Below, piece after piece: positions 1 through 64,000 of a stretch of DNA of 64,000 nucleotides. This stretch comes from a bacterium (GTDB lineage Bacteria; Sysuimicrobiota; Sysuimicrobiia; Sysuimicrobiales; Segetimicrobiaceae), in contig DASSJF010000041.1 of assembly GCA_035691305.1 (NCBI GenBank), positions 1 through 64,000 on the forward strand. Reading direction: 5' to 3'. A model generated the notes under the pieces. That model ran no database searches, was not told the origin of the DNA, and saw only the letters and a list, made by a program, of their open reading frames with translations. Positions within the stretch are counted from its first letter, which is position 1; each line of letters starts with the position of its first letter. Position numbers and translations under genes: made by a program.

Positions 1-342
1 CTCAGGGTGGCGTAAGATGTGCATCCAAGGGTTCACGTCCTTGGGAGTGACAATGTCCTGGACGTACGCGTCGGACAGGTTGTGAGACCAGGGACAGGTC
101 ACGCGGCCGCTCGGCGACCGAAGAAAGATCGCGGCGCGTTCGGCGTTCGTTAAGAACAACAAAGCACGCCCGATCGTTATGACCGCCGGTTCGACCGACC
201 TGGCGTTGTCGAGCATCTCGGTGGCAGCGGCCAAGCGGGCTGACAGTTCACCATACTGCCCAACGTTACCAGGGCCCCCCTTCTCGGTGGGGGCAGGTGT
301 CTCTTGCTCGTGTCCGACGGTACTGTGCGCGTCTATGACCAT
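1..342 (-). CDS. GAF-domain sensor protein, N-terminal part (runs off left edge)
   Basis: A minus-strand frame is open from an ATG at 342 to the window edge. Its product contains TCPWSHNLSDAYVQD and VNPWMHILRHPE, which closely match TCPWSHNLSEQYVAE and VNPWIHILRHPE in the GAF region of the HD-GYP-like protein at 4458-6524. It is therefore the N-terminal sensory part of a paralogue whose C-terminal output domain lies outside the window. The same frame stays open upstream of 342 and no strong ribosome site is visible, so the start is uncertain. Ligand and output are unknown. Confidence 0.7.
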   Translation of the reverse strand, partial: MVIDAHSTVGHEQETPAPTEKGGPGNVGQYGELSARLAAATEMLDNARSVEPAVITIGRALLFLTNAERAAIFLRSPSGRVTCPWSHNLSDAYVQDIVTPKDVNPWMHILRHPE

Positions 343-663
343 AAGTGTCCGCCCGGAGAGAACCCTACCCTTCGCGATTTTCCGTTGTGGTTGACGCACA
401 TGTGCGACGGCCAACCCAGTAATACCCGGTCCGCGAGGTTCCCAGACGAGGCATCTTGGGTGAGTGCACACCGCATCAAGGCGCAGATCAACTGGAAGAA
501 CGTTTGAAGGGCGGTCCTTCAGCGAGGCAGGGTTCTCGGAAGTATCCCGCAAGTTCTGCTCGCCCCGAAAGCGGTTCAAAGCGCGACTCATGCCGCGGCC
601 GGTGCTTTCGGCGTGCAAGCTTTTCAACGGAACCGGTCTGCGAAATTGCCGCCGGGGGGCGCG
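343..663. other. Gap with no convincing gene
   Basis: About 320 bases lie between the start of the left-edge GAF gene and the end of the PIN-domain toxin gene. Short frames exist on both strands, but none has recognisable protein features or a clear ribosome site. The minus-strand GAF frame remains open through part of it, so the GAF protein could start further upstream than 342. Confidence 0.5.
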
Positions 664-1089
664 TCAGAGGAACGGGTTCACCGCCCGAACGCTTCCATAG
701 AGGCGGTCCTGCTCAAAATCCTCGGATACCAGCTCCGAAAGGCCGAAATGTTCCGCGTATGCCCACAGATGCGCATCGAACCAGGACAATTGATACGCTA
801 CCGCGCCGCGCAGAGCCGTTCTCAACAGCATCTCATCGGGGTACAGGACCGTAAATTGCGTCAGCATTTCCTCTGCTTCCCGGACCGCGTCTTGCGCCGG
901 CAGTAGTGGCGCCGCGGAGCCCAGCGGCCGGGTCACCGCTGCCACAAACTCCATGATCGCCTGATGGGGAACACGTATCGAATCTTCTGCGATTCCGCGT
1001 CTCAGAATCTCAGTCGCGATCTTCTGGCGGGCTGGGAACCGCGCGTCGAAGCGATAGACAAGGATGTTCGTGTCAACGAGGACCGCCAC
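664..1089 (-). CDS. PIN-domain ribonuclease toxin, VapC-like
   Basis: This 141-residue protein has the PIN-domain acidic residues in the expected order: Asp6 in LVDTNILVYRFD, Glu47 in AIMEFVAA, Asp105 in SWFDAHLWAYA and Asp124 in SEDF. VapC-type PIN toxins are Mg-dependent RNases that cut tRNA or other RNA when released from their antitoxin. It starts with ATG at 1089, 17 bases inside the end of the upstream AbrB-like antitoxin gene, so the pair is translationally coupled. The antitoxin-toxin order, overlap and sizes fit a type II toxin-antitoxin module. The RNA target cannot be read from sequence. Confidence 0.88.
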   Translation of the reverse strand: MAVLVDTNILVYRFDARFPARQKIATEILRRGIAEDSIRVPHQAIMEFVAAVTRPLGSAAPLLPAQDAVREAEEMLTQFTVLYPDEMLLRTALRGAVAYQLSWFDAHLWAYAEHFGLSELVSEDFEQDRLYGSVRAVNPFL

Positions 1090-1357
1090 GACGATACAGG
1101 TCCTCCCGACTCCACCCGCGAGTTTGCGCCGATGCCGCGTGAGCCTGTTTGTTTCGCTTCAACTGCCTGACGGTGGCCAGGTCGAAGCGGCGAAGCCGTT
1201 CGGCGGCGCTCAATGTCTTGATCTTCTTCCCCGGGGGAACGACCCGAATCACGTCGCCGGACACGAGCCATTCGATCTCGTCCCCCGGGCGAATGCCATA
1301 GTGGTCCGCGACCGTTTTCGGAACCGTAACCTGAAGCTTCGACGTTACCTTCGGCAT
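1073..1357 (-). CDS. AbrB/SpoVT-type antitoxin, VapB-like
   Basis: The 94-residue product opens with an AbrB/MazE swapped-hairpin DNA-binding domain (VTSKLQVTVPKTVADHYGI, then RPGDEIEW) over about residues 3-45. A basic, flexible C-terminal tail follows, which in this family wraps the toxin. It overlaps the PIN toxin gene by 17 bases and is transcribed first, as antitoxins usually are. A TTGACA/TAGAGT promoter with an embedded inverted repeat lies immediately upstream, consistent with autoregulation by the antitoxin or the complex. Confidence 0.87.
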   Translation of the reverse strand: MPKVTSKLQVTVPKTVADHYGIRPGDEIEWLVSGDVIRVVPPGKKIKTLSAAERLRRFDLATVRQLKRNKQAHAASAQTRGWSREDLYRRGGPR

Positions 1358-1363
1358 ATCCTT

Positions 1364-1391
1364 ACTCTAGCAATGACACTATCCTTGTCAA
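1364..1391 (-). promoter_or_regulatory. Promoter and candidate operator of the toxin-antitoxin pair
   Basis: Read on the minus strand, TTGACA (1391-1386) and TAGAGT (1369-1364) are separated by 16 bases, a good sigma-70 type promoter just upstream of the ATG at 1357. Between and over these boxes lies the inverted repeat TGACA (1374-1378) - 7 bases - TGTCA (1386-1390). It would place a bound AbrB-type dimer across the promoter. An AAGGAT motif just before the ATG is the likely ribosome site. Confidence 0.6.
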
Positions 1392-1623
1392 GTACGCCTA
1401 TGAGAGTCCCCCAGAACCCGGCCACCAGTCTTACCAATAAATTAGGCACAAGTTACACTGGCGGGGACCAGCATGTAGTCGACTGGGTGCCACTCCCCTC
1501 GCGGAGCGGCTGCCAACAAGTGTACGATGATCGTGGTCGGAAGAACGCGGGCGGACGTGGTTCCGCGTCGATCTTAGCGCGTTGGGGGGCTCGCCACAGT
1601 CACTTATTGGGAGGTGGGCGACG

Positions 1624-1857
1624 TTGGAGTACGCGCTGAACACCATGAACGTCATCTCACAGAGCGTTGTTCCAGTCGCTAACGGGTTGCAGGATGAGCT
1701 GTCGCAGGCTCTCGGCCAAGTCACTGGGTCCGTGCATCGGGTTATCTACGACGCTTGGCCCACGGCAGGCACTGGCGGCGGAGGCGTTCCGGCAGTCTAC
1801 ATGATCGCGGGCGCTATGCTTTTCGCTGTCGGGTATTTCACGTTGCGCCGCGCGTGA
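1624..1857 (+). CDS. Small protein with one C-terminal membrane segment
   Basis: A TTG at 1624 follows a strong ribosome site (GGGAGGTG, 1609-1616) at a 7-base spacing, giving a 77-residue product; the frame also has an ATG further upstream at 1582. The N-terminal half is polar and probably helical. A glycine-rich stretch follows, then one hydrophobic segment (VYMIAGAMLFAVGYFTL) ending in RRA, which fits an inner-membrane anchor with a cytoplasmic positive end. I recognise no family. The neighbours do not suggest a role. Confidence 0.45.
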   Translation: MEYALNTMNVISQSVVPVANGLQDELSQALGQVTGSVHRVIYDAWPTAGTGGGGVPAVYMIAGAMLFAVGYFTLRRA

Positions 1858-1927
1858 CGATCAGGCGGGGGGTGCTCACGGCGGCCGCCCGTCGATTCAG
1901 AAGGTGTTGGTGCGCTTTCCCGCCCGC

Positions 1928-3106
1928 TCACTGTCCTCCGGCTTCGGGATGGTACTGCTCCGGCGCGGGCGAGGGAAGAGGGGAGGCCGGCCTCGTCGTG
2001 CCGCCCCCCGGCGCCACCACGCCGATCGCCACCACGGTGGCGTAGCCCGTCGCCTGTTTGTCGAGCTGGATCTCGAACCACACGCCCAACGCACCGTACC
2101 GCAAAATCGCCCGCTGCGACGCCGTGTCGACGGTGACCGCGGACGGGGCGCCCAGCGCCGCGCGGATGTCGGGCCCCGTGTTTCCGGTGTGCAACCCGCC
2201 GGCCGTCGTGTATCGCTCATCGCCCATGATGACGACGCGGTCGACAACCCCGCCCTTCGTGACGTGGACCGCGAACCCGTGTTCCGCCGGCGCGTCGGCC
2301 CACCGGTAGGTGACGCCGTCGGCCGCCGCTTTCTTGCTCGTGGAGGCGCCGGCGATCGCCGTGACCTCGGCGAGTTTCATGCCGAGCCGGATCGCGCCGA
2401 TGCTCCGGCCGGGGACGATCGATGCGGGCTCTCCCGGTGAGGCGCGGACGGCGACCATCTGAACGGAGCGCGAGGGGACAGCCGTCGCGGGCGCCCTCTG
2501 CGGAGCAGGTGCGGGTGGCGCGGATTGCGGCGGCGATGTCTGGGGCGGCGCCGCCGATGCCGCGGGCTGCGCCGCGGCCGCGCCCACGATAATCGAGTAG
2601 ACCTTGCCGTTCAGTTTCGCGTCCTGTGCACCCGACGGAATGTAGAACAAGATGCCGGGATACCGCAGGACCTCGAGCCGGCCCAACGTCGTGCTCGGCA
2701 GCGATGCGCTCTCGAGCGGCGCGCCCATGACTCCGCGAACGTCGTCGGCCGCGACCCCGTCGCGCAGCCCCCGCGCCGTCGCATAGCGCGGGTCGAGGTT
2801 CACGCCGACGTTCTTTGCCCTGCCGTCCGTGTCGAACCATACGCCGAGGCGCCCGCTTCCCGTCGTCTTCCAGGCGAGCACGGTTGCGCCGGTGACGGGA
2901 TCGGCCGTCGACCGGAGTTCCCGGCCGAGCGCGGCCCGAATCTCCACGACCGTCATCCCGAGGCGCACGGGCCCGATGCTCTCCCCCGGCACGATCAAGA
3001 ACGCCTGCGCGACTGCGGCGGTCTGCGCGAATGCGCCGGCCGGAACGCACAACGCCAGCGCGAGCGCCGTCACCGCGGTCATGAGTCGATTCGAAAGTTG
3101 TCGCAA
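1928..3106 (-). CDS. Secreted protein with two repeats of an IVPGxSIGxxRLGM domain
   Basis: The product has about 392 residues and a signal peptide ending near AGAFAQ (about residue 28). Two homologous segments follow, each opening with the same motif: IVPGESIGPVRLGM near residue 38 and IVPGRSIGAIRLGM near residue 232. A low-complexity Ala/Pro/Gln linker (about residues 175-215) separates them. Each repeat continues into a beta-rich stretch with GVWFD or GVWFE. TTG at 3106, preceded by AGAGGAA, is a plausible start; ATG at 3082 is the alternative. The fold resembles small periplasmic modules of unknown function. I cannot assign an activity. Confidence 0.75.
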   Translation of the reverse strand: MRQLSNRLMTAVTALALALCVPAGAFAQTAAVAQAFLIVPGESIGPVRLGMTVVEIRAALGRELRSTADPVTGATVLAWKTTGSGRLGVWFDTDGRAKNVGVNLDPRYATARGLRDGVAADDVRGVMGAPLESASLPSTTLGRLEVLRYPGILFYIPSGAQDAKLNGKVYSIIVGAAAAQPAASAAPPQTSPPQSAPPAPAPQRAPATAVPSRSVQMVAVRASPGEPASIVPGRSIGAIRLGMKLAEVTAIAGASTSKKAAADGVTYRWADAPAEHGFAVHVTKGGVVDRVVIMGDERYTTAGGLHTGNTGPDIRAALGAPSAVTVDTASQRAILRYGALGVWFEIQLDKQATGYATVVAIGVVAPGGGTTRPASPLPSPAPEQYHPEAGGQ

Positions 3107-3236
3107 CGGGCTGTTCCTCTTCTGGTCGGCCGTCCGATCGACCGGCCTCTCCCGGGTATTCTACTCGCCGCCGGCACGCCGGAAAAGGGGCCCGGCCCCA
3201 GGGCCGACGACCGGCGCTGAGGAAGTGCATCGGTGC

Positions 3237-4433
3237 ATGGCGCCGGCCAATCGTTCCGAAGCGAATCCTCGGGTCTTGCTACTGCTCAACAACCTGCTGC
3301 AGCTGGTGACGAACTGCGCCTGGTACATCGGAACGCCCTTCATCTCGCTCTATCTCGTGTCGCACGGTGCGTCCGTCGGGGCTGTTGGGGCGGTGGCCGG
3401 CCTGTCCGGAATCGCACCGCTCGCCATCGCGCTACACCTGGGCGGTCTCGTCGACGAGCGCGGCCCGACGCTTGTGTTTGTGGGGTCCGTCGTGCTGTTC
3501 GGACTCGGGGCGGCGATGCTGGCCGCGTTTCCCGGGATCGTCGAGGTCACGGTCGCCTACACGCTCCTGATCGCTTCGAATACCGGGCTCGCCGTCGCGT
3601 CCCAGGCCGTCGTGGCCGGCGCGAGCACCGACGCCACGCGCATCAGAAATTACGGCTACTACGCGGTGTCGTACTCCGCCGGCGCCGTCGCGGGGCCGGT
3701 GATCGGCGGATATCTGGCCGCGCGGTTCGGCTATGCGGCCGCGTTCCTTGCGATGGCGCTGTTCATGGCGCCGTCGCTCGCCGTCGCGGCGGTGATGCGG
3801 GTTCCCCCGGCCGCGGATCGGCGCAGCGTCGCCGCGCGGGCGGTTCACACGGTGATCGGGCCGATCTTGAAGGAACACGGGGTCGCGGCGGTGATGTTCG
3901 TCTCGAGCATCATGAACTGCGCGCAGGCGCTGCAGGGCACGTTCTATCCGCTGTACCTGTCGCACGTAGGATTGTCGCCCACGCTGATCGGGGTCGCGAT
4001 TGCCGCCATCAGCGTGGCGTCGATGGCCGTCCGCATGCTTTTGGCCGGCGCCGTCGCGCGGTTGGGGCAGAAGGGCGCCTTGGTCGGTGCGATGGCCCTC
4101 AGCGCGGTGGCGTTCGCCGTAACGCCGATTGCACGGAAGTTGGTCCCGCTGCTCGGCGTGTCGGCGCTGATGGGGGCGAGTCTCGGGTTTACGCAGCCGC
4201 TGTCGATGAGCCTGCTGGCCGAGTCGGTGGCTCAGCCCTTTTGGGGCGCCGCGTTCGGGATTCGGCAGAGCGTGCAGCGGGTGGCCAGCATCGTCAGCCC
4301 GCTGATATTCGGAGTCGCGAGCACGGCCCGGGGCGTGGAATTCGCGTTCTATCTCGGCGCGCTGGTGCTCGCCGGCGCTGCCGGCATCACGGCGAAGGTG
4401 ACCGACGGGTTCGGCCGCCGTCCCGAAGAGTAG
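3237..4433 (+). CDS. Major facilitator superfamily transporter
   Basis: This 398-residue protein has about twelve hydrophobic segments in two halves, as in MFS permeases. LVDERGPTLVFVG, after the second segment, resembles the loop-2/3 signature in degenerate form, and ARLGQKGALVGAM is the matching site in the second half. I chose ATG 3237 because homology to MFS proteins begins at once and GAGGAAG lies 11 bases upstream; the frame is open further upstream but antisense to the neighbouring secreted protein. The gene is divergent from that protein. The substrate is unknown; drug efflux or sugar/organic-acid export are both possible. Confidence 0.85.
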   Translation: MAPANRSEANPRVLLLLNNLLQLVTNCAWYIGTPFISLYLVSHGASVGAVGAVAGLSGIAPLAIALHLGGLVDERGPTLVFVGSVVLFGLGAAMLAAFPGIVEVTVAYTLLIASNTGLAVASQAVVAGASTDATRIRNYGYYAVSYSAGAVAGPVIGGYLAARFGYAAAFLAMALFMAPSLAVAAVMRVPPAADRRSVAARAVHTVIGPILKEHGVAAVMFVSSIMNCAQALQGTFYPLYLSHVGLSPTLIGVAIAAISVASMAVRMLLAGAVARLGQKGALVGAMALSAVAFAVTPIARKLVPLLGVSALMGASLGFTQPLSMSLLAESVAQPFWGAAFGIRQSVQRVASIVSPLIFGVASTARGVEFAFYLGALVLAGAAGITAKVTDGFGRRPEE

Positions 4434-4457
4434 GGTCCCGCGGCCTGTCGCCCGATC

Positions 4458-6524
4458 CTAGCCGCGCGCGACGATGCGGCAGAACGCGGCGGCTACTTCC
4501 GGGTCGAAACGCGTCCCGGACTCACGCTGGAGCCCCGCGATCGCGTCGCGATAGTAGAGTTTCGGAACGCCGGGGCGGCCCGTAATCATTTCGCCGTAGG
4601 CGTCCACGACGGCCAGAACGCGAGCACCGAGAGGGATCGCCTTCCCTGTGAGCCGGTCCGGATGCCCGGCGCCATCCCAGCGCTCAAAACGGTGACGGAG
4701 AATCGTCGCAACGTCGTTCAGACCGTCGGCGTCCTTGAGCATCTGATGAGCGATGGCCGGTTCTTGTCTGATCATGCCGAGCTCGTCGTCCGTCGGCGCC
4801 GTCGCCTTTTTCAGCGTCGCTGCGGGTACGTCGATCTTGCCGATGTCGTGGAGCAGCGCGGCCCGGCGCGTCGACGCCACGTCCTGATCGGAGCACCGGA
4901 GCGCGCGCGCGAGCGCTTCCGCCCACTCGGCCAGACGCTTGCCGTAGTCCGCGATGTGGCCGTTGTGCGCATCCAGGTGCCGCGCCACCGCGACAATTTG
5001 CTTGTCTATGTCCGATACATTCGCCACGCCCACCCGGCCGACGAGGTCGGCATAGGTCGTCGCCACGGGTTCCACCTCGTGGACCGGCGGGACCCGTTTC
5101 TCTTCCGTTCCGGTGAACTGCCGGTCCTTGGCCGGTGCGGCGTCCGCCGCCCCCGGTGGCGCGGCCGGCTGCGCGCGCTCTGCGTCCAGCGCCCGGCGCT
5201 CGGCGCTGAGGCGGACGGCCTCCGCCTCCAGCGCCCGCCGCGTTTCCGCCAGGCGGTCCTTCTCCGCGGCGAGAATCGCCTGCGAATCCGCGAAGCGCCG
5301 GGTATCCGCCTCGAGCGCGGCTCGGTCGCCGGCGAGCCGGACCCCTTGCGCTTCCAGGTCTCGGCGCAGCGTTTCGAGGCGCGTATGCTCCTCGTGCAGC
5401 CGGGTACGATCCGCCGCGAGGCGCGTCTCTTCGCTCGCGGCTTCGGTCCGGGCCGCGGTCAGCCGTTCGCCGTCGCCCTCGTGTCGGGCTCGTTCAGCAT
5501 CGAACGCTGCGCGGGCTTCCGCCAGCCGTACCCGTTCGACCTCGACTTGGCGTTGCACGCCGGCCAGCCGGTCGCGCTCGGCGGCATGGCTGCGCTGCGC
5601 TTCGGTGAGGCGCCCCCGTTCGTCCGCGACCTGCTGCTGCTCGGCCGCGATGCGCCGGCGTGCCTCCGCCGCGTGTGCCTGGGCGGTCTCGAGCTCCTGC
5701 CGCGCCGCCGCGAGCTTTTCGCGTTCGCCCGCGAGCCGGTGCGCGTCGGCCTCCAGCGCGGCGCGCTCCGCTGCGAGTCCGGCCGCTTCGGCGGCCGCGG
5801 CGGGTTGGGCCGGAGTCGACGGTCTGTCCGCGACGGCGGGGCCCGTCGGCGCGCGGCGCGGCCACCCCGCTCCGGGCGCTTGCTGCGTGTCGCGCCGGAC
5901 CGGGCCGCCGGCGGGCGAAGGGTCCTCGCCGAGGACGGCTGTCGCCTGCGCCGCGAACGCACGCATCGTCTGCTGTTCCTCTTCGGCGCACTCGTGCGGC
6001 GTGTCGTAGTAGCACGCCAGCGCTGCCGTGACGCGGCCGTCCCGGCTGAGCGGCCACACGAACATCGCCCGGAGGTTCTCGCGTACGAACCGGTCAAGGA
6101 GCGCCGCGTGATCGGAGGACAGCGCCAGCACGTCGGGCACGATCCACGGCGCGGGATCGACTCTCCGCCGCGTCTTCGGCAGATCCATGCAGGTGAGCTC
6201 CGGATGGCGGAGGATGTGAATCCACGGGTTGACGCCGTCCGGCGTGGCGAGCTCGGCGACGTACTGCTCCGACAAGTTGTGCGACCATGGGCAGGTCACG
6301 ACGCCGGTAGGCGAGCGGAAGAAGATCGCGGCGTGGTCCGCCTCGGACACGACAAGGAGGGCTCGTGCGATCGCGGCGACGGGAGACTCGGCCGGTGCTC
6401 CGCTCCTGAGCATCTTGCCGGCTTCGGCAAGACGGGTCGCGAACGCAGGCGGTGGAGCGTCGTCTTCCGGCGCCGCACCTCCCGGCGTCTCCGCCGCGGG
6501 CCGCGCGTCTCCTGCGTTTTCCAC
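4458..6524 (-). CDS. GAF - coiled-coil - degenerate HD-GYP protein
   Basis: The 688-residue protein has three parts. Residues about 45-205 form a GAF-type sensor with TCPWSHNLSEQYVAE. Residues about 245-465 are a long Ala/Arg/Glu-rich coiled coil of repeated RLAxERxxLE units. Residues about 490-688 are an HD-type domain. HD-GYP enzymes hydrolyse cyclic di-GMP. His559-Asp560 (LLHDIGKIDVP) and the Asp of VVDAYGEM remain. However, the HPxxG position reads QEPAIA, HHE reads RFE (612-614) and GYP reads GHP (620-622), so activity may be lost or altered. The left-edge gene is a paralogue of its GAF part. The small membrane protein just upstream may share its transcript. Confidence 0.88.
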   Translation of the reverse strand: MENAGDARPAAETPGGAAPEDDAPPPAFATRLAEAGKMLRSGAPAESPVAAIARALLVVSEADHAAIFFRSPTGVVTCPWSHNLSEQYVAELATPDGVNPWIHILRHPELTCMDLPKTRRRVDPAPWIVPDVLALSSDHAALLDRFVRENLRAMFVWPLSRDGRVTAALACYYDTPHECAEEEQQTMRAFAAQATAVLGEDPSPAGGPVRRDTQQAPGAGWPRRAPTGPAVADRPSTPAQPAAAAEAAGLAAERAALEADAHRLAGEREKLAAARQELETAQAHAAEARRRIAAEQQQVADERGRLTEAQRSHAAERDRLAGVQRQVEVERVRLAEARAAFDAERARHEGDGERLTAARTEAASEETRLAADRTRLHEEHTRLETLRRDLEAQGVRLAGDRAALEADTRRFADSQAILAAEKDRLAETRRALEAEAVRLSAERRALDAERAQPAAPPGAADAAPAKDRQFTGTEEKRVPPVHEVEPVATTYADLVGRVGVANVSDIDKQIVAVARHLDAHNGHIADYGKRLAEWAEALARALRCSDQDVASTRRAALLHDIGKIDVPAATLKKATAPTDDELGMIRQEPAIAHQMLKDADGLNDVATILRHRFERWDGAGHPDRLTGKAIPLGARVLAVVDAYGEMITGRPGVPKLYYRDAIAGLQRESGTRFDPEVAAAFCRIVARG

Positions 6525-6588
6525 GCTCGCTCCGCCGCCTGTGGAAATCAGGCTCGACGCTCTCCGCGGCAGGCGTGGGCGGGGCGTT

Positions 6589-6969
6589 TCATCGAACGGC
6601 GGAGGTGTACCCGGACGCTCGCGCGTCTCGAGCGCCGGGCGGCGGGACCGCCATCACATGCGCGGGCGCCTGGACGGAGGCCGGGTGGGCCGGCTGCCAG
6701 TAGAAATGGTAGGCCAGGAACGCCGAAGCCGCCGCCAACACCAGCATGCTCGTGCGGTCCAATTCGTACAGGCCGAACACCCCTCCGGCCAAGAGCGCCG
6801 TGAAGATCGCGATCGCCGCGGCCGGCCACAGGTTGAAGATCCCGTTCATCATGCGTTCGCCCCAGTAGGATTCACCGGTGTCCAGTTGAGCCTGCGCGAC
6901 ACCGATACCCACGATGCTGACGATGAGCAGCGTTGCGATCACGACCATAGACAGCTGGCGTACCGGCAT
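6589..6969 (-). CDS. Small multi-pass membrane protein
   Basis: I chose ATG 6969 because GGGGGGAGAGAAACT directly precedes it; the frame is open further upstream without a better site. The 126-residue product has an N-terminal hydrophobic segment that could be a signal anchor (VVIATLLIVSIVGIGVAQA). Two more segments follow near AAAIAIFTALLAGGVFGLY and TSMLVLAAASAFLAYHFYW, then a Pro/Ala-rich tail. It lies 64 bases upstream of the GAF/HD-GYP-like gene on the same strand. A membrane partner for that protein is possible but only inferred from position. Confidence 0.7.
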   Translation of the reverse strand: MPVRQLSMVVIATLLIVSIVGIGVAQAQLDTGESYWGERMMNGIFNLWPAAAIAIFTALLAGGVFGLYELDRTSMLVLAAASAFLAYHFYWQPAHPASVQAPAHVMAVPPPGARDARASGYTSAVR

Positions 6970-7145
6970 AGTTTCTCTCCCCCCGGCCGCACGCAGGCTG
7001 AAATCAAGGTTCGGCATGGTCATACCCCGGCGGATCGGCTTTCGGACGCGGCAGGGAGGAGGAGCGGCGAGGTGCCCCGGGGCGGCCCTGTTCCGTGCCG
7101 CGGAAGTGAGGACCGCCCAGGCGCCGTTGCGAATCTTTATACGCA

Positions 7146-7967
7146 ATGTCGGGCGTGTTGGAACGCATCCGCCTCGCCGGCGACTTCCTGCGACGGAGTC
7201 GATGGACCGCGGTGTTGACCGGCGCCGGCGTCAGCACCGAGTCGGGGCTCCCGGACTTTCGGTCGACGCCGTCGCCCCGCCGAGGCGGCGGGTTGTGGAC
7301 CGGGGTGGATCCAATGCGCGTGGCTTCGGCGACGGCGTTCGCGCGCGACCCCGACGCGTTTTACGAATTCTACCGGCGGCGCCTGTCTCACCTGGCGGGC
7401 GCCGAGCCCAATCCGGCGCACCGGGCGATCGCGCGGCTCGAGGCGATCGGCCTCGTTCAGCTGGTGATCACCCAGAACGTGGACCGGCTTCACCAAGCGG
7501 CCGGCTCGCGAGAAGTTGTGGAAGTGCACGGCAATCTGGCCGAAGCGCGATGCCAGTCGTGCGGCACGGTCGCGCCGGTGGGGGAGATGACGCGGCAGCT
7601 CGAGGCCGGCGGCCGCCCGCGATGCGCGGCCTGCGGCGGCCGGCTCAGGCCGAACGTCGTGCTCTTCGAGGAGATGCTGCCGGCGGCGGCGTACGGCCGC
7701 GCTGAGGACGCGTGCCGGCGCTGCGATGTGCTGCTGGTGGCGGGATCGTCCCTCGAAGTCTACCCCGTCGCGGGACTGCCGCGGCGGGCCAAAGAGCACG
7801 GCGCGACGATCGTCATCGTGAACAGGGAGCCGACGACGTGCGACGGCCTTGCAGACGTCGTCCTCCGGGGGCAGGCGGGAGAGATCCTTCCGGACATCGT
7901 CAGGACCGTCGAGCAGGGAACGGTATGGCCGCACCCGCCGCAAGACCCAGGAAACCGCCGAGGCTAG
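7146..7967 (+). CDS. Sir2-family NAD-dependent protein deacylase (sirtuin)
   Basis: This 273-residue protein carries the sirtuin hallmarks in order: NAD-binding GAGVSTESGLPDFR (26-39), TQNVDRLHQAAG (109-120), catalytic His128 in VEVHGN, and four zinc Cys (136, 139, 160, 163 in CQSCG and CAACG). RPNVVLFEE and the nucleotide loop GSSLEVYPVA follow. Sirtuins remove acyl groups from lysines, consuming NAD and releasing nicotinamide and O-acyl-ADP-ribose. It is cytoplasmic, monocistronic and convergent with the EVE-domain gene. The acyl preference cannot be decided from sequence alone. Confidence 0.95.
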   Translation: MSGVLERIRLAGDFLRRSRWTAVLTGAGVSTESGLPDFRSTPSPRRGGGLWTGVDPMRVASATAFARDPDAFYEFYRRRLSHLAGAEPNPAHRAIARLEAIGLVQLVITQNVDRLHQAAGSREVVEVHGNLAEARCQSCGTVAPVGEMTRQLEAGGRPRCAACGGRLRPNVVLFEEMLPAAAYGRAEDACRRCDVLLVAGSSLEVYPVAGLPRRAKEHGATIVIVNREPTTCDGLADVVLRGQAGEILPDIVRTVEQGTVWPHPPQDPGNRRG

Positions 7968-7980
7968 ACCCGGCGCACCA

Positions 7981-8382
7981 CTAGAACGCGCCCTGTTTCC
8001 GCAGCCACTTCCAGAACGCTGCCGGCACCGCCATGGTACTCAGCCGGCCCTGGCGCACCAGCGGCAGGCCGTCAAACTCATGCGATTCTTTGATGTCCCG
8101 CAGGGTCACCCGCCGCTTGGCGTGCCCGACGTACTTGAAATCCGCCTCCCACGATCGCGGGTCGTCCTTGGCCGGCCGCGGCGGCGACACGACGGTGGCC
8201 AGGCCGGCGACGGCCGTCTCGGGTCCCGAATGGTAGATGATGACGGTGTCTCCGGGCTTCATCGTTTTGATCGCGTTGACGGCGGCCGGGTTGCGCACGC
8301 CGTCCCACACCGCCGTGCCCTCACGCTTGAGGTCGTCGATTGAGTATTCGCTCGGCTCGGTTTTCGCGAGGAAGTATGCCAC
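7981..8382 (-). CDS. EVE-domain protein
   Basis: A GTG at 8382, six bases after GGAGGT, gives 133 residues that start VAYFLAKTEPSEYSIDDL, the usual N-terminus of EVE proteins. VWDGVRNPAA, GDTVIIYHSG and the C-terminal FWKWLRKQG are also typical. EVE domains belong to the PUA-like fold and are thought to bind modified bases in nucleic acid. A second GTG three bases upstream (8385) is equally possible. The gene is divergent from the Rieske gene. Two palindromes lie between them. Confidence 0.92.
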   Translation of the reverse strand: MAYFLAKTEPSEYSIDDLKREGTAVWDGVRNPAAVNAIKTMKPGDTVIIYHSGPETAVAGLATVVSPPRPAKDDPRSWEADFKYVGHAKRRVTLRDIKESHEFDGLPLVRQGRLSTMAVPAAFWKWLRKQGAF

Positions 8383-8479
8383 CACGTCACCTCCGATTCC
8401 GTTCTTCTTCGAGATGGATCGTCCGCTCTCCGCGCTCGGCCGGCGGCGGCAGGATGCGATCCACCGCGAGCGAGAATCA

Positions 8480-8511
8480 CCGCCGTACGGCGGCGTTGAT
8501 CCGGTTACCGG
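8480..8511. promoter_or_regulatory. Two adjacent palindromes in a divergent intergenic region
   Basis: CCGCCGTACGGCGG (8480-8493) is a perfect 14-base palindrome. CCGGTTACCGG (8501-8511) is an interrupted one, with its centre about 20 bases away. Both lie between the divergently transcribed EVE and Rieske genes, the right place for a shared operator. In DNA this GC-rich, short palindromes also arise by chance. Confidence 0.35.
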
Positions 8512-8549
8512 TGGGTTCGGACGAGTGACGCCGGTTCGGGAGGGTTGAC

Positions 8550-8858
8550 ATGGCCGAGGTGAAGGTGACCCAAGCCAGCCGCGTGGTACCGGGGACGGGC
8601 GTGGTCGTCGACGCCGCGGGGCAGGCAATCGCGGTATTCAACGTCGGCGGGACGTATTACGCGATTGCCAACGCCTGTACGCATCGGGGCGGACCGCTTG
8701 GCGAGGGGCGCTTGGACGGGACCACGGTTACCTGCCCATGGCACGGCAGCCAGTTCGACGTAACGTCCGGCCAGGTGCGGCGGGGACCCGCGCAGCAGCC
8801 GGTCGTCTCGTATCCCGTGCGGGTGCAGGGGGATGACGTCTTGGTATCGCTCCCGTGA
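8550..8858 (+). CDS. Rieske [2Fe-2S] ferredoxin-like protein
   Basis: The 102-residue protein has both Rieske cluster motifs: CTHRG (Cys43, His45) and CPWHG (Cys62, His65), bound between beta strands as in the soluble Rieske ferredoxins of ring-hydroxylating dioxygenases and the NirD family. There is no signal peptide or membrane anchor, so it is cytoplasmic. GGGAGGGTTGAC precedes the ATG. No oxygenase subunit lies next to it, so the electron acceptor is unknown; the molybdenum hydroxylase operon begins 340 bases downstream but has its own iron-sulfur subunit. Confidence 0.94.
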   Translation: MAEVKVTQASRVVPGTGVVVDAAGQAIAVFNVGGTYYAIANACTHRGGPLGEGRLDGTTVTCPWHGSQFDVTSGQVRRGPAQQPVVSYPVRVQGDDVLVSLP

Positions 8859-8990
8859 GATGAAATAAACGATCCCGAGCGCCGTCAGCGGGTCCGCCCA
8901 CCACCTGCCGAGCGCGCTAAGAGAGTCAAGGGCGCGCGCCGCCAGTAGCCGGCCGTTCTCATCTTGCAAATGGATGAGCGGCGTACACCG
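8859..8990 (-). pseudogene. Relic of a cation-efflux (CDF) type transporter, C-terminal fragment
   Basis: In one minus-strand frame this stretch encodes ARALDSLSALGR followed by WWADPLTALGIVYFISRE. These closely resemble the last membrane helix and flank of cation-diffusion-facilitator proteins (WWADPxAALxIxxFxxREG). Nothing upstream supports the rest of such a protein, and downstream the frame runs antisense into the Rieske gene, so it looks like a decayed remnant. The remainder of the 340-base gap up to 9198 shows no gene. Confidence 0.4.
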
Positions 8991-9198
8991 CCCCTCCCGC
9001 GTTTACGGTGACAATACGCGCCGAGGGCGGCGCGGGACCCCGGAAAAGGATAGGCCCCCCCGTTTTCCAGAAGACCCTTCGAGGTGCGGACGTCTCGCGC
9101 GATCGCGGGTCCTGCTCGCGCGGCCACCGTCACAACGTTGTTCGGAGCCTGGAGCATATGACACCGCAGTCGCGCGTGTCGGGGACCGTCCTCGCCCG

Positions 9199-11571
9199 AT
9201 GAGTTCGCCGGCCCCCGCCGCACCGGTATACGCGATCGTCGGCACGCGCCGGCCGCGCATCGACGCGGCCGCCTTCGCCCGCGGCACCGCCCGTTACGCG
9301 ACCGACACCGCGGCGCCGGGAATGCTGCACTGCCGGCTTCTGTACGCACAGCGGGCTCCGGCGCGGATCACGGGCCTCAGCGTCGAGGCCGCGCGGCGGC
9401 TGCCGGGCGTCCTGGCCGTGGCCACGGCCGCCGACGCCCCGTCGATGCCACCGACCGGCATGAGCATCGCCGCGAGGCATTTGTTCGCACGCGACGACGT
9501 CAGGACGATCGCGGACGTGATCGCCGCCGTGGCCGCCGTCGACGACGAGACCGCGCGCCGCGCCGTGGAGTTGATCGAGGTCGCGTACGAGGACCTGCCG
9601 GGCGCGTTTACGCTCGAGACGGCACTGGCGCCGGGCGCGCCGATGGTGCATCCCGGGAAGGCCGAGTATCCGGGCGCCCAGTGGCTCACGCGCTACCGGG
9701 TCGCGGAGCCCGGCAACGTCGCGACGCATTTCCGCCTGCGGAAGGGGGACGTCGCGGCCGCGCGCGCGCACGCGCACGTCGTCGTGCACGGCCGGTTCCA
9801 GACGCAGCGGATGGAGCATTTTTCGATGGAGCCTCACGCCGCGGTCGTCAACTACGATCCCGCGACGCAGCGGGTGACCCTGTGGGCGTCCACCGGCAAG
9901 CCGTTTCGGACGATCATCCAGATGGGCGAGCTGCTGCGGCTGCCGATGAATCGCGTGAACGCGGTCTACGTGCCGACCGGCGGCGACTTTGGCGGCAAGG
10001 GCGAAGTGACGATCGAGCCGTACTGCGCGGTGCTCTCGATGATGACCGGCCGTCCGGTGAAGGGCGTCTACACCCGCGAGGAAGAGTTTTTTGCCGCGAC
10101 CTGCAAGACGCCCTTCGACATAACGATGGCGCTGGGCACCGACGGCGACGGCCGGCTGCTCTTTGCCGAGGGTGACCTCCGGCTCGATACCGGCGCGTAC
10201 AACTCGATGCCGGCGATGGTGGCCACGTACGCCGCGATCCTGTTCGAGGGGCCCTACGCCGTGCCGAACGTCGCCGTCGATGCGCGCTGTGTGTTTACGC
10301 ACAACGTGATGAGCGGGTCGTTCCGCGGATTCGGCAGCCCGCAGGTCGCGTTCGCCCGGGAGGCGCTGCTCGACGAGGCGTCGGTCCGCCTCGGCCTCGA
10401 TCCCGTGGAGATCCGGCTGCGCAACGCGTGGACGACCGGCGCGGTCACGGTGATGGGGCAGGTGCTGCGTCCCGAGCGGCACAGCGTCACCGTGCGCGAC
10501 ACCATCACCGCAGCGGCGGACGCGGCGGGCTGGCGGGCGCGCCGGGCCGGCGCCGCGGCGCCCGGGAAGCCCGGCTCGAGAACGCGGCGGGGCATCGGCG
10601 TCGCGACGGCGCACCACGCGCTCGGGGGCCCCGCGGTGATCGGGACGGACACGGCGACCGCCTTCGTCAAGGCCAATCCGGACGGCACGGTGACGCTGAT
10701 CACCGGGGCGGCCGATGTGGGCCAGGGCATCGACACCGCGCTGGGCCAGATCGTCGGCGAGGAACTCCGGGTGCCGGCCGGCCGGATCGCGATTGCGATG
10801 AAGACGACGGACGGCGTGCCCGACGATCAAGGCGCCTCGGCGAGCCGCACCATGTACTCGGTCGGCAACGCGGCGCGGCACGCGGCGCTCAATCTGAAGG
10901 AGAAGCTGCTCGGGCTCGCCGCGGAGATGCTGGAGGCGGACCGGCAGGATCTGGAGTGGGGGCAGGGCGCGGCGTATGTTCGGGGGATGCCGGCCCGGGC
11001 GTTGACGCTAACCGATCTCGTCCGCCACTCGATGCGACTACGCGGCGAGCAGCCGATCGGCTCCGGCGTGCACCACGGCCACGGCGTCGCGCTTGACGAA
11101 CGCGGGCGGGGCGAGGTGCAGAGCTTCGAATATTCGACGCAGATCGCCGAGGTCGAGGTCGATCTCGACACCGGTGCCGTCCGCGTGCTGCGCCTCGTGA
11201 ACGCGCAGGAGGTCGGCCGCGCGATCAACCCGCTGATCGTCGAAGGGCAGATCGAAGGCGGGATGGTGATGGGCCTCGGGTTCGCGCTCTTCGAGGAAGT
11301 CGTCTGCAGCGACGGCCAGGTGTTGAACCCGTTTGCCTTCGACTACCGTGTGCCGCGGGCGGAGGATACGCCGGAGATTACGACCGTGCTGCTCGAGCAC
11401 CGCGACCCGATCGGCCCCTACGGGGCCAAAGGCTGCGGCGAGATCTGCATGGATCCGACCGCCGCGGCGATCGCCAACGCCGTGGCGGACGCGATCGGCG
11501 CGCGCGTGACCTCGCTGCCGATCACGCCGGAGAAAGTGCTGCGGGCCCTCCGCGGCAAGGTCGGCCGGTGA
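9199..11571 (+). CDS. Molybdenum hydroxylase large subunit (xanthine dehydrogenase family), copy 1
   Basis: The 790-residue protein has the ald_Xan_dh_C and molybdopterin-binding domains of the family. It carries the cofactor loop FRGFG (375-379) and the catalytic Glu748 in GAKGCGEI, the base in xanthine dehydrogenase/CO dehydrogenase relatives. Such subunits hydroxylate N-heterocycles or aldehydes with water-derived oxygen. ATG 9199 is chosen by alignment with the second copy at 15319-17709. It overlaps the DUF1116 gene by four bases. The loop is xanthine-dehydrogenase-like rather than the CO dehydrogenase AYxCSFR form, so an organic substrate is likely. Confidence 0.93.
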   Translation: MSSPAPAAPVYAIVGTRRPRIDAAAFARGTARYATDTAAPGMLHCRLLYAQRAPARITGLSVEAARRLPGVLAVATAADAPSMPPTGMSIAARHLFARDDVRTIADVIAAVAAVDDETARRAVELIEVAYEDLPGAFTLETALAPGAPMVHPGKAEYPGAQWLTRYRVAEPGNVATHFRLRKGDVAAARAHAHVVVHGRFQTQRMEHFSMEPHAAVVNYDPATQRVTLWASTGKPFRTIIQMGELLRLPMNRVNAVYVPTGGDFGGKGEVTIEPYCAVLSMMTGRPVKGVYTREEEFFAATCKTPFDITMALGTDGDGRLLFAEGDLRLDTGAYNSMPAMVATYAAILFEGPYAVPNVAVDARCVFTHNVMSGSFRGFGSPQVAFAREALLDEASVRLGLDPVEIRLRNAWTTGAVTVMGQVLRPERHSVTVRDTITAAADAAGWRARRAGAAAPGKPGSRTRRGIGVATAHHALGGPAVIGTDTATAFVKANPDGTVTLITGAADVGQGIDTALGQIVGEELRVPAGRIAIAMKTTDGVPDDQGASASRTMYSVGNAARHAALNLKEKLLGLAAEMLEADRQDLEWGQGAAYVRGMPARALTLTDLVRHSMRLRGEQPIGSGVHHGHGVALDERGRGEVQSFEYSTQIAEVEVDLDTGAVRVLRLVNAQEVGRAINPLIVEGQIEGGMVMGLGFALFEEVVCSDGQVLNPFAFDYRVPRAEDTPEITTVLLEHRDPIGPYGAKGCGEICMDPTAAAIANAVADAIGARVTSLPITPEKVLRALRGKVGR

Positions 11572-12854
11572 CGGGGACGCCGGACGCCGTGACACGGCGA
11601 CTGCCGGATCGCGCACCAGAGGCGGCCGAGCGGCGTCGGGCGGCCAACGCCGCGGCACTCGCGCGCCTCACCGCCGGCCATCCGTTCCTGATCGACGTCC
11701 GGGCGGCCCTCGATGTCGTCCCGGGGATGACGCCCGATCTCATCCTCCACGCGGGTCCGCCCCTCGACTGGGATGAGATGGTGCCGCCGATGCGCGCGGC
11801 CGTGCAGGGCGCGCTCGTTCACGCCGGACGCTGCGCCACGCCCGCGGAGGCCGGCGCGCTCGTTCGGGACGGCCGCGTCCGTTTCGCGCCGGCCCACGAC
11901 CACGGCATGGTGGGGCCGATGGCCGGTGTCGTGTGCGCCGCGATGCCGGTGTTCGTGGTGCGCAACGAGGCCCACGGCAACCTCGCGTTTGCGACGATCA
12001 ACGAAGGCCTCGGTCGCGTGCTGCGATTCGGCGCCAACGATGAGACGGTCCTGGAGCGGCTCGCCTGGATCCGGGACGTGCTGGCGCCTTCGCTCGCCGC
12101 CGCCATCCGCCGCAGCGGGCCGGTCGATCTCCGCCGGATGGTGTCGGAGGCGCTGCACCGCGGCGACGAAGCGCACAACCGGAACAAGGCCGGCACGGCG
12201 CTCTTCATCCGCCACGTCGCGCCCCATCTCTGCCGCGCCGTGGACGGCGGCGTCGCGGCCCGGTGCCTCGAGTTCATCGGCGGCAACGATCACTTCTTCC
12301 TCAACCTGTCGATCGCGCACAGCAAGGCGCTGACGGACGCCGTGGGAACGGCGCCGCACAGCAGCCTCGTCACGGCGATGGCGGGGAACGGGGTGCGGTT
12401 CGGCCTGCGGGTGGCGGGGCTCGGCGCGGAATGGGTCACCGCGCCGCCTGATCCGCCGGTCGGTCGGATGTTCCCGGGGTTCACGCGGGACGACGGCGTC
12501 CCGCTGATGGGCGATTCCTACGTCTCGGAGGTCGCGGGGATCGGCGCGTTTGCGCTCGCGGCGGCGCCGGCGATCGCGGGTTTCATCGGCGGCACCGCCG
12601 GCGAGATGACGGCGCATACGCTGAGGATGTACGGGATCACGCTGGGCGAGCATCCATGGTACACGATTCCGGCGCTCGATTTCCGCGGCACCCCGGTCGG
12701 CATCGACGCCGAGGCGGTCGCGGCGACCGGCGTTCAGCCGATTCTCAACACCGGAATCGCCGGCCGGCGAGCCGGGGTGGGACAGGTCGGCGCCGGCATC
12801 GCGGCGGCGCCGCTCGCGTGCTTCGCGGCCGCCGCCGCCCGTCTGGACCGATGA
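11568..12854 (+). CDS. DUF1116 / AllG (YlbE, YahG)-like protein
   Basis: This 428-residue protein has the family core RFAPAHDHGMVGPMAG followed by PVFVVRNEAHGN, then GGNDHFFLNLSIAHSK and GIGAFALAAAPAI. These fit DUF1116, the family of E. coli AllG/YlbE and YahG. AllG acts with AllF (FdrA) and AllH in oxamate carbamoyltransfer during anaerobic allantoin use; no AllF or AllH homologue is present here. The gene overlaps the large-subunit gene by ATGA and sits 18 bases before the FAD-subunit gene, so it is embedded in the hydroxylase operon. A role in carbamoyl or ureide chemistry on the same compound is inference. Confidence 0.82.
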   Translation: MTGTPDAVTRRLPDRAPEAAERRRAANAAALARLTAGHPFLIDVRAALDVVPGMTPDLILHAGPPLDWDEMVPPMRAAVQGALVHAGRCATPAEAGALVRDGRVRFAPAHDHGMVGPMAGVVCAAMPVFVVRNEAHGNLAFATINEGLGRVLRFGANDETVLERLAWIRDVLAPSLAAAIRRSGPVDLRRMVSEALHRGDEAHNRNKAGTALFIRHVAPHLCRAVDGGVAARCLEFIGGNDHFFLNLSIAHSKALTDAVGTAPHSSLVTAMAGNGVRFGLRVAGLGAEWVTAPPDPPVGRMFPGFTRDDGVPLMGDSYVSEVAGIGAFALAAAPAIAGFIGGTAGEMTAHTLRMYGITLGEHPWYTIPALDFRGTPVGIDAEAVAATGVQPILNTGIAGRRAGVGQVGAGIAAAPLACFAAAAARLDR

Positions 12855-12872
12855 ACACGGGGAGGTCCTAGC

Positions 12873-13775
12873 GTGCTGCAGCCGTTCCGACTGCACGAGC
12901 CCACGACCGTGGGCGAGGCTTCCGGCCTGCTCGCGCGGCTCGGCGACGAAGGCCGCATCTACGCGGGCGGCACCGAACTGCTGCTGGCGATGAAGCAGGG
13001 CCTGCTGCGCTATTCGGATCTCGTGAACATCAAGCGCATCGGGCTGGACGGTATCGCGTTCGATGAAGCGGCGGGGACGCTGCGCGTGGGCGCCACGACC
13101 ACTCACCGGTCGGTCGAGCGGTCGCCGGCCGTCGGCGCGCGCTACCCGATGCTCGCGGCGATGGAGCGGCACCTCGCGAACGTCCGCGTGCGGGCCGTCG
13201 GCACCGTGGGCGGGAATTTGTCCTTCGCGGAGCCGCACTCCGATCTCGCGACGGTCCTGCTGCTTTACGGCGCGACGGTCCGGATCGGCGGGGCCTCCGG
13301 CCCGCGGGTGATCGGCGTGGCGGAGCTGCTGGTCGATGCGTATACGACGTCGCTCGCGCCTGATGAGCTGCTGCTCGGGATCGATATCCCGGCGCTCCCC
13401 GCCGGGGCCGGCGCGGACTATCGCAAGTTCGCGTTTTTCGAGCGGCCGTCGGTCGGCGCCGGCGCGGCGTTGATACCTGGACAGGGCGGTGCCCTCGCGG
13501 AGGCCCGGGTGGCGGTGGGCTGCGTGGGGCCCGTGCCGCGCCGCGTCGCCGAAGCCGAGTCCGCGCTCGCCGGCGTATCCCTGCGGAACGGCGCGTTTGA
13601 GCGCGCGGCGTCGCGGGCGGCCGAAGCCGTGCGCCACGCCTGCGATCCGGTCGACGACCTGTACGGCTCGGCCGAGTATAAGCGGCACCTGGCCGGCGTG
13701 CTGACGGAGCGCGCGCTGGCCGCTGCGCGTGACCGGATTCTGGCGCGAGGGCGGCACGGGGAGGGCCGAGGATGA
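12873..13775 (+). CDS. Molybdenum hydroxylase FAD-binding (medium) subunit
   Basis: The 300-residue protein is of CoxM/XdhB type, with FAD-binding motifs AGGTELL (about 31-37) and TVGGNL (about 111-116) and a C-terminal CO_deh_flav_C domain. It passes electrons from the iron-sulfur clusters to an acceptor. A GTG start at 12873 follows GGGGAGGT. It overlaps the next gene by ATGA (13772-13775), which supports equimolar coupled expression with the 2Fe-2S subunit. Confidence 0.95.
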   Translation: MLQPFRLHEPTTVGEASGLLARLGDEGRIYAGGTELLLAMKQGLLRYSDLVNIKRIGLDGIAFDEAAGTLRVGATTTHRSVERSPAVGARYPMLAAMERHLANVRVRAVGTVGGNLSFAEPHSDLATVLLLYGATVRIGGASGPRVIGVAELLVDAYTTSLAPDELLLGIDIPALPAGAGADYRKFAFFERPSVGAGAALIPGQGGALAEARVAVGCVGPVPRRVAEAESALAGVSLRNGAFERAASRAAEAVRHACDPVDDLYGSAEYKRHLAGVLTERALAAARDRILARGRHGEGRG

Positions 13776-14278
13776 TCCGGGAAGAGCGCCCCGGCGGCGA
13801 GCCGGCGGCGCCGCAACACGTCGCGATCGAGGCGCAGGTCAACGGCCGTCGAGTCCGGGGCAACGTGCCGGCGCACCGGACGCTGTTGGATTTTCTTCGC
13901 GAAGACCTCGCGCTGACCGCCGCCAAGCGGGCGTGCGACGTGCAGGTCTGCGGCGCCTGCACGGTCCTGGTGGACGGCCTCGCGGTGAGCGCCTGCACGT
14001 ACCTGGCGTTCGAGATCAACGGCAGGTCGGTTGAGACCTGTGAGGGTCTTGCCCGTCCGGGGGAACTGCACCCCATCCAGCGGGCGTTTGTGGACGCCGG
14101 GGCGCTGCAGTGCGGGTACTGCACGCCCGGCATGGTCATGATCACGAAGGCGCTGCTCGCCGACCATCCGCGGCCATCGGTCGAGCAGATCAAAGAGTAT
14201 CTGCACGGCAACATCTGCCGCTGTACCGGCTACAAGAAAATCCTCGACGCCGTGCTCGCCGCGGCCGGGGCGAAGTAA
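13772..14278 (+). CDS. Molybdenum hydroxylase [2Fe-2S] (small) subunit
   Basis: The 168-residue CoxS/XdhC-type protein binds two 2Fe-2S clusters. Cys55, 60, 63 and 75 form the plant-ferredoxin cluster (KRACDVQVCGACTVLVDG region). Cys114, 117, 149 and 151 form the second (CGYCTPG, GNICRCTGY). It links the molybdenum site of the large subunit to the FAD subunit. No signal peptide is present, so the complex is cytoplasmic. An extra ~15-residue polar N-terminus precedes the usual start of the fold. Confidence 0.96.
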   Translation: MIREERPGGEPAAPQHVAIEAQVNGRRVRGNVPAHRTLLDFLREDLALTAAKRACDVQVCGACTVLVDGLAVSACTYLAFEINGRSVETCEGLARPGELHPIQRAFVDAGALQCGYCTPGMVMITKALLADHPRPSVEQIKEYLHGNICRCTGYKKILDAVLAAAGAK

Positions 14279-14300
14279 TCAGTCGAACCGAGGAGGCGAT

Positions 14301-15308
14301 ATGAAGAGATACTTGGTGGCCCGCAGTGGGATCGCGCTCATCGTCGCGGCGGTGCTGGTTGTCGGGCTCGCGGGAATCGCGCTGCCCCAAACCAAGTACA
14401 CGGTGCGGTTCGGCATCGTCGGCGTGCCGTCGACGACATACTACGCGCCGCTCGTCGTCGCACAACAGAAGGGCTTCTTCGCACAGCAGGGGGTGGAGCT
14501 GAAACAGACCGTGATCGGGCCGGACGACAATCTGGTCCGGGCCGTGGCCGGCGGGGCGCTCGACCTCGGCATTCCCGAGGCGAGCATCGCCATCAACGGC
14601 AACGCCCACGGGGCGCCGGTCAAGGTGATCGCCTGCCTCACAGACCGGTACCCCTACAACCTCTTCGCGCGGCCCGGTATCAAGTCGTACGCGGACCTGA
14701 AGGGCAAGACGATTTCGCATTGGACGGTTGCGCCGGAGGCCAGCACGGCCCTGATCCGTCGGCTCATGACGGGCGGCGGGCTGAAGGACGGCGAGTACAA
14801 CCTGATCGCGGGCGGCGGCCTGGCGGCGCGTTACGCGGCGCTGAGCAAGGGCGCCGTCGACGCGGCCATCCTGACCGCGCCGTTCAACCTCCTCGCGCGG
14901 AAGGACGGCATGACCGACCTGGGCGGCCTGTTCGACATTCCGGCGGTTTTCGCGTGCGTGGTCGACAATACCAACTGGGCCGCGCGCAACCGCGACGCCA
15001 CCGTGGCGACGTTGAAGGCCCTGATCATGGGTTTCCGCTACACCGCGAACACGGCGCACAAGGACGAGGTCGTGAAGATGCTCTCGGACCTCGGGCACCT
15101 GGATCCGGCCGTTGTGGGTCAGACCTACGACCAGTTCTACCGGACGCAAACCTATCTCACGAGCTGGGATCTTGCGCCGAGCCCCCGCTCGATGCAGGGC
15201 GTCGTAGACATTCTGGCGGGCCTCGGCCAGGTCCCGAAGGGCGCCAATGCGCAGCGCTACTTCGACCTGTCATACTTGAACGCCGCGCTGGCGCAGGCCG
15301 GCAAGTAG
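14301..15308 (+). CDS. ABC transporter substrate-binding protein, NMT1/SsuA type
   Basis: The 335-residue protein has a signal peptide (hydrophobic stretch about residues 9-28) and then a type II binding fold: FGIVGVPSTTYYAPLVVAQQ, KGFFAQQGVEL, LKGKTISHWTVAPEAS. These match the SsuA/TauA/ThiY group that feeds sulfonates, taurine, pyrimidines or aromatic acids. It is encoded between the small-subunit gene and the second large-subunit gene. Its permease and ATPase follow at 18761-20325. GAGGAGG lies just before the ATG. The ligand is probably the compound oxidised by the operon. Confidence 0.92.
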   Translation: MKRYLVARSGIALIVAAVLVVGLAGIALPQTKYTVRFGIVGVPSTTYYAPLVVAQQKGFFAQQGVELKQTVIGPDDNLVRAVAGGALDLGIPEASIAINGNAHGAPVKVIACLTDRYPYNLFARPGIKSYADLKGKTISHWTVAPEASTALIRRLMTGGGLKDGEYNLIAGGGLAARYAALSKGAVDAAILTAPFNLLARKDGMTDLGGLFDIPAVFACVVDNTNWAARNRDATVATLKALIMGFRYTANTAHKDEVVKMLSDLGHLDPAVVGQTYDQFYRTQTYLTSWDLAPSPRSMQGVVDILAGLGQVPKGANAQRYFDLSYLNAALAQAGK

Positions 15309-15318
15309 TTCCGCGGCA

Positions 15319-17709
15319 GTGCCACCCCGGCCAGCCGTCTTCACTGCGGTAGGGGCGCGAACGCCGCGGCTCGACGCCGCGGCGTTCGCGACGGGCCGGG
15401 CGTCCTTCTCGACGGACATCGGCCTGCCCGGCATGCTCCACTGCCGGCTGCTCTACGCCGAGCAGGCCCCCGCCCGCATCACCGGGGTGGATCTCTCGGA
15501 GACGCTCCGGCTGCCGGGCGTCGAGGCCGTGATCACCGCCGCGGACGTGCCGTCGATGCCGCCGGCCGGCACCAGCATCTCGTCCCGGCATCTCTTCGCG
15601 CGGGGCGACGCGCGGTGCATCGGCGATGTCATCGCCGCGGTTGCGGCGGTCGACGTCGAGACGGCGCAGCGGGCGACCGAGCTGATCCGCGTCCGCTACG
15701 AGGCGCAGCCGGCGGTGTACACGCTCGACGCCGCGCTCGCGCCCGGGGCGCCGCCGGTGCATCCCGGCAAGGCCGGCTACCCGGTCGCGTCGTGGATGCG
15801 CAAATGGTTCGTGGACGCGGTGGGCAACGAGGCGACTCACTTCCGGCTGGTCAAAGGGGACGTCGGCGGCGCGCGGGCACGCTCGCACGTGGTCGTCCGG
15901 GACCGCTTCCGCACGCAGCGGATCGAGCACTTTTCCATGGAGCCGCACGCCGGGGTCGCGGAGTACGATCAAGCTACCGGCCGCGTCACGGTCTGGTGCT
16001 CCACCGGGAAGCCGTTCCGAACCCAGTTGCAGTTGGCCGAGCTCCTTCAGGTGCCGCTGAACCGCGTCAACGTCGTGTTCGTCCCGACCGGCGGCGATTT
16101 CGGCGGCAAAGGCGAGGTCACCGTCGAGCCGTACTGCGCCCTGCTGGCCATGCGGACCGGGCGTCCGGTCAAGTGCGTGTACACGCGCGAAGAAGAGTTC
16201 TTCGCGGCGACCTGCAAGACGCCGTTCGACATCGACCTCGCGCTGGGGTTCGATCGGGACGGCCTGCTGCAGTTCGCGGACGGCGAGTTGTGGCTCGACA
16301 CCGGCGCCTACAACTCGATGCCGGCGATGATCTCCGTCTATGCCGCGATTCACCTCGAGGGCCCGTACGCGGTGCCGAATCTCAACATCCAGTCGCGCTG
16401 CGCGTTCACGCACAACACCATGAGCGGGTCGTTCCGGGGATTCGGCAATCCGCAGGTCTCCTTCGCGCGGGAGAGCCTCCTCGATGAAGGGGCGGCGCGG
16501 CTCGGCCTCGATCCGCTCGAGGTCCGGCTTCGCAACGCCTGGCGGCCGGGCTGGACGAACTGCACCGGCCAGGTCCTGGACCCGGCGAAGCACAGCGTGC
16601 ACGTCCGCGAGGTGATCGCGGCGGCCGGGGAGGCGAGCGACTTTCGAACGCGGTGGCGCGCGCTGCGGGAGGCGCGTCGCGGCGCGGCATCCACCGCGCC
16701 GCGCCGGGGACTCGGTGTCGCCGCCGCCCACCACGGACTCGGCGGTCCGGCGCTCCACGGCACGGACACGGGTGCCGCGCTTCTGAAGGCCAATCCCGAC
16801 GGCACCGTCACGCTGATCACCGGGGCCGCCGACGTCGGGCAGGGCATCGACACGGCCCTCAGCCAGGTTGTCGCGGAGGCGCTCGGGTTGCCCCGCGACG
16901 CCATCGCGATCGCGCCGAAGACGACCGACGGTGTGCCCCAGGACCTGGGTGCCTCGGCCAGCCGCACGACGTACTTCGTCGGCAACGCCGTTCGGGCCGC
17001 GTCGCTTGATTTGCGGCAGAAACTGACCGCCGTCGCGGCCGAGATGCTGGAGGCCGACCCCCAGGATCTCGAGTGCGCCGGCGGCAAGGTCTTCGTCCGC
17101 GGCACGCCCGCGAGGGCGCTCGCGTTCGCGGAGGTCGTCCACTACTCGATGCGCCGCCGCGGCGAGCAGCCGTTCGGCCAGGGGGTCCATCAGGGCCGAA
17201 CGACGGAGCTGGATGAGCGCGGCCAGGGCAACGCCAACAACACGTTCGAGTACTCGTGCCAGGTCGCCGAGGTGGAAGTCGATCCGGGCACCGGGGAAGT
17301 CCGCGTTCTGCGCCTCCTCAACGCGCAGGACGTCGGCCGCGCGCTCAACCCGCTGATCGTCGAGGGGCAGATGGAGGGCGGGATGGTGATGGGCCTCGGG
17401 TTCGCGCTCCTCGAGGAAGTGGTGTGCGAAGAGGGGCGGGTGCTGAATCCGTTTGCCTTCGATTACCGGACCCCGCGTGCCGGCGACCTGCCGGAGCTGC
17501 GGACCGTATTGCTCGAGCACCGCGATCCGGTCGGCCCCTACGGCGCGAAGGGAGTCGGGGAGATCTGCATGAACCCGACCGCCGCGGCAATCGCGAACGC
17601 GGTCGCGGACGCGATCGGGATCCGCATCACCTCGCTGCCGATTACGCCGGAGAAGGTCCTCGCGGCCCTCCGCGCCGCCGGCCGCCGCGGTCCCGCGGAA
17701 GGAGACTAG
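15319..17709 (+). CDS. Molybdenum hydroxylase large subunit, copy 2
   Basis: This 796-residue protein is a clear paralogue of the product at 9199-11571: same length, HCRLLYAEQAPARITG near the N-terminus, FRGFG at 372-376 and catalytic Glu748 in GAKGVGEI. The start is a GTG at 15319, only ten bases after the binding-protein stop. Only one FAD subunit and one 2Fe-2S subunit are encoded in the operon, so the two large subunits probably compete for them, or form hydroxylases acting on successive intermediates. The C-terminus is longer than copy 1 by a short charged tail. Confidence 0.93.
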   Translation: MPPRPAVFTAVGARTPRLDAAAFATGRASFSTDIGLPGMLHCRLLYAEQAPARITGVDLSETLRLPGVEAVITAADVPSMPPAGTSISSRHLFARGDARCIGDVIAAVAAVDVETAQRATELIRVRYEAQPAVYTLDAALAPGAPPVHPGKAGYPVASWMRKWFVDAVGNEATHFRLVKGDVGGARARSHVVVRDRFRTQRIEHFSMEPHAGVAEYDQATGRVTVWCSTGKPFRTQLQLAELLQVPLNRVNVVFVPTGGDFGGKGEVTVEPYCALLAMRTGRPVKCVYTREEEFFAATCKTPFDIDLALGFDRDGLLQFADGELWLDTGAYNSMPAMISVYAAIHLEGPYAVPNLNIQSRCAFTHNTMSGSFRGFGNPQVSFARESLLDEGAARLGLDPLEVRLRNAWRPGWTNCTGQVLDPAKHSVHVREVIAAAGEASDFRTRWRALREARRGAASTAPRRGLGVAAAHHGLGGPALHGTDTGAALLKANPDGTVTLITGAADVGQGIDTALSQVVAEALGLPRDAIAIAPKTTDGVPQDLGASASRTTYFVGNAVRAASLDLRQKLTAVAAEMLEADPQDLECAGGKVFVRGTPARALAFAEVVHYSMRRRGEQPFGQGVHQGRTTELDERGQGNANNTFEYSCQVAEVEVDPGTGEVRVLRLLNAQDVGRALNPLIVEGQMEGGMVMGLGFALLEEVVCEEGRVLNPFAFDYRTPRAGDLPELRTVLLEHRDPVGPYGAKGVGEICMNPTAAAIANAVADAIGIRITSLPITPEKVLAALRAAGRRGPAEGD

Positions 17710-17711
17710 TC

Positions 17712-18764
17712 ATGGTGCAGTTTCCGCTGTCGTCGCTCGTCGGCGCTGAAGCGGTGGTGCTGTTTCGGGAGGAACTCCTCCTGTGCAATCTGCGGTCTTC
17801 GGAGAAAGTGCTGATCGTTTCCGACGCCTCGACCAACCCGCACTACGTCGCCGCCTGTTTCGGGGCGGTGCTCGAGATCGGCGCCGAGGTCGCGCAGGTC
17901 GTCGTGCCGTACGTCGAAGGCACGCCCGAGATGACGGCGCGCCGCCGCGTGGAGAAGCGGGTCCCCTACGAGCACATCATCGATCTGATGAAACGGATGG
18001 ACTTCGTCGCCGATCTCACGTCGATCGGTTTTCTCCACTCCGAGCGGCAGATCGAGATGCTCTCCCAGGGGACGCGCATGCTCCGCGTTCGGGAGCCGAT
18101 CGAGGTATTGCAGCGGTTGTTCCCGACGCGTGAGATCAAGGCGCGGGTCGAAGCCGGCGCCCGCGTTCTGGGCGCGAGCCGCCGTCTGCGCGTGACGACG
18201 CCCGCGGGTACCGATCTCTCCGTCGATCGCGGCGACCGCCCCGTCTTCATGCAGTACGGCTTCGCGGATCTGCCGGGCCGCTGGGACCACTGGCCGACGG
18301 CGCAGGTGGTCCTCGCGCCGGCCGAAGATACCGCAGCCGGAACGCTGGTGCTCACGCCGGGCGACATCATCGGCCACCGGTACGCCGGCAGTCCCGTGCG
18401 GCTGACGGTCGAGCACGGCCGCATCACCGGGATGGAGGGCGGCGGGTTTGACGTGGTGCTGCTGCGCGACCATTTCGCCCGAGGCCGGGAGAGCGACGCG
18501 GACCGCATCTCGCACATCGGCTGGGGCTGCGATCCGCGGGCGCGCTACGACGCCCTGGACCGGTACGCGCACTACCATACCCGCGGCGCCGAGGTGCGCG
18601 GCGTGTACGGTGCGGTGACGCTGGCTTTCGGGTCCAACGCCGACCTCGGCGGCGGCAACCGCACGCCGCTCCACCTCGACCTGGGGTTCCGGGGCGCGCG
18701 GTTTCTGCTCGACGACCGGCCGGTCCTGGAGCGCGAGGCGTTCCTCATCCCGGAGCTGCGGTGA
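17712..18764 (+). CDS. NicX-like iron-dependent ring-cleavage dioxygenase (peptidase M29-like fold)
   Basis: The 350-residue protein matches 2,5-dihydroxypyridine 5,6-dioxygenase (NicX), which has the aminopeptidase M29-like fold. The iron ligands known for Pseudomonas NicX (His265, His318, Asp320) have counterparts His268, His321 and Asp323 here (ISHIGWG and LHLDLGF), with identical spacing of 53 and 2 residues. NicX opens dihydroxypyridine rings with O2. The gene starts two bases after the second hydroxylase subunit gene and overlaps the permease gene by four bases, which supports action on the hydroxylated product. A related M29-like hydrolase remains possible. Confidence 0.85.
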   Translation: MVQFPLSSLVGAEAVVLFREELLLCNLRSSEKVLIVSDASTNPHYVAACFGAVLEIGAEVAQVVVPYVEGTPEMTARRRVEKRVPYEHIIDLMKRMDFVADLTSIGFLHSERQIEMLSQGTRMLRVREPIEVLQRLFPTREIKARVEAGARVLGASRRLRVTTPAGTDLSVDRGDRPVFMQYGFADLPGRWDHWPTAQVVLAPAEDTAAGTLVLTPGDIIGHRYAGSPVRLTVEHGRITGMEGGGFDVVLLRDHFARGRESDADRISHIGWGCDPRARYDALDRYAHYHTRGAEVRGVYGAVTLAFGSNADLGGGNRTPLHLDLGFRGARFLLDDRPVLEREAFLIPELR

Positions 18765-19537
18765 GGACGGGGCTCCTGCTCGCGCGATGGGGGCGCGTCA
18801 CGTTGAGCGGCGCGGCCGGCATCGTGCTGTGGCAGTGGTTCGCCATCTACGTGGTGCGGAATCCGCTCTTTCTCCCGACGCCGTCCTCCGTGCTCGCCGC
18901 GACGATCCAGGTCATCGGCAGCGGCGAGCTGCTCGATAACATCAAAGTCAGCTTGACGTATTTCTCGGTGGGATCCTCGCTCGGCTTCGCCGGCGGCGTG
19001 CTGCTCGGCGTGCTGTTGGGCGCGAGCCCGCGGACCGCGGAATACGTCGATCCCTGGGTCTCCGCGGCCTACACCGCGCCGCTCGTCGCGCTCACGCCGC
19101 TCCTGATCATCTGGTTCGGCATCGGCCTGTGGTCGAAGACCATCATCATTGCGCTGGTTGTGATTTTCCCGGTGACGATCGGCACGGTGGCGGGCATCCG
19201 GTCTACCGACCGGTCGCTGCTGGAGGTGGCAACCAGCATGGGCGCCGGCCGGCTGGACACGCTGCGCAAAGTGATGGTGCCGTGGGCGCTTTCGTTCATC
19301 CTGTCGGGTGCGCGGATCGGCGTCGGGCGCGGGGTGATCGGCATCTTCGTCGCGGAGCTGTTCGGCGGCGCCAGCAAAGGCGTCGGGCTGATGATCACCA
19401 ACGCGGCGTCTGTCTTCAACACACCGCTCCTGTTCGTCGGCATCATCGTGCTGGCTGTGATGGGCGTGGCCGTGACGAGCGTGCTGCGGTATCTGGAACG
19501 GAGGATGGCGCCGTGGCGTACGCAGTCGGTCGTGTAG
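18761..19537 (+). CDS. ABC transporter permease, SsuC/TauC type
   Basis: This 258-residue integral membrane protein has about six hydrophobic segments. The EAA-type cytoplasmic loop that contacts the ATPase is seen around SMGAGRLDTLRKVMVPWALS. It starts with GTG overlapping the NicX-like stop by four bases and ends 25 bases inside the ATPase gene. With the binding protein at 14301 and the ATPase at 19513 it makes a complete importer interleaved with the catabolic genes. Confidence 0.94.
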   Translation: MRTGLLLARWGRVTLSGAAGIVLWQWFAIYVVRNPLFLPTPSSVLAATIQVIGSGELLDNIKVSLTYFSVGSSLGFAGGVLLGVLLGASPRTAEYVDPWVSAAYTAPLVALTPLLIIWFGIGLWSKTIIIALVVIFPVTIGTVAGIRSTDRSLLEVATSMGAGRLDTLRKVMVPWALSFILSGARIGVGRGVIGIFVAELFGGASKGVGLMITNAASVFNTPLLFVGIIVLAVMGVAVTSVLRYLERRMAPWRTQSVV

Positions 19538-20325
19538 CGGCGTCGACCGAACTCAGCGTCGAGCGGCTCGCGGTCTCGTTCGAGCGGACCGGCGCGCCGC
19601 CGCTGCTCGTCCTCGACCATGTGAGCTTCGACGTCCAGGAGGGGCAGTTCGTCGCGCTCGTCGGTCCGAGCGGCTGCGGCAAGACGACAGTGCTGCGCTG
19701 CATGGCCGGTCTGCAGCGGCCGGGCGAGGGCCGCATCACCATCGGCGGCCGCCCGCTCACGGGGGTCGACCGCCGAGTGGCGATGGTGTTCCAGAGCGAT
19801 TCGCTGTTTCCGTGGCGCACGGTGCAGGCGAACGTCGCCTTCGGGCTGGAGGTGCGCCGGGTGCCGCGGGCGCGGTCCGGCGAAACCGTCCAGGAACTCG
19901 TGGATCTCGTCGGCCTGAGCGGATTCGAGCGCGCCTACCCGCATCAGCTGTCCGGCGGGATGCGTCAGCGCGTGAACCTCGCGCGCGCCCTCGCGGTGGA
20001 TCCCGAGGTCCTGCTGATGGACGAACCGTTCAGCGCGCTCGACATGCTGACGCGCGAGCTGATGCAGGCGGAACTGCAACGCATTTGGCTCCGCCGGAAG
20101 AAGACGGTGCTCTTCGTGACGCACCAGATCGAAGAGGCGGTGTTTCTCGCGGATCGCGTGCTCCTGATGTCGCGCCGGCCCGGCCGCCTGCGCGCGGACG
20201 TGGCCGTGCCGCTCACGCGGCCGAGGGAGGCCCACGACCGGCACACGCCGGAGTTCCACGCGCTCGTCGATGATCTGGCCGAGGCGCTCAGCGCGGAGCT
20301 GAGCCCCTCCGACGCCGCCCGGTAG
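19513..20325 (+). CDS. ABC transporter ATP-binding protein, SsuB/TauB type
   Basis: The 270-residue protein shows Walker A GPSGCGKTT, Q-loop VFQSDSLFPW, signature LSGGMRQR, Walker B LLMDEPFSALD and H-loop VTHQ. I chose GTG 19513 because GGAGGATGG precedes it and homology starts soon after. It overlaps the end of the permease gene by 25 bases. This is the last gene of the operon; a hairpin follows the stop codon. The related long ATPase at 30692-32005 carries an extra C-terminal domain that this one lacks. Confidence 0.95.
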   Translation: MAYAVGRVAASTELSVERLAVSFERTGAPPLLVLDHVSFDVQEGQFVALVGPSGCGKTTVLRCMAGLQRPGEGRITIGGRPLTGVDRRVAMVFQSDSLFPWRTVQANVAFGLEVRRVPRARSGETVQELVDLVGLSGFERAYPHQLSGGMRQRVNLARALAVDPEVLLMDEPFSALDMLTRELMQAELQRIWLRRKKTVLFVTHQIEEAVFLADRVLLMSRRPGRLRADVAVPLTRPREAHDRHTPEFHALVDDLAEALSAELSPSDAAR

Positions 20326-20348
20326 GCACCCGCGGAGCGGCGGGCGCC
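20325..20348. terminator. Hairpin between convergent genes
   Basis: GGCACCCGC (20325-20333) pairs with GCGGGCGCC (20340-20348) with one mismatch and a six-base loop. It lies between the convergent ATPase and cupin genes. There is no T tract, so termination would be weak or assisted. Confidence 0.4.
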
Positions 20349-20353
20349 TCTGC

Positions 20354-20812
20354 CTAGCGCGTGATCGGCAGTTTCGCCTCGATCTTCATGTAGTCGTCGG
20401 ACACCGCCTCCGTCTTGATGTCCGGAATCTTTGCCGGCTTCTCGCCGTCGTCGTAGAGGCCCACGGCGTTCGGGTGCGTTCCGCCGAGATAGACCGGCGC
20501 GAATACTTCGAGGATCGTGCACGGCTTGTCCGACGTGATCCAGCCCCAATGCACCGCGTTGCGCGGAATGCGGTAGTAGTCGCCCGCCTTCACCAGGAAA
20601 AACGTGTCCTCGACAAAGACCCAGATCTCTCCGTCGATCACGTAGTTCATCTGCTCGGTGTCGTGCTTGTGGGGGTGCGAGTGATACCCTCCGGGGCGCG
20701 TCGCGAGCATGAGGCAGCTTTCGGCGCCGTACACCATCTGGGTCGACATGTGCGTGTACTGCGTCCTCACCGTATCGTCGGCAATGTCCTCGCGACGGAC
20801 GTATAACGGCAT
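20354..20812 (-). CDS. Single-domain cupin protein
   Basis: The 152-residue protein has cupin motif 1 as GGYHSHPHKHDTEQMNYVIDG, with clustered His and a Glu-type ligand pattern, and motif 2 around AGDYYRIPRNAVHWG. The His-rich metal site suggests a metal-dependent enzyme or ligand sensor rather than a sugar-binding transcription-factor domain; there is no HTH. It is divergent from the CoxG-like gene and convergent with the hydroxylase operon. Substrate unknown; the neighbourhood suggests aromatic or heterocycle metabolism. Confidence 0.87.
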   Translation of the reverse strand: MPLYVRREDIADDTVRTQYTHMSTQMVYGAESCLMLATRPGGYHSHPHKHDTEQMNYVIDGEIWVFVEDTFFLVKAGDYYRIPRNAVHWGWITSDKPCTILEVFAPVYLGGTHPNAVGLYDDGEKPAKIPDIKTEAVSDDYMKIEAKLPITR

Positions 20813-20940
20813 CGCTCACACCTCCGGGGATTTGGTATCGCGGCACGCGGCCGGCTGTCCGCCGATGCCCCGTTCGTAGCTTCCATGGTTGGGCGGACGA
20901 TTCCCTGCGCCCGGTGCGGCCCGCGTGGTATGGTGGGCCC

Positions 20941-21393
20941 ATGCGTTTCGAAAAGGAGATCGCCGTCGCCCGGTCGCCCGAGCAGGTGTGGCAATTTCTG
21001 TGGGACGTCGAGCGGGTGGCGCGGTGCCTGCCCGGCTGCCGCGACGCGCGGACGCTCGTGCCGCACGAGCGCTACGCCGCCGTCGTGGCGGAGCGCATCG
21101 GACCGTTCAGCGTGACGTTCCCGATGGAAATTCAGATTCTCGAGGTCGAGGAGGGACGGCGCCTGCGGGCCCAGGCGGGCGGCCGCGACAGCGCGATGGG
21201 AAGTTCGCTCCGGGTGACGCTCGACCTCGCCGTCGAGCCGCGGGATGGCGGCAGCGTGCTCCGCCTGGCCTCGGACGCCGCGGTCCTGGGCAGGCTCGGC
21301 ACGCTGGGGCAGGGCATGATTCAGCGAAAGGCGGACCAGATCATGGAACAGTTTGCCGACGCCCTGAGGCGGGCGCTGGAGATCCCGGTCTAG
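20941..21393 (+). CDS. CoxG-like SRPBCC family protein
   Basis: The 150-residue protein begins FEKEIAVARSPEQVWQFLWD and continues VARCLPGCRD, the usual opening of CoxG (carbon monoxide dehydrogenase subunit G) in the START/SRPBCC hydrophobic-cavity fold. CoxG proteins accompany molybdenum hydroxylases and help attach the enzyme to the membrane. No large subunit is next to it on this strand, but the hydroxylase operon ends 600 bases upstream. GGTGGG precedes ATG 20941; an earlier in-frame ATG at 20914 lacks a ribosome site. Confidence 0.88.
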   Translation: MRFEKEIAVARSPEQVWQFLWDVERVARCLPGCRDARTLVPHERYAAVVAERIGPFSVTFPMEIQILEVEEGRRLRAQAGGRDSAMGSSLRVTLDLAVEPRDGGSVLRLASDAAVLGRLGTLGQGMIQRKADQIMEQFADALRRALEIPV

Positions 21394-21420
21394 AGGTCGG
21401 GGCACCGAGCCGCGTGAGGC

Positions 21421-23078
21421 TCATCGATGGGAGTGCAGCACTTCGAACATCCGGCGCACGTCGTCGAGCGTGTTGGTCTCCGCGGCCGGTTTGTCGTCGC
21501 GGACGCGAACGATCCGCGGAAAGCGCAGCGCGAACCCCGAGTCGTGACGGTCGCTCCGCGTGATCGCATCGAAGGCGACTTCGAGCACCACCCCCGGTTC
21601 GACCGTCCGCATGAACCCGAGGTCCTCGCGCGTGTGCGCGAGAAACCAGGCGGTCAGTTCCTTAATCTCTTTGTCCGTGAGGCCCGAATACGCTTTGCCG
21701 ATCGTCGCCAGCCGGTCCGCGTCCCGGACCGCAAACGTGTAGTCGGAGAGCACGCCGGCGCGCCTTCCGTGCCCGTACTCCGCCGCGACCACGACGACGT
21801 CGAGCGTGCCGACGCCGGGTTTCCATTTCGTCCAGAGCCGTCCGCGCCGGCCGGGCTGGTAGGGCGCGTCCGGCCGCTTCATCACGATGCCCTCGTTGCC
21901 GGCCGCCCGCGCGGCGGCGAAGCGCCGCTCCAGGTCCTTCGGGGTCCGCGCCTCCTCGGCGGTGCTGAGCCGGACCGGCGACGGAAGGTCGAGCGCTTCG
22001 AGCGCCGCTCCGCCAGCGGCAGACCGAGCAGGTCCCGGCCGTCGAGGTGCACCACGTCGAAGGCCACGAGCACGACCGGAATCTCGGCGACCAGCGCTCC
22101 CGGGCGTCGGCGCTGCAGCCGCTGCTGCAGCCGTCCAAACGCGAGCGCGCGGCCGTCCTTCCAGGCGACGATCTCGCCGTCGACGATGTACGCGCCGGCG
22201 CGCGCGGCGAGCGCCGGCGGGAGCTCCGGAAACGCCGCCGTCACATTGTCGAGCGTCCGCGAGAGGATCACCACCCCCTCGCCCGTGCGATGCGCCTGGA
22301 CGCGGATGCCGTCGTACTTGTCCTCGACCCACAGGACGGGCGTGCGGTCGTCGAAGGCGTCGGCGGGCGTCTCCAGCGGGCTCGCCAGCATGAAGCGGAA
22401 CGGGCGGCCGGGGACGAGCGAGGCGCCGTCCAGCGTTCCGGCGCGGGCGCGCACCGCGACCTCCCCCGGTTCGGCGATCAACAGCGCCGCCTGCCGCACC
22501 GCCGCGGGGTCGCGCGCGAAGGCCGTGGCGATCGCGGGCAGCAGCAGCCCTTCGCGCAGGCCGACCCGCATGTCCGAAGTCATGATCTTGATGAGGTATG
22601 CCGTTTCTCGCGGGGCGGTGCCGCCGAGGAGGTCCCGCAGCGCCGCGGCTTTGGCGCGCCGCGACGCCCGGCCCTGGGCCGCGGCGATCGCCGCGAACTC
22701 TTCCTCGACGTGCGCAAGCGTGAGCGGCCGCGCGAACAGGCCGGCCGGCGGCGGGTACCGTGCGAGCAGCGCGGCCGCGGCGTCCCCGAGATCGCCGTGG
22801 GCACGGTAGGTCGCGCCCATCTCCGCGTCCGGCGCGCGCGTCAACTCTTGGAGCACCGCGCCGATCGCGGCCCACCCCAGGCCGAGGCGGCGGCCGTCGC
22901 CCGGCGCGAACGGCCGGCCCGCGAGAAACGTGCAGGCGCGGCCGAGGTCCTCGTCCGAGAGCGTCGTGAGGTACCCGGCCAGCCGGGCGACCTTCGCCGA
23001 GATCGAGGCGGTGACGCGAATCTCGTCCAGCACGGCGGCGAGATCCTGGAACCGCGCCTCGTCGCGGCCGTGGTCCAC
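21421..23078 (-). pseudogene. ATP-dependent DNA ligase with a frameshift
   Basis: Two frames together encode one ligase. The 5' part (GTG 23078 down to about 22010) holds the N-terminal domain and the adenylation lysine in VEDKYDGIRVQAH, then YIVDGEIVAW and DVVHLDGRDLLGLPLAERR. The 3' part (about 22015 to 21421) continues with ALEALDLPSPVRLS, EGIVMKRPDAPYQPGRRG and the OB domain. The switch falls at 22000-22020, and the total length of 1658 bases implies loss of one base (or gain of two). Intact, the enzyme would seal nicks using ATP. It follows the ArsR-type gene by five bases. Sequencing error is possible. Confidence 0.85.
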
Positions 23079-23083
23079 GCGGT

Positions 23084-23386
23084 CTAGACCTTTGCCAGTA
23101 CCGTCTTCTTGATGTCTCGAATGCGCGCTTCGTCTCGCTTGTAGAACGTCCAGCGTTTGATCCGCTTGGCCCGGACGAGTCCCGTTTGAGTGAGAATCTG
23201 CATGTGCCGGCTCACCGTCGGCTGGCTGATCCCGAGCTTCCGGGCGATGAGCAGGCCGCAGACCCCGTCCCGAATCAGGTCGCCGTCCGCCTGCGGCGGA
23301 AAGTGTGCCGTGGGATCCTTCAGCCACTCCAGGATGCGCAACCGACGCTCGTTGGCGAGGGCCCGGATCGCCGCCTCGGTGGACAT
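23084..23386 (-). CDS. ArsR-family winged-helix transcription regulator
   Basis: The 100-residue protein has an ArsR-type winged helix, with ALANERRLRILEWLKD near the N-terminus and the recognition helix in GISQPTVSRHMQILTQTGLV. It lacks the CxC metal site of ArsR or SmtB, having one isolated Cys, so it probably senses something else or nothing. It lies five bases upstream of the ligase gene and is divergent from the dehydratase gene. The AT-rich gap between them is the obvious operator. Confidence 0.9.
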   Translation of the reverse strand: MSTEAAIRALANERRLRILEWLKDPTAHFPPQADGDLIRDGVCGLLIARKLGISQPTVSRHMQILTQTGLVRAKRIKRWTFYKRDEARIRDIKKTVLAKV

Positions 23387-23421
23387 ATTGTAACTTTGCT
23401 AATTATCTAATAGTATGTCAA
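23387..23421. promoter_or_regulatory. AT-rich divergent promoter/operator
   Basis: This about 35-base stretch is strikingly AT-rich for the window. It holds ATTATCTAAT (arms ATTA/TAAT), TAATTA, and on the minus strand TTGACA (23421-23416). It separates the ArsR-type regulator from the divergent dehydratase gene and is the most likely binding site of the regulator. Confidence 0.5.
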
Positions 23422-23426
23422 GTGCC

Positions 23427-24377
23427 ATGGCGGAGTGTGCGGATCGCATCACCCGGGAACGGATCGCGGCCACTTATTCGGTCATCAAACCGTACATCCG
23501 GCGTACCCCCGTCCTCGAGGTGGACGGCGCGGATTTCGGTTTGGGCCGGTTTCCGACCCTCTTGAAGCTCGAGCTCTTTCAGCACTCCGGCTCGTTCAAG
23601 GCGCGCGGGGCCTTCGCGAACCTGCTCGGCCGGACGGTGCCGCGCGCCGGCGTCGTCGCGGCGTCGGGCGGCAACCACGGGGCGGCGGTCGCGTACGCCG
23701 CGATGAAGACCGGTGTTCCGGCGAAGATCTTCGTGCCGGCGATCTCGTCGCAGGCGAAGATCGACCGGATCCGCGGTTACGGCGCCGATCTCGTCGTCGG
23801 CGGCGACCGGTACGCGGACGCCCTCGAGGCGAGCGAGGCGTGGGCCGCGTCGAGCGGCGCGCTGCCGGTCCATGCTTTCGACCAGGTCGAGACCCTGCTC
23901 GGGCAGGGCACGATCGGGCTCGAACTGGCGGAGCAGGGGGCGGCCGTCGACACCCTCCTCGTCGCCGTCGGCGGCGGCGGGCTGATCGGCGGCATCGCGG
24001 CGTGGTTTGGCGGGGGCGTCTGCGTCGTCGGCGTCGAGCCGGAGGCTTCCCCGACCCTGTATCGCGCGCTCGCGGCCGGTCGTCCCGTGGACGCCGAGGC
24101 GGGTGGACTCGCCGCGGACTCGCTTGCGCCGCGCCGGGTCGGGGAGTTGATGTATCCGATCGCGCAGCGCTACGTGAGCCGGGTCGTACTGGTCACGGAC
24201 GAGGCGATCCGGCACGCGCAGCAGGCGCTGTGGAACGCCGCGCGGGTCGCGGCGGAGCCGGGCGGCGCCGCGGCACTGGCCGCGCTGCTGTCCGGCCGCT
24301 ATCAGCCCGAGCCGGGTGCGCGCGTCGGCGTGCTCGTCAGCGGCGGCAATACCACCGCCGTAGACTTCACCCGGTAG
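23427..24377 (+). CDS. Threonine/serine dehydratase-like PLP enzyme
   Basis: This fold-type II PLP enzyme of about 316 residues (320 if the ATG at 23415 is used) has the Schiff-base lysine in HSGSFKARGA, the substrate/cofactor loop ASGGNHG and the phosphate-binding glycine loop GGGGLIGG. Relatives deaminate threonine or serine to 2-oxo acids, or racemise serine or hydroxyaspartate. No C-terminal ACT regulatory domain is present, so it resembles the catabolic class. The first ATG (23415) sits inside the AT-rich promoter and has no ribosome site, so I prefer 23427. Confidence 0.88.
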   Translation: MAECADRITRERIAATYSVIKPYIRRTPVLEVDGADFGLGRFPTLLKLELFQHSGSFKARGAFANLLGRTVPRAGVVAASGGNHGAAVAYAAMKTGVPAKIFVPAISSQAKIDRIRGYGADLVVGGDRYADALEASEAWAASSGALPVHAFDQVETLLGQGTIGLELAEQGAAVDTLLVAVGGGGLIGGIAAWFGGGVCVVGVEPEASPTLYRALAAGRPVDAEAGGLAADSLAPRRVGELMYPIAQRYVSRVVLVTDEAIRHAQQALWNAARVAAEPGGAAALAALLSGRYQPEPGARVGVLVSGGNTTAVDFTR

Positions 24378-24400
24378 ACGGGTCCAAGCCCACGGCTGCC

Positions 24401-24420
24401 CGGCGGGCGGACGCCCGCCG
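24401..24420. terminator. Strong hairpin between convergent genes
   Basis: CGGCGGGCG and CGCCCGCCG form a perfect stem, closing in practice with a four-base loop. It lies between the dehydratase stop (24377) and the cupin stop (24422) and could stop transcription in both directions. No T run follows on either strand. Confidence 0.5.
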
Positions 24421-24421
24421 C

Positions 24422-24850
24422 CTACCGCCGCCGTTCGTACGAGACGATGTTTTCCCACTCGGAGGCGTCGGACCGCGCGACGACGGCCACGACAGGCTCC
24501 GTGTCGCTGAGGTTGCGCACTTCGTGGGGGATCCCCGGCTCGATGAAAATGAAGTCGCCCGCCTCGTTGTCGATGCTCAGCGAACAGTTCGGCCCGTACT
24601 CATGCCGGACGCGGCCCCGCAGGATGTAGAGCATTACCTCGAACCCGACGTGGATGTGGGCGTAGGCCACGCCCCCGGGCGGGATCGTCGCGACGTTCAT
24701 CGAGAGGTGCTTGGCCCCGACGTTCTTCGCGGACAACCCCGTCTTGTAGCGGATGTTGTTCCAGCTGCGGTGGAGGGTGCTACCGCGTACGGTCAGAATG
24801 CCGCCGCTCCCGTCTATGTCGTGCGTCAGATTGTCCGGTGAAGACGCCAT
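24422..24850 (-). CDS. Cupin-domain protein
   Basis: The 142-residue protein has cupin motif 1 as PGGVAYAHIHVGFEVMLYIL and motif 2 as GDFIFIEPGIPHEVRNLSD, with His/His/Glu/His ligands. ATG 24850 is chosen because GGAGGAAGCGAG precedes it; an upstream in-frame start adds 12 unlikely residues. It differs from the cupin at 20354 in sequence and ligand pattern. Function unknown. Confidence 0.86.
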   Translation of the reverse strand: MASSPDNLTHDIDGSGGILTVRGSTLHRSWNNIRYKTGLSAKNVGAKHLSMNVATIPPGGVAYAHIHVGFEVMLYILRGRVRHEYGPNCSLSIDNEAGDFIFIEPGIPHEVRNLSDTEPVVAVVARSDASEWENIVSYERRR

Positions 24851-25425
24851 CTCGCTTCCTCCCACGGCGCCTTGGGCCGGCCGCACGATTGGGACGGGCG
24901 GTCAACGAGGCGTCTCCCCCTTACGGGGACGAGCCGGCGATATGCGCCGGCGTCGCCGTCTTTATTGTAGGGCAACGCGGTGCACAAAAGCGTGGGGGCC
25001 CGGTGCGGTCCTCCGTTCGGGATTGCGCGCGAGTGGTGCAGCCGGGGGCATGCTCATCGGCCGACCATGCCCCCGGCCGGTGGTGCGGGTCGCCCCTAGA
25101 CGGTGTGCCGGAAGATGTCCGCGCGGCCGTGGCGCGAGAGCCCGGCCGCCGGGAAGATGACGGTCAGACAGTCGGCCGGCCACGCCGTCGCGGTGCCCGC
25201 GAGGATACCGGCGACGCCGCGGAGCCGACGAAGATTGCTCAAGTTCGTCCCTTTCCGCGGGAGCCGCCACCGATGTCCGACGGGCGAACCCGCCATCCGA
25301 TATAATGCCGAGCCGCCGGATGCGGTAGACTCGCGAACCCGAAAGAGTACACCGCCGGCCGCCGCTCAATCGAGCACGTCTGCAAAGGATCGCCGAGACG
25401 GTGCGCCGAACCTGCCGCTCGGCCG
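24851..25425. other. Intergenic region with only a doubtful small ORF
   Basis: About 575 bases separate the cupin start from the hydrolase start. A minus-strand frame at 25096-25242 starts at TTG after GCGGAAAGG and would give 48 residues with a hydrophobic stretch; I rate it unlikely to be a gene. A -10-like TATAAT lies at 25301. The rest shows nothing I can name. Confidence 0.5.
25301..25306 (+). promoter_or_regulatory. Possible -10 box upstream of the hydrolase gene
   Basis: A perfect TATAAT, rare in DNA this GC-rich, sits about 120 bases before the ATG at 25426. The region 17 bases upstream is not a good TTGACA, so this is a weak prediction. Confidence 0.35.
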
Positions 25426-26457
25426 ATGACCGCGCGTCCACCGCAGGCGCCGTCCCTGGAGGGCCAGTCGAGCCCGGGTCTCGGCGGCCCCATCGTCCCG
25501 TTTCCATCCGCCCGGCCGCGCGACGGCCGAGACGGCGCCGATGCCGCGGCGCAGAGTCAGATTTTCCGGCAGACCGGTGCCGGGCGGACGCCGACGATCG
25601 TCATCGCGGGCTTCCTGCCCGACGCCACAGAGTCGATCGAGTATCAGCGGGACCTCGTCGCGCGTTACGGCGACATCTACTACGTCAACTATCCGCGCAA
25701 CCGGTTTTGCACCCGGGCGCTCTTCGCGCAGGTCGGCGGGCTCATCAGGCACCTCAACGCGCGCGGCGAGTACCCCGTCCTCTTCAGCATCTGCTTCGGC
25801 GCGGGGCTGGTGGTGAAGTTGCTGTGCGAGCGGGGGGCGCAGCCGGCGCACGCCGGGCCCCAGCTCCAGCTCGCCGGCGTCGTCATGGTCAGCCCGATAC
25901 TCTGCGCCGCGGACATGGTCCGTCTGGACGCCGCGGCGGCCGGCGCCGCGCCGCTGCGGGAACGGGCCGCGCGGACGTTCTTCCTCGGCGGCCACCACGG
26001 CGATCTCGAGCGCGAAGTGGCCCGCACGCGGCGCGCCTTCGGCAGCCTCTTCCGCCGCGAGCGCGCGACGCGGCTGCTCAACGACCGCAATGCGGCGATC
26101 ATCGCCCGGGTACTCGCCGCCGTGCACGAGATCAGCGTGACCGGCTATTACGAACGGGCGCTGGCGCTGCGGGCTCTGAGCTGGCCGTCTGCCCGCACGC
26201 CGATTTTCCGCGGGCCGGCGCTCGTGCTGTTCGCGGAAGACGAGGACGGCGTATTCGTGCCGACCTCACCCACGCTCGCGGCGCTGCGCACGCCGTCGGT
26301 CGCCGCGCGGTTCTTTCCCCGCGGCGCGGTGCACGAGGTCGCGTCGTCCGATGCCGGCGATCCGGTGGTGCACGGCTCGATCGTCGTGCACCACCGCTAC
26401 TTCAATCCGTTCATCACCGCCTGGTACGACCGGCTGGCCGGCACGGCGGCCGTGTAG
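25426..26457 (+). CDS. Alpha/beta-hydrolase-fold protein with a Cys nucleophile
   Basis: The 343-residue protein has a disordered Pro/Gly-rich N-terminus (about 1-50) and then an alpha/beta hydrolase pattern: TIVIAGFLPD (oxyanion region), IYYVNYP, and nucleophile elbow VLFSICFGAGLV with Cys123 where serine is usual (S-x-C-x-G). Candidate acid (LVLFAEDEDGVF) and His (RGAVHEVAS) follow near residues 270-305. Cys nucleophiles occur in PHA synthases and dienelactone hydrolases. No signal peptide is present. The gene is alone on its strand and convergent with the ABC pair downstream. Confidence 0.65.
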   Translation: MTARPPQAPSLEGQSSPGLGGPIVPFPSARPRDGRDGADAAAQSQIFRQTGAGRTPTIVIAGFLPDATESIEYQRDLVARYGDIYYVNYPRNRFCTRALFAQVGGLIRHLNARGEYPVLFSICFGAGLVVKLLCERGAQPAHAGPQLQLAGVVMVSPILCAADMVRLDAAAAGAAPLRERAARTFFLGGHHGDLEREVARTRRAFGSLFRRERATRLLNDRNAAIIARVLAAVHEISVTGYYERALALRALSWPSARTPIFRGPALVLFAEDEDGVFVPTSPTLAALRTPSVAARFFPRGAVHEVASSDAGDPVVHGSIVVHHRYFNPFITAWYDRLAGTAAV

Positions 26458-26468
26458 GGGGGCGCCGC

Positions 26469-27590
26469 CTACTCGTACTTCAGCGCGTCCACCGGCTGTA
26501 CGGCCACCGCGCGGGCTGCGGGGTACAGGCTGCCGGCGATCCCGAGCACGAGCGTCACGGCGGCGGCCTCCAGCAGCAGGCGCGGACCGATCTCCGGCTG
26601 GACGATGCCGCGCAGCATCGGCGTCTGCGCGAGCCACCGAAGCCCTGCGGCGCCCAGGACGACGCCGGCCGCGCTGCCGGCGAGCGTAAGGGCGAGCCCT
26701 TCGAGCACGACCATCGCGAGCACGCGCCCGGGACTCCAGCCGAGCGCGGACAGCACGCCGAACTCGCGGATGCGCTCCGTGACGGACATAAGCAGGGTGT
26801 TCAATACCGTGAACAGCCCGATCGCGAGCGCGATGATGGAGATGCCCCACGCCATCGCGCGGATCAGGCGCAGGATGTCGTTGCTGTCGGCCACCGAGCG
26901 CGTTTCCGTGAAGGTAAGACCGGGGAACGCGGCGGCGAGCCGCGCCCGCACCGCGTCGACCTGCTCAGGATCCCCGGGCTGCGCCAGCCGCAGGTCGATG
27001 ACCGTTGCCTTGCCCGGCCGATTGAGGAGCCGCTGCAGCGTCGGCAGCGGGATGATGACCATGTTGTTGTTGATCACGCCGCTCGGACGAAAGACCGCGG
27101 TCACGGCGAGCCGCGTCCCGAGGAGATCGAGGCTGCCGCCCGGCTCGAGCCGGAGGGCCGCCGCGAGCCCCTGGCCGACCACGGCGCCGTCCGGCCGCGC
27201 CGCGGCGGGGAGGCGGCCGGCGCTGAGGCGCAGCGTCTCCCACAGGAAGCTACCCGCCGGCCAGCCGACCACCAGCACCGGCTGGCCCGACGGCAGCATG
27301 ACCATATCCGCGAGTTCCTCGGTGGCGTCGCGCACGCCCGCGAATTGCGCGAGCCGGGCCGCCAGCGAGTCGTCCACGGACGCCGTCAGAATCTCCACCG
27401 TGCCGCGCGGGATCGCGGTCATGTGGACGTCGCGTTCGACCAGGCTCACCGTCCAGGCGTGCTCCATGCCGCGCGAAAATCCCGTCAGGACCACGAACCC
27501 GCCGACCGCCAGCGCGACCCCAAACGCGGTCAGGACGGACCGCACGGGCCGGCGGGTCAGGTTGCGTGCGGGAATGCTCAGGAAGCGCAC
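26469..27590 (-). CDS. FtsX-like ABC transporter permease (MacB/LolC type)
   Basis: The 373-residue protein has an N-terminal membrane helix (VLTAFGVALAVGGFVVLTGF), a large extracytoplasmic MacB-like domain (about 45-240) and three C-terminal helices typical of FtsX permeases, with the coupling region NTLLMSVTERIREFGVL. Such permeases extract lipoproteins or export peptides or toxins rather than import solutes. GTG 27590 overlaps the ATPase gene by 13 bases. Confidence 0.92.
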   Translation of the reverse strand: MRFLSIPARNLTRRPVRSVLTAFGVALAVGGFVVLTGFSRGMEHAWTVSLVERDVHMTAIPRGTVEILTASVDDSLAARLAQFAGVRDATEELADMVMLPSGQPVLVVGWPAGSFLWETLRLSAGRLPAAARPDGAVVGQGLAAALRLEPGGSLDLLGTRLAVTAVFRPSGVINNNMVIIPLPTLQRLLNRPGKATVIDLRLAQPGDPEQVDAVRARLAAAFPGLTFTETRSVADSNDILRLIRAMAWGISIIALAIGLFTVLNTLLMSVTERIREFGVLSALGWSPGRVLAMVVLEGLALTLAGSAAGVVLGAAGLRWLAQTPMLRGIVQPEIGPRLLLEAAAVTLVLGIAGSLYPAARAVAVQPVDALKYE

Positions 27591-28258
27591 GAGTCGGCGA
27601 CGATCCGGCCGTCGGCCAGGCGGATGATCCGGCCGGCCCGGGCGGCGACCTCGGTGTTGTGGGTGGCCAGAACCAGACTCGCGCCGTCGCGCCGCCGCAG
27701 GTCGGCGAGCAGGTCGAGCACCTCCAGGGAAGCGTGCGAATCGAGGTTGCCCGTCGGTTCGTCGGCGCCTATGAGAATCGGAGTGTTGGCCAGGCTGCGG
27801 GCGATCGCGACGCGCTGCCGCTCGCCGCCGGAGAGTTGCGACGGCAGGTGGTCCAGCCGGCCGCCGAGGCCGACGCGGTCCAGCAGGGCGCGCGCGCGCC
27901 GCCGCCGCTCGGCCGCGTGCGGCACGACGCCGAACATCGGGATCTCGACGTTCTCGAGCGCGGTCAACGTCGGGAACAGATAGAACGCCTGGAAGACGAA
28001 GCCGATCTGCCGCGCCCGTACCCGGGTCCACGCGGCCGGCGAGGGCGGCTCCGCGCCGCGGAACAGCACGCGGCCGGCCGTCGGGCGGTCGAGGCCGCAG
28101 AGCAGGTGAAGCAACGTCGACTTCCCGCTCCCGCTCGGACCGACGATCGCGACGAACTCGCCCGGGGCCACACGGAGCGTGACGTCGCGCAGGGCGACCA
28201 CCCGGCCGCCGTCGTAGCCGCGGCTCACCTGCTCGAGCGCGACGAGCGGCTCGGCCAT
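27578..28258 (-). CDS. ABC transporter ATP-binding protein (LolD/MacB type)
   Basis: The 226-residue ATPase has Walker A GPSGSGKSTLL, signature LSGGERQRVAIARSL, Walker B ILIGADEPTGNLD and H-loop ATHN. The D-loop EPTGNLD is the mark of the LolD/FtsE/MacB branch, which pairs with FtsX-like permeases, and the partner gene overlaps its end. ATG 28258 is supported by homology starting at once. The aldo-keto reductase gene ends 11 bases upstream on the same strand. Confidence 0.94.
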   Translation of the reverse strand: MAEPLVALEQVSRGYDGGRVVALRDVTLRVAPGEFVAIVGPSGSGKSTLLHLLCGLDRPTAGRVLFRGAEPPSPAAWTRVRARQIGFVFQAFYLFPTLTALENVEIPMFGVVPHAAERRRRARALLDRVGLGGRLDHLPSQLSGGERQRVAIARSLANTPILIGADEPTGNLDSHASLEVLDLLADLRRRDGASLVLATHNTEVAARAGRIIRLADGRIVADSCAS

Positions 28259-28269
28259 GGACGGGCCGC

Positions 28270-29127
28270 TCAGACGAACAGCGGCAGCATCTCGAGGCGG
28301 GCCGCCGACTCGCGCACCGCGGCCTCGTCCGGAGGTGCGGCGTATCGCGAGGCGGCGTCGAGCACCTTCGGCAGCAGCGCGACGTCGCCGACGGTGTTGA
28401 GGAAGATGCCGGGCCGGGCGAGCACCCAGTGGACCGCGAGGTCGATGTCCCGCTGGTCTTCGACCGGCTGATACCACGTGGTCCGGGTGCGCTCCCGGCC
28501 CCACCACGGGCGCCGCGCCACCGACTTGATCGTCTGCACCGCGACGTTGCGGTCGCGGCAGGCCGCGGCGACGCGCTCGAACATCCCGGCGTAGTGCCCG
28601 TCCTGCATCATCACGTAATTGTAGGGCAGCAGCACCGAGTCGAAGTCGAACCGCTCGAGGCTGCGCAGGTGCGTGGCCGCGATCTGGGTCCCATGGCCGG
28701 TCACCCCGATGAACCGCACGAGGCCTTCGTCGCGCGCCTCCCGGCAGGCGTCGAGCGCGCCGCGCGGGCTGAGCGCGGTGTCCCACTCGATCGGGTCGGC
28801 CAGATTGTGCAGCTGGATCAGGTCGATCCGACCGACCCCCATCCGCTCGAGCGACTGGTGGATCTGTCGCTTCGCGGCGTCGTAGGTGCGCGCGCCGGTC
28901 TTGGTCGCGAGAAAGAAACGGTCGCGGTGCGTCCGCAGCCACGGCGCGATCCGCAGTTCCGCCTCCCCGTAGCTCGCCGCGACGTCGATGTGATTCACGC
29001 CGTAGCGCAGCAGCAGCTCCAGCACCGGATCGGCCTGATCCTGGGTGACCCGGGCGAGCGCCGCCGCCCCGAAGATCGTGCGGGTGCTCTCGTGCCCGGT
29101 ACGTCCGAACGCCAGCGTTGGGATCAC
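28270..29127 (-). CDS. Aldo/keto reductase family protein
   Basis: The 285-residue (alpha/beta)8 barrel has the catalytic tetrad Asp48 (HIDVA), Tyr53 (ASYGEAE), Lys76 (ATKTG) and His107 (IQLHN). It would reduce a carbonyl using NAD(P)H. It starts with GTG at 29127 and is divergent from the beta-helix gene, with a direct repeat between them. The substrate is unknown; a second, distinct family member lies at 40742-41749. Confidence 0.92.
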
Positions 29128-29185
29128 GGCCCGTGGACCTCCCCCTCCATCGTCGTGGAATGACCGTCCGGCCCCTCGGCGTCCA

Positions 29186-29215
29186 CCGTCTACTTAGCCA
29201 CGCCGTCTACTTAGC
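29186..29215. repeat. 13-base direct repeat in a divergent intergenic region
   Basis: CCGTCTACTTAGC occurs at 29186-29198 and again at 29203-29215, start-to-start distance 17 bases. It lies between the divergent aldo-keto reductase and beta-helix genes. It could be a tandem operator or the product of a short duplication. Confidence 0.6.
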
Positions 29216-29295
29216 GTCGGTCCCGGGCACAATACCGGCGGATGGCGGGAGAAGCGTTCGCCGTGTGACGGCGATCTTCCGGCAGGGGGGACTGT

Positions 29296-30675
29296 GTGAG
29301 AGCCTGGGTTCCGGTTGGCCTGATCGCGGCGTTTATTCTTGTAGCGACTTCCCCGGCGACCTACATCGGCGTCGTCGGCGGCGGCGAGCGGCCGCACCCG
29401 TCCGCCGCGATCTCGCCACCGGTGCCCCGGACGACGACCGACTCCTTCGATCCTCTCGATCCGCCGTGGGTCTACATCCGCTCCGCGGGGGCGCGCGGGG
29501 ACGGCGTCACGGACGATACCGCGGCGGTCCAGGCCGCTTTCACCGAGGCGGCCACGAGCGGCCGCCCCGTCTTTTGCCGGTCGGGGATCTACCTCGTATC
29601 GGCCACCCTGGTGCTCGGTACGGACTTCGCCGGGTCGCCGTCCGCCGGGCGGGCGGCGTGCGTCGTCAAATTCGTCGGTTCCGGCCCGGCGGTGATGGTC
29701 ACCGCGAACCCGGTGCAGATTCAAAACCTCGTGCTGGACCTTACCGCGAACGCTCACACCGGGACCGGCGGGCTGCTGCTTCCCGACGCCTGCGTACGCT
29801 GTACCTTTTCGTCGATTAGAGTCGAGGGGCCGCCCAACGGCGTGATCCCCTACCTCAACTACGGCATCTTTCTGCGGGGCGGCGGCACGGGAGACCGGCT
29901 CACGAACATTTCGACCGAATACGCGACCTCGGCCATCATCGCGGGGATCGGCGGCAACCTCTTCTATCAGAGCACGTTCGACAATATCTTCGCCCACCAC
30001 TGCGGTCAAACGGCGGGGCGCGCCTGTCTGGAGATCACCGGCGCGGTCGACACCGTGATGAACTCGGGGATCGGCGGCGGCGGCGGTTTCCCGGGGGCGC
30101 CGACCCGTGTGCCCGTGCGGATCTCCGGCACCGACGCCGAGGCCATCGACATCATCGCCACCGAACTGATTGCGGACGCGCCGCATGGGACGGCGGTGGT
30201 CATCGCCCGGCCGGCCCACGACGTGAGCGTCGTCACGCTGATCGACGTCCGCCTGCCGGTACCCGCCCGCCTGGCGTCCGACGTCGTCACTCCGCCGCGG
30301 GTCACCCGCATCGCGACGCAGGAGAGCGGCGCAGGCCCCGTCGGGTTCATCAGCGCGGCGGCCCCGATCGCCGCGTTTGTGCCGGCGCGGGATTCGGGCA
30401 TCACGCTCGACGGCTGCAGCTGCACGGCGGTTGCCGGCACCGTCTCGTTCACGACGGGCGCGGCCGCCCCGGACGGCGCGGCCCCGTTCGGCGAGATCCG
30501 GTTTCAGCGCGTGTACCCGCAGCCGCCGATCGTCATCCTGAGCTGGAATTCGGATTCCGCGGCGACCGCGGGGGTGTACGTGCACTCGACGTCGGACCAA
30601 GGCGTCCGGCTCCGCTCCTCGCATCTGCAGTCCCGCACACGGTACGTGCTGAGCTACCAGGTGATCGAACAGTAA
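29296..30675 (+). CDS. Exported right-handed beta-helix protein (Pectate_lyase_3 / tail-spike type)
   Basis: The 459-residue protein has an N-terminal hydrophobic signal or anchor (about 5-25). The characteristic SAGARGDGVTDDTAAVQAAF (about 63-82) opens single-stranded beta-helix domains of pectate lyases and phage tail spikes. Beta-helix repeats (about 100-350) end in a C-terminal beta-sandwich-like part (IRFQRVYPQPPIVILSWN) resembling H-type lectin or tail-fibre ends. It starts at GTG 29296. No phage genes are nearby, so a surface carbohydrate-binding or -cleaving role is more likely. Catalytic residues cannot be assigned. Confidence 0.75.
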   Translation: MRAWVPVGLIAAFILVATSPATYIGVVGGGERPHPSAAISPPVPRTTTDSFDPLDPPWVYIRSAGARGDGVTDDTAAVQAAFTEAATSGRPVFCRSGIYLVSATLVLGTDFAGSPSAGRAACVVKFVGSGPAVMVTANPVQIQNLVLDLTANAHTGTGGLLLPDACVRCTFSSIRVEGPPNGVIPYLNYGIFLRGGGTGDRLTNISTEYATSAIIAGIGGNLFYQSTFDNIFAHHCGQTAGRACLEITGAVDTVMNSGIGGGGGFPGAPTRVPVRISGTDAEAIDIIATELIADAPHGTAVVIARPAHDVSVVTLIDVRLPVPARLASDVVTPPRVTRIATQESGAGPVGFISAAAPIAAFVPARDSGITLDGCSCTAVAGTVSFTTGAAAPDGAAPFGEIRFQRVYPQPPIVILSWNSDSAATAGVYVHSTSDQGVRLRSSHLQSRTRYVLSYQVIEQ

Positions 30676-30695
30676 AGCCGGCCGCGGGGCTTTAC
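30672..30695. terminator. Bidirectional hairpin containing both stop codons
   Basis: GTAAAGCC (30672-30679) pairs perfectly with GGCTTTAC (30688-30695) around an eight-base GC-rich loop. The TAA stops of the converging beta-helix gene and ATPase gene both lie inside the stem. It fits a compact bidirectional terminator. Confidence 0.6.
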
Positions 30696-32005
30696 CCCGA
30701 CACCGCCTCGGCCGGTACGCCGCCAGGCTCCAGGTAGAAGTCGTCCGTCAGTTCGTCGAACGCGTAGATCTCGGCGTACCGCCCCCAGCCGATCAGGATC
30801 TCCAGTTGGCGACGCGCCTCCTCGTTGCTGAAGTGGCGCTCCAGCTCGTCGAGCACGTCGCCGGCCGGCATCCGGTGGTCTTCGTTTCGGTTGAGTTGCG
30901 CGACGATCTCCCGTGTCTGGCTCACCGTGTCGAGCAGCCGCGAGCGGAAGATCTCCTTCTTCTCCTGCACGGTCGCCGCGGCCAGCACCCCACCGCGTTC
31001 GGTCAGCTTCAGGTCGCCGGCGTGGGCGGTCGCAAAGCCCAAGAGCTCCGCGGCCTCGACGGCCGGGAGGAGATCTTCGACGTCGAAATGCAGCTCCGCG
31101 CCGACCCGCGCGAGATCCGCCTCGTTGCCCCGGTCGTGGATGAACTCTACGAGACCGATCAGCATGCTGACGGTTGCGCTCGGCAGCCTGGGAATGAGCT
31201 GCTTGAGATGCTCGAGGCGCCGCGCGCGGTCGCCGGTCAGCAGCTCGTAGACCCGCTCGACGACCTGTTGAAACTGCGGCGAGCGGCGATCCCGCCAGTG
31301 CGGCAGTTCCGGCCGGACCTCGTCGACGATGCGCCCCGGCGTCGTCGCCAGTACGATGATGCGGTCGGCCATGAACACGGCCTCCTCGATGCTGTGGGTC
31401 ACGACGACGATCGCGCGCGTCGGAAAACGGCGCTTCAGCCAGAGTTCCAGCAGGTCCGTGCGGAGGTTCTCCGCGGTCAGCGGGTCGAGCGCGGAAAAGG
31501 GTTCGTCCATCAACAGAATGTCCGGTTCCACGGCGAGCGCGCGGGCGAAGCCGACCCGCTGGCGCATGCCGCCGGACAATTCCTTGGGGAAAGCCGACTC
31601 GAAGCCGTCGAGTCCGATCAGGTCGATCATCTCGAGCGCCCGCGTCCGGGCCCGCTCCGGTGTCGCGCCCGCCGCCTTGAGCCCCAGTTCGACGTTGTCC
31701 AACACGGTCAGCCAGGGGAACAGGGCGAAAGTTTGAAACACCATCGCGACACCCGGGTTGGGACCGGCGAGCGGCTGCCCGCGGTAGAGGACCGTGCCCT
31801 CGGTGGGCCGGAGCAGGCCGGCCAGCACGCGGAGGAGGCTCGACTTCCCGCAGCCGGACGGGCCCAGCAGGGCGAGGATCTCGCCCGCGCGGATTTGCAG
31901 ATCGACGCGGTACAGCACGGCGGTCGATCCGCCGTCGGGCCGCGCGTAGGCAATGGTCAGGCTCCTGGCCTCGACGAGAACGGTCGGGGGGCTGCTGATC
32001 GCCAC
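30692..32005 (-). CDS. ABC transporter ATPase with C-terminal AAA-associated domain (nitrate/sulfonate type)
   Basis: The 437-residue protein has a normal ATPase core up to about residue 265: GPSGCGKSSLL, VFQTFALFPW, LSGGMRQRVGFARAL, ILLMDEPFSALD and VTHS. An extra about 150-residue C-terminal region (LPSATVSMLIGLVEFIHD, ..RSRLLDTVSQTREIV) corresponds to the AAA-associated C-terminal domain of a branch of NitT/TauT ATPases and is probably regulatory. GTG 32005 follows CGGAGGAGC. Its partner is the duplicated permease just upstream. No binding protein is encoded in this operon. Confidence 0.92.
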   Translation of the reverse strand: MAISSPPTVLVEARSLTIAYARPDGGSTAVLYRVDLQIRAGEILALLGPSGCGKSSLLRVLAGLLRPTEGTVLYRGQPLAGPNPGVAMVFQTFALFPWLTVLDNVELGLKAAGATPERARTRALEMIDLIGLDGFESAFPKELSGGMRQRVGFARALAVEPDILLMDEPFSALDPLTAENLRTDLLELWLKRRFPTRAIVVVTHSIEEAVFMADRIIVLATTPGRIVDEVRPELPHWRDRRSPQFQQVVERVYELLTGDRARRLEHLKQLIPRLPSATVSMLIGLVEFIHDRGNEADLARVGAELHFDVEDLLPAVEAAELLGFATAHAGDLKLTERGGVLAAATVQEKKEIFRSRLLDTVSQTREIVAQLNRNEDHRMPAGDVLDELERHFSNEEARRQLEILIGWGRYAEIYAFDELTDDFYLEPGGVPAEAVSG

Positions 32006-32051
32006 GGCTATGCTCCTCCGTCACGCCGGGCCGCGTGCGCCCGCGCATCGT

Positions 32052-33779
32052 TCATCCCAGATGGTACCGTTCCTCCGCGAGATGCGCCGCGCGCCGCCAG
32101 AAGAGGCGGTTCCAGACGACGACGATCGTGCCCATCGCCACGGTCGCCGCGGCCAGCAGCGGGTAATTCGCGTTCGCGGCGGCCGCCGAGATCAGGGCGC
32201 CGAGGCCGATCGTCTGCAGCGTCCTGTTCTCGAACGTCACGTATTCCGAGACGATCGAGGCGTTGAAGGCGCCGCCCTGGGCCGTGATGCCGCCGGTGAC
32301 GAGGTGCGGAAAAATACCCGGAAGGATGAGGGTTCGCCACCGCGCCCAGCCCCGGACCTTCATCACGTCGGTGGCCTCCAGCAGGTCGCGCGGCAGCGCA
32401 ATCGCCCCCGCGATGGCGTTGAACAGGACGTACCATTGAGTGCCGAGCAGCATCAATAGAATGGATGCGATCGTGAGCCCGCCGCCGACGTGGATCAGGA
32501 GGAGCAGCAGGATCGGGAAGACCGCGGTCGCCGGCACCGACGCCGCGACCTGCGCCAGGGGCTCCGCCACCCGGGCGAGGCGCGGGTGCAGCCCGATCGC
32601 GACGCCCGCGGGGACCGTCCAGGCGAGCGACACGGCGAGGGCGACGATGATCCGCAGCAGCGTGGCTCCCGTGCCCGCGCCGATCGTGAGCCATTGCACG
32701 GCCGGCAGGGCGGCGATCAGTCTGATCAAGGAGACGGTGCCCCAGACGACGGCGGCGAGCGCGGCCGCGGTCGCGACCCAGCCCAAGCCCCTCGTCACCG
32801 CCGCGGCGGCGGGGTCCGGCGCCGCCGGGCGGGGCGCACGGGCCGGGGGCCGTCCCTTCTGCATGCGCGCGGACATCGTGCGCAGCGCGCGGCCTGCGGC
32901 GGGCAGCAAGGTGGAGTCGCGCAGCACGTTGAGGGCCCACGAGCGCGGGACGTCCTGTCCCTCGGACAGCTCGACCTTGAACCGTTCGCTCCAGGCGATG
33001 AGGGGCCGCCAGACCAGCTGATCGAGCGCGACGATCAGCGCGATCAGCGTGCCGAGCCCCCACAAGATCGCGCCAAAGTTGCCCTTGTTCGCCGCGTCGG
33101 CAAGGTAACTGCCCAACCCCGGCAGCGCAAACGACTGCCTGCCCAACGTGAACTCCTCGGTGGCCATGAGGAAGAACCATCCGCCCGCCCAGGACATCAT
33201 GCTGTTCCAGACGAGCCCGATAATCGACGCCGGCAGCTCGAGCGACAGCAGCCTGCGCAGAGGCGACAGGCGGAAGGCCTGCGCCGCCTCGGTCAGCTCT
33301 TCGGGAATCGTCCGCAGCGAGTGGTAGAAGCTAAACGCCATGTTCCAGACCATGCCCGTGAAGATGAGCAGAATGCTCCCGAGCTCGAGGCCGAGCGTCC
33401 GTCCGGGAAACAGGGCGATCATCGCCAGCAGCACCGTCGGCAGAAACGAAAGCACGGGGATGGACTGCAGCACATCGAGCGCCGGCACGATCAGCCGGCC
33501 CGCCGTCGCGTTTCTCGCCGCGGCGTAGCCGACGCCGAGCGTAAAGGCGAGCGCGAGGGTGTAGGCGCCGATCATGCGGAGCAGCGAGAGCAGCGCATAT
33601 TCCGGCAGCGCGGACGGCCGCAGGTCGATCGTGATGGACGGGATCGAGCGGTGCAGCTCCCGCGGCGCGAGCGTCAGCAGCACGTAGAACGCGGCGGCGA
33701 CGCTGCCGAGGATCAGGACGTCGGCCGCCCACGTGCGGGGCGTACGGAGGAGGACGGGGCCGGGGTCGCGGGCGGACAT
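32052..33779 (-). CDS. Duplicated ABC permease (two transporter domains in one chain)
   Basis: The 575-residue membrane protein contains two tandem BPD_transp_1 units (about residues 20-260 and 340-570) joined by a Pro/Ala/Arg-rich cytoplasmic linker. Each unit has its own EAA-like loop: PEELTEAAQAFRLSPLRRLL in the first and ATDVMKVRGWARWRTLILPG in the second. This is the duplicated anion-permease arrangement (COG4986-like). One chain replaces the usual permease dimer and would pair with the ATPase at 30692. It begins 40 bases after the CoxL-like stop. Confidence 0.92.
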   Translation of the reverse strand: MSARDPGPVLLRTPRTWAADVLILGSVAAAFYVLLTLAPRELHRSIPSITIDLRPSALPEYALLSLLRMIGAYTLALAFTLGVGYAAARNATAGRLIVPALDVLQSIPVLSFLPTVLLAMIALFPGRTLGLELGSILLIFTGMVWNMAFSFYHSLRTIPEELTEAAQAFRLSPLRRLLSLELPASIIGLVWNSMMSWAGGWFFLMATEEFTLGRQSFALPGLGSYLADAANKGNFGAILWGLGTLIALIVALDQLVWRPLIAWSERFKVELSEGQDVPRSWALNVLRDSTLLPAAGRALRTMSARMQKGRPPARAPRPAAPDPAAAAVTRGLGWVATAAALAAVVWGTVSLIRLIAALPAVQWLTIGAGTGATLLRIIVALAVSLAWTVPAGVAIGLHPRLARVAEPLAQVAASVPATAVFPILLLLLIHVGGGLTIASILLMLLGTQWYVLFNAIAGAIALPRDLLEATDVMKVRGWARWRTLILPGIFPHLVTGGITAQGGAFNASIVSEYVTFENRTLQTIGLGALISAAAANANYPLLAAATVAMGTIVVVWNRLFWRRAAHLAEERYHLG

Positions 33780-33819
33780 CAGGCCGAGCGCGCCGTCCGC
33801 GCATGTCGAGCCGGTGGCG

Positions 33820-36177
33820 TCATGCTCCCCTCCGGTCGGGGCTCGAAGCCGAGATCAATCCAACGATTCGCTCCGGCAGCAGGGGGCCTTCCGTGATCCG
33901 GACTCCGAACGGCGCCAGCGCGTCTTCGACGGCGTTCGCGAGGGCGGCCGGGGGCGCGATCGCGCCTCCCTCGCCGACGCCCTTCGCCCCGAGCGGGTTG
34001 CGCGGCGACGGATACTCGAGATGGACGGTCTCGAACCGCGGCAGTTCCCGGGCTTTCGGGATCGCGTAGTCCATCAGTGACCCCGAGAGCAACTGCCCGC
34101 CGGTGTCGTAGGCCAGCATCTCGCTCATGCCGCCGCCGATCCCCTGCGCGACGCCGCCGTGGATCTGACCTTCCACAATCAGTGGATTGACCACGCGGCC
34201 GCAGTCGTGGGCGACGACGTACCGGAGGATCGCGACCGCGCCGGTCTCGGGATCGACCTCGACGACCGCGACGTGGACGGCGCTCGCGTAGGTGACCGTC
34301 GGCACGGTCCCGTACCGGGACGCTTCGAAGATCGGGTCGGCGACGCGCGCGCCGGCGAGCGTGGGGAGGCTCGATCGCACGACTTCGGCCAGCGTCAGCC
34401 CGCGGCCGGGGGTGCCGCGCACGAAGACGCGCCCTCCGCCGACGTCGAGATCGGGCTCCGCGGCTTCGAGCAGCGCGGCGGCGGCGCGCACCACCTTCCC
34501 CCGGACGTCCGTCGCCGCGCCGGCCACGGCGTTGCCGGCGACGACGAGGCTGCGGCTGGCAAACGTGCCGATGCCGGCCGCGATCGCCCGCGTGTCCCCG
34601 CCGACCACCGTCACGTCGTCGAGCGCGACGCCGAGCGCGTCCGCGGCGATCTGCGCGAAGGTGGTTTCGTGTCCCTGGCCCTGTGAACAGGCGCCGGTCG
34701 CCACGACGACCTTCCCCGACGAGTCCAGCCGTACGGCGGCGCTTTCGTAGGGTCCGATGCCGGTGCCCTCGACGTACGCCGCGATCCCGATGCCGCGGTA
34801 CACGCCGCGCGCGCGCAGCCCGCGCTGCTCGCTTCGGAACGCGGCGTACCCGACGTGGTCGAGCGCGCGTTCGAGCGCGCCGGCGAAGTCGCCGCTGTCG
34901 TAGACGCACGGGTTGCCGTCGCGGTAGAGAAACCCGGCGTCGTAGGGCATCTCGTCGCTGCGGATCGTGTTGCGCCGGCGCAGGTCGGCGGGATCGATCT
35001 CGAGGCGGCGGGCGAGCAGATCGAGCATGCGCTCCATCACAAACACGGCTTCCGGGCGGCCGGCGCCGCGGTACGGGGCGTGCGGCGTCTTGTTGGTGAC
35101 GACGGACCGAACGTCGAAGGCGGCGTGCCGGATACGGTAGGGGCCGAGTGTATGCGCCACCGTGTTGTACGGCTGCACGATGCCCCACGGATTGTAGGCG
35201 CCCTGATCCAACAGCAGGCGGTCGCGAAAAGCGAGCACCGTCCCGCCGGCGTCCGCGGCGATCTCGGCCTCGTGGAGCTGTTCCCTCGAATGGCTGGCGC
35301 TCTGCATATGCTCGCGGCGCGTTTCGATCCACTTCACCGGCCGGCGGAGGCGCGTCGCGATGAGCGGAATCAGCATTTCCTCCGGATAGACCGAACACTT
35401 GGTGCCGAAGCCCCCGCCCACGTCCGGCGCGATGACGCGCACCTTGTGCGCCGCGAGGCGCAGCGCCTCGCTGAGCGCGCGCTGCAGAATGTGCGGCACC
35501 TGCGTCGAGCTCCACACGGTGATACCGCCGTCCCGGCGGTCCGGCACCGCCAGCACCCCGCGGGGTTCGATCGGCATCCCCGCCGAGCGGGGTACCCGGA
35601 GCGTCGCCCGGACCCGCACCGGCGCATTGGCGAACGCCCGATCCGGGTCGCCGACCCGCATCGCAAAGCACACCGCCACGTTGTCGCCCCAGTCCGGATG
35701 GACCACGGGCGCGCCGGCCGCGAGGCCCGCGACCACGTCCGTCACGGGCGGCAGCGGCTCGTAGGCGGCGTCGACCAGCGCGAGGGCGTCGTCGGCGGCC
35801 GCGCGCCCATCGGCCGCGAGGACGGCGATCGGTTCCCCGGCGTAGCGGACGCGGTCGGAGGCGAGCGCGAACTGGGCCGCGTTCCGGACTTGGAAGCGGA
35901 TGCGCGCGCCGAGCGCCGCGGGGGCGAGGCCCGCGGACGGCAGCGGGGCGAGGTCCTTCGCGAGATCGGCGAACGTGAAGGCGGCCACGACCGCAGGATG
36001 CCGCCGCGCCCGTTCGAGATCGACCGCCACGAGACGCGCGTGGGCGTGCGTGGAGCGCGCGACCGCCGCGTAGAGACACCCGGCCGCCGCGATGTCGTCC
36101 ACGTACTGCCCGCCGCCCGTCAGGAGGCGCGGGTCTTCGCGCCGGCGCACCGCTGCGCCGACGTAGCGCGTGCTCAC
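33820..36177 (-). CDS. Molybdenum hydroxylase large subunit, form-II CoxL-like
   Basis: The 785-residue protein has the family's N-terminal VGAAVRRREDPRLLTGGG and the active-site loop PYRGAGRPEAVF (about residues 366-377). This matches the AYRGAGR loop of form-II CoxL-like enzymes, not the AYRCSFR loop of true CO dehydrogenase. Catalytic Glu736 is in GAKGVGEGG. Form-II enzymes act on organic N-heterocycles or aldehydes, or have no known substrate. No FAD or 2Fe-2S subunit gene is adjacent, so it must borrow them from elsewhere, possibly 12873-14278. It lies in an operon with an LLM enzyme, DUF2848 and an ABC importer. Confidence 0.92.
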   Translation of the reverse strand: MSTRYVGAAVRRREDPRLLTGGGQYVDDIAAAGCLYAAVARSTHAHARLVAVDLERARRHPAVVAAFTFADLAKDLAPLPSAGLAPAALGARIRFQVRNAAQFALASDRVRYAGEPIAVLAADGRAAADDALALVDAAYEPLPPVTDVVAGLAAGAPVVHPDWGDNVAVCFAMRVGDPDRAFANAPVRVRATLRVPRSAGMPIEPRGVLAVPDRRDGGITVWSSTQVPHILQRALSEALRLAAHKVRVIAPDVGGGFGTKCSVYPEEMLIPLIATRLRRPVKWIETRREHMQSASHSREQLHEAEIAADAGGTVLAFRDRLLLDQGAYNPWGIVQPYNTVAHTLGPYRIRHAAFDVRSVVTNKTPHAPYRGAGRPEAVFVMERMLDLLARRLEIDPADLRRRNTIRSDEMPYDAGFLYRDGNPCVYDSGDFAGALERALDHVGYAAFRSEQRGLRARGVYRGIGIAAYVEGTGIGPYESAAVRLDSSGKVVVATGACSQGQGHETTFAQIAADALGVALDDVTVVGGDTRAIAAGIGTFASRSLVVAGNAVAGAATDVRGKVVRAAAALLEAAEPDLDVGGGRVFVRGTPGRGLTLAEVVRSSLPTLAGARVADPIFEASRYGTVPTVTYASAVHVAVVEVDPETGAVAILRYVVAHDCGRVVNPLIVEGQIHGGVAQGIGGGMSEMLAYDTGGQLLSGSLMDYAIPKARELPRFETVHLEYPSPRNPLGAKGVGEGGAIAPPAALANAVEDALAPFGVRITEGPLLPERIVGLISASSPDRRGA

Positions 36178-36195
36178 GGGCGGCAGCCCCGCCGG

Positions 36196-37185
36196 TCAGG
36201 CAAAGTTGGGCGCGACGTGCCGGGCGATGAGGTCGATCTGCCCGGGATCGTCGGTCACCGGTCCGAGCACCAGGTAGGTGAGGCCGGCGCCGGCGAGATC
36301 CGCGATCCGCGCGTTGATGTGGTCGATGCCGCCGATCATGTAGCACTCTTGCAGGTGCTCGTAGGAGCGGTGCGTCCCCATGACCCGGATGAACGGCTCG
36401 CGGGATTCCGCGAGCGCTTTGGTCTGGTCGGCCGTGTCCACCAGGTGAATGAAGTTGCAGTGTCCGAAGGTGATCCCCGCGGGGTCTGTGCCCATCGTCC
36501 GGGCGTGCGCCTTGATTTGCTCCCAATCCCGCTTTACCCACTCCTGGGTGCCGGAGCAGCGCGACAGCCAGTTGCCGGCCTTCACGACGCGGGTGAGCAC
36601 GGCTTTCGACATGAACGGGACGTCGTGTTCGTCCGGGTCCGGCACACGGGACCCGCCGGAGACCCATACTTCGGGCGGCGCCGCGGGCCGCGGGTCGATT
36701 GTCACGTCGTCGAACTGGTAGTACCGGCCGTGGTAGGAAGCGTTGGGACGGCTCAACAGGAGCATCACGGCTTCGAGGATCTCATCGGTACGCCGTCCGC
36801 GCTCCTCGATCCTCGAGCCGGTGACCGTGAACTCCTGCGCGTACCACCCGGGGCCGATGCCGAAGACAAAGCGTCCGCCGGACAACCGGCACAGCGTCGA
36901 GATCTCCTTGGCGAGCATCACGGGGTTCCGCACCGGCAGGACCAGGATGCCGGTGGCGAGGCGCGCGCGCCGCGTCAGCGCCGCGGCGTAGGAGAGCACG
37001 TTCAGCGGCTCGAGCCACGCCATGCCGTACAGACCCGGAGCGGTCAGCAGATGGTCGATCACCCAGATGTCGAAGCCGTATTCCTCGCATTTTTGGATGG
37101 ACGATGTCAGCCGGTGCATTCGTTCGGACCCGCCGTCCCGCCACGCGTAGGAGGGTACCCACACGCCGAACTTGAGCTTTGCCAT
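36196..37185 (-). CDS. LLM-class (luciferase-like) flavin-dependent oxidoreductase
   Basis: The (alpha/beta)8 product of 329 residues has FGVWVPSYAW at the N-terminus, FDIWVIDHLL, RLATGILVLPVRNPVMLAKE and GRFVFGIGPGWYAQEF, as in F420- or FMN-dependent LLM proteins. I chose ATG 37185, whose A overlaps the TGA of the DUF2848 gene (TGATG) and which follows GGGAGAAGG. Relatives oxidise or reduce small organic compounds, including ring-opening steps. FMN versus F420 cannot be told by eye. Confidence 0.9.
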   Translation of the reverse strand: MAKLKFGVWVPSYAWRDGGSERMHRLTSSIQKCEEYGFDIWVIDHLLTAPGLYGMAWLEPLNVLSYAAALTRRARLATGILVLPVRNPVMLAKEISTLCRLSGGRFVFGIGPGWYAQEFTVTGSRIEERGRRTDEILEAVMLLLSRPNASYHGRYYQFDDVTIDPRPAAPPEVWVSGGSRVPDPDEHDVPFMSKAVLTRVVKAGNWLSRCSGTQEWVKRDWEQIKAHARTMGTDPAGITFGHCNFIHLVDTADQTKALAESREPFIRVMGTHRSYEHLQECYMIGGIDHINARIADLAGAGLTYLVLGPVTDDPGQIDLIARHVAPNFA

Positions 37186-37886
37186 CAGCCTTCTCCCCTC
37201 AGCCACCGGATCGGCGTGATGCGGTAGTCGCAGCGCAGCGCCGTGCCACGCCGGTCGTCACGCAGCTCGACCTCGAAGCGCTCGCCGTACGCGAACGCGC
37301 CGCCGAGCAGCGCGAACGTGCCCGAGAAGATCGCGGTGCCGGTCAGGTCGCCGTCGAGCCGGCCGCGCACGAGGGCCAGCAGGTCGTCCGGACGCATCAT
37401 CGATCCGAGCCGGCCCTCCTGGTACGGGGCGCGGCGGCCGTCCACCGTCGCGTGCCCCGTCAGCACGAGATCGTCCCAGCCGTCGCGCACGTCCTCGAGG
37501 TCCCACACCTCGCTCGAGATCACGTTCGGCGCGACCAGCTTCGATTTCTCGATCGTGATCTTCTCGAGCCCGCGGTCGGTGTGGTCGCTGCCGCAGGCGA
37601 CCAGGATGCGGCCGGGCGCGGCGAGCAGGACGAACTCCGCCTCGCCGGATGTCTCCGAGCCTAGCACCTCAATCGTCCCCGCCGTGGTGAGCAGGTGGGC
37701 CATTTTCGGATACAGGACCGGCACGCGGTCCGGGCACGGGATGCCGTGCACGCGCATCTCGTCGATGTGCCGTTGCACCGCCGCCCGGTCGCGGCCGGAG
37801 AAGCCGGCGTTGATCACGCGGCGCACCTCGAACCGCAGCGGGGCGGCGCGGCCGTTCTGCCGGAGCGTCAGGTCGAGGGAGGTCAT
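37185..37886 (-). CDS. DUF2848 family protein
   Basis: The 233-residue protein matches DUF2848 in order: VRRVINAGFSGRDRAAVQRH, VPVLYPKMAHLLTT, EVLGSETSGEAEFVLL, VACGSDHTDRGLE and EVWDLEDVRDGWDDL. The GSDHTDR and ETSGE motifs recall the fumarylacetoacetate-hydrolase-like metal site, though this is inference. It is the first gene of a minus-strand operon and is translationally coupled to the LLM gene. These families often accompany aromatic or organic-acid catabolic genes. Confidence 0.85.
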   Translation of the reverse strand: MTSLDLTLRQNGRAAPLRFEVRRVINAGFSGRDRAAVQRHIDEMRVHGIPCPDRVPVLYPKMAHLLTTAGTIEVLGSETSGEAEFVLLAAPGRILVACGSDHTDRGLEKITIEKSKLVAPNVISSEVWDLEDVRDGWDDLVLTGHATVDGRRAPYQEGRLGSMMRPDDLLALVRGRLDGDLTGTAIFSGTFALLGGAFAYGERFEVELRDDRRGTALRCDYRITPIRWLRGEG

Positions 37887-38075
37887 CCGCGCGTCGCTAG
37901 GGCTTCGTGGTTGCTTCTTGCGGCTTTCGGCATCGGGCGCACCCCCGCAAGATACATTCCGTGGACTGCAAGCCCGTCCCCTTGTCGCCGCGCGGACACG
38001 GCCCGCTCGGGGCGTTCGCGGACGGAGGGAACCGTCTCCACGGCCCGAAGGCCGCGGGAAGGGAGGGGATCGACG

Positions 38076-38264
38076 ATGCGCACCGCAAAGGCCGTGCTCG
38101 GCGTGTTGATGCTGGCCGCGGGCGGGACGTGGTGCCTCCAGGGAATGCGCGTGCTGCCGGGCAGCTTCATGACGGGTTCCAGATTCTGGGCCGTCACGGG
38201 TGCGGTCGTGGGCCTCGCCGGGATCGCACTCTTCATCGACGGCATGCGGCGGCGGGCGGCATAG
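38076..38264 (+). CDS. Small membrane protein
   Basis: The 62-residue product starts at ATG 38076 after GGGAGGGGATCGACG, a strong ribosome site. It has two hydrophobic segments (AVLGVLMLAAGGTWCLQGM and TGAVVGLAGIALFIDGM) around a short polar loop LPGSFMTGS, ending RRRAA. It resembles a conserved small two-helix protein family of unknown role. It precedes the MmgE/PrpD gene by 37 bases. Confidence 0.75.
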   Translation: MRTAKAVLGVLMLAAGGTWCLQGMRVLPGSFMTGSRFWAVTGAVVGLAGIALFIDGMRRRAA

Positions 38265-38301
38265 CCGAATGCGGGTCGAGACAGGGAGTGGTGGTGGCGG
38301 T

Positions 38302-39681
38302 ATGGGACTGACGCGGGACGTGGCGCAGTGGGTGGCGCGGATGTCGATCGACGAGGCGCCCCCCGGCGTGGTGGACGCGGCCCGGTCCGCGATCATCGAC
38401 ACCGTCGCCGTGATTCTGGCCGGCGCGGCCGAACCCGTGTCGAAGATCGTCGCGGACGCGGTCGCGGAAGACGGAGCCGCGCCGGTGGCCGATCGTCTGG
38501 GCGCGCGGCTTCGCACTTCGATGGAGGGCGCCGCGCTGGTCAACGGGGTCAGCGGGCACGCCCTCGACTACGACGACGTCAACCGGTCCTCGATTGGCCA
38601 TCCGAGCGTGGTGATCCTGCCCGCGGCGCTCGCGGCGGCCCAGGGCGCGGGCGCGTCCGGCCGCCGGCTGGTGGAAGCCTACGTGGCCGGCGTCGAGGTC
38701 ATGACCAAGCTCGGCCGGGCGATGGGCACGGCGCATTACCGGACCGGCTGGCACGCGACCTCCACGCTCGGGACGCTCGGCGCGGCGATGGCGGCGGGGA
38801 AGGTCTTCGGGCTCCCGACGGAAGTGTTGCAGCACGCGCTCGCCGTCGCGGCGTCGGAGGCGTCGGGCAGCCGCCAGAATTTCGGCACGATGACGAAGCC
38901 CTATCATCCGGGGCACGCCGCACGCTGCGGGGTCGCCGCCGCGCGTCTGGCGCGCAGAGGGATGACCGGCGATACCACCATTCTGGAGGCGCCGCTCGGC
39001 TACTTCGCCATCTTCGCCTACGGCGAAGCCGGCACGGCGGGCCTGGCGGCCTCGCTCGGCAATCCGTACGACGTGGTGTCGCCCGGCATGAACGTGAAGC
39101 GGTATCCGTGCTGCTATGCCACGCACCGCGCGGCCGACGCCGTGCTGGATCTGGTTCGTGAGTACGAGCTGCGTGCCGGGGACGTCGAATCCGCGGAGGT
39201 CACGGTGCCGCCGGGCGGGCTGGCCGCGGTGACCCGGGACCGTCCGCGCACCGGCCTCGAAGGGAAGTTCAGCCTGCCGTACGTCGTGGCCGCCGCGTTG
39301 CTCGACGGCCGCGTCGCCCTCGACAGCTTCACCGACGAGAAGGTGCTGCGTCCGGACGCGCAGGCACTGCTGCGGGCGGTCCGTCCGGTGGAGGACCCGA
39401 GCATCGCGGTGGAGTTCAACCCGATCGAGGAGGGGTACGTGACCGTCAAGATTCACCGCCGCAGCGGGGCGCCGTTGAAGCGCCGCGTCGACTACCCGCG
39501 CGGCGCTCCGCAGAATCCGCTCAGCCGCGAGGAGCTGCACGAGAAGTTCCGCGACTGCGCCCGGGGTGTTCTACCCCCGGTGCAGAGCGCGCGGGCGCTC
39601 GACCTGCTGGCGTCGATCGAGGCGCTCCCGCGGCTCGATGACCTGATCGCGTCGCTGGTCCCGCCGGAAGGGGGGGCGTAG
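38302..39681 (+). CDS. MmgE/PrpD family protein
   Basis: The 459-residue protein shows the all-helical N-terminal domain start LTRDVAQWVARM, the active-site region ALDYDDVNRSSIGHPS, then GTAHYRTGWHATSTLGTLG and KRYPCCYATHRAADA. The family includes 2-methylcitrate dehydratase, cis-aconitate decarboxylase and iminodisuccinate epimerase, so the reaction here is open. It starts 37 bases after the small membrane gene, and its stop abuts the ATG of the prenyltransferase gene, so the three probably form one transcript. Confidence 0.92.
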   Translation: MGLTRDVAQWVARMSIDEAPPGVVDAARSAIIDTVAVILAGAAEPVSKIVADAVAEDGAAPVADRLGARLRTSMEGAALVNGVSGHALDYDDVNRSSIGHPSVVILPAALAAAQGAGASGRRLVEAYVAGVEVMTKLGRAMGTAHYRTGWHATSTLGTLGAAMAAGKVFGLPTEVLQHALAVAASEASGSRQNFGTMTKPYHPGHAARCGVAAARLARRGMTGDTTILEAPLGYFAIFAYGEAGTAGLAASLGNPYDVVSPGMNVKRYPCCYATHRAADAVLDLVREYELRAGDVESAEVTVPPGGLAAVTRDRPRTGLEGKFSLPYVVAAALLDGRVALDSFTDEKVLRPDAQALLRAVRPVEDPSIAVEFNPIEEGYVTVKIHRRSGAPLKRRVDYPRGAPQNPLSREELHEKFRDCARGVLPPVQSARALDLLASIEALPRLDDLIASLVPPEGGA

Positions 39682-40713
39682 ATGGCCGGACGGGCCACCC
39701 CGGCGCAGCGCGGTCCCCGACTCTGGCTCAGGACGTTTGTGGGCTTCTATCCGCCGCACGCCGAGGCGCGCGCGGCGCTCGATCCGGTCGCGGGGTTTCT
39801 CTTCTCGGCCCGCAGCGTGATCCTGGTCATCTCGGCGCAGGCCGCGGTGATCGCGGGGCTGCTCGCGGCGGCGGACGGCCGCTTCGACCCGCTCGCGTTT
39901 GTGCTTGTGCTCGTCGGTTTCGTCACGGCGCACGCGATCAGCAACCTCAGCAATGACTACTTCGGCTACCGGCGCGGCCACGACACGCCGGATTCGCCGC
40001 GGCTCCGGTACACGATACACCCGATCGCGAGCGGCGTGCTCGACGCCCGCAGCCTCCTCGCCGGACTCGCCATCCTGGCGGCGGTCGGCACGGCGATTGC
40101 CGCGTATTTCGTCGCGGCGCGCGGGCCGATCGCCCTCGGGTTTTTTGCCGCGGGCCTGCTGCTGCTGTACCTCTACGACGCCGCGCCCACCCCGCTCAAG
40201 GCGATCGGCATGGGGGAGGTCGCGGCGTTTCTCGTCTGGGGCCCGCTCATGGTGGGCGGCGGTTACTTCGTGATCGCCGGCCGGCTGTCGGGGGCGGCGT
40301 TCTTCGCGTCGATTCCGTACGGTCTCGGCGTGATGTCGATTCTCATCGGTAAGCACATCGACCAGGCGAACTTCGACCGCGCCCACGGGCAGCGGACGCT
40401 GCCCGTCGTCCTCGGGGACCGGCGGGCGCGGGTGCTCAACCGCGCGGTGATCGCCGGGATGTACGCCGTGGTCGCGGCGCTGATCGTCGCGCGCGCGATC
40501 ACGCCGTTTGTTGTGCTCGTCGCCGTGGCGCTGCCCCGGGCCGCCCGTGCGCTGTCGGTGATGGCGAAGCCGAAGCCCCCGGCGCCGCCGGCGGGGTACG
40601 TCGGCTGGCCGCTGTGGTACCATCGCGTCTCGCTGATGCACAACCGGCTGTTCGGCTGGGTCTATATCGCCGGGCTCGCGCTCGGCGCGATCGCGCGCGC
40701 GTTTCGATTCTAA
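39682..40713 (+). CDS. UbiA/MenA-type prenyltransferase
   Basis: The 343-residue membrane protein has about eight hydrophobic segments and both Asp-rich motifs of UbiA enzymes: LSNDYFGYRRGHD near residues 91-103 and DQANFDRAHGQRTLP near residues 228-242. These bind Mg-prenyl-diphosphate. The second motif form (DxxxDxxxGxRT) is that of MenA-like enzymes that prenylate dihydroxynaphthoate for menaquinone. No other quinone gene is nearby, so the acceptor is uncertain. ATG follows the previous stop directly. Confidence 0.88.
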   Translation: MAGRATPAQRGPRLWLRTFVGFYPPHAEARAALDPVAGFLFSARSVILVISAQAAVIAGLLAAADGRFDPLAFVLVLVGFVTAHAISNLSNDYFGYRRGHDTPDSPRLRYTIHPIASGVLDARSLLAGLAILAAVGTAIAAYFVAARGPIALGFFAAGLLLLYLYDAAPTPLKAIGMGEVAAFLVWGPLMVGGGYFVIAGRLSGAAFFASIPYGLGVMSILIGKHIDQANFDRAHGQRTLPVVLGDRRARVLNRAVIAGMYAVVAALIVARAITPFVVLVAVALPRAARALSVMAKPKPPAPPAGYVGWPLWYHRVSLMHNRLFGWVYIAGLALGAIARAFRF

Positions 40714-40717
40714 CGGC

Positions 40718-40732
40718 GCCGCGGCCCGCGGC
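40718..40732. terminator. GC-rich palindrome between convergent genes
   Basis: GCCGCGG and CCGCGGC flank a single C, giving a short stem after the prenyltransferase stop (40713) and before the aldo-keto reductase stop (40742). No T run follows, so it is a weak candidate. Confidence 0.35.
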
Positions 40733-40741
40733 GGCCCGGCT

Positions 40742-41749
40742 CTAAGACGCGCCCGCCAGGCCGGCCACGCGCTCGATCACGTCCGCGGGGGCGGGGCCGC
40801 GTCCGGTCCACCGCAGCGCGTCCTCGAGCTGTATCCGGTCGGAGTAGCCGACGAGGACCGTCGAGATCCCCTGTGCGGCCAGTGCGAATCGAAGCGCGAG
40901 TTCCAGCGGGCCGTCGTAGCCCAGTTCCGCGGCGAGCCGGCGAATCGCCGCGGCGCGTTCGAGATCTCGTCCGTACCCGGCGCCCGCGGCGAGCTGCGAC
41001 CCCGGGTCGCCCGCGTTCATGTGCCGGCCCGGCTGCGCCGACAGCGCCCCCACCGCCATGACCCGGATCGCGATCACGCCGAGTCCGGCCGACGCGGCCG
41101 CGTCGATCAGGCCGGCAAAATCCTGTTCGCCGCCCGCGGCGCCCGGGTGCGCGCCGCTCGGGTTCACCGCGTTGTAATAGGTCTGGGCCGTGGCGAACTT
41201 CCCGGACGCCACGGCGCCGTGCAGCGCCTTGGTCTGTCCCAGTCCCGTGATGCCGATGTAGCGCGCGAGCCCCCGCGACACGAGGCGGCGCATGCCGTCC
41301 GCGATCGGCCCGCAAACCGCGTCGAGGCCGATCGCCTGGCCGCTCCCCTGCACGGACGGCGCGGCTTCGCCGCTCTCCGCGATCGGGTTGTGGAGCTGGA
41401 CGAGGTCGACGGACTCGCGCCCGAGGCGGCCCAGGCTGGCTTCCAGGGATCGCGCGATCGCCGGCGCGGGATCGTCGAGATCGGGCGGTCGCAGGCGCAC
41501 CTTCGTGCCGACGACGACATCGCGCCACGCGCCGAGTTCCCGCATGACCCGGCCGAGGTTTTCCTCCGACCGGCCGTCGCCGTAGCTTGGGGCGGTATCG
41601 AAATAGGTGACGCCGGCGTCGAGCGCTCGGGCGACCGCGGCGGTTTGCTCGCTGTGATCGCCGCGGACCATGAGGCCACCCACGGCCCCGCAGCCGAAGC
41701 CGAGCGCCGAGACCCGGAGTCCTGTCTTGCCGAGCGGGCGTCGCTCCAC
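40742..41749 (-). CDS. Aldo/keto reductase family protein
   Basis: The 335-residue barrel has tetrad residues Asp51 (YFDTAPSYG), Tyr56, Lys83 (VGTKVRLRP) and His120 (LVQLHNP). The opening RRPLGKTGLRVSALGFGCG is typical of the family. It starts with GTG at 41749, four bases after the MoaD-like stop, so it is the last gene of the MarR operon. Substrate unknown. Confidence 0.93.
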   Translation of the reverse strand: MERRPLGKTGLRVSALGFGCGAVGGLMVRGDHSEQTAAVARALDAGVTYFDTAPSYGDGRSEENLGRVMRELGAWRDVVVGTKVRLRPPDLDDPAPAIARSLEASLGRLGRESVDLVQLHNPIAESGEAAPSVQGSGQAIGLDAVCGPIADGMRRLVSRGLARYIGITGLGQTKALHGAVASGKFATAQTYYNAVNPSGAHPGAAGGEQDFAGLIDAAASAGLGVIAIRVMAVGALSAQPGRHMNAGDPGSQLAAGAGYGRDLERAAAIRRLAAELGYDGPLELALRFALAAQGISTVLVGYSDRIQLEDALRWTGRGPAPADVIERVAGLAGAS

Positions 41750-41753
41750 GGCG

Positions 41754-42053
41754 CTACGTTCCGCCGGCGATCGCGCCGACGATCATGAACGGCTCGTCCC
41801 CCGCGGCGACGGCCTCGGGGAGCGGGGTGTCGGGCGACTCGTGCGACAGATCCTGCTGGCAGGCAAAGAACCGCACGAGCGGGCGCCGCTGCTGCGTCGT
41901 GTGGTCGCGGATCGTCCCCCGCAGCACGGGATAGCGCTCCTCGAGCGCGTCGAGGACCGAGCGCTGCGTCACCCGGCCCTCGACGTCGAGCGCGACCTCA
42001 CGCCCGGTTCTCGCGAGCGTGCGGAGATGATGCGGCAGGACGACCTTTATCAC
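41754..42053 (-). CDS. MoaD/ThiS-like ubiquitin-fold protein
   Basis: The 99-residue product starts at GTG 42053, overlapping the BNR-repeat gene by four bases (GTGA). It reads [39 protein letters not shown] and ends [11 protein letters not shown], a beta-grasp pattern as in MoaD, ThiS and small archaeal modifiers. In sulfur carriers the chain ends exactly in Gly-Gly; here one Thr follows. It therefore needs trimming or does not act as a classical carrier. A short insertion in the middle ([15 protein letters not shown]) is also unlike MoaD. Confidence 0.78.
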
Positions 42054-43165
42054 GCGAGCGTCTGCACCTCGACGGACAGCACCGCCGGCAGGTCCCGGAC
42101 GATGGGCTTCCACGTGTCGCCGGCGTCCGCCGACGCGTACACCTGTCCGCCCGTCGTGCCGAAGTAGAGGCCGCATTTGTCGAGCGAGTCGACGGCCATC
42201 GCGTCGCGCAGCACGTTGACGTAGCAGTCCCGCTGCGGGAGGCCGTTCGTCAGCGCTTCCCACTCGTTCCCGCCCGTCCGGCTGCGGTAGACCTGCAGCC
42301 TGCCGTCGAGCGGGAAGTGTTCGGAGTCGCTCTTGATTGGGATCACGTAGATCGTCTGCGGCTCATGCGCGTGGACGTCGATGACGAACCCGAAGTCCGT
42401 CGGCAGGTTGCCGCTCACTTCATGCCAGGATTCCGCGCCGTCGTCGCTGCGGCAGACGTCCCAGTGCTTCTGCATGAACAGCGTGCGCGGTTTCGACGGG
42501 TGCATCGCGATGCGGTGCACGCAGTGCCCCACCTCGGCCGTAGGATTCGGCAGGATCTCCGAGCGCAGACCGCCGTTCGCCGGCCGCCACGTCTTCGCCC
42601 CGTCGTCCGTGCGGAAGACCCCGGCGGCGGAGATCGCGATGTACATGCGCGCGGCGTCGCGCGGATCGAGCAGGATCGTATGGAGGCACATGCCGCCTGC
42701 GCCCGGCATCCAGTTCGGTCCGGTGCCGTGCCCCCGCAGCCCCGCGAGCTCCTGCCAGCTCTTTCCGCCGTCCGCCGAATGGAAGAGCGCCGCGTCCTCC
42801 ACGCCCGCGTAGACGGCCTCCGGGTCGGCCAGGGACGGCTCGAGATGCCACACGCGCTTGAACTCCCACGGATGCTGGGTGCCGTCGTACCACTGATGAG
42901 TTCCGGTCGGACCGGCATAGGCGAACTGGTTGCCCACCGGCTCCCAGGTCTTCCCGCCGTCGTCCGACCGCTGAAGCTGCTGGCCGAACCAGCCGCTCGA
43001 CTGTGAGGCGTACAGCCGGTTCGGATTTACCGGCGAGCCCTTGACGTGGTAGATCTCCCATCCGGCGAAATGCGGGCCCGCGACGTTCCACCGGTCCCGC
43101 GTCCCGTCGGACGTGAGGACAAACGCGCCCTTGCGTGTTCCCACGAGCACCCGCACCTGACTCAT
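42050..43165 (-). CDS. BNR/Asp-box repeat beta-propeller protein
   Basis: The 371-residue protein has at least five Asp boxes ([40 protein letters not shown]), as in sialidase-type and YCF48-like propellers. The start [14 protein letters not shown] has no signal peptide, so it is probably cytoplasmic. ATG 43165 overlaps the MarR stop and follows GAGGAGC. Sialidase catalytic residues are not apparent. Its strict coupling to a MoaD-like gene suggests the two products work together. Confidence 0.88.
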
Positions 43166-43530
43166 CGCACGCTCCTCTCGACGTAGTCCTGCGCTTCCTT
43201 CCACGCGGGAAAGGCGGTTTCTGCCTTGCGCCGTCCGGCCGTCGTCAGCCGCAGTTGATGCGTTCGGGCATCCGGGCCGCGCCCGAAGCCCACCCAACCG
43301 TTGCGCTCGAGCACCGCGGCGACGCGTGTGAGCGTGGTCCGCTCCAAATCCAGCAGCGCGGCGAGCTTGGAGATCCGGCTTGGCCCCGTGAGCGCGAGGG
43401 CGGCCATTACGGAGAACTGGGTCGCGCGCAGCCCGTGCAAACGCAGCCGGCGCTCGTAGATCCGCGTCAGGATGCGGGCGCGGCGCCGTGCCGCGAGGCA
43501 GCGGCAGTTTCTTGTCGCCGAGAGATCCAC
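43162..43530 (-). CDS. MarR-family transcription regulator
   Basis: The 122-residue protein has the MarR winged helix: [17 protein letters not shown], the recognition-helix region [21 protein letters not shown] and wing [21 protein letters not shown] at 43530 gives the longest likely form. As first gene of a four-gene operon (ATGA overlap with the BNR gene) it probably represses its own promoter in the 235-base gap upstream and responds to a small aromatic or similar ligand. Confidence 0.9.
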
Positions 43531-43765
43531 TCCGGCCCCCGGATCAGGCGTGTATATGCACTAATTTGACGGGCGCCACGAAAACTCCCCCGCCGCGCCG
43601 GCCCTCGACCTCCGGGCGCTTCTTTGCCTATCGTCGCGTCGCGGCCGCAAATTCGACACGAAGAAGGGGCGCCTCGGCGTGCGACCGCAGGAACGGGCGG
43701 CCGGATTGGTCGAACACGATCTGCGGCGTCCCGAGAGGGCGCAGGGCATCAAGGGGGAGGCGGCT

Positions 43766-45373
43766 ATGATGCGGACCGGTCTCTACCGTGTCGGCGCACT
43801 GGTGACGGCGTGCGCCGTGGCGCTCACGCTCGGCATTCCGTACGGCGGCCAGGCGGCCGCGCCTACATCGCTCCACGTCGCGATCGGCATCGATGCCGAC
43901 ACGCTGGACCCTGAAGGCCAGACGACCACCACCGTCGCCAACATGGTGGACTATATGTTCGACTCGCTCGTCTGGCCGAACGACGAGCGGTCCGGGGTGA
44001 AGCCCGGCGAGCCGCAGTACACGAAGCTCGTGCCGCAACTCGCGACGTCGTGGACGGTCAGCCGGGACGGCCTCACCTACACGTTCAAGCTGCGGCAGGG
44101 CGTCAAGTTTCATGACGGGACGGACTTCAACGCCGACGCCGTGAAGTTCAACGTGCAGCGCTGGCTCGACCCCGCCGTGCGCAACCCCAACCGTTACTAC
44201 TTCACGGACATCGATACGAGCCGCATCGAGACCCCGGACCCTTCCACGATCGTCCTGCATCTGAAACAGCCGAGCCCGACGTTGCTCGGCAGGATCGCGA
44301 GCGGTGTGGGCGAGATCCTGTCTCCCGCCGCGGTGCGGAAAATCGGCAACGACAAGATCCCGCTTGGACCCCTCGACGCGGGCACGGGGCCCTACGTGTT
44401 CAAAGAGTGGGTCCACGGCGACCACATCACACTCGTTCGCAACCCCGGCTACTGGGGCCGCAAGCCGTACTTTGACGAGGTCGTGTTCCGCGTCGTCCCG
44501 AACGCCGGTACCCGCGAGACGATGCTGCGCGCCGGCGACGTGCAGATGGCGTTCGAGCCGCCGGCGCCCGACGTGCCGGCGTTGCGCCGGGACGCAGGCC
44601 TTCGCGTCGTCGAGGGGCCGAGCGACCGCGATGTGTTCATCGGCCTCAACAATCAGTACGGGCCGCTCAAGGACGTGCGGGTCCGGCAGGCGCTCAACTA
44701 CGCGATCAACAAGCAGGCGATCATCCACAGCGTGCTCTTCGGGCTGGCGACGGTACTCGAATCGCCGACCACACCGGCCCTTTTCGGGTACGCGAAGCTC
44801 CAGGCCGGCGGGTGGCCGTTCAACCCCGTGAAGGCGAAGGCCATGCTGGCGGAGGCCGGGTATGCCAACGGCTTTACCCTGAACTTCCGTACCCCGACCG
44901 GCCGCTACATCCAAGACTACCAGTTCGCGCAGGCCGTCGCCGCGCAGCTGGCCAACGTGGGGATCAAGGCCCAGATTCAAACCACCGACTGGCCGACCTA
45001 CGTCAGCTGGATCCTGACCCCGCTCGAGCGGACGCCGCTGCAGATCTTCGTGCTGGGCTGGGCGACGCAGTACCTCGACGCGGACGGCGAGCTGTACGGG
45101 CAGTTCTACTCGGCGCAGGCGCCGCCGAAGGGGCTCGCGCCGTCGTTCTACAAGGACGCCAAGGTCGACGAGCTGCTGATCGCCGGGCAGACGACGTCGG
45201 ATCCCAAGAGGCGCGAGGCGATCTATAAGGAAGCGCAGCAATTGATCTGGAACGACGCGCCGTGGATTTTCCTGTGGAGCCAGAACTTCTACGTGGTGAC
45301 GAGCAGCCGCCTGGAAGGCGTGACGACCACGCCCAACGAGAAATGGGCGGCGATCTACGCCACGTGGAAGTAG
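43766..45373 (+). CDS. ABC transporter substrate-binding protein, SBP_bac_5 (Dpp/Opp type), normal domain order
   Basis: The 535-residue protein has a signal peptide (about 1-31). The usual family order follows: PTSLHVAIGIDADTLDPEGQ, LTYTFKLRQGVKFHDGTDF (about residues 105-125), VRQALNYAINKQAI, then MLAEAGY and the C-terminal domain with VAAQLANVGIKAQIQTTDW and RREAIYKEAQQLIWNDAPW. Such proteins bind oligopeptides, glutathione or other polar organics for import. AAGGGGGAGG precedes ATG 43766. Two permease genes follow but no ATPase gene. It is the reference for the permuted protein at 52011. Confidence 0.93.
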   Translation: MMRTGLYRVGALVTACAVALTLGIPYGGQAAAPTSLHVAIGIDADTLDPEGQTTTTVANMVDYMFDSLVWPNDERSGVKPGEPQYTKLVPQLATSWTVSRDGLTYTFKLRQGVKFHDGTDFNADAVKFNVQRWLDPAVRNPNRYYFTDIDTSRIETPDPSTIVLHLKQPSPTLLGRIASGVGEILSPAAVRKIGNDKIPLGPLDAGTGPYVFKEWVHGDHITLVRNPGYWGRKPYFDEVVFRVVPNAGTRETMLRAGDVQMAFEPPAPDVPALRRDAGLRVVEGPSDRDVFIGLNNQYGPLKDVRVRQALNYAINKQAIIHSVLFGLATVLESPTTPALFGYAKLQAGGWPFNPVKAKAMLAEAGYANGFTLNFRTPTGRYIQDYQFAQAVAAQLANVGIKAQIQTTDWPTYVSWILTPLERTPLQIFVLGWATQYLDADGELYGQFYSAQAPPKGLAPSFYKDAKVDELLIAGQTTSDPKRREAIYKEAQQLIWNDAPWIFLWSQNFYVVTSSRLEGVTTTPNEKWAAIYATWK

Positions 45374-45465
45374 GCGTCCGTCGAACGGGCTGACCGCGGG
45401 GCGCGGCGGAGCGGGTCATCGCCGGGGGCTTCCTCGCCTATGCGCTCCGCCGGCTCTTTGCGGCG

Positions 45466-46350
45466 GTGCCGACCCTCTTCGGGGTCACGCTCATCATTTT
45501 CTTCATGGTGCGGGTGCTCCCCGGCGACCCCGCGCGCGTGCTGGCCGGCCTGGAGGCGGACCAACACGAGGTGGACCGGATCCGCGTACAGTTGGGCCTC
45601 GACAAGCCGGCCCCGGTCCAGTACGCGTTCTTTCTCGAACACGCCCTGCGGGGCGACCTCGGCCGCTCGACCGTGACGCAGGCGCCGGTGTTGGCGGAAA
45701 TCGCCGGCCGCCTCGGCCCGACGACGCTGCTCGCGGCCACTGCGACGATCCTCGCCGGCGTGCTCGGCGTCGCGTCGGGCATTCTCGTCAGCACGCGGCA
45801 GTACACGGCGGCGGACTACGCGCTGACGGTGCTTGCCCTCGCCGGCGTGAGCATCCCCGTGTACTGGCTCGGGCTCATGCTGATGCTGGTGTTCGCGGTG
45901 GCCCTCCACCTGTTACCCGCCGGCGGCGACACCGCGCCGCAGAGCCTGATTCTGCCGTCGATCACGCTCGCGGCTTTCAGCCTCGCGATCATCGAGCGCA
46001 TGACCCGCAGCAGCATGCTCGAGAGCCTGCGGCAGGACTACGTCCGCACGGCGCGCGCCAAGGGCCTCGCGGACCAGGTCGTCGTGTACCGCCACGCGCT
46101 GCGGAACGCCCTCATCCCGGTCGTGACGGTGCTCGGGCTGCAGTTCGGCGCGCTGATCGGCGGCGCCATCCTGACGGAGACCACCTTCGCGTGGCCCGGG
46201 ATCGGGCGCCTCTTGGTCGACGCGATCGCCCGGCGTGATTACCCGATGATCCAGGGCGTGGTGCTGCTGTTCGCGGTGACTTTCGTGCTGGTCAATCTGG
46301 CCGTGGACCTCTTGTATGGCTACATCGATCCGCGTATCCGCTTCGGTTAG
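45466..46350 (+). CDS. ABC transporter permease, DppB type
   Basis: The product has 294 residues from GTG 45466, with about six membrane segments and the DppB signature PTLFGVTLIIFFMVRVLPGD. The coupling loop is VRTARAKGLADQVVVYRHAL. Family homology clearly extends upstream (AYALRRLFAA before PTLFG), but between the in-frame stop at 45391 and 45466 there is no ATG, GTG or TTG. Either a rare start (ATC at 45418 is in place) is used, or the sequence has an error. It overlaps the next permease gene by 35 bases. Confidence 0.9.
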   Translation: MPTLFGVTLIIFFMVRVLPGDPARVLAGLEADQHEVDRIRVQLGLDKPAPVQYAFFLEHALRGDLGRSTVTQAPVLAEIAGRLGPTTLLAATATILAGVLGVASGILVSTRQYTAADYALTVLALAGVSIPVYWLGLMLMLVFAVALHLLPAGGDTAPQSLILPSITLAAFSLAIIERMTRSSMLESLRQDYVRTARAKGLADQVVVYRHALRNALIPVVTVLGLQFGALIGGAILTETTFAWPGIGRLLVDAIARRDYPMIQGVVLLFAVTFVLVNLAVDLLYGYIDPRIRFG

Positions 46351-47212
46351 GCCGGCCGGCGAGCGGGCGTTCCGCCATCCGCTGGCGGTGCTCGGCCGGC
46401 TCGCGCGCAACCGGGCCGCCGTGGCCGGCTTCGCCGTGCTCGCCCTCATGGCGGCCGCCGCGCTGCTGGCCGGGGCGCTGCTGCCCTACGGGGCGGAGAC
46501 CGCCGATTTCAACGCGGTGCTGCAGCCGCCCAGCCGGGCTCATCTCTTCGGCACGGATCAGCTCGGCCGCGACATCCTGGCGCGCATCGTCTACGGCGGC
46601 CGCATCTCGCTGCTAATCGGCGCCCTGGCCGTCGCGGTCGGCGCGGCGGTCGGCGTTCCGCTCGGCGTGGTGTCCGGTTTCTACCGCGGCCGCACGGACG
46701 CGTTGATCCAGCGCGGCGTCGACATCATGCTGTCGTTCCCCGGCTTCCTGCTCGCGCTGACGCTGATCAGTCTGCTCGGCGTCGGCCCGCGCAACGTCGT
46801 CCTCAGCGTCGGCATCGCGTCGGTGCCGGTGTACGTGCGGCTCGTCCGCAGCGTCACGCTGTCGGTGCGGGAACTGGCTTACGTCGAGTCGGCGCGGGCG
46901 ATCGGGCTGCCGGATCTGCGGATCATGCTGCGCCACGTGCTGCCCAACACCGCCGCCCCGATCATCGTCCAGTCTTCACTGCAGCTGGGCGTCGCGCTGC
47001 TGACCGCGGCGGGGCTTGGGTTCCTCGGCATCGGCGTCACCCCGCCTACGCCCGAATGGGGCACGATGCTCGGCGAAGCGCAGACCTACGTCCTCACCGC
47101 CTGGTACATGGGGACGTTCCCGGGCCTCGCGATCTTCGCCGCGGTGATGGCGTTCAATCTGCTCGGCGACGGCCTGCGCGACGCCCTGGATCCGAGGATG
47201 AAAACCCTCTGA
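46316..47212 (+). CDS. ABC transporter permease, DppC type
   Basis: The 298-residue protein has an N-terminal OppC_N segment and the DppC motifs LFGTDQLGRDILARIVYGGR, FPGFLLALTLISLLGVG and ESARAIGLPDLRIMLRHVLPN (coupling loop). It lies 35 bases inside the DppB gene's end. No ATPase follows; the ATPases at 55677-57664 or others would have to serve it. It is convergent with the PPOX gene. Confidence 0.94.
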   Translation: MATSIRVSASVRPAGERAFRHPLAVLGRLARNRAAVAGFAVLALMAAAALLAGALLPYGAETADFNAVLQPPSRAHLFGTDQLGRDILARIVYGGRISLLIGALAVAVGAAVGVPLGVVSGFYRGRTDALIQRGVDIMLSFPGFLLALTLISLLGVGPRNVVLSVGIASVPVYVRLVRSVTLSVRELAYVESARAIGLPDLRIMLRHVLPNTAAPIIVQSSLQLGVALLTAAGLGFLGIGVTPPTPEWGTMLGEAQTYVLTAWYMGTFPGLAIFAAVMAFNLLGDGLRDALDPRMKTL

Positions 47213-47220
47213 GGCGGGCT

Positions 47221-47631
47221 CTACTCCTCGAAGCCCCAGGAACTGACGCGGCGGGGCGTCACCTCGACGATGACCGAGTCGCGCTCGCCGATCGCGGATT
47301 CCTTGGGGTACTGAGGGTACTTGCGATAGAGCAGATCGCGGAGCTTTCGAAACCGCGGGCCGCTTTCGATGAGCGCGGCCGACCCCTCGATCGTCACCCC
47401 CCGCAGGAGGCTCCAGTCCTCGGAGTACACGTCCACGCTCATCGCGATGTTCGGGTTCGCCCGCAGGTGGCGAACCTTGAGGCTGTCCTTTCCCGCGGCG
47501 AAGTAGACGCGCCCGTCGTCGGCGGCGTGGCAGACCGGCACGACGTGTGGACGCCCGTCGCGCCCGGCCGTGGCAATCCGGGATACCCGTTCCATCGCGA
47601 CGATCTTGGCGAGGTCTTTGCGCAGCCGCAT
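47221..47631 (-). CDS. PPOX-class pyridoxamine-5'-phosphate-oxidase-like flavin/F420-binding protein
   Basis: The 136-residue split-barrel protein reads RIATAGRDGRPHVVPVCHAA, FAAGKDSLKVRHLRANPNIA and GSAALIES, matching the FMN/F420-binding PNPOx-like fold. Such proteins reduce small compounds with FMNH2 or F420H2, or bind flavin, haem or biliverdin. It is monocistronic and divergent from the enolase-superfamily gene. Confidence 0.88.
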   Translation of the reverse strand: MRLRKDLAKIVAMERVSRIATAGRDGRPHVVPVCHAADDGRVYFAAGKDSLKVRHLRANPNIAMSVDVYSEDWSLLRGVTIEGSAALIESGPRFRKLRDLLYRKYPQYPKESAIGERDSVIVEVTPRRVSSWGFEE

Positions 47632-47741
47632 GGGGGCTCACCTCCGCACGCCGCGCGCCTCGAGCCGGGCTGTGGTGGCGGCGCGGCCGGACGCCGGGTT
47701 ACCTTTATTATGCCGCGGACTAGCCTCCGCAGGAGGGCAGG

Positions 47742-48905
47742 ATGGCCGTGAAGATCGCCGACGTCAAGGTTTACGTGATGGGATCGGCGTGGCGCAACTT
47801 CGTCTTCGCCCTTGTCCGCACGGACGACGGGCTCGAGGGCGTCGGCGAGGCGCGGCCCGTGAACCGCGAGGAGGCCGTCGCGGCGTATCTCGAGGCGATC
47901 ACGCACCGCTACGTGCTCGGCAGCGATCCGTTCAACGTCGAAGATCTGCTGCTGCGCGTCACCCGAGACGACTATGAAGTGCCCGGCGCGACGGAGATGA
48001 CGGCGATCGCGATCGTCGAGATGGCGTGCTGGGACATCATCGGTAAATCACTCGGCCAGCCGGTCTACCGGCTGCTCGGCGGGCGGTGCCGGGAGCGGAT
48101 CAAGGCCTACGCGAACGGCTGGTACCAGGTGGTCCGCGCGCCGGAGGAATTCGCGCAGGCCGCGCGCCGCGTGGTGGCGCGCGGGTACCGCGCGCTGAAG
48201 TTCGATCCGTTCGGCGCCGGCGCGGGCGAACTGAGCCGCGCGGAGCACCGCCGGTCGGTCGAACTCGTCTACGCGGTGCGGGACGCGATCGGCCCCGAGG
48301 TCGAGTTGTTCGTCGAGATGCACGGCCGGTTTACCGCCTCGCAGGCGATCGCGCTCGCGCGCGATTTGGAGGGCGCGGCTCCGGGCTGGCTCGAGGAGCC
48401 GGTGCCCCCCGACCAGCCCGCGGCGCTGGCGCGGGTGGCGGCGCACACGCCGCTGCCGATCGCCACCGGCGAACGGCTGCACACCCGCGCGGCGTTCCGC
48501 GACCTGTTCATGCTGGGCGCGGTGGACGTGGCGCAGCCCGATCTTTCGCACTGCGGCGGAATTTTGGAGGCGAAGAAAATCGCGGCGATGGCCGAGGCCC
48601 ACGGCGTGGCGCTGGCGCCGCACAACGTCGGCGCATCGGTCAGCACCGCCGCGGCGCTCCACCTGGCCGCGTGCGTACCCAACCTCAAGATTCAGGAATA
48701 CTTCAACGACTTCGACGACCCGTTCGTGGCGGAGACAGCGACGGGGTTGCCGCCCGTCACGGACGGTTGCTTCGCGCTCCCGGAGCGCCCCGGGCTCGGC
48801 GTGACGTTCAACGAGGACGTGGTGCTTGCGCACCCGTACCGCCGCCAGCACTTCAATCTGTTCGCGGAGGACTGGCAGCGCCGCCAGGCCAAGCCCGTGC
48901 CCTGA
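47742..48905 (+). CDS. Enolase-superfamily sugar-acid dehydratase (mandelate racemase/MLE type)
   Basis: The 387-residue protein has the capping domain (1-120) and barrel. Visible catalytic features are Lys153 in ALKFDPFG (a KxD motif), putative metal ligands Glu192, Glu218 or 219, and Glu244 (FVEMHGR, WLEEPV, ATGERL), and Asp267 with His294 (APHNVGA) as the acid/base pair. The KFDPF motif and His pattern recall gluconate/galactonate dehydratases, which make 2-keto-3-deoxy acids, but muconate-type activity is not excluded. Gfo/Idh genes downstream are consistent with sugar or polyol metabolism. Confidence 0.9.
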   Translation: MAVKIADVKVYVMGSAWRNFVFALVRTDDGLEGVGEARPVNREEAVAAYLEAITHRYVLGSDPFNVEDLLLRVTRDDYEVPGATEMTAIAIVEMACWDIIGKSLGQPVYRLLGGRCRERIKAYANGWYQVVRAPEEFAQAARRVVARGYRALKFDPFGAGAGELSRAEHRRSVELVYAVRDAIGPEVELFVEMHGRFTASQAIALARDLEGAAPGWLEEPVPPDQPAALARVAAHTPLPIATGERLHTRAAFRDLFMLGAVDVAQPDLSHCGGILEAKKIAAMAEAHGVALAPHNVGASVSTAAALHLAACVPNLKIQEYFNDFDDPFVAETATGLPPVTDGCFALPERPGLGVTFNEDVVLAHPYRRQHFNLFAEDWQRRQAKPVP

Positions 48906-49044
48906 CGCCCGCCAGAGCAGGGGGCGCGGCACACCCATCACGAACCGCCTAGTGGTTCGACGTCAGCGCGTCCGGCCGGCCGGGGTGAAACTGAGGCCGG
49001 CCAACCCCGTGGGGCGACCCCTGTTTCTCGAACGGAGGCCCGAT

Positions 49045-50106
49045 GTGGCGACGCCCGTGAAGATCGGCCTGATCGGCTGCGGCAGCATTGCCCGCGGCGC
49101 GCATCTGCCCGCGATGGACGCGCTGCGGGACCGCGTCGCACTTGTCGCCGCGGCCGACTTGAATCGCGAGGCGGCCCAGGCGGCCGCATCATCGTGGGGC
49201 GCGGATGCCTACGCCGACGGCCGCCGGGTGGTCGACCGCGAAGACGTCGAGGCCGTCGTGATCACGACACCCGAGGCCGCGCACCGGGAGTGGACGGTCG
49301 CCGCCGCGGCGGCCGGCAAGCACGTCCTCTGCGAGAAGCCGATGGCCCCGTCGCTGGACGACGCCGACGCGATGGTCGACGCGTGCCGCCGTGCCGGCGT
49401 CCACCTGATGATCGGCCACAGCCGCCGTTTCACCCGCCGTTACATGGAGATCCGCCGCGCGATCGACCGCGGCGAAATCGGCTCCGTCCGGCTCGTCCGC
49501 GAGAACGAGCGGCGCCCCGGTGCGCGCGCCGGCCGGCCCGGTTATTACACGAAGTCGCACTGGACCGGGGATCCGTCGGTGTCGGTGGGCGCGGCGCTCA
49601 CGAACGGCATCCACGAGGCCGACCTGCTGCGCTGGTTCGCGGGATCGGAGCCCTCGTCGGTCTTTGCCGAGCACAAGGTCACGATCGAAGACAACCCGGG
49701 CGTGCCGGATTTCATCACCTGGACGGTACGGTTCGCCAACGGGGCGCTCGGTTCGAGCGAGGTCAGCAACTGCCTGCCGCCGGGCTATCCCGCGTTCCAC
49801 CAGTGCGAGGTCTACGGGCTGCGCGGGGCGATCCGCGCCCGGGACCACGAGCTCGTGAGCCTCACGCGCTTCCGCGATGGGGCCGCGGATTATCCCGAGA
49901 GCACGCACATTTTGCTGCACAATCAGACGGCCTACACCCGCGAGCACGCGGCGTTCGTCGACGCCATCCGGTCGGGACGGCCGCTGCCGCTGGCGCCGGA
50001 GGACGCGCGCGCGGCTTTGCGGGTGGCCCTCGCCGCGGTGGAGTCCGCCCGCACCGGCGCCGTGGTGTCGCTCCTGGATGCCGGCGCCGCGGAGGCGCGC
50101 GCGTGA
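49045..50106 (+). CDS. Gfo/Idh/MocA family oxidoreductase
   Basis: The 353-residue protein has a Rossmann nucleotide site KIGLIGCGSIARGAH near the N-terminus, the catalytic-region motif CEKP (Glu97-Lys98-Pro99) and the C-terminal alpha/beta domain with GIHEADLLRWFAGS. Relatives oxidise sugars, inositols or related polyols with NAD(P). GTG 49045 is chosen because CGGAGG precedes it. It overlaps the second Gfo/Idh-like gene by GTGA at 50103-50106. Confidence 0.93.
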   Translation: MATPVKIGLIGCGSIARGAHLPAMDALRDRVALVAAADLNREAAQAAASSWGADAYADGRRVVDREDVEAVVITTPEAAHREWTVAAAAAGKHVLCEKPMAPSLDDADAMVDACRRAGVHLMIGHSRRFTRRYMEIRRAIDRGEIGSVRLVRENERRPGARAGRPGYYTKSHWTGDPSVSVGAALTNGIHEADLLRWFAGSEPSSVFAEHKVTIEDNPGVPDFITWTVRFANGALGSSEVSNCLPPGYPAFHQCEVYGLRGAIRARDHELVSLTRFRDGAADYPESTHILLHNQTAYTREHAAFVDAIRSGRPLPLAPEDARAALRVALAAVESARTGAVVSLLDAGAAEARA

Positions 50107-51104
50107 CCGGCGCGCCCGTCTCGATCGGCATCGTGGGCGGCGGCCGGCACGCGGTCGCGCTCGGCGACCACCACGCGCCGCTGCCCGGCGTGCGCATCGC
50201 CCGGTGGGCGGCCAGCCCGGGCGCCGCGGACCTGTCGATGATCCGGGAACTCGCCGTCCGCCTCGAGGCCCCGTTCGCCCGGGACTGGGAGGCGCTGGCT
50301 CGGGATCCCGACCTGCGCGCGGTGCTGATCCTGGGCGAATCGGGCGGCGCCGCGATGGCGGCCGAGGCGGCGCTCGGCGCCGGCAAGATTGTGTTTTGCG
50401 CCGCGCCGGCGGCGATCCGGGCCGAAGAGGCGAACCGTCTCGCGGGCGCCGCCGCCGGCGGGCGCGGCGTGCTCCTCGCCGGGGGCACGGTGCGCCACTC
50501 GCCGGCCGGCCGGGAGGCGCTGCGCCTGATCGCGGGCGGCGACCTCGGACCGCTGCACTCGCTCTTCGCCTCCGTACGGCTGCCGGCGGGCGGCAACGGC
50601 GACCGGCCCGGCCCGGCGCATCGGCCGGTGCTCGAGGACGCCGCGTGGGATCTCCTCGACTTTATCGTGGCCGCCACCGCGGCCGTGCCGTCGCGCGTGC
50701 ACGCACACGTCGACACGCTGTTCGGGACCGGGGCCGCCGATACCGCGGTCGGCGTCATCCGGTTCGACAACGACCTCATCGCGACGGTCGAGCTGGCGCG
50801 CTGCCTGCCTCCGTCGGTTCCGGCGTCGGCCGACGGCGAGGTCGAGATCGAGGTGATCGGCGGGCGGCAGGCGATCCGGCTGCAGCCGAGCGCGACCGCG
50901 GTGAGCGTGTACGGTCGCGGCGCGACGCTGCGGCCCTGGCTGGACGCGCCGGTGATCTCGATGGTAGAGACCCTCGCTGCGGCGGCCGGCACCGATGCGG
51001 GCGCCGATCGCGTTCGCGCGGACGGCGTCGCGACCGTCCGCCGCACGGTGGAGCTCATGGAAGCCATTCGCGCCGCGGCCTCGCGGTCCGCGCGCGGCGG
51101 CTGA
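50103..51104 (+). CDS. Gfo/Idh/MocA-like protein lacking the EKP motif
   Basis: The 333-residue protein starts with a glycine-rich nucleotide loop (SIGIVGGGRHAV) and shares the overall plan of the preceding gene, but the EKP site reads CAAPAAI (Ala100-Ala101-Pro102), so the catalytic lysine is missing. It may be a non-catalytic partner, or use another residue. Its GTG start overlaps the previous stop by four bases, so the two products are probably made together. Confidence 0.82.
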   Translation: MTGAPVSIGIVGGGRHAVALGDHHAPLPGVRIARWAASPGAADLSMIRELAVRLEAPFARDWEALARDPDLRAVLILGESGGAAMAAEAALGAGKIVFCAAPAAIRAEEANRLAGAAAGGRGVLLAGGTVRHSPAGREALRLIAGGDLGPLHSLFASVRLPAGGNGDRPGPAHRPVLEDAAWDLLDFIVAATAAVPSRVHAHVDTLFGTGAADTAVGVIRFDNDLIATVELARCLPPSVPASADGEVEIEVIGGRQAIRLQPSATAVSVYGRGATLRPWLDAPVISMVETLAAAAGTDAGADRVRADGVATVRRTVELMEAIRAAASRSARGG

Positions 51105-51169
51105 CGGCGATCGGCGGCGAACCCGGCCGCCGGCCCGCGCCGTAGGAAGCTCCTGGGGGGTGAGCGGCG

Positions 51170-51874
51170 ATGCGCATCGCATACATCGGCCCGCAGGGCC
51201 GGAATTCGGTCTTGCAGGGGTGGGCCAGTCCGGGCGTCGTGGTCGAGACCCGCAGCGCGAACTTCAACGGCGTGATTGAGTCACAGTACGACGAGTATCT
51301 GTATGTGCCGCGACTGCTCGAGGCCGTGGAGCAGATCGAGGGGGACGGGTTCGACGCGGCGCTCGTCGGCTGTTTCGGCGACCCGGGGCTCGACGGGGTA
51401 AGGGAACTCGCGCGGATGCCGGTGGTGGGTCCGGCCGAGGCATCGCTGCACGTCGCCGCGATGCTGGCCGACCGATTCGGGATCATCACCGCGACGCCCG
51501 AGATCCGGTCGCCGCTTTACCGGCTGGCGGAGCGGTATCACGTGGACCGGCAGCTCACCGGTGTGACGGACATCGGGTGCCCTATCCTGGACATCCGGCG
51601 GGATCCGGACGCCCACTACCCGGTGCTCGTCGAGGTGGCGCGGCGCATGCTGCGGGAGCAGGGCGCGCAGGCGCTCGTCCTCGGCTGCGGCAGCATGGCC
51701 TTCTACGCCGACCGGCTCGCCGGAGACACCGGCGTGCCCTGCGTCAACCCGCTGCGCGTCGGGTTGAAGATGTGCGAGCTCCTTGCCGGCGCCGGCCTCA
51801 CGCACTCGAAACTGACCTATCCGTATCCGTCGAGCCGGCGAACGCCGGCGGAGCCGCACGCCGTCGCGAGGTGA
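51170..51874 (+). CDS. Asp/Glu/hydantoin racemase family protein
   Basis: The 234-residue protein carries the two cysteines of the family in the expected halves: Cys in ALVGCFGDPGLD and Cys in ALVLGCGSMAFYAD. The nearby SANFNGVIESQYDEY and GIITATPEIRSP also fit hydantoin racemase and maleate isomerase relatives. The reaction is two-base racemisation or isomerisation. It follows the Gfo/Idh pair by 65 bases with GGGGGGTGAG before ATG 51170. Hydantoin versus maleate-type chemistry is undecided. Confidence 0.88.
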   Translation: MRIAYIGPQGRNSVLQGWASPGVVVETRSANFNGVIESQYDEYLYVPRLLEAVEQIEGDGFDAALVGCFGDPGLDGVRELARMPVVGPAEASLHVAAMLADRFGIITATPEIRSPLYRLAERYHVDRQLTGVTDIGCPILDIRRDPDAHYPVLVEVARRMLREQGAQALVLGCGSMAFYADRLAGDTGVPCVNPLRVGLKMCELLAGAGLTHSKLTYPYPSSRRTPAEPHAVAR

Positions 51875-52010
51875 GCGCCGTGCGGACGCGCTCGTGGGCG
51901 TGAAGGAGTACGCGCGCGACGGGTCGGAATTGTCGAACGCGATCCGCCAGACGGGATCGGCCCGGGGGAGGGAAACCGGGCGGCAGCTATCCTAGGGTAG
52001 GGAGGACGCC

Positions 52011-53690
52011 ATGCGAGCACGGGTAGTGAAAGTAGCTCTTGCGGCCGCTGCGATCGCGGCGATGTTCGTCGGAGCGGCGCCCGGCACGAACGCACAGGCC
52101 AGCCGTCAGGTGCGCGAGCTGGTCCTGGTCACGTGGCCGCAGGCCGCCGATCCGCAGCAGTACGAAGCGGCGCGCATCGCGGCCGAGGGGATGCGCAAGC
52201 TCGGGCTCAAAGTCACGGTGCGCCCGATGCCATGGGAGCAACTGGCCGACTACGTCTGGTACAACCGCGAGAAGTGGGACATGACGACGTGGCAGATGGT
52301 CGGTCGCCCCGAACGGTCCGATCCGGACGAGATCCTCGTCAACCTGTTCTCGTCCGGCACCGCGAAGGACGGCTACAACTTCGTCGGGTTCCTCGATCCG
52401 TCCTACGACAAGATCGCGGAGGAGCAGCGCTCGGCGACCGACCCGGCCGCCCGGCGGCGGCTGGTCTACGAAGCCCAGCAGATGCTGGCGCAGCAGCAGC
52501 CGTACACCCTGCTTGTGAACCCGAAGTCCATCTATGCCTACAACAGCCAGGTGTGGGACTCGAAGACGATCGTGGAGCAGAAGGGCATCGGCATCAAGAA
52601 CTTCTGGACGTTCATTCAGGCGACGCCGAAGGGCGCGCAAAAAGACATGATCCTGAACGCCCAGGACCCGGTGCAGGCGATCAACCCGCTGTACATCAGC
52701 GGCAAGGTCGATTCGTGGATCACCGAGCTGATCTGGGACCGGCTCGTCCGAATCGGGCCCGACGGCCTCCCGCAGCCCTGGGCGGCCAGCGCGTACAAGT
52801 GGGTCAGCCCGACCGTCCTCGACGTGACGCTCCGGCCGGGCATGAAGTGGCACGACGGCCAGCCGGTGACGGCGGACGACGTCATCTTTTCGTTCACGGC
52901 GCCCCAGGGCGACAAGGTGCCGATGTACCGGCCGTTCGTCGCCAACATCGAGAGCATCAAGACGCTCAGCGCGACGGCGCTGCGGTTCACGCTGAAGAAG
53001 CCGCAGGCCGCGTTCCTCACCTCGACGCTCGGCAAGGTGAACCTGGTGCCGAAGCATGTGTGGGCGCCGATGCTGCAGTCGCTCCAGGGCAAGAAAGAGA
53101 ACGCCGAAACGCTCCAGGAGAAGGCGCCGATCGGCTCGGGTCCGTTCAAATTCGTGAGCTGGACGCGCGGGCAGGAGGTCGTGCTAGAGGCGAACCCGCA
53201 GCACTGGGCCGCCCCGAAGATGCACCGCTGGATCCTCCGCACCGTGGCGAACGTTGAAGCGTCGCTCGGCGGGCTGCGCAACGGCGAGATCAACTTCCTC
53301 TCCGACTACCTCGGCGATCCGGAGGTTCTGGCGCGCCTGAGCCGTCAGGATCCGCGCATCACGGTTGTCGCGTCGACCGACATCGGCTTCCAGTTCATCG
53401 GATACAACGAGCGCCGGCCGCCGTTCAACGACCCGGCGTTCCGCAAGGCGCTCGGCATGGCGATCGACCGGACCATGATTCGGCTGGTGGCCTACAAGGG
53501 CTACGGCGTGGTCGCCGACTCGCCGGTCAGCAAGGCGCTCGAGTACTGGCATGCTCCGAACCTGCCGGACTTGACATACAACGTGAAAGCGGCCCGCGAT
53601 CTCCTCAAGGGGGCCGGCTACGACTGGGACAGTCAGGGGCGGCTGTTGTATCCATCGAACGCGACGGAGACGCTCCAGGTCGCGCGGTAG
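52011..53690 (+). CDS. ABC transporter substrate-binding protein, SBP_bac_5 type, circularly permuted
   Basis: The 559-residue protein has a signal peptide (about 1-29). Residues about 30-190 read like the normal C-terminal third of the family: AARIAAEGMRKLGLKVTVRP and ARRRLVYEAQQMLAQQQPY. Residues about 215-559 read like its N-terminal two thirds: ELIWDRLVRIGPDG, LDVTLRPGMKWHDGQPVTAD, FRKALGMAIDRTMI and finally AARDLLKGAGYDW. In the paralogue at 43766-45373 these blocks occur in the opposite order. A strong GGGAGG precedes ATG 52011. It heads a complete Dpp/Opp operon, so it is probably a functional receptor for a peptide-like solute. Confidence 0.9.
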   Translation: MRARVVKVALAAAAIAAMFVGAAPGTNAQASRQVRELVLVTWPQAADPQQYEAARIAAEGMRKLGLKVTVRPMPWEQLADYVWYNREKWDMTTWQMVGRPERSDPDEILVNLFSSGTAKDGYNFVGFLDPSYDKIAEEQRSATDPAARRRLVYEAQQMLAQQQPYTLLVNPKSIYAYNSQVWDSKTIVEQKGIGIKNFWTFIQATPKGAQKDMILNAQDPVQAINPLYISGKVDSWITELIWDRLVRIGPDGLPQPWAASAYKWVSPTVLDVTLRPGMKWHDGQPVTADDVIFSFTAPQGDKVPMYRPFVANIESIKTLSATALRFTLKKPQAAFLTSTLGKVNLVPKHVWAPMLQSLQGKKENAETLQEKAPIGSGPFKFVSWTRGQEVVLEANPQHWAAPKMHRWILRTVANVEASLGGLRNGEINFLSDYLGDPEVLARLSRQDPRITVVASTDIGFQFIGYNERRPPFNDPAFRKALGMAIDRTMIRLVAYKGYGVVADSPVSKALEYWHAPNLPDLTYNVKAARDLLKGAGYDWDSQGRLLYPSNATETLQVAR

Positions 53691-53775
53691 GGCGCGCGGC
53701 ACAGCGCCGGGGTCCGGCGGGTCTCGCGCCGCCGGCCCCCCGTGTGCCGCCTAGACTCGCCGGGGGGCGGCACCG

Positions 53776-54765
53776 ATGAGACGTACGTCGTCGCGCTGGA
53801 TTCTGCAGCGCCTCGCGCAGATGGCGCTCGTGCTGTGGGTCATCGCGACGATCCTGTTCTTCATCTTCCGGCTGATGCCGGGCAACCCGCTCGTCGCGTA
53901 CCTCGATCCGAATTTCACGGCCGAGCAACAGCGGGCACTCATCCACGAGTTCGGCCTCGATCTGCCGCTGTGGCAGCAGTATCTCGTATACTTGAAGGCG
54001 TCCGCGACCGGGCACATGGGGCAGTCGTTCTTCTATCACGCTCCGGTGGGGCAGCTGGTCTGGGAGACGCTGCCGAACACGCTCATCCTCACCCTGGGCG
54101 CGGTGATTTTGGCGTATCTTTTCGGCGCCGCCGCCGGCGCGTTCTTGGCGTGGAAGCGCGGGACGGCCGTGGAGGGCGCCGGGATCCCGCTCGTGCTGGC
54201 GGCGCGCGCGGCGCCGGAGTTCTGGGTCGGCATGATCCTGCTGGCCGCCTTCTCCTTCTCCAATCACTGGTTCCCGTCGTCGGGCACGGCGAGCCCCGGC
54301 GTCCAGTACACGTCCGTCTGGCAGCAACTGACGAGCGTCGACTTCCTGCACCACCTCGTCCTGCCGCTCGTCACGTTCGTGTTGTACCTGCAGGGACTGC
54401 CGCTCCTGCTCATGCGCAGCAGCATGCTCGACGTGATGGAGGAGGAGTTCGTCGTGATGGCGCGGATGAAGGGCCTGCCCGAACGGCGGATCCTCCTGCG
54501 CCACGCCGCCCGCAACGCGCTGCTGCCGGTGGCGACCGCGTTTGCGCTCGTCGTCGGCTACAGCCTCGGGGGCGACGTCGTCATCGAAAACGTCTTCAGC
54601 TGGCCCGGGCTGGGCCGGCTACTCGTGAAGGCCGTCGCGTCCAAGGACTACCCGCTCGCCCAGGGCGCGTTCTTGCTGATCGCGGCGCTCGCGATCTCGA
54701 TGAACCTGCTGGCCGATCTCGTTTACGGCTGGCTCGATCCCCGCGTCTCGTATGCGAAACGTTAG
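53776..54765 (+). CDS. dppB: Dipeptide-type ABC permease DppB
   Basis: The 329-residue membrane protein has RRTSSRWILQRLAQMALV at the N-terminus, FRLMPGNPLVAYLDP after the first helix and coupling loop VMARMKGLPERRILLRHAAR. The ORF begins at ATG 53776, 85 bases after the binding-protein stop. It overlaps the DppC gene by 14 bases. Compared with the 45466 permease it has an intact N-terminus. Confidence 0.95.
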   Translation: MRRTSSRWILQRLAQMALVLWVIATILFFIFRLMPGNPLVAYLDPNFTAEQQRALIHEFGLDLPLWQQYLVYLKASATGHMGQSFFYHAPVGQLVWETLPNTLILTLGAVILAYLFGAAAGAFLAWKRGTAVEGAGIPLVLAARAAPEFWVGMILLAAFSFSNHWFPSSGTASPGVQYTSVWQQLTSVDFLHHLVLPLVTFVLYLQGLPLLLMRSSMLDVMEEEFVVMARMKGLPERRILLRHAARNALLPVATAFALVVGYSLGGDVVIENVFSWPGLGRLLVKAVASKDYPLAQGAFLLIAALAISMNLLADLVYGWLDPRVSYAKR

Positions 54766-55672
54766 CGTCGAGGCGCTGCCGCGTCCGCGGGCGGCCGGGG
54801 CGCCGGCCTGGCGCCGCGCGCTGCGCGCGGCCGGCGGGGTGCTCTCGCACGACCGCTTCGCCGCCGCGGGCATCGGCATCTACCTGCTGTTCATCGCGGT
54901 GGCGCTGCTGGCGCCGTGGATCGCCCCGTACGATCCGCAGCAGACCATCGTGCGGGGCGACACGCTCATGGCCGGACGGCCGCCGGGCCGCGACTTTCTG
55001 CTGGGCACGACAAACGTCGGTCGCGACATCTTCTCGCAGCTGATCTACGGCGCGCGTCCGGCGCTGACGGTCGGGTTCGCCGCCGCCGTTGCCGTGACGC
55101 TGCTGGGGACGGCGGTCGGCATCGTCGCGGGCTACTCGGGCGGCTGGATCGATGGGGTGCTGATGCGCCTCGCCGACGTCGCCTTCGGCATTCCGTTCCT
55201 GCCGCTCGTGATCGTGCTCGTGGCCTTTCTGGGGCCGAGCCTCTGGAACATCGTCTTCACCATGGCGCTGCTGCTGTGGAAGGACACCGCGCGCGTCGTC
55301 CGCGCGCAGGTGCTCTCGCTGCGGGAGCGGGGCTTCGTCGATGCGGCGCGGGTGCTCGGGGCGTCCCCGGTCCGGATCATGCTGGAGCACATCGCGCCCA
55401 ACGTTCTCCCGATCGCGCTGCTCTACGGCTCGCTGGCGGTGGGCTGGGGAATCCTGACCGAGGCCGCCGTGAGTTTCCTCGGGTTCGGGGACTCCACCCA
55501 GATCTCGTGGGGCTTCATGCTGCAGGACGCCTACGTATCCCAGGCGCTCAGCAGCGGCGCGTTCAACTGGTTCGTGCCGCCGGGCGTCTGTATCATGCTC
55601 GTGGTGATGGCAGGCTACTTCATCAGCCGCGGCTACGAAGAACTGCTGTTCCCGCGCCTGCGGAGGCAGTAG
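54752..55672 (+). CDS. dppC: Dipeptide-type ABC permease DppC
   Basis: The 306-residue protein has a polar N-terminal extension (about 1-35), then FLLGTTNVGRDIFSQLIYGA, FGIPFLPLVIVLVAFLGPS and coupling loop DAARVLGASPVRIMLEHIAPN. It pairs with DppB in the membrane and ends four bases before the ATPase start, which indicates tight coupling. Confidence 0.95.
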   Translation: MRNVSVEALPRPRAAGAPAWRRALRAAGGVLSHDRFAAAGIGIYLLFIAVALLAPWIAPYDPQQTIVRGDTLMAGRPPGRDFLLGTTNVGRDIFSQLIYGARPALTVGFAAAVAVTLLGTAVGIVAGYSGGWIDGVLMRLADVAFGIPFLPLVIVLVAFLGPSLWNIVFTMALLLWKDTARVVRAQVLSLRERGFVDAARVLGASPVRIMLEHIAPNVLPIALLYGSLAVGWGILTEAAVSFLGFGDSTQISWGFMLQDAYVSQALSSGAFNWFVPPGVCIMLVVMAGYFISRGYEELLFPRLRRQ

Positions 55673-55676
55673 GCCG

Positions 55677-56690
55677 GTGGCGCTGCTCGCGATCCAGGAC
55701 CTGACGGTCGAGTACCGGCTGCGGCGCGGGATGCGCCGCGCGGTGGACGGTGTCACGCTGGAGGTGCGCTCCGGAGAGATCCTCGGCCTCGTGGGGGAGA
55801 GCGGCTGCGGCAAGACGACGCTCGGCCGCGCGATCATCCGCGTGCTGCCGCGCAACGCCCGGATCGCGGGCGGCCGCCTGCTCTTCGAGAACGTGGACCT
55901 CGCCGCGCTCGGAGAGACGGAGATGCGCGAGTACCGGTGGCGCAAGATCGCGATGGTGCCGCAGGCGTCCATGGACTCGCTGGATCCCGTGTACCGGCTG
56001 GGCGACCAGTTCGTCGAGGTGCTGACGGTCACCGGCGGCGTCCCGCGCGCCGCGGCGCGGGAGCGCGCCGCGGCGTTGTGCGACCACGTCGGGCTGGACC
56101 GGCGGCGGCTCGCGAGCTTCCCGCACGAACTCTCCGGCGGGATGCGGCAGCGGGCCGCCATCGCGATGGCCCTCGCCCTGCACCCGCGGCTCGTGCTCGC
56201 CGACGAACCGGTGACGGCGCTCGACGTGGTGGTGCAGCACCATGTATTGAGGCGACTGCGCGGGTTGACCGGCGAACTCGGGTTGAGTGTCGTGCTGATC
56301 ACCCACGACATCTCGGTGATCGCCCAGACCTGCGACCGCATGGCCGTCATGTACGCGGGCACGATCGTCGAACTCGGCGCGACGGCCGACGTATTCGCGG
56401 GTCCGATACATCCCTACACGATGGGCCTGCAGAACTCGTTCCCGAACCTCGTGCGGCCGCAGGATACGCTCATCCCGATCGAGGGCAGTCCTCCGGATTT
56501 GATCGATCCGCCGCCGGGCTGTCGGTTTGCGCCGCGCTGCCCCTTCGCCGTCGACCGCTGCCGCGTGGAGAATCCCGCGCTTCGCGAACTCGCCCCGGGC
56601 CGGTGGGCCGCCTGCCACCGCGCGGACGAGGCGGCGGGTCTGCGCGTGCAGTCCAAAGACGCGCGGCGGTGGCGCGCCGCCGTCTCATGA
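55677..56690 (+). CDS. dppD: Dipeptide-type ABC ATPase DppD
   Basis: The 337-residue ATPase has Walker A GESGCGKTTLGRA, signature LSGGMRQRAAIAMAL, Walker B LVLADEPVTALDV and H-loop ITHD. The C-terminal oligopeptide/dipeptide domain ends in CRFAPRCPFAVDRC, a Cys cluster that binds an iron-sulfur cluster in some relatives. The start is GTG 55677. It overlaps the next ATPase gene by ATGA. Confidence 0.95.
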   Translation: MALLAIQDLTVEYRLRRGMRRAVDGVTLEVRSGEILGLVGESGCGKTTLGRAIIRVLPRNARIAGGRLLFENVDLAALGETEMREYRWRKIAMVPQASMDSLDPVYRLGDQFVEVLTVTGGVPRAAARERAAALCDHVGLDRRRLASFPHELSGGMRQRAAIAMALALHPRLVLADEPVTALDVVVQHHVLRRLRGLTGELGLSVVLITHDISVIAQTCDRMAVMYAGTIVELGATADVFAGPIHPYTMGLQNSFPNLVRPQDTLIPIEGSPPDLIDPPPGCRFAPRCPFAVDRCRVENPALRELAPGRWAACHRADEAAGLRVQSKDARRWRAAVS

Positions 56691-57664
56691 CGGCGCCGCT
56701 GATCGACGTCGACGGACTGCGGAAGTACTTTCCGCTGCGCCGTGCCTTCTGGAGCCGCACCGGCGGCCACTACGTTCGCGGCGTCGACGGCGTCTCGTTC
56801 GCGGTGCCGCGGGGTTCGTCGCTCGGCATCGCGGGCGAAAGCGGCTGCGGCAAAACCACCCTGGCCCGCCTGCTCGTGCGGCTGCTCGCCGCAACCTCGG
56901 GCAGCGTCCGGTTCGACGGCGCCGAGATCGGGCTGCTCGCCGGGCCCCGGCTGCTCGCGTTTCGGCGGCAGGCCCAGATGATGTTTCAGAATCCGTACGA
57001 GGCGATCAATCCCCGCTTCACGATCGGTCGGGCGCTCCTCGAACCGCTCATCATCCACCGCATCGGAACGCCGGACGACCGGATGGACCGGGTGACGGCC
57101 GCCCTGGCGCAGGTGCAGCTCTCGCCCCCCGGGACATTTGTGGATGCGTTTCCGCACCAGCTGTCGGGCGGGCAGCTGCAGCGCGTCGGTCTGGCGCGCG
57201 CCCTGTTGGTCGATCCGATCTTCCTCATCGCCGACGAGCCGGTGTCGATGCTGGACGTCTCCATCCGGGCCGGCATCCTCAACCTCATGAAGGAGATCGC
57301 GCGCACCCGCCAGCTCACGACCGTGTATATCTCGCACGACCTCGCGCTCGTCCGCTATGTCTGCGACACCACGATGATCATGTACCTCGGGGCCGTGGCG
57401 GAGATGGGGCCGACGCAGGAAGTCCTGACGAGAGCCAAGCACCCGTACACCCGCCTGTTGCTCGCCGCGGCGCCCGTCCCGGACCCGACCTTTCGCGTCC
57501 CGGAGATCGCTTCGACGGAGCTCGTGCCGACCGCGATCGGGCCCGCGCGGGGGTGTCCGTTCGTGGACCGCTGCCCCGAGGCGATGCCGGTCTGCCGGAC
57601 GACCGTGCCGCCGTCGACGCTCGTCGGTCCGGGGCACCACGCGGCGTGCCACTTGTACGTTTGA
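56687..57664 (+). CDS. dppF: Dipeptide-type ABC ATPase DppF
   Basis: The 325-residue ATPase has Walker A GESGCGKTTLARL, Q-loop MMFQNPYEAINPRF, signature LSGGQLQRVGLARAL, Walker B FLIADEPVSMLDVS and H-loop ISHD. A C-terminal CPFVDRCPEAMPVC cluster matches the DppD-type cluster. ATG 56687 overlaps the DppD stop. The start YFPLRRAFWSR is typical of DppF. It completes a heterodimeric ATPase for the Dpp importer. Confidence 0.95.
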   Translation: MTAPLIDVDGLRKYFPLRRAFWSRTGGHYVRGVDGVSFAVPRGSSLGIAGESGCGKTTLARLLVRLLAATSGSVRFDGAEIGLLAGPRLLAFRRQAQMMFQNPYEAINPRFTIGRALLEPLIIHRIGTPDDRMDRVTAALAQVQLSPPGTFVDAFPHQLSGGQLQRVGLARALLVDPIFLIADEPVSMLDVSIRAGILNLMKEIARTRQLTTVYISHDLALVRYVCDTTMIMYLGAVAEMGPTQEVLTRAKHPYTRLLLAAAPVPDPTFRVPEIASTELVPTAIGPARGCPFVDRCPEAMPVCRTTVPPSTLVGPGHHAACHLYV

Positions 57665-57693
57665 CCGCCGCCACATCCCGCCGGAGGGTGACG

Positions 57694-58911
57694 ATGAAGC
57701 GAAAGAACTATCGAGGATACCGGTCGTTCCAGTATCTCGAGCCGGGCGTCGACTACAAGCCGTTCAAGCTCGCCGCACAGCTCGGCCGCGTCGCCTCGAC
57801 GCCGTATCCTGTGTCCGCGGAGCAGGAGGCGCGCGTCCAGCGGCTGTTCGAGGAACAGGTGGTCATCTCGCTGCACGAGCACTGCTTCGTCGCGCCGGAG
57901 AACCTCGAGGAGATCTGGGAGTTCCGGCGGTGGGGGCGCGATTGGACCGCCTACGAAGGGCTGGCCGCCTCGGGTCTCGACGCCGTCTTCGACAACCTGA
58001 TGGACGGCACGGCGCTCATCCATTCGCGCGCCGGGTGGAAGTGGGACGACGTGCTGACCGATCTCGGCCTGCGGCTTTCCGACATCGCTCACCAGGACAT
58101 GGTGATCCAGTGCCGCACCGTCGCCGACATCCACCGGGCCAAGGCGAACGGCCAGATCGCGTTCATCCCCGCGCTCGAATGCATCACGATGATCGAAAAC
58201 GAGCTGGACCGGCTGGACGTCCTCTACGGCTTCGGCGTCCGGAACATGGGGATCGCCTACAGCGAGGGCAATGCCGCCGGCGCCGGTCTGCGCGAGGCGC
58301 GGGACGGCGGGCTCACCCAGTTCGGCCGGCAGGCCGTGCGGCGGATGAACCGGCTCGGCGTCGCGATCGACGTCTCACACAGCGGCGACCAGACGAGCCT
58401 CGATACGGTCGAGGTGAGCGAGGATCCCGTTTTCATCACGCACGCCGGCGCCCGCGCGCTGTGGAACACGAGGCGGCTGAAGCCGGACGACCTGCTCCGG
58501 GCCTGCGCGGCCAAGGGCGGGGTGATCGGCATCGAGGCGGCGCCGCACACGACGCTCACCAAGAAGCATCCGCGCCACACGATCGAGTCCGTCATGGAGC
58601 ACTTCGAGTACGTGGCGGAGCTCGTAGGGATCGACTCCGTCGCCTTCGGACCCGACACGCTCTTCGGCGACCACGTCGGCCTGCACCACGTGTTCGCGAA
58701 CCAACTGTCGATCTCGAGCGCGCACGGAACGAAGGACTTCGAGGAGGTCGAGTACGTGGACGGGCTCGAGAATCCCGCGGAGGGATTCTGGAACATCACC
58801 CGCTGGCTGGTCGCGCACGGCTACTCGGACGCGGAGATCGCCAAGGCGATCGGCGGCAACGTCCTGCGAGTGCTCGAGCGGGTCTGGGCGCCGAGGAGCG
58901 GAGCGGCATGA
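57694..58911 (+). CDS. Membrane dipeptidase (peptidase M19) family protein
   Basis: The 405-residue (alpha/beta)8 metal enzyme has SLHEHCFVAP (HxH in place of the usual HxD), PALECITMIE (bridging Glu), VAIDVSHSG and FITHAGAR (His ligands) and FGPDTLFGDH (Asp). M19 enzymes hydrolyse dipeptides, including those with D-residues. It lies 29 bases after DppF and overlaps the amidohydrolase gene by four bases, so it probably processes the imported peptide. No signal peptide, so it acts inside the cell. Confidence 0.9.
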   Translation: MKRKNYRGYRSFQYLEPGVDYKPFKLAAQLGRVASTPYPVSAEQEARVQRLFEEQVVISLHEHCFVAPENLEEIWEFRRWGRDWTAYEGLAASGLDAVFDNLMDGTALIHSRAGWKWDDVLTDLGLRLSDIAHQDMVIQCRTVADIHRAKANGQIAFIPALECITMIENELDRLDVLYGFGVRNMGIAYSEGNAAGAGLREARDGGLTQFGRQAVRRMNRLGVAIDVSHSGDQTSLDTVEVSEDPVFITHAGARALWNTRRLKPDDLLRACAAKGGVIGIEAAPHTTLTKKHPRHTIESVMEHFEYVAELVGIDSVAFGPDTLFGDHVGLHHVFANQLSISSAHGTKDFEEVEYVDGLENPAEGFWNITRWLVAHGYSDAEIAKAIGGNVLRVLERVWAPRSGAA

Positions 58912-60089
58912 TTACGGCGATCACGGCGCAACGGGTGCTGGACTGTACGGGCAAGGCCCCGATCGAGCGCGGCGTGGTGCTCGTCGAAGGCGAGCGGATC
59001 AAGGCGGTGGGCCGGCGCGCCGACGTGGCCGTCCCGGCCCGCGCCGAGGTGATCGACTGCGGCGCGCAGACGGTGCTGCCCGGGCTCGTCGACGCGCACT
59101 CCCATGCGTCGATCGTCCCGGGCCTCGGCGACCAGATCGGGCAGTTGCGGCAGCCGCCGGCGCCGCAGCTGCTGCGCGCGGTGCGCAACCTGCGGACCGA
59201 CTTGTTGTCCGGCGTGACGACGCTGCGGGTCGTCGGTGAGGAGCACTTCCTCGACGTCGAGCTGCGCGACGCGATCGCGGCCGGCCGGCTGCCGGGCCCG
59301 CGCCTGCTGGTCGCGACCCGGCCGATCACCGCGCGCAACGGGCACGGCGCGGCGCTCACGTTTTCCGACGGCGAGCAGGAGATTCGCAAGCACATCCGCG
59401 AGAACGTCGCGGCCGGCGCGGACCTCATCAAGCTGTTCATGACCGGCGGCGTGTCGAGCAAGGGCACCGCGGCGCGGTGGTACGCGTATTCGCGGCATGA
59501 AGTCGAGGTGGCCGTCGAGGAGGCGCATCGCAACAGCAGGCCGGTCGCGGTGCACGCACACGGCGGCCCGGGGGTCCGCATCTGCATCGAGGCGGGCGTC
59601 GACACGATCGAGCACGGCAAGCTGACCGAGATGGACGACCTGATCGCGATGCGCCACCGGGGCACGTGGCTCGTCACCAACAACGCCGTCTCAGGGCACC
59701 CCGACGGCATCGAGAAGGGCGACGCGCACGTCCCGTCGATCATGGCGAAGCTGCTCGAGTCGCGCGAGAAGTCTCGCGAGAACTTTTCGGCGGTGCTCGA
59801 GAGCGGCGTGCGGTGGGCGCTCGGCACCGACTCCATGCACGGCCTGATGTGGTGGGAGATCGCCAAAGTGGTAGAGTGGGGCGCCGACCCGTACGACGCG
59901 CTGCGGGCCGGCACCCAGCGCGCCGCCCAGGCGATCGGCCTCGGCGACGACTGCGGTACCCTCGAGCCCGGCAAACGCGCCGACGTCATCTCCGTCGACG
60001 GAGACCCGTTGACGGACGTGGCCAGTCTCGCCCGCGTCGGCATCGTGATGCAGGGCGGCCGCCGGCGCGACACGCTCTCGGTGGAGTAG
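58908..60089 (+). CDS. Metal-dependent amidohydrolase family protein
   Basis: The 393-residue protein has the amidohydrolase features in order: small beta domain, VDAHSHASIV (His64, His66), DLIKLFMTGG with a likely bridging Lys, VAVHAHGG and TIEHGKL (His ligands), LGTDSMHG (catalytic Asp) and the closing GTLEPGKRADVISVDGDPL. It resembles the imidazolonepropionase/Xaa-Pro dipeptidase-like (prolidase) branch, which cuts amide bonds in cyclic ureides or dipeptides. It overlaps the M19 gene by ATGA. The exact substrate is not decidable. Confidence 0.9.
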   Translation: MITAITAQRVLDCTGKAPIERGVVLVEGERIKAVGRRADVAVPARAEVIDCGAQTVLPGLVDAHSHASIVPGLGDQIGQLRQPPAPQLLRAVRNLRTDLLSGVTTLRVVGEEHFLDVELRDAIAAGRLPGPRLLVATRPITARNGHGAALTFSDGEQEIRKHIRENVAAGADLIKLFMTGGVSSKGTAARWYAYSRHEVEVAVEEAHRNSRPVAVHAHGGPGVRICIEAGVDTIEHGKLTEMDDLIAMRHRGTWLVTNNAVSGHPDGIEKGDAHVPSIMAKLLESREKSRENFSAVLESGVRWALGTDSMHGLMWWEIAKVVEWGADPYDALRAGTQRAAQAIGLGDDCGTLEPGKRADVISVDGDPLTDVASLARVGIVMQGGRRRDTLSVE

Positions 60090-60099
60090 GGCCGGCGCC

Positions 60100-61146
60100 G
60101 TGCGCACGATGAACGCGGCCGTCGTGCACGGGCGCGGCGGGCCGGAGGTCGTCTCCGTCGACCGCGTGCCCGTGCCCGACCTCGGTCCCGGCGAGGCCCT
60201 CGTGCGGGTCCGCGCCTGCGCGATGAACCGCATGGACGTGTGGGCGCGAACCGGTCCACCGCAGCCGGTGTTTCCGTGGAAGGGACGGGCCTATCCCGTC
60301 ATCACCGGCGCGGATATCGCCGGCGAAGTCGAGGCCGCCGCCTCGGGCGTCACCGGCGTCCGGCCCGGCGACCGGGTGGTGGTGTTCGGGGCGCTCTCGT
60401 GCGGGCGCTGTGAGTACTGCGCGCGCGGCGAGCAGACGATGTGTCCGGAGTACCGGATCTTCGGTGAGCACACGCAGGGCGGCTTCGCGGAGTACGTGGC
60501 GGTGCCGGCGGACAACCTCGAGCCGATCCCGGCGGGCACGGACTTCGCGGCGGCCGCGGCCGGCTCGACCTCCTACTGCACGGCGTGGCGCTGCGTTGTC
60601 ACGCGCGGCGAAGTGCGGCCGGGAGACGACGTGCTCGTGCTCGCCGCGGGCGGCGGCGTCGGGGTCGCGGCGATCGACATCGCGCGGCAGGCCGGGGCCC
60701 GGGTGTTCGCCGGCGCCAGCACCGTGGAGAAGCGCGAGAAGGCGATCGCGCACGGCGCGGCGGCGGCCGTCGACCACGGCACCGCGTTCTCGGCGTGGGT
60801 GCTCGAGCAGACCGGCGGCCGGGGGGTCGACATCGTGGTCGATTCGCTCGGCGCGACGTGGCCGGAGAGCATCCGCAGCCTCGCGCGGGGCGGGCGCCTC
60901 GTCGTCTGCGGCGCGACACTCGACAACAAGCCCGCGTTCGACATTCGCGAGCTCTACCAGCGCCACCGCTCGATCCGCGGCGCGCCGATGGGCAGCCGCG
61001 CGGAGTTCCGGCAGGTGCTGAAACTGCTCGGGCAGGGCCGGCTGCGTCCGACCATCGACTCCGTCTTTCCGCTCGACCGCATCCAGGAGGCCCACCGCCG
61101 GGCGGAGAGCCGCGTGCCGTTCGGCAAAATCGTCGTCACGATGTAG
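60100..61146 (+). CDS. Zinc-type alcohol dehydrogenase / quinone oxidoreductase (MDR family)
   Basis: The 348-residue protein has the MDR N-terminus MNAAVVHGRGGPEVVSVDR and GADIAGEVEA. The structural zinc cysteines are in CGRCEYCARGEQTMC and the nucleotide loop is LAAGGGVGVAAIDIAR. It oxidises alcohols or reduces alkenals with NAD(P)H. The start is GTG 60100 or ATG 60109. It follows the amidohydrolase by 10 bases in the Dpp operon. Confidence 0.93.
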   Translation: MRTMNAAVVHGRGGPEVVSVDRVPVPDLGPGEALVRVRACAMNRMDVWARTGPPQPVFPWKGRAYPVITGADIAGEVEAAASGVTGVRPGDRVVVFGALSCGRCEYCARGEQTMCPEYRIFGEHTQGGFAEYVAVPADNLEPIPAGTDFAAAAAGSTSYCTAWRCVVTRGEVRPGDDVLVLAAGGGVGVAAIDIARQAGARVFAGASTVEKREKAIAHGAAAAVDHGTAFSAWVLEQTGGRGVDIVVDSLGATWPESIRSLARGGRLVVCGATLDNKPAFDIRELYQRHRSIRGAPMGSRAEFRQVLKLLGQGRLRPTIDSVFPLDRIQEAHRRAESRVPFGKIVVTM

Positions 61147-61165
61147 CAGACAGAGGGGGTCGAAC

Positions 61166-62134
61166 ATGCCCGAGATCCGGCCGAAGGCTACGATCGCCAC
61201 CCGGGAGTACGACTACGTCGCGCCGCTCGCGCTCGGTGAGGTCACCGCCGATGGGGTCGACCTTCGGATTCGGCGCTCGTTCGACGCGCTGCGCCGGTTT
61301 GCCGGCGACGAGGCGATGGAAGGCGGCGAGGCGTCGTTCAGCCAGTACCTGCGGCGCATCGCCTCAGGCGACCGGTCGTTCGTCGGACTGCCGGTGTTCA
61401 TCATGCGGGAGTTCCGGCACCGCTGCTTCTTCGTGCGCCGCGACAGCGACATGAGCGACGCCGCGCACCTGCGCGGCAAGCGCATCGGAACGGACGCCTG
61501 GGGCGCGAGCGGCAACACGTGGAGCCGCGCCATCCTCCGCGGCGCGGGCGTGCCGCTCGACGGCATCCGGTGGTTCGTGGGGCCGGTCAACGCGGGCGAC
61601 GCCCCGGCCGACACGCGCGACCTCCCGGCCGGGGTCTCGCCGACGCCGGGTGGACGTCCGCTCGGCGAGCTCCTGCTCGCGGGGGATCTCGACGCGCTGA
61701 TGTGCCCGTGGCCGCCGCGCGGGTTCGACGATCCGCGCTCGAAGATCCGGCGGCTGTACGACGACTACCGGACCGCGGAGCGCGAGTACTACCGGCGCAC
61801 GCGCATCTATCCGGGCCACCACGTGATCGTGCTGCGCCGCGCCTTCGTCGAACGCCATCCCGGCGCCGTCGTCCCCATCTACCGCGCCTTCGTGGGCGCG
61901 CACGAACTGGCGGAACGCCTCCATCTCATCCTGCACGAGACGAGCCCGTGGGTGCTCGCGGATCTCGAGGAGCAGAGGGCGTTGATGGGCCCGGAGTACC
62001 GGGCGTACGGGTACCGCGAGAACCGGGCGATGGTGGCGGCGTTCTGCGAGGAGCAATACGCGCAGAGGCTGATCCGTGAACCCCTCGAGCCGGACGCGCT
62101 GTTCGCCGACTTCGAGAGCCTGCCGGGTGTCTAG
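61166..62134 (+). CDS. 4,5-dihydroxyphthalate-decarboxylase-like (periplasmic-binding fold) protein
   Basis: The 322-residue protein reads YVAPLALGEVTADGVDLRI, EGGEASFSQYLRRIASGDRS, FRHRCFFVRRDSDM and LRGKRIGTDAWGASGNTWSR. This matches the PhtD/DHP-decarboxylase-like branch of the type II binding fold. It has no signal peptide, so it is cytoplasmic, and it could be a decarboxylase-type enzyme or a ligand-binding partner. It is the last gene of the Dpp operon. Its stop shares the CTAG with the stop of the convergent D-aminopeptidase gene. Confidence 0.85.
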   Translation: MPEIRPKATIATREYDYVAPLALGEVTADGVDLRIRRSFDALRRFAGDEAMEGGEASFSQYLRRIASGDRSFVGLPVFIMREFRHRCFFVRRDSDMSDAAHLRGKRIGTDAWGASGNTWSRAILRGAGVPLDGIRWFVGPVNAGDAPADTRDLPAGVSPTPGGRPLGELLLAGDLDALMCPWPPRGFDDPRSKIRRLYDDYRTAEREYYRRTRIYPGHHVIVLRRAFVERHPGAVVPIYRAFVGAHELAERLHLILHETSPWVLADLEEQRALMGPEYRAYGYRENRAMVAAFCEEQYAQRLIREPLEPDALFADFESLPGV

Positions 62135-62958
62135 AGCTCGTACCGGAGACGGTAGACCAGCAATTCTTGGAGTTTGAAAAGGACGTCCGGCTCGGCTTCG
62201 ACGCGGACCGTCCGCGGCGCGATGCGCCGCACGCCCGGGACGAGGGCCGCCGTCTGCGCCATGTCCGTGCGGTTGTAATCGATCTCCATGACGAGCGGAT
62301 TCGTCACCGCGACCGGCCGGATCTGTCCGCGGGCGCGCACCGCCTCGGCCGCCGCCTCGCGGATGCGCCGGCAGGCTTCGCGCGGATGCAGCGAGGCGGC
62401 GACGCCGCGGCCCCGTCCGGTCTTCACCGCGACGGTGCGCGCCTGCGGGAGGAACTCTCGCGTTTGCGCCATCGTCGCCTCGTCGCCGGTGAGCAGCACA
62501 ACCGGCACGCCGAACCGGCCCGCGACGAGCGCGTTGAGCTCAGCCTCGTTCATCACGCGGTCGTTGATGCGCAGATTGTAGATCATGGTGCTGTTCCAGG
62601 TGTGGTCGAGCACGGCGTCCGGCGTGCCGGCGCGTCCGTGGGTCCCGGTGATGAACACCGCGTGGAACGACGCGTCGAGGCCTTCCATTTGCAGCGAGTC
62701 GCGCATCGCGCCGCGCAGCAGCACCGCCCGCTCGTCGAGGCGGCCCGGAATGATGTTCTGCATCCCGGCGTGGCTGTCGCAGACGTACACGTCCGTCGCG
62801 CCGCCGTCGAACGCGCCGGCCACGGCCGCGCTCACCTCGTCGGTCATCAGCTCGCGGCCTTCCTGGTATTGGCGGGCCGCGTCGAGCGTCTGCAGCGCCG
62901 TCGCGACGCCGGCGACCCCTTCGATATCGGCGGAGATGAAGATGCGGCACCCGGCCAT
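62131..62958 (-). CDS. D-aminopeptidase, DppA (peptidase M55) type
   Basis: The 275-residue protein has SADIEGVAGV with Asp11 and Glu13, DSHAGMQN (His63), TGTHGRAGTP (His107) and EAELNALVAGRFGVPVVLL with Glu140. These are the M55 zinc-site residues known from Bacillus DppA. M55 enzymes cut N-terminal D-residues from di- and tripeptides. It converges on the Dpp-type importer and M19 gene and overlaps the preceding gene tail-to-tail by four bases. RraA and creatininase genes precede it on the same strand. Confidence 0.93.
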   Translation of the reverse strand: MAGCRIFISADIEGVAGVATALQTLDAARQYQEGRELMTDEVSAAVAGAFDGGATDVYVCDSHAGMQNIIPGRLDERAVLLRGAMRDSLQMEGLDASFHAVFITGTHGRAGTPDAVLDHTWNSTMIYNLRINDRVMNEAELNALVAGRFGVPVVLLTGDEATMAQTREFLPQARTVAVKTGRGRGVAASLHPREACRRIREAAAEAVRARGQIRPVAVTNPLVMEIDYNRTDMAQTAALVPGVRRIAPRTVRVEAEPDVLFKLQELLVYRLRYEL

Positions 62959-62971
62959 CGTGTGACCCCCG

Positions 62972-63661
62972 TTAAGACGGATAGCGGATCTTCCGCACCA
63001 TCGCGGGGAGATCGGCGTCGATCAGGCGGCGGCTGCCCGACAGGTCCGTGAGGCACGCCCCGCCGCGCATCCTGTCCTTCAGCACCTTTTCGGCCGCCTC
63101 CGCGTCCCGGGCGCGCTTGAGCAGTGCGGGCGCTTCGCCCGGATCGAGCACGAGCACGCCGTTGTCGTCGGCCGTCACGAGGTCGCCCGGGCGTACGGTC
63201 ACGCCGCCGACGGACACCGGGACGTTGATCGCGCCGCCCATCCCCCACATCTTCGTGGTCAGCGCCGTGAGACCGCGCGCGAACACAGGCAGACGATACT
63301 CTTCGATCTCGCGGATATCCGTGGCCAGGCCGTCGATGACGACGCCGGCGACCTTCTGCGTCATCGCGGCGAATGCCACCACGCCTCCAAATCGCGCGTG
63401 CACCGTGTCGCCGCTGCCGTCGATCACCAGCACGTCGCCGGGCTTCACGTACTCGAAGCACCGGTGCAGCATCGTCGTGTCCATCGCGGGGGTGCGGACC
63501 GTAAACGCCGGGCCGGCGAACTTCACCGGCCGCCACAGTGCCTTGATCCCGCCGTCGACGAATCCGTGGTGGATGAAGTGTCCGACCGTGGCGGGGTCGA
63601 CGTGCAGGAAGCCCTCCACCAGATCCGGCGGCAGGCGGTCGACCCGCGGGCTGATGCTCAT
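62972..63661 (-). CDS. RraA-family (HMG aldolase-like) protein
   Basis: The 229-residue protein has the RraA-like core: FAGPAFTVRTPAMDTTML, DVLVIDGSGDTVHARFGG, GVVIDGLATDIREIEEY and GDLVTADDNGVLVL. Relatives include RraA regulators of RNase E and 4-hydroxy-4-methyl-2-oxoglutarate aldolases; the conserved Asp/Arg pattern favours an aldolase or decarboxylase. It is coupled to the creatininase gene upstream by ATGA and ends 13 bases before the DppA-type gene. Confidence 0.9.
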   Translation of the reverse strand: MSISPRVDRLPPDLVEGFLHVDPATVGHFIHHGFVDGGIKALWRPVKFAGPAFTVRTPAMDTTMLHRCFEYVKPGDVLVIDGSGDTVHARFGGVVAFAAMTQKVAGVVIDGLATDIREIEEYRLPVFARGLTALTTKMWGMGGAINVPVSVGGVTVRPGDLVTADDNGVLVLDPGEAPALLKRARDAEAAEKVLKDRMRGGACLTDLSGSRRLIDADLPAMVRKIRYPS

Positions 63662-64000
63662 CGTCCGGCCTCACTCTGCTCGCGCGCGCCCGTGCCGAGG
63701 TGCGGATCCACCGTGCGGAACCACTTCAAGAAGCCGGCGCACTGCTCCACCGCGTATTCGAGGAGCTGCCGGCCGCGCTCCCCGCTCCCGAGCTTCGGGT
63801 CGGAGAGACTGCCGGTCGGCGGAGTAACGTCCTCCATGTCGAGCGGGACCGCGGCGCGGACGCCGTTTACCTTGATGCCGCCGAGCCCGTCGGTCGGCAT
63901 GCCGAAAACCTTCTGCCGGCCGAAGGCGCCGGCGCGGTGCATCTGCATGCGTTCCGGCCGCAGATACATCATCAGCGATCCGATCGGCTCGCCGCCGTGC
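63658..64000 (-). CDS. Creatininase-family protein, C-terminal part (cut by right edge)
   Basis: The frame is open to the window end and yields HGGEPIGSLMMYLRPERM near the cut, which matches the HAGExETS...ML..P motif of creatininase/creatinine amidohydrolases, with the metal or catalytic Glu present. A stretch of about 100 residues follows, with LKWFRTVDP near the C-terminus. The family hydrolyses C-N bonds of cyclic or linear amides. It overlaps the RraA gene by four bases. The start lies beyond 64000. Confidence 0.82.
   Translation of the reverse strand, partial: HGGEPIGSLMMYLRPERMQMHRAGAFGRQKVFGMPTDGLGGIKVNGVRAAVPLDMEDVTPPTGSLSDPKLGSGERGRQLLEYAVEQCAGFLKWFRTVDPHLGTGAREQSEAGR

Follow-up and report, generated by a model that had tools for sequence, protein, structure and literature searches.

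A rearranged solute-binding protein gene in a DppBCDF-type operon

The window, a stretch of 64,000 nucleotides of a contig (DASSJF010000041.1; assembly GCA_035691305.1) from a bacterium of the phylum Sysuimicrobiota, encodes a family-5 solute-binding protein (SBP; SBP_bac_5, PF00496, cluster C) in which the two blocks of the usual chain stand in swapped order. The gene, its parts, its neighbours and the paralogue that served as a control are as follows.

43766–45373, + strand: non-permuted family-5 paralogue, control (Pfam, profile test, Foldseek)
51170–51874, + strand: Asp/Glu/hydantoin racemase family gene, probable operon member
52000–52005, + strand: ribosome binding site GGGAGG, 5 bases 5′ of the ATG (read directly in the sequence)
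52011–53690, + strand: gene of the circularly permuted family-5 SBP, 559 amino acids (open reading frame list, Pfam, phmmer, profile test, AlphaFold)
52011–52100, + strand: signal peptide, residues 1–30, cleavage probably after AQA (sequence pattern)
52107–52625, + strand: block B, residues 33–205, the C-terminal third of normal family-5 proteins (profile, DppA mapping)
52626–52640, + strand: new linker PKGAQ, residues 206–210, from the old C-terminus to the old N-terminus (Escherichia coli DppA mapping)
52641–53654, + strand: block A, residues 211–548, the N-terminal two thirds of normal family-5 proteins (Pfam, profile, DppA mapping)
53655–53687, + strand: new C-terminal tail, short and variable, residues 549–559 (alignments; low pLDDT at the last residues)
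53776–54765, + strand: DppB-type permease, same operon
54752–55672, + strand: DppC-type permease, same operon
55677–56690, + strand: OppD/DppD-type ATPase, same operon
56687–57664, + strand: OppF/DppF-type ATPase, same operon
About 57664–58911, + strand: membrane dipeptidase (peptidase M19), probable operon member, start approximate
About 58920–60089, + strand: amidohydrolase resembling Xaa-Pro dipeptidase, probable operon member, start approximate

The SBP gene runs from an ATG at 52011 to a stop codon at 53688–53690 and is, as the initial annotation described it, one open frame with a good ribosome site. That annotation also placed it at the head of a complete Dpp operon. It does lead a complete DppBCDF-type set, but the transcript may begin with an earlier gene, because the racemase gene precedes it on the same strand at a distance of 136 bases. 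The operon also holds a quinone-oxidoreductase-like gene. The open reading frame of 719 amino acids listed at 57930–60089 should not be taken at face value: over the first 330 residues it seems to shadow the M19 gene in another frame, and the second real gene is the amidohydrolase. Positions 47742–50106, behind the permeases of the normal-order paralogue, hold genes of the enolase superfamily (MR_MLE) and of the Gfo/Idh/MocA oxidoreductase type.

The protein is a circular permutant of the family-5 fold

PF00496 matched the protein in two stretches, scoring 231.7 bits against a curated cutoff of 32.4, and matched the paralogue in a single stretch. When the PDB was searched with phmmer, residues 224–540 aligned with residues 35–346 of AppA (1xoc; 3.7e-31) and residues 52–177 with residues 375–495 of the same structure (2.6e-7), an order swapped with respect to AppA. 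The same picture came from a profile of ten normal-order proteins, consisting of the paralogue at 43766–45373, seven further paralogues of the same genome and one protein each from Deinococcus and Cytobacillus: residues 39–199 matched profile positions 355–507 (63.5 bits) and residues 216–541 matched positions 39–352 (213.6 bits). Doubling the protein end to end gave one unbroken match, from residues 216–729 to positions 39–507 (282 bits), and re-joining its blocks in the usual order gave a single-piece match to positions 39/40–507 (about 284–285 bits). The collinear family-5 order is thus absent from the native chain and is restored only by doubling or re-joining, whereas the control paralogue gave one full-length match directly. 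On the profile the breakpoint falls between positions 352 and 355, just past the AGYDW helix. The similarity of the N-terminal block is not a matter of chance, as this block matches the normal-order profile at 3e-21.

These results confirm that the protein encoded at 52011–53690 is a natural circular permutant of the family-5 solute-binding fold, and that it belongs to a permuted subfamily of SBP_bac_5 (cluster C) instead of being a standard member. They bear out what had been read from the letters in the initial annotation: the swapped blocks, the opposite (normal) order in the paralogue, the break after the AGYDW helix and the expectation of a continuous full-length match on a doubled sequence. 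The N-terminal block, for which an unrelated fold had been named as a possible objection, is the normal C-terminal part of the family fold. Domain annotation hides such proteins, since profiles with the collinear order return them as partial or two-piece matches.

Predicted structure and lobe topology

Structure prediction, which the initial annotation had suggested as a check, was done with AlphaFold on an alignment of 20 permuted proteins and gave one confident fold (mean pLDDT 89.9, pTM 0.85), with low values only in the signal peptide (pLDDT below 50 for residues 1–26) and at the last residues. Foldseek, which needs sequential order, aligned this model with NikZ, AppA and DppA structures over approximately 366 columns, with TM scores up to 0.51, whereas the normal paralogue matched the same kind of structures over approximately 500 columns (TM approximately 0.75) despite its poorer model (pLDDT 77.1). 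This is the pattern that a permutation predicts. Sequence and the confident model together suggest that block B docks in place of the normal C-terminal part. Among the PDB matches listed, whether from sequence or from fold searches, there was no permuted chain.

Mapped on E. coli DppA, the old ends are almost adjacent: mature K1 corresponds to K211 and E507 to T205, with only PKGAQ between them, so a link of about five residues connects the old C-terminus to the old N-terminus. Block A (DppA mature residues 1–341) covers lobe I and the first half of lobe II; block B (about 343–507) covers the second half of lobe II and the return to lobe I. With the known lobe limits of DppA (about 260/261 and 478/479), lobe I comprises residues about 171–456 of the permuted protein and lobe II residues 33–171 and 456–559. 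The sequence places the new termini in lobe II, just past the AGYxW helix, where a new signal peptide has been gained. Lobe I thereby becomes one contiguous segment inserted in lobe II, the reverse of the normal arrangement in which lobe II is the insert. Because the number of hinge crossovers is expected to remain two, Venus-flytrap closure and docking to the permeases should be kept. For biosensor design, the chain also provides an opening point that evolved naturally.

Naturally permuted SBPs are rare. The nearest precedent is MglB-2 (Tp0684) of Treponema pallidum, a natural circular permutation of an ABC SBP that forms a conserved subfamily, for which its authors proposed cluster Bc (PMC4990184). 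Like the protein described here, it is a naturally permuted ABC SBP kept as a subfamily; unlike it, MglB-2 belongs to the sugar-binding cluster B and its permutation needs an extra hinge crossover (PMC4990184). The present protein matches family 5 only, by both Pfam and Foldseek, which sets it apart from cluster Bc. Circularly permuted relations among solute-binding-type folds are also contained in the CPSARST set, which includes glycine betaine- and molybdate-binding proteins and CysB (PMC2395249), but these concern other clusters, have very low sequence identity and link different families instead of lying inside family 5 (PMC2395249). We found no report of a permuted family-5 protein, and so none described in the large DppA/OppA family, in the open-licence literature that we searched, in agreement with the initial annotation, which knew of no natural permutation in this family.

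Permuted relatives are widespread and share one breakpoint

The same block order was found in other genomes, where the initial annotation had proposed to look for it: in the window's phylum, in Alphaproteobacteria, in haloarchaea and on several closed replicons. Full-length relatives at 85% and 80% identity come from metagenome-assembled genomes (MAGs) labelled Bacillota and ANGP1, and full-length relatives in Alphaproteobacteria have 53% identity. The order occurs in 16 of 43 genomes of the window's phylum and in 11 of 240 of Alphaproteobacteria, and is patchy, neither of two other genomes of the window's own genus having a permuted SBP. A Rhodoferax MAG was the only one of 229 genomes of its class with such a gene; the contig in question is 3.5 kb long and has possibly been mis-binned. 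Plasmids carry permuted SBPs in Neorhizobium, Roseomonas, Nitratireductor, Microvirga, Ketogulonicigenium, Maritalea and many haloarchaea. All 38 permuted homologues analysed share one breakpoint, at about profile positions 345–361 as judged by match ends, of which a few fall short or overrun. Matches from Deinococcus QL22 and a Cytobacillus plasmid resembled permuted proteins in their coverage (90% of the query, in two pieces) but have normal order, and served as controls.

The window comes from a draft assembly of 87 contigs, which raises the question of whether the order is an artefact, either an assembly join of two genes, as the initial annotation had allowed, or a frameshifted or decaying gene. 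The relatives refute a join, since the same order recurs at 50–85% identity in unrelated bacteria, including on closed replicons. Decay is contradicted by purifying selection: comparisons of close relatives gave dN/dS values of approximately 0.12–0.19 for the whole protein, with blocks A and B alike at approximately 0.15. We consider an artefact of either kind to be extremely improbable, and the permuted order to be a property of a conserved protein.

A probably single origin and probable vertical and horizontal spread

In a tree of re-joined SBPs (47 rows), all 32 permuted rows fell on one side of one branch, a clade that is moderately supported (73/86). A second tree was built from DppB and DppC of 32 operons and labelled by the order of the SBP. 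Here the permuted operons formed one clade (100/99), with normal-order operons of Cytobacillus and Meiothermus as sisters. Consistent with this, in a search across plasmids the 29 best relatives of the DppB encoded in the window (at least 42.8% identity) come from replicons for which permuted SBPs matched over their full length and collinearly, the status being assigned by replicon. Of the relatives ranking next, the five examined and Cytobacillus have normal SBP order. Because the permease clade coincides with the permuted order of the SBP, a single permutation event is likely. The distribution is best explained by one permutation that then spread vertically and horizontally, also between Bacteria and Archaea.

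The gene would probably have been duplicated in tandem and the copies fused in frame, after which the outer parts were lost. No intermediate of this route was seen, and inspection by eye of the new C-terminal tail gave no convincing trace of a sequence duplication. Recombination of two different family-5 genes, in which the C-terminal part of one came to precede the N-terminal part of the other, would yield the same order, and these genomes hold very many family-5 genes: the window's genome has 83 places that match the permuted SBP, a very large set for 3.6 Mb, of which only the gene at 52011–53690 gives a full-length collinear match. However, once re-joined, the sequence is matched without a break by one family profile, and the SBP order falls in the same single clade as the permeases, even if the founding event may still have had two parents. 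We therefore regard recombination between two genes as improbable and favour permutation within one gene.

A predicted importer receptor with an altered ligand site

The protein resembles DppA/OppA/AppA/NikA-type SBPs in its predicted fold, in its homology over both blocks, in its signal peptide and in the DppBCDF-type genes of its operon, but differs from them in its rotated blocks, in having its termini in lobe II and in lacking R383 and D436 of DppA (precursor numbering). In DppA, these two residues bind the two ends of the peptide. In an alignment to DppA that passes through a loop with indels at this site, no basic residue of the permuted protein lines up with R383, and the residue opposite D436 is R99, which is nearly invariant in the 20-protein alignment. 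Judged by these two residues, the protein would not class as a DppA-type dipeptide receptor, and it scores 85 against a cutoff of 1005 with the NCBIfam DppA model. Among the Foldseek matches was a solved DppA mutant, 8z1z, which carries R383D and D436R.

The operon partners and the loss of both ligand-charge residues of DppA point to a ligand that is most likely small and peptide-like but not an ordinary zwitterionic dipeptide, having, for example, a D-residue, proline or a blocked amino end. From the loss of R383 and the position of R99, we tentatively suggest that the ligand lacks an ordinary free amino end, a proposal that we rate somewhat below even chances. The racemase gene also precedes the permuted SBP in Nitratireductor (37.5% identity), and other permuted operons adjoin genes for M20/M28 peptidases, hydantoinase/oxoprolinase, creatininase, D-aminoacylase, dipeptide epimerase or a TldD-related peptidase. 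Because these partners differ among lineages, the ligand class is uncertain.

Could the permuted protein instead have ceased to be a transport receptor and become a sensor or scavenger? Members in Natronorubrum and Haloarcula stand beside PAP2-type phosphatase genes and have no permeases annotated next to them. Yet two permease and two ATPase genes directly follow the permuted SBP gene of the window, as they do in most of the bacterial and archaeal relatives that were read; a change to sensing or scavenging is very unlikely. The export signal and the linkage to DppB/C and D/F, as expected of a cluster C SBP, are both present. Most likely, the protein works as the Venus-flytrap receptor of an importer of the DppBCDF type, which would take up small, probably modified or D-residue dipeptides. 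We hold with high confidence that it is a natural circular permutant of a DppA/OppA-type SBP and the predicted receptor of such an importer, co-inherited with it since a probably single permutation.

The position of the membrane tether may also have changed. A lipobox is present at the permuted N-terminus in most haloarchaeal members read, so in these the lipid anchor would sit on lobe II, as opposed to lobe I in normal members. It is conceivable, if rather doubtful, that this first described family-5 (cluster C) permutation arose once and was kept in Bacteria and Archaea because it changed function, by moving the tether from lobe I to lobe II or by altering folding or closing dynamics, in an importer dedicated to non-standard peptides. 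With one breakpoint, one likely origin, living normal-order sisters (Cytobacillus and Meiothermus) and cultivated bacterial and archaeal members, the question of whether chain connectivity and tether site matter for closing and docking is therefore testable.

Two further observations concern the archaeal genes. Permuted SBPs at four archaeal loci (L016, L017, L053 and L072) have twin-arginine motifs as well as a lipobox at the permuted N-terminus. Three haloarchaeal SBP genes (L023:4040–5890, L023:6833–8629 and L054:493–2289) have no adjoining permeases, and each is followed directly by a PAP2-type phosphatase or inositol phosphorylceramide synthase-like gene; the second and third of these SBPs are permuted, and the permease-less genes have possibly been recruited for another role.
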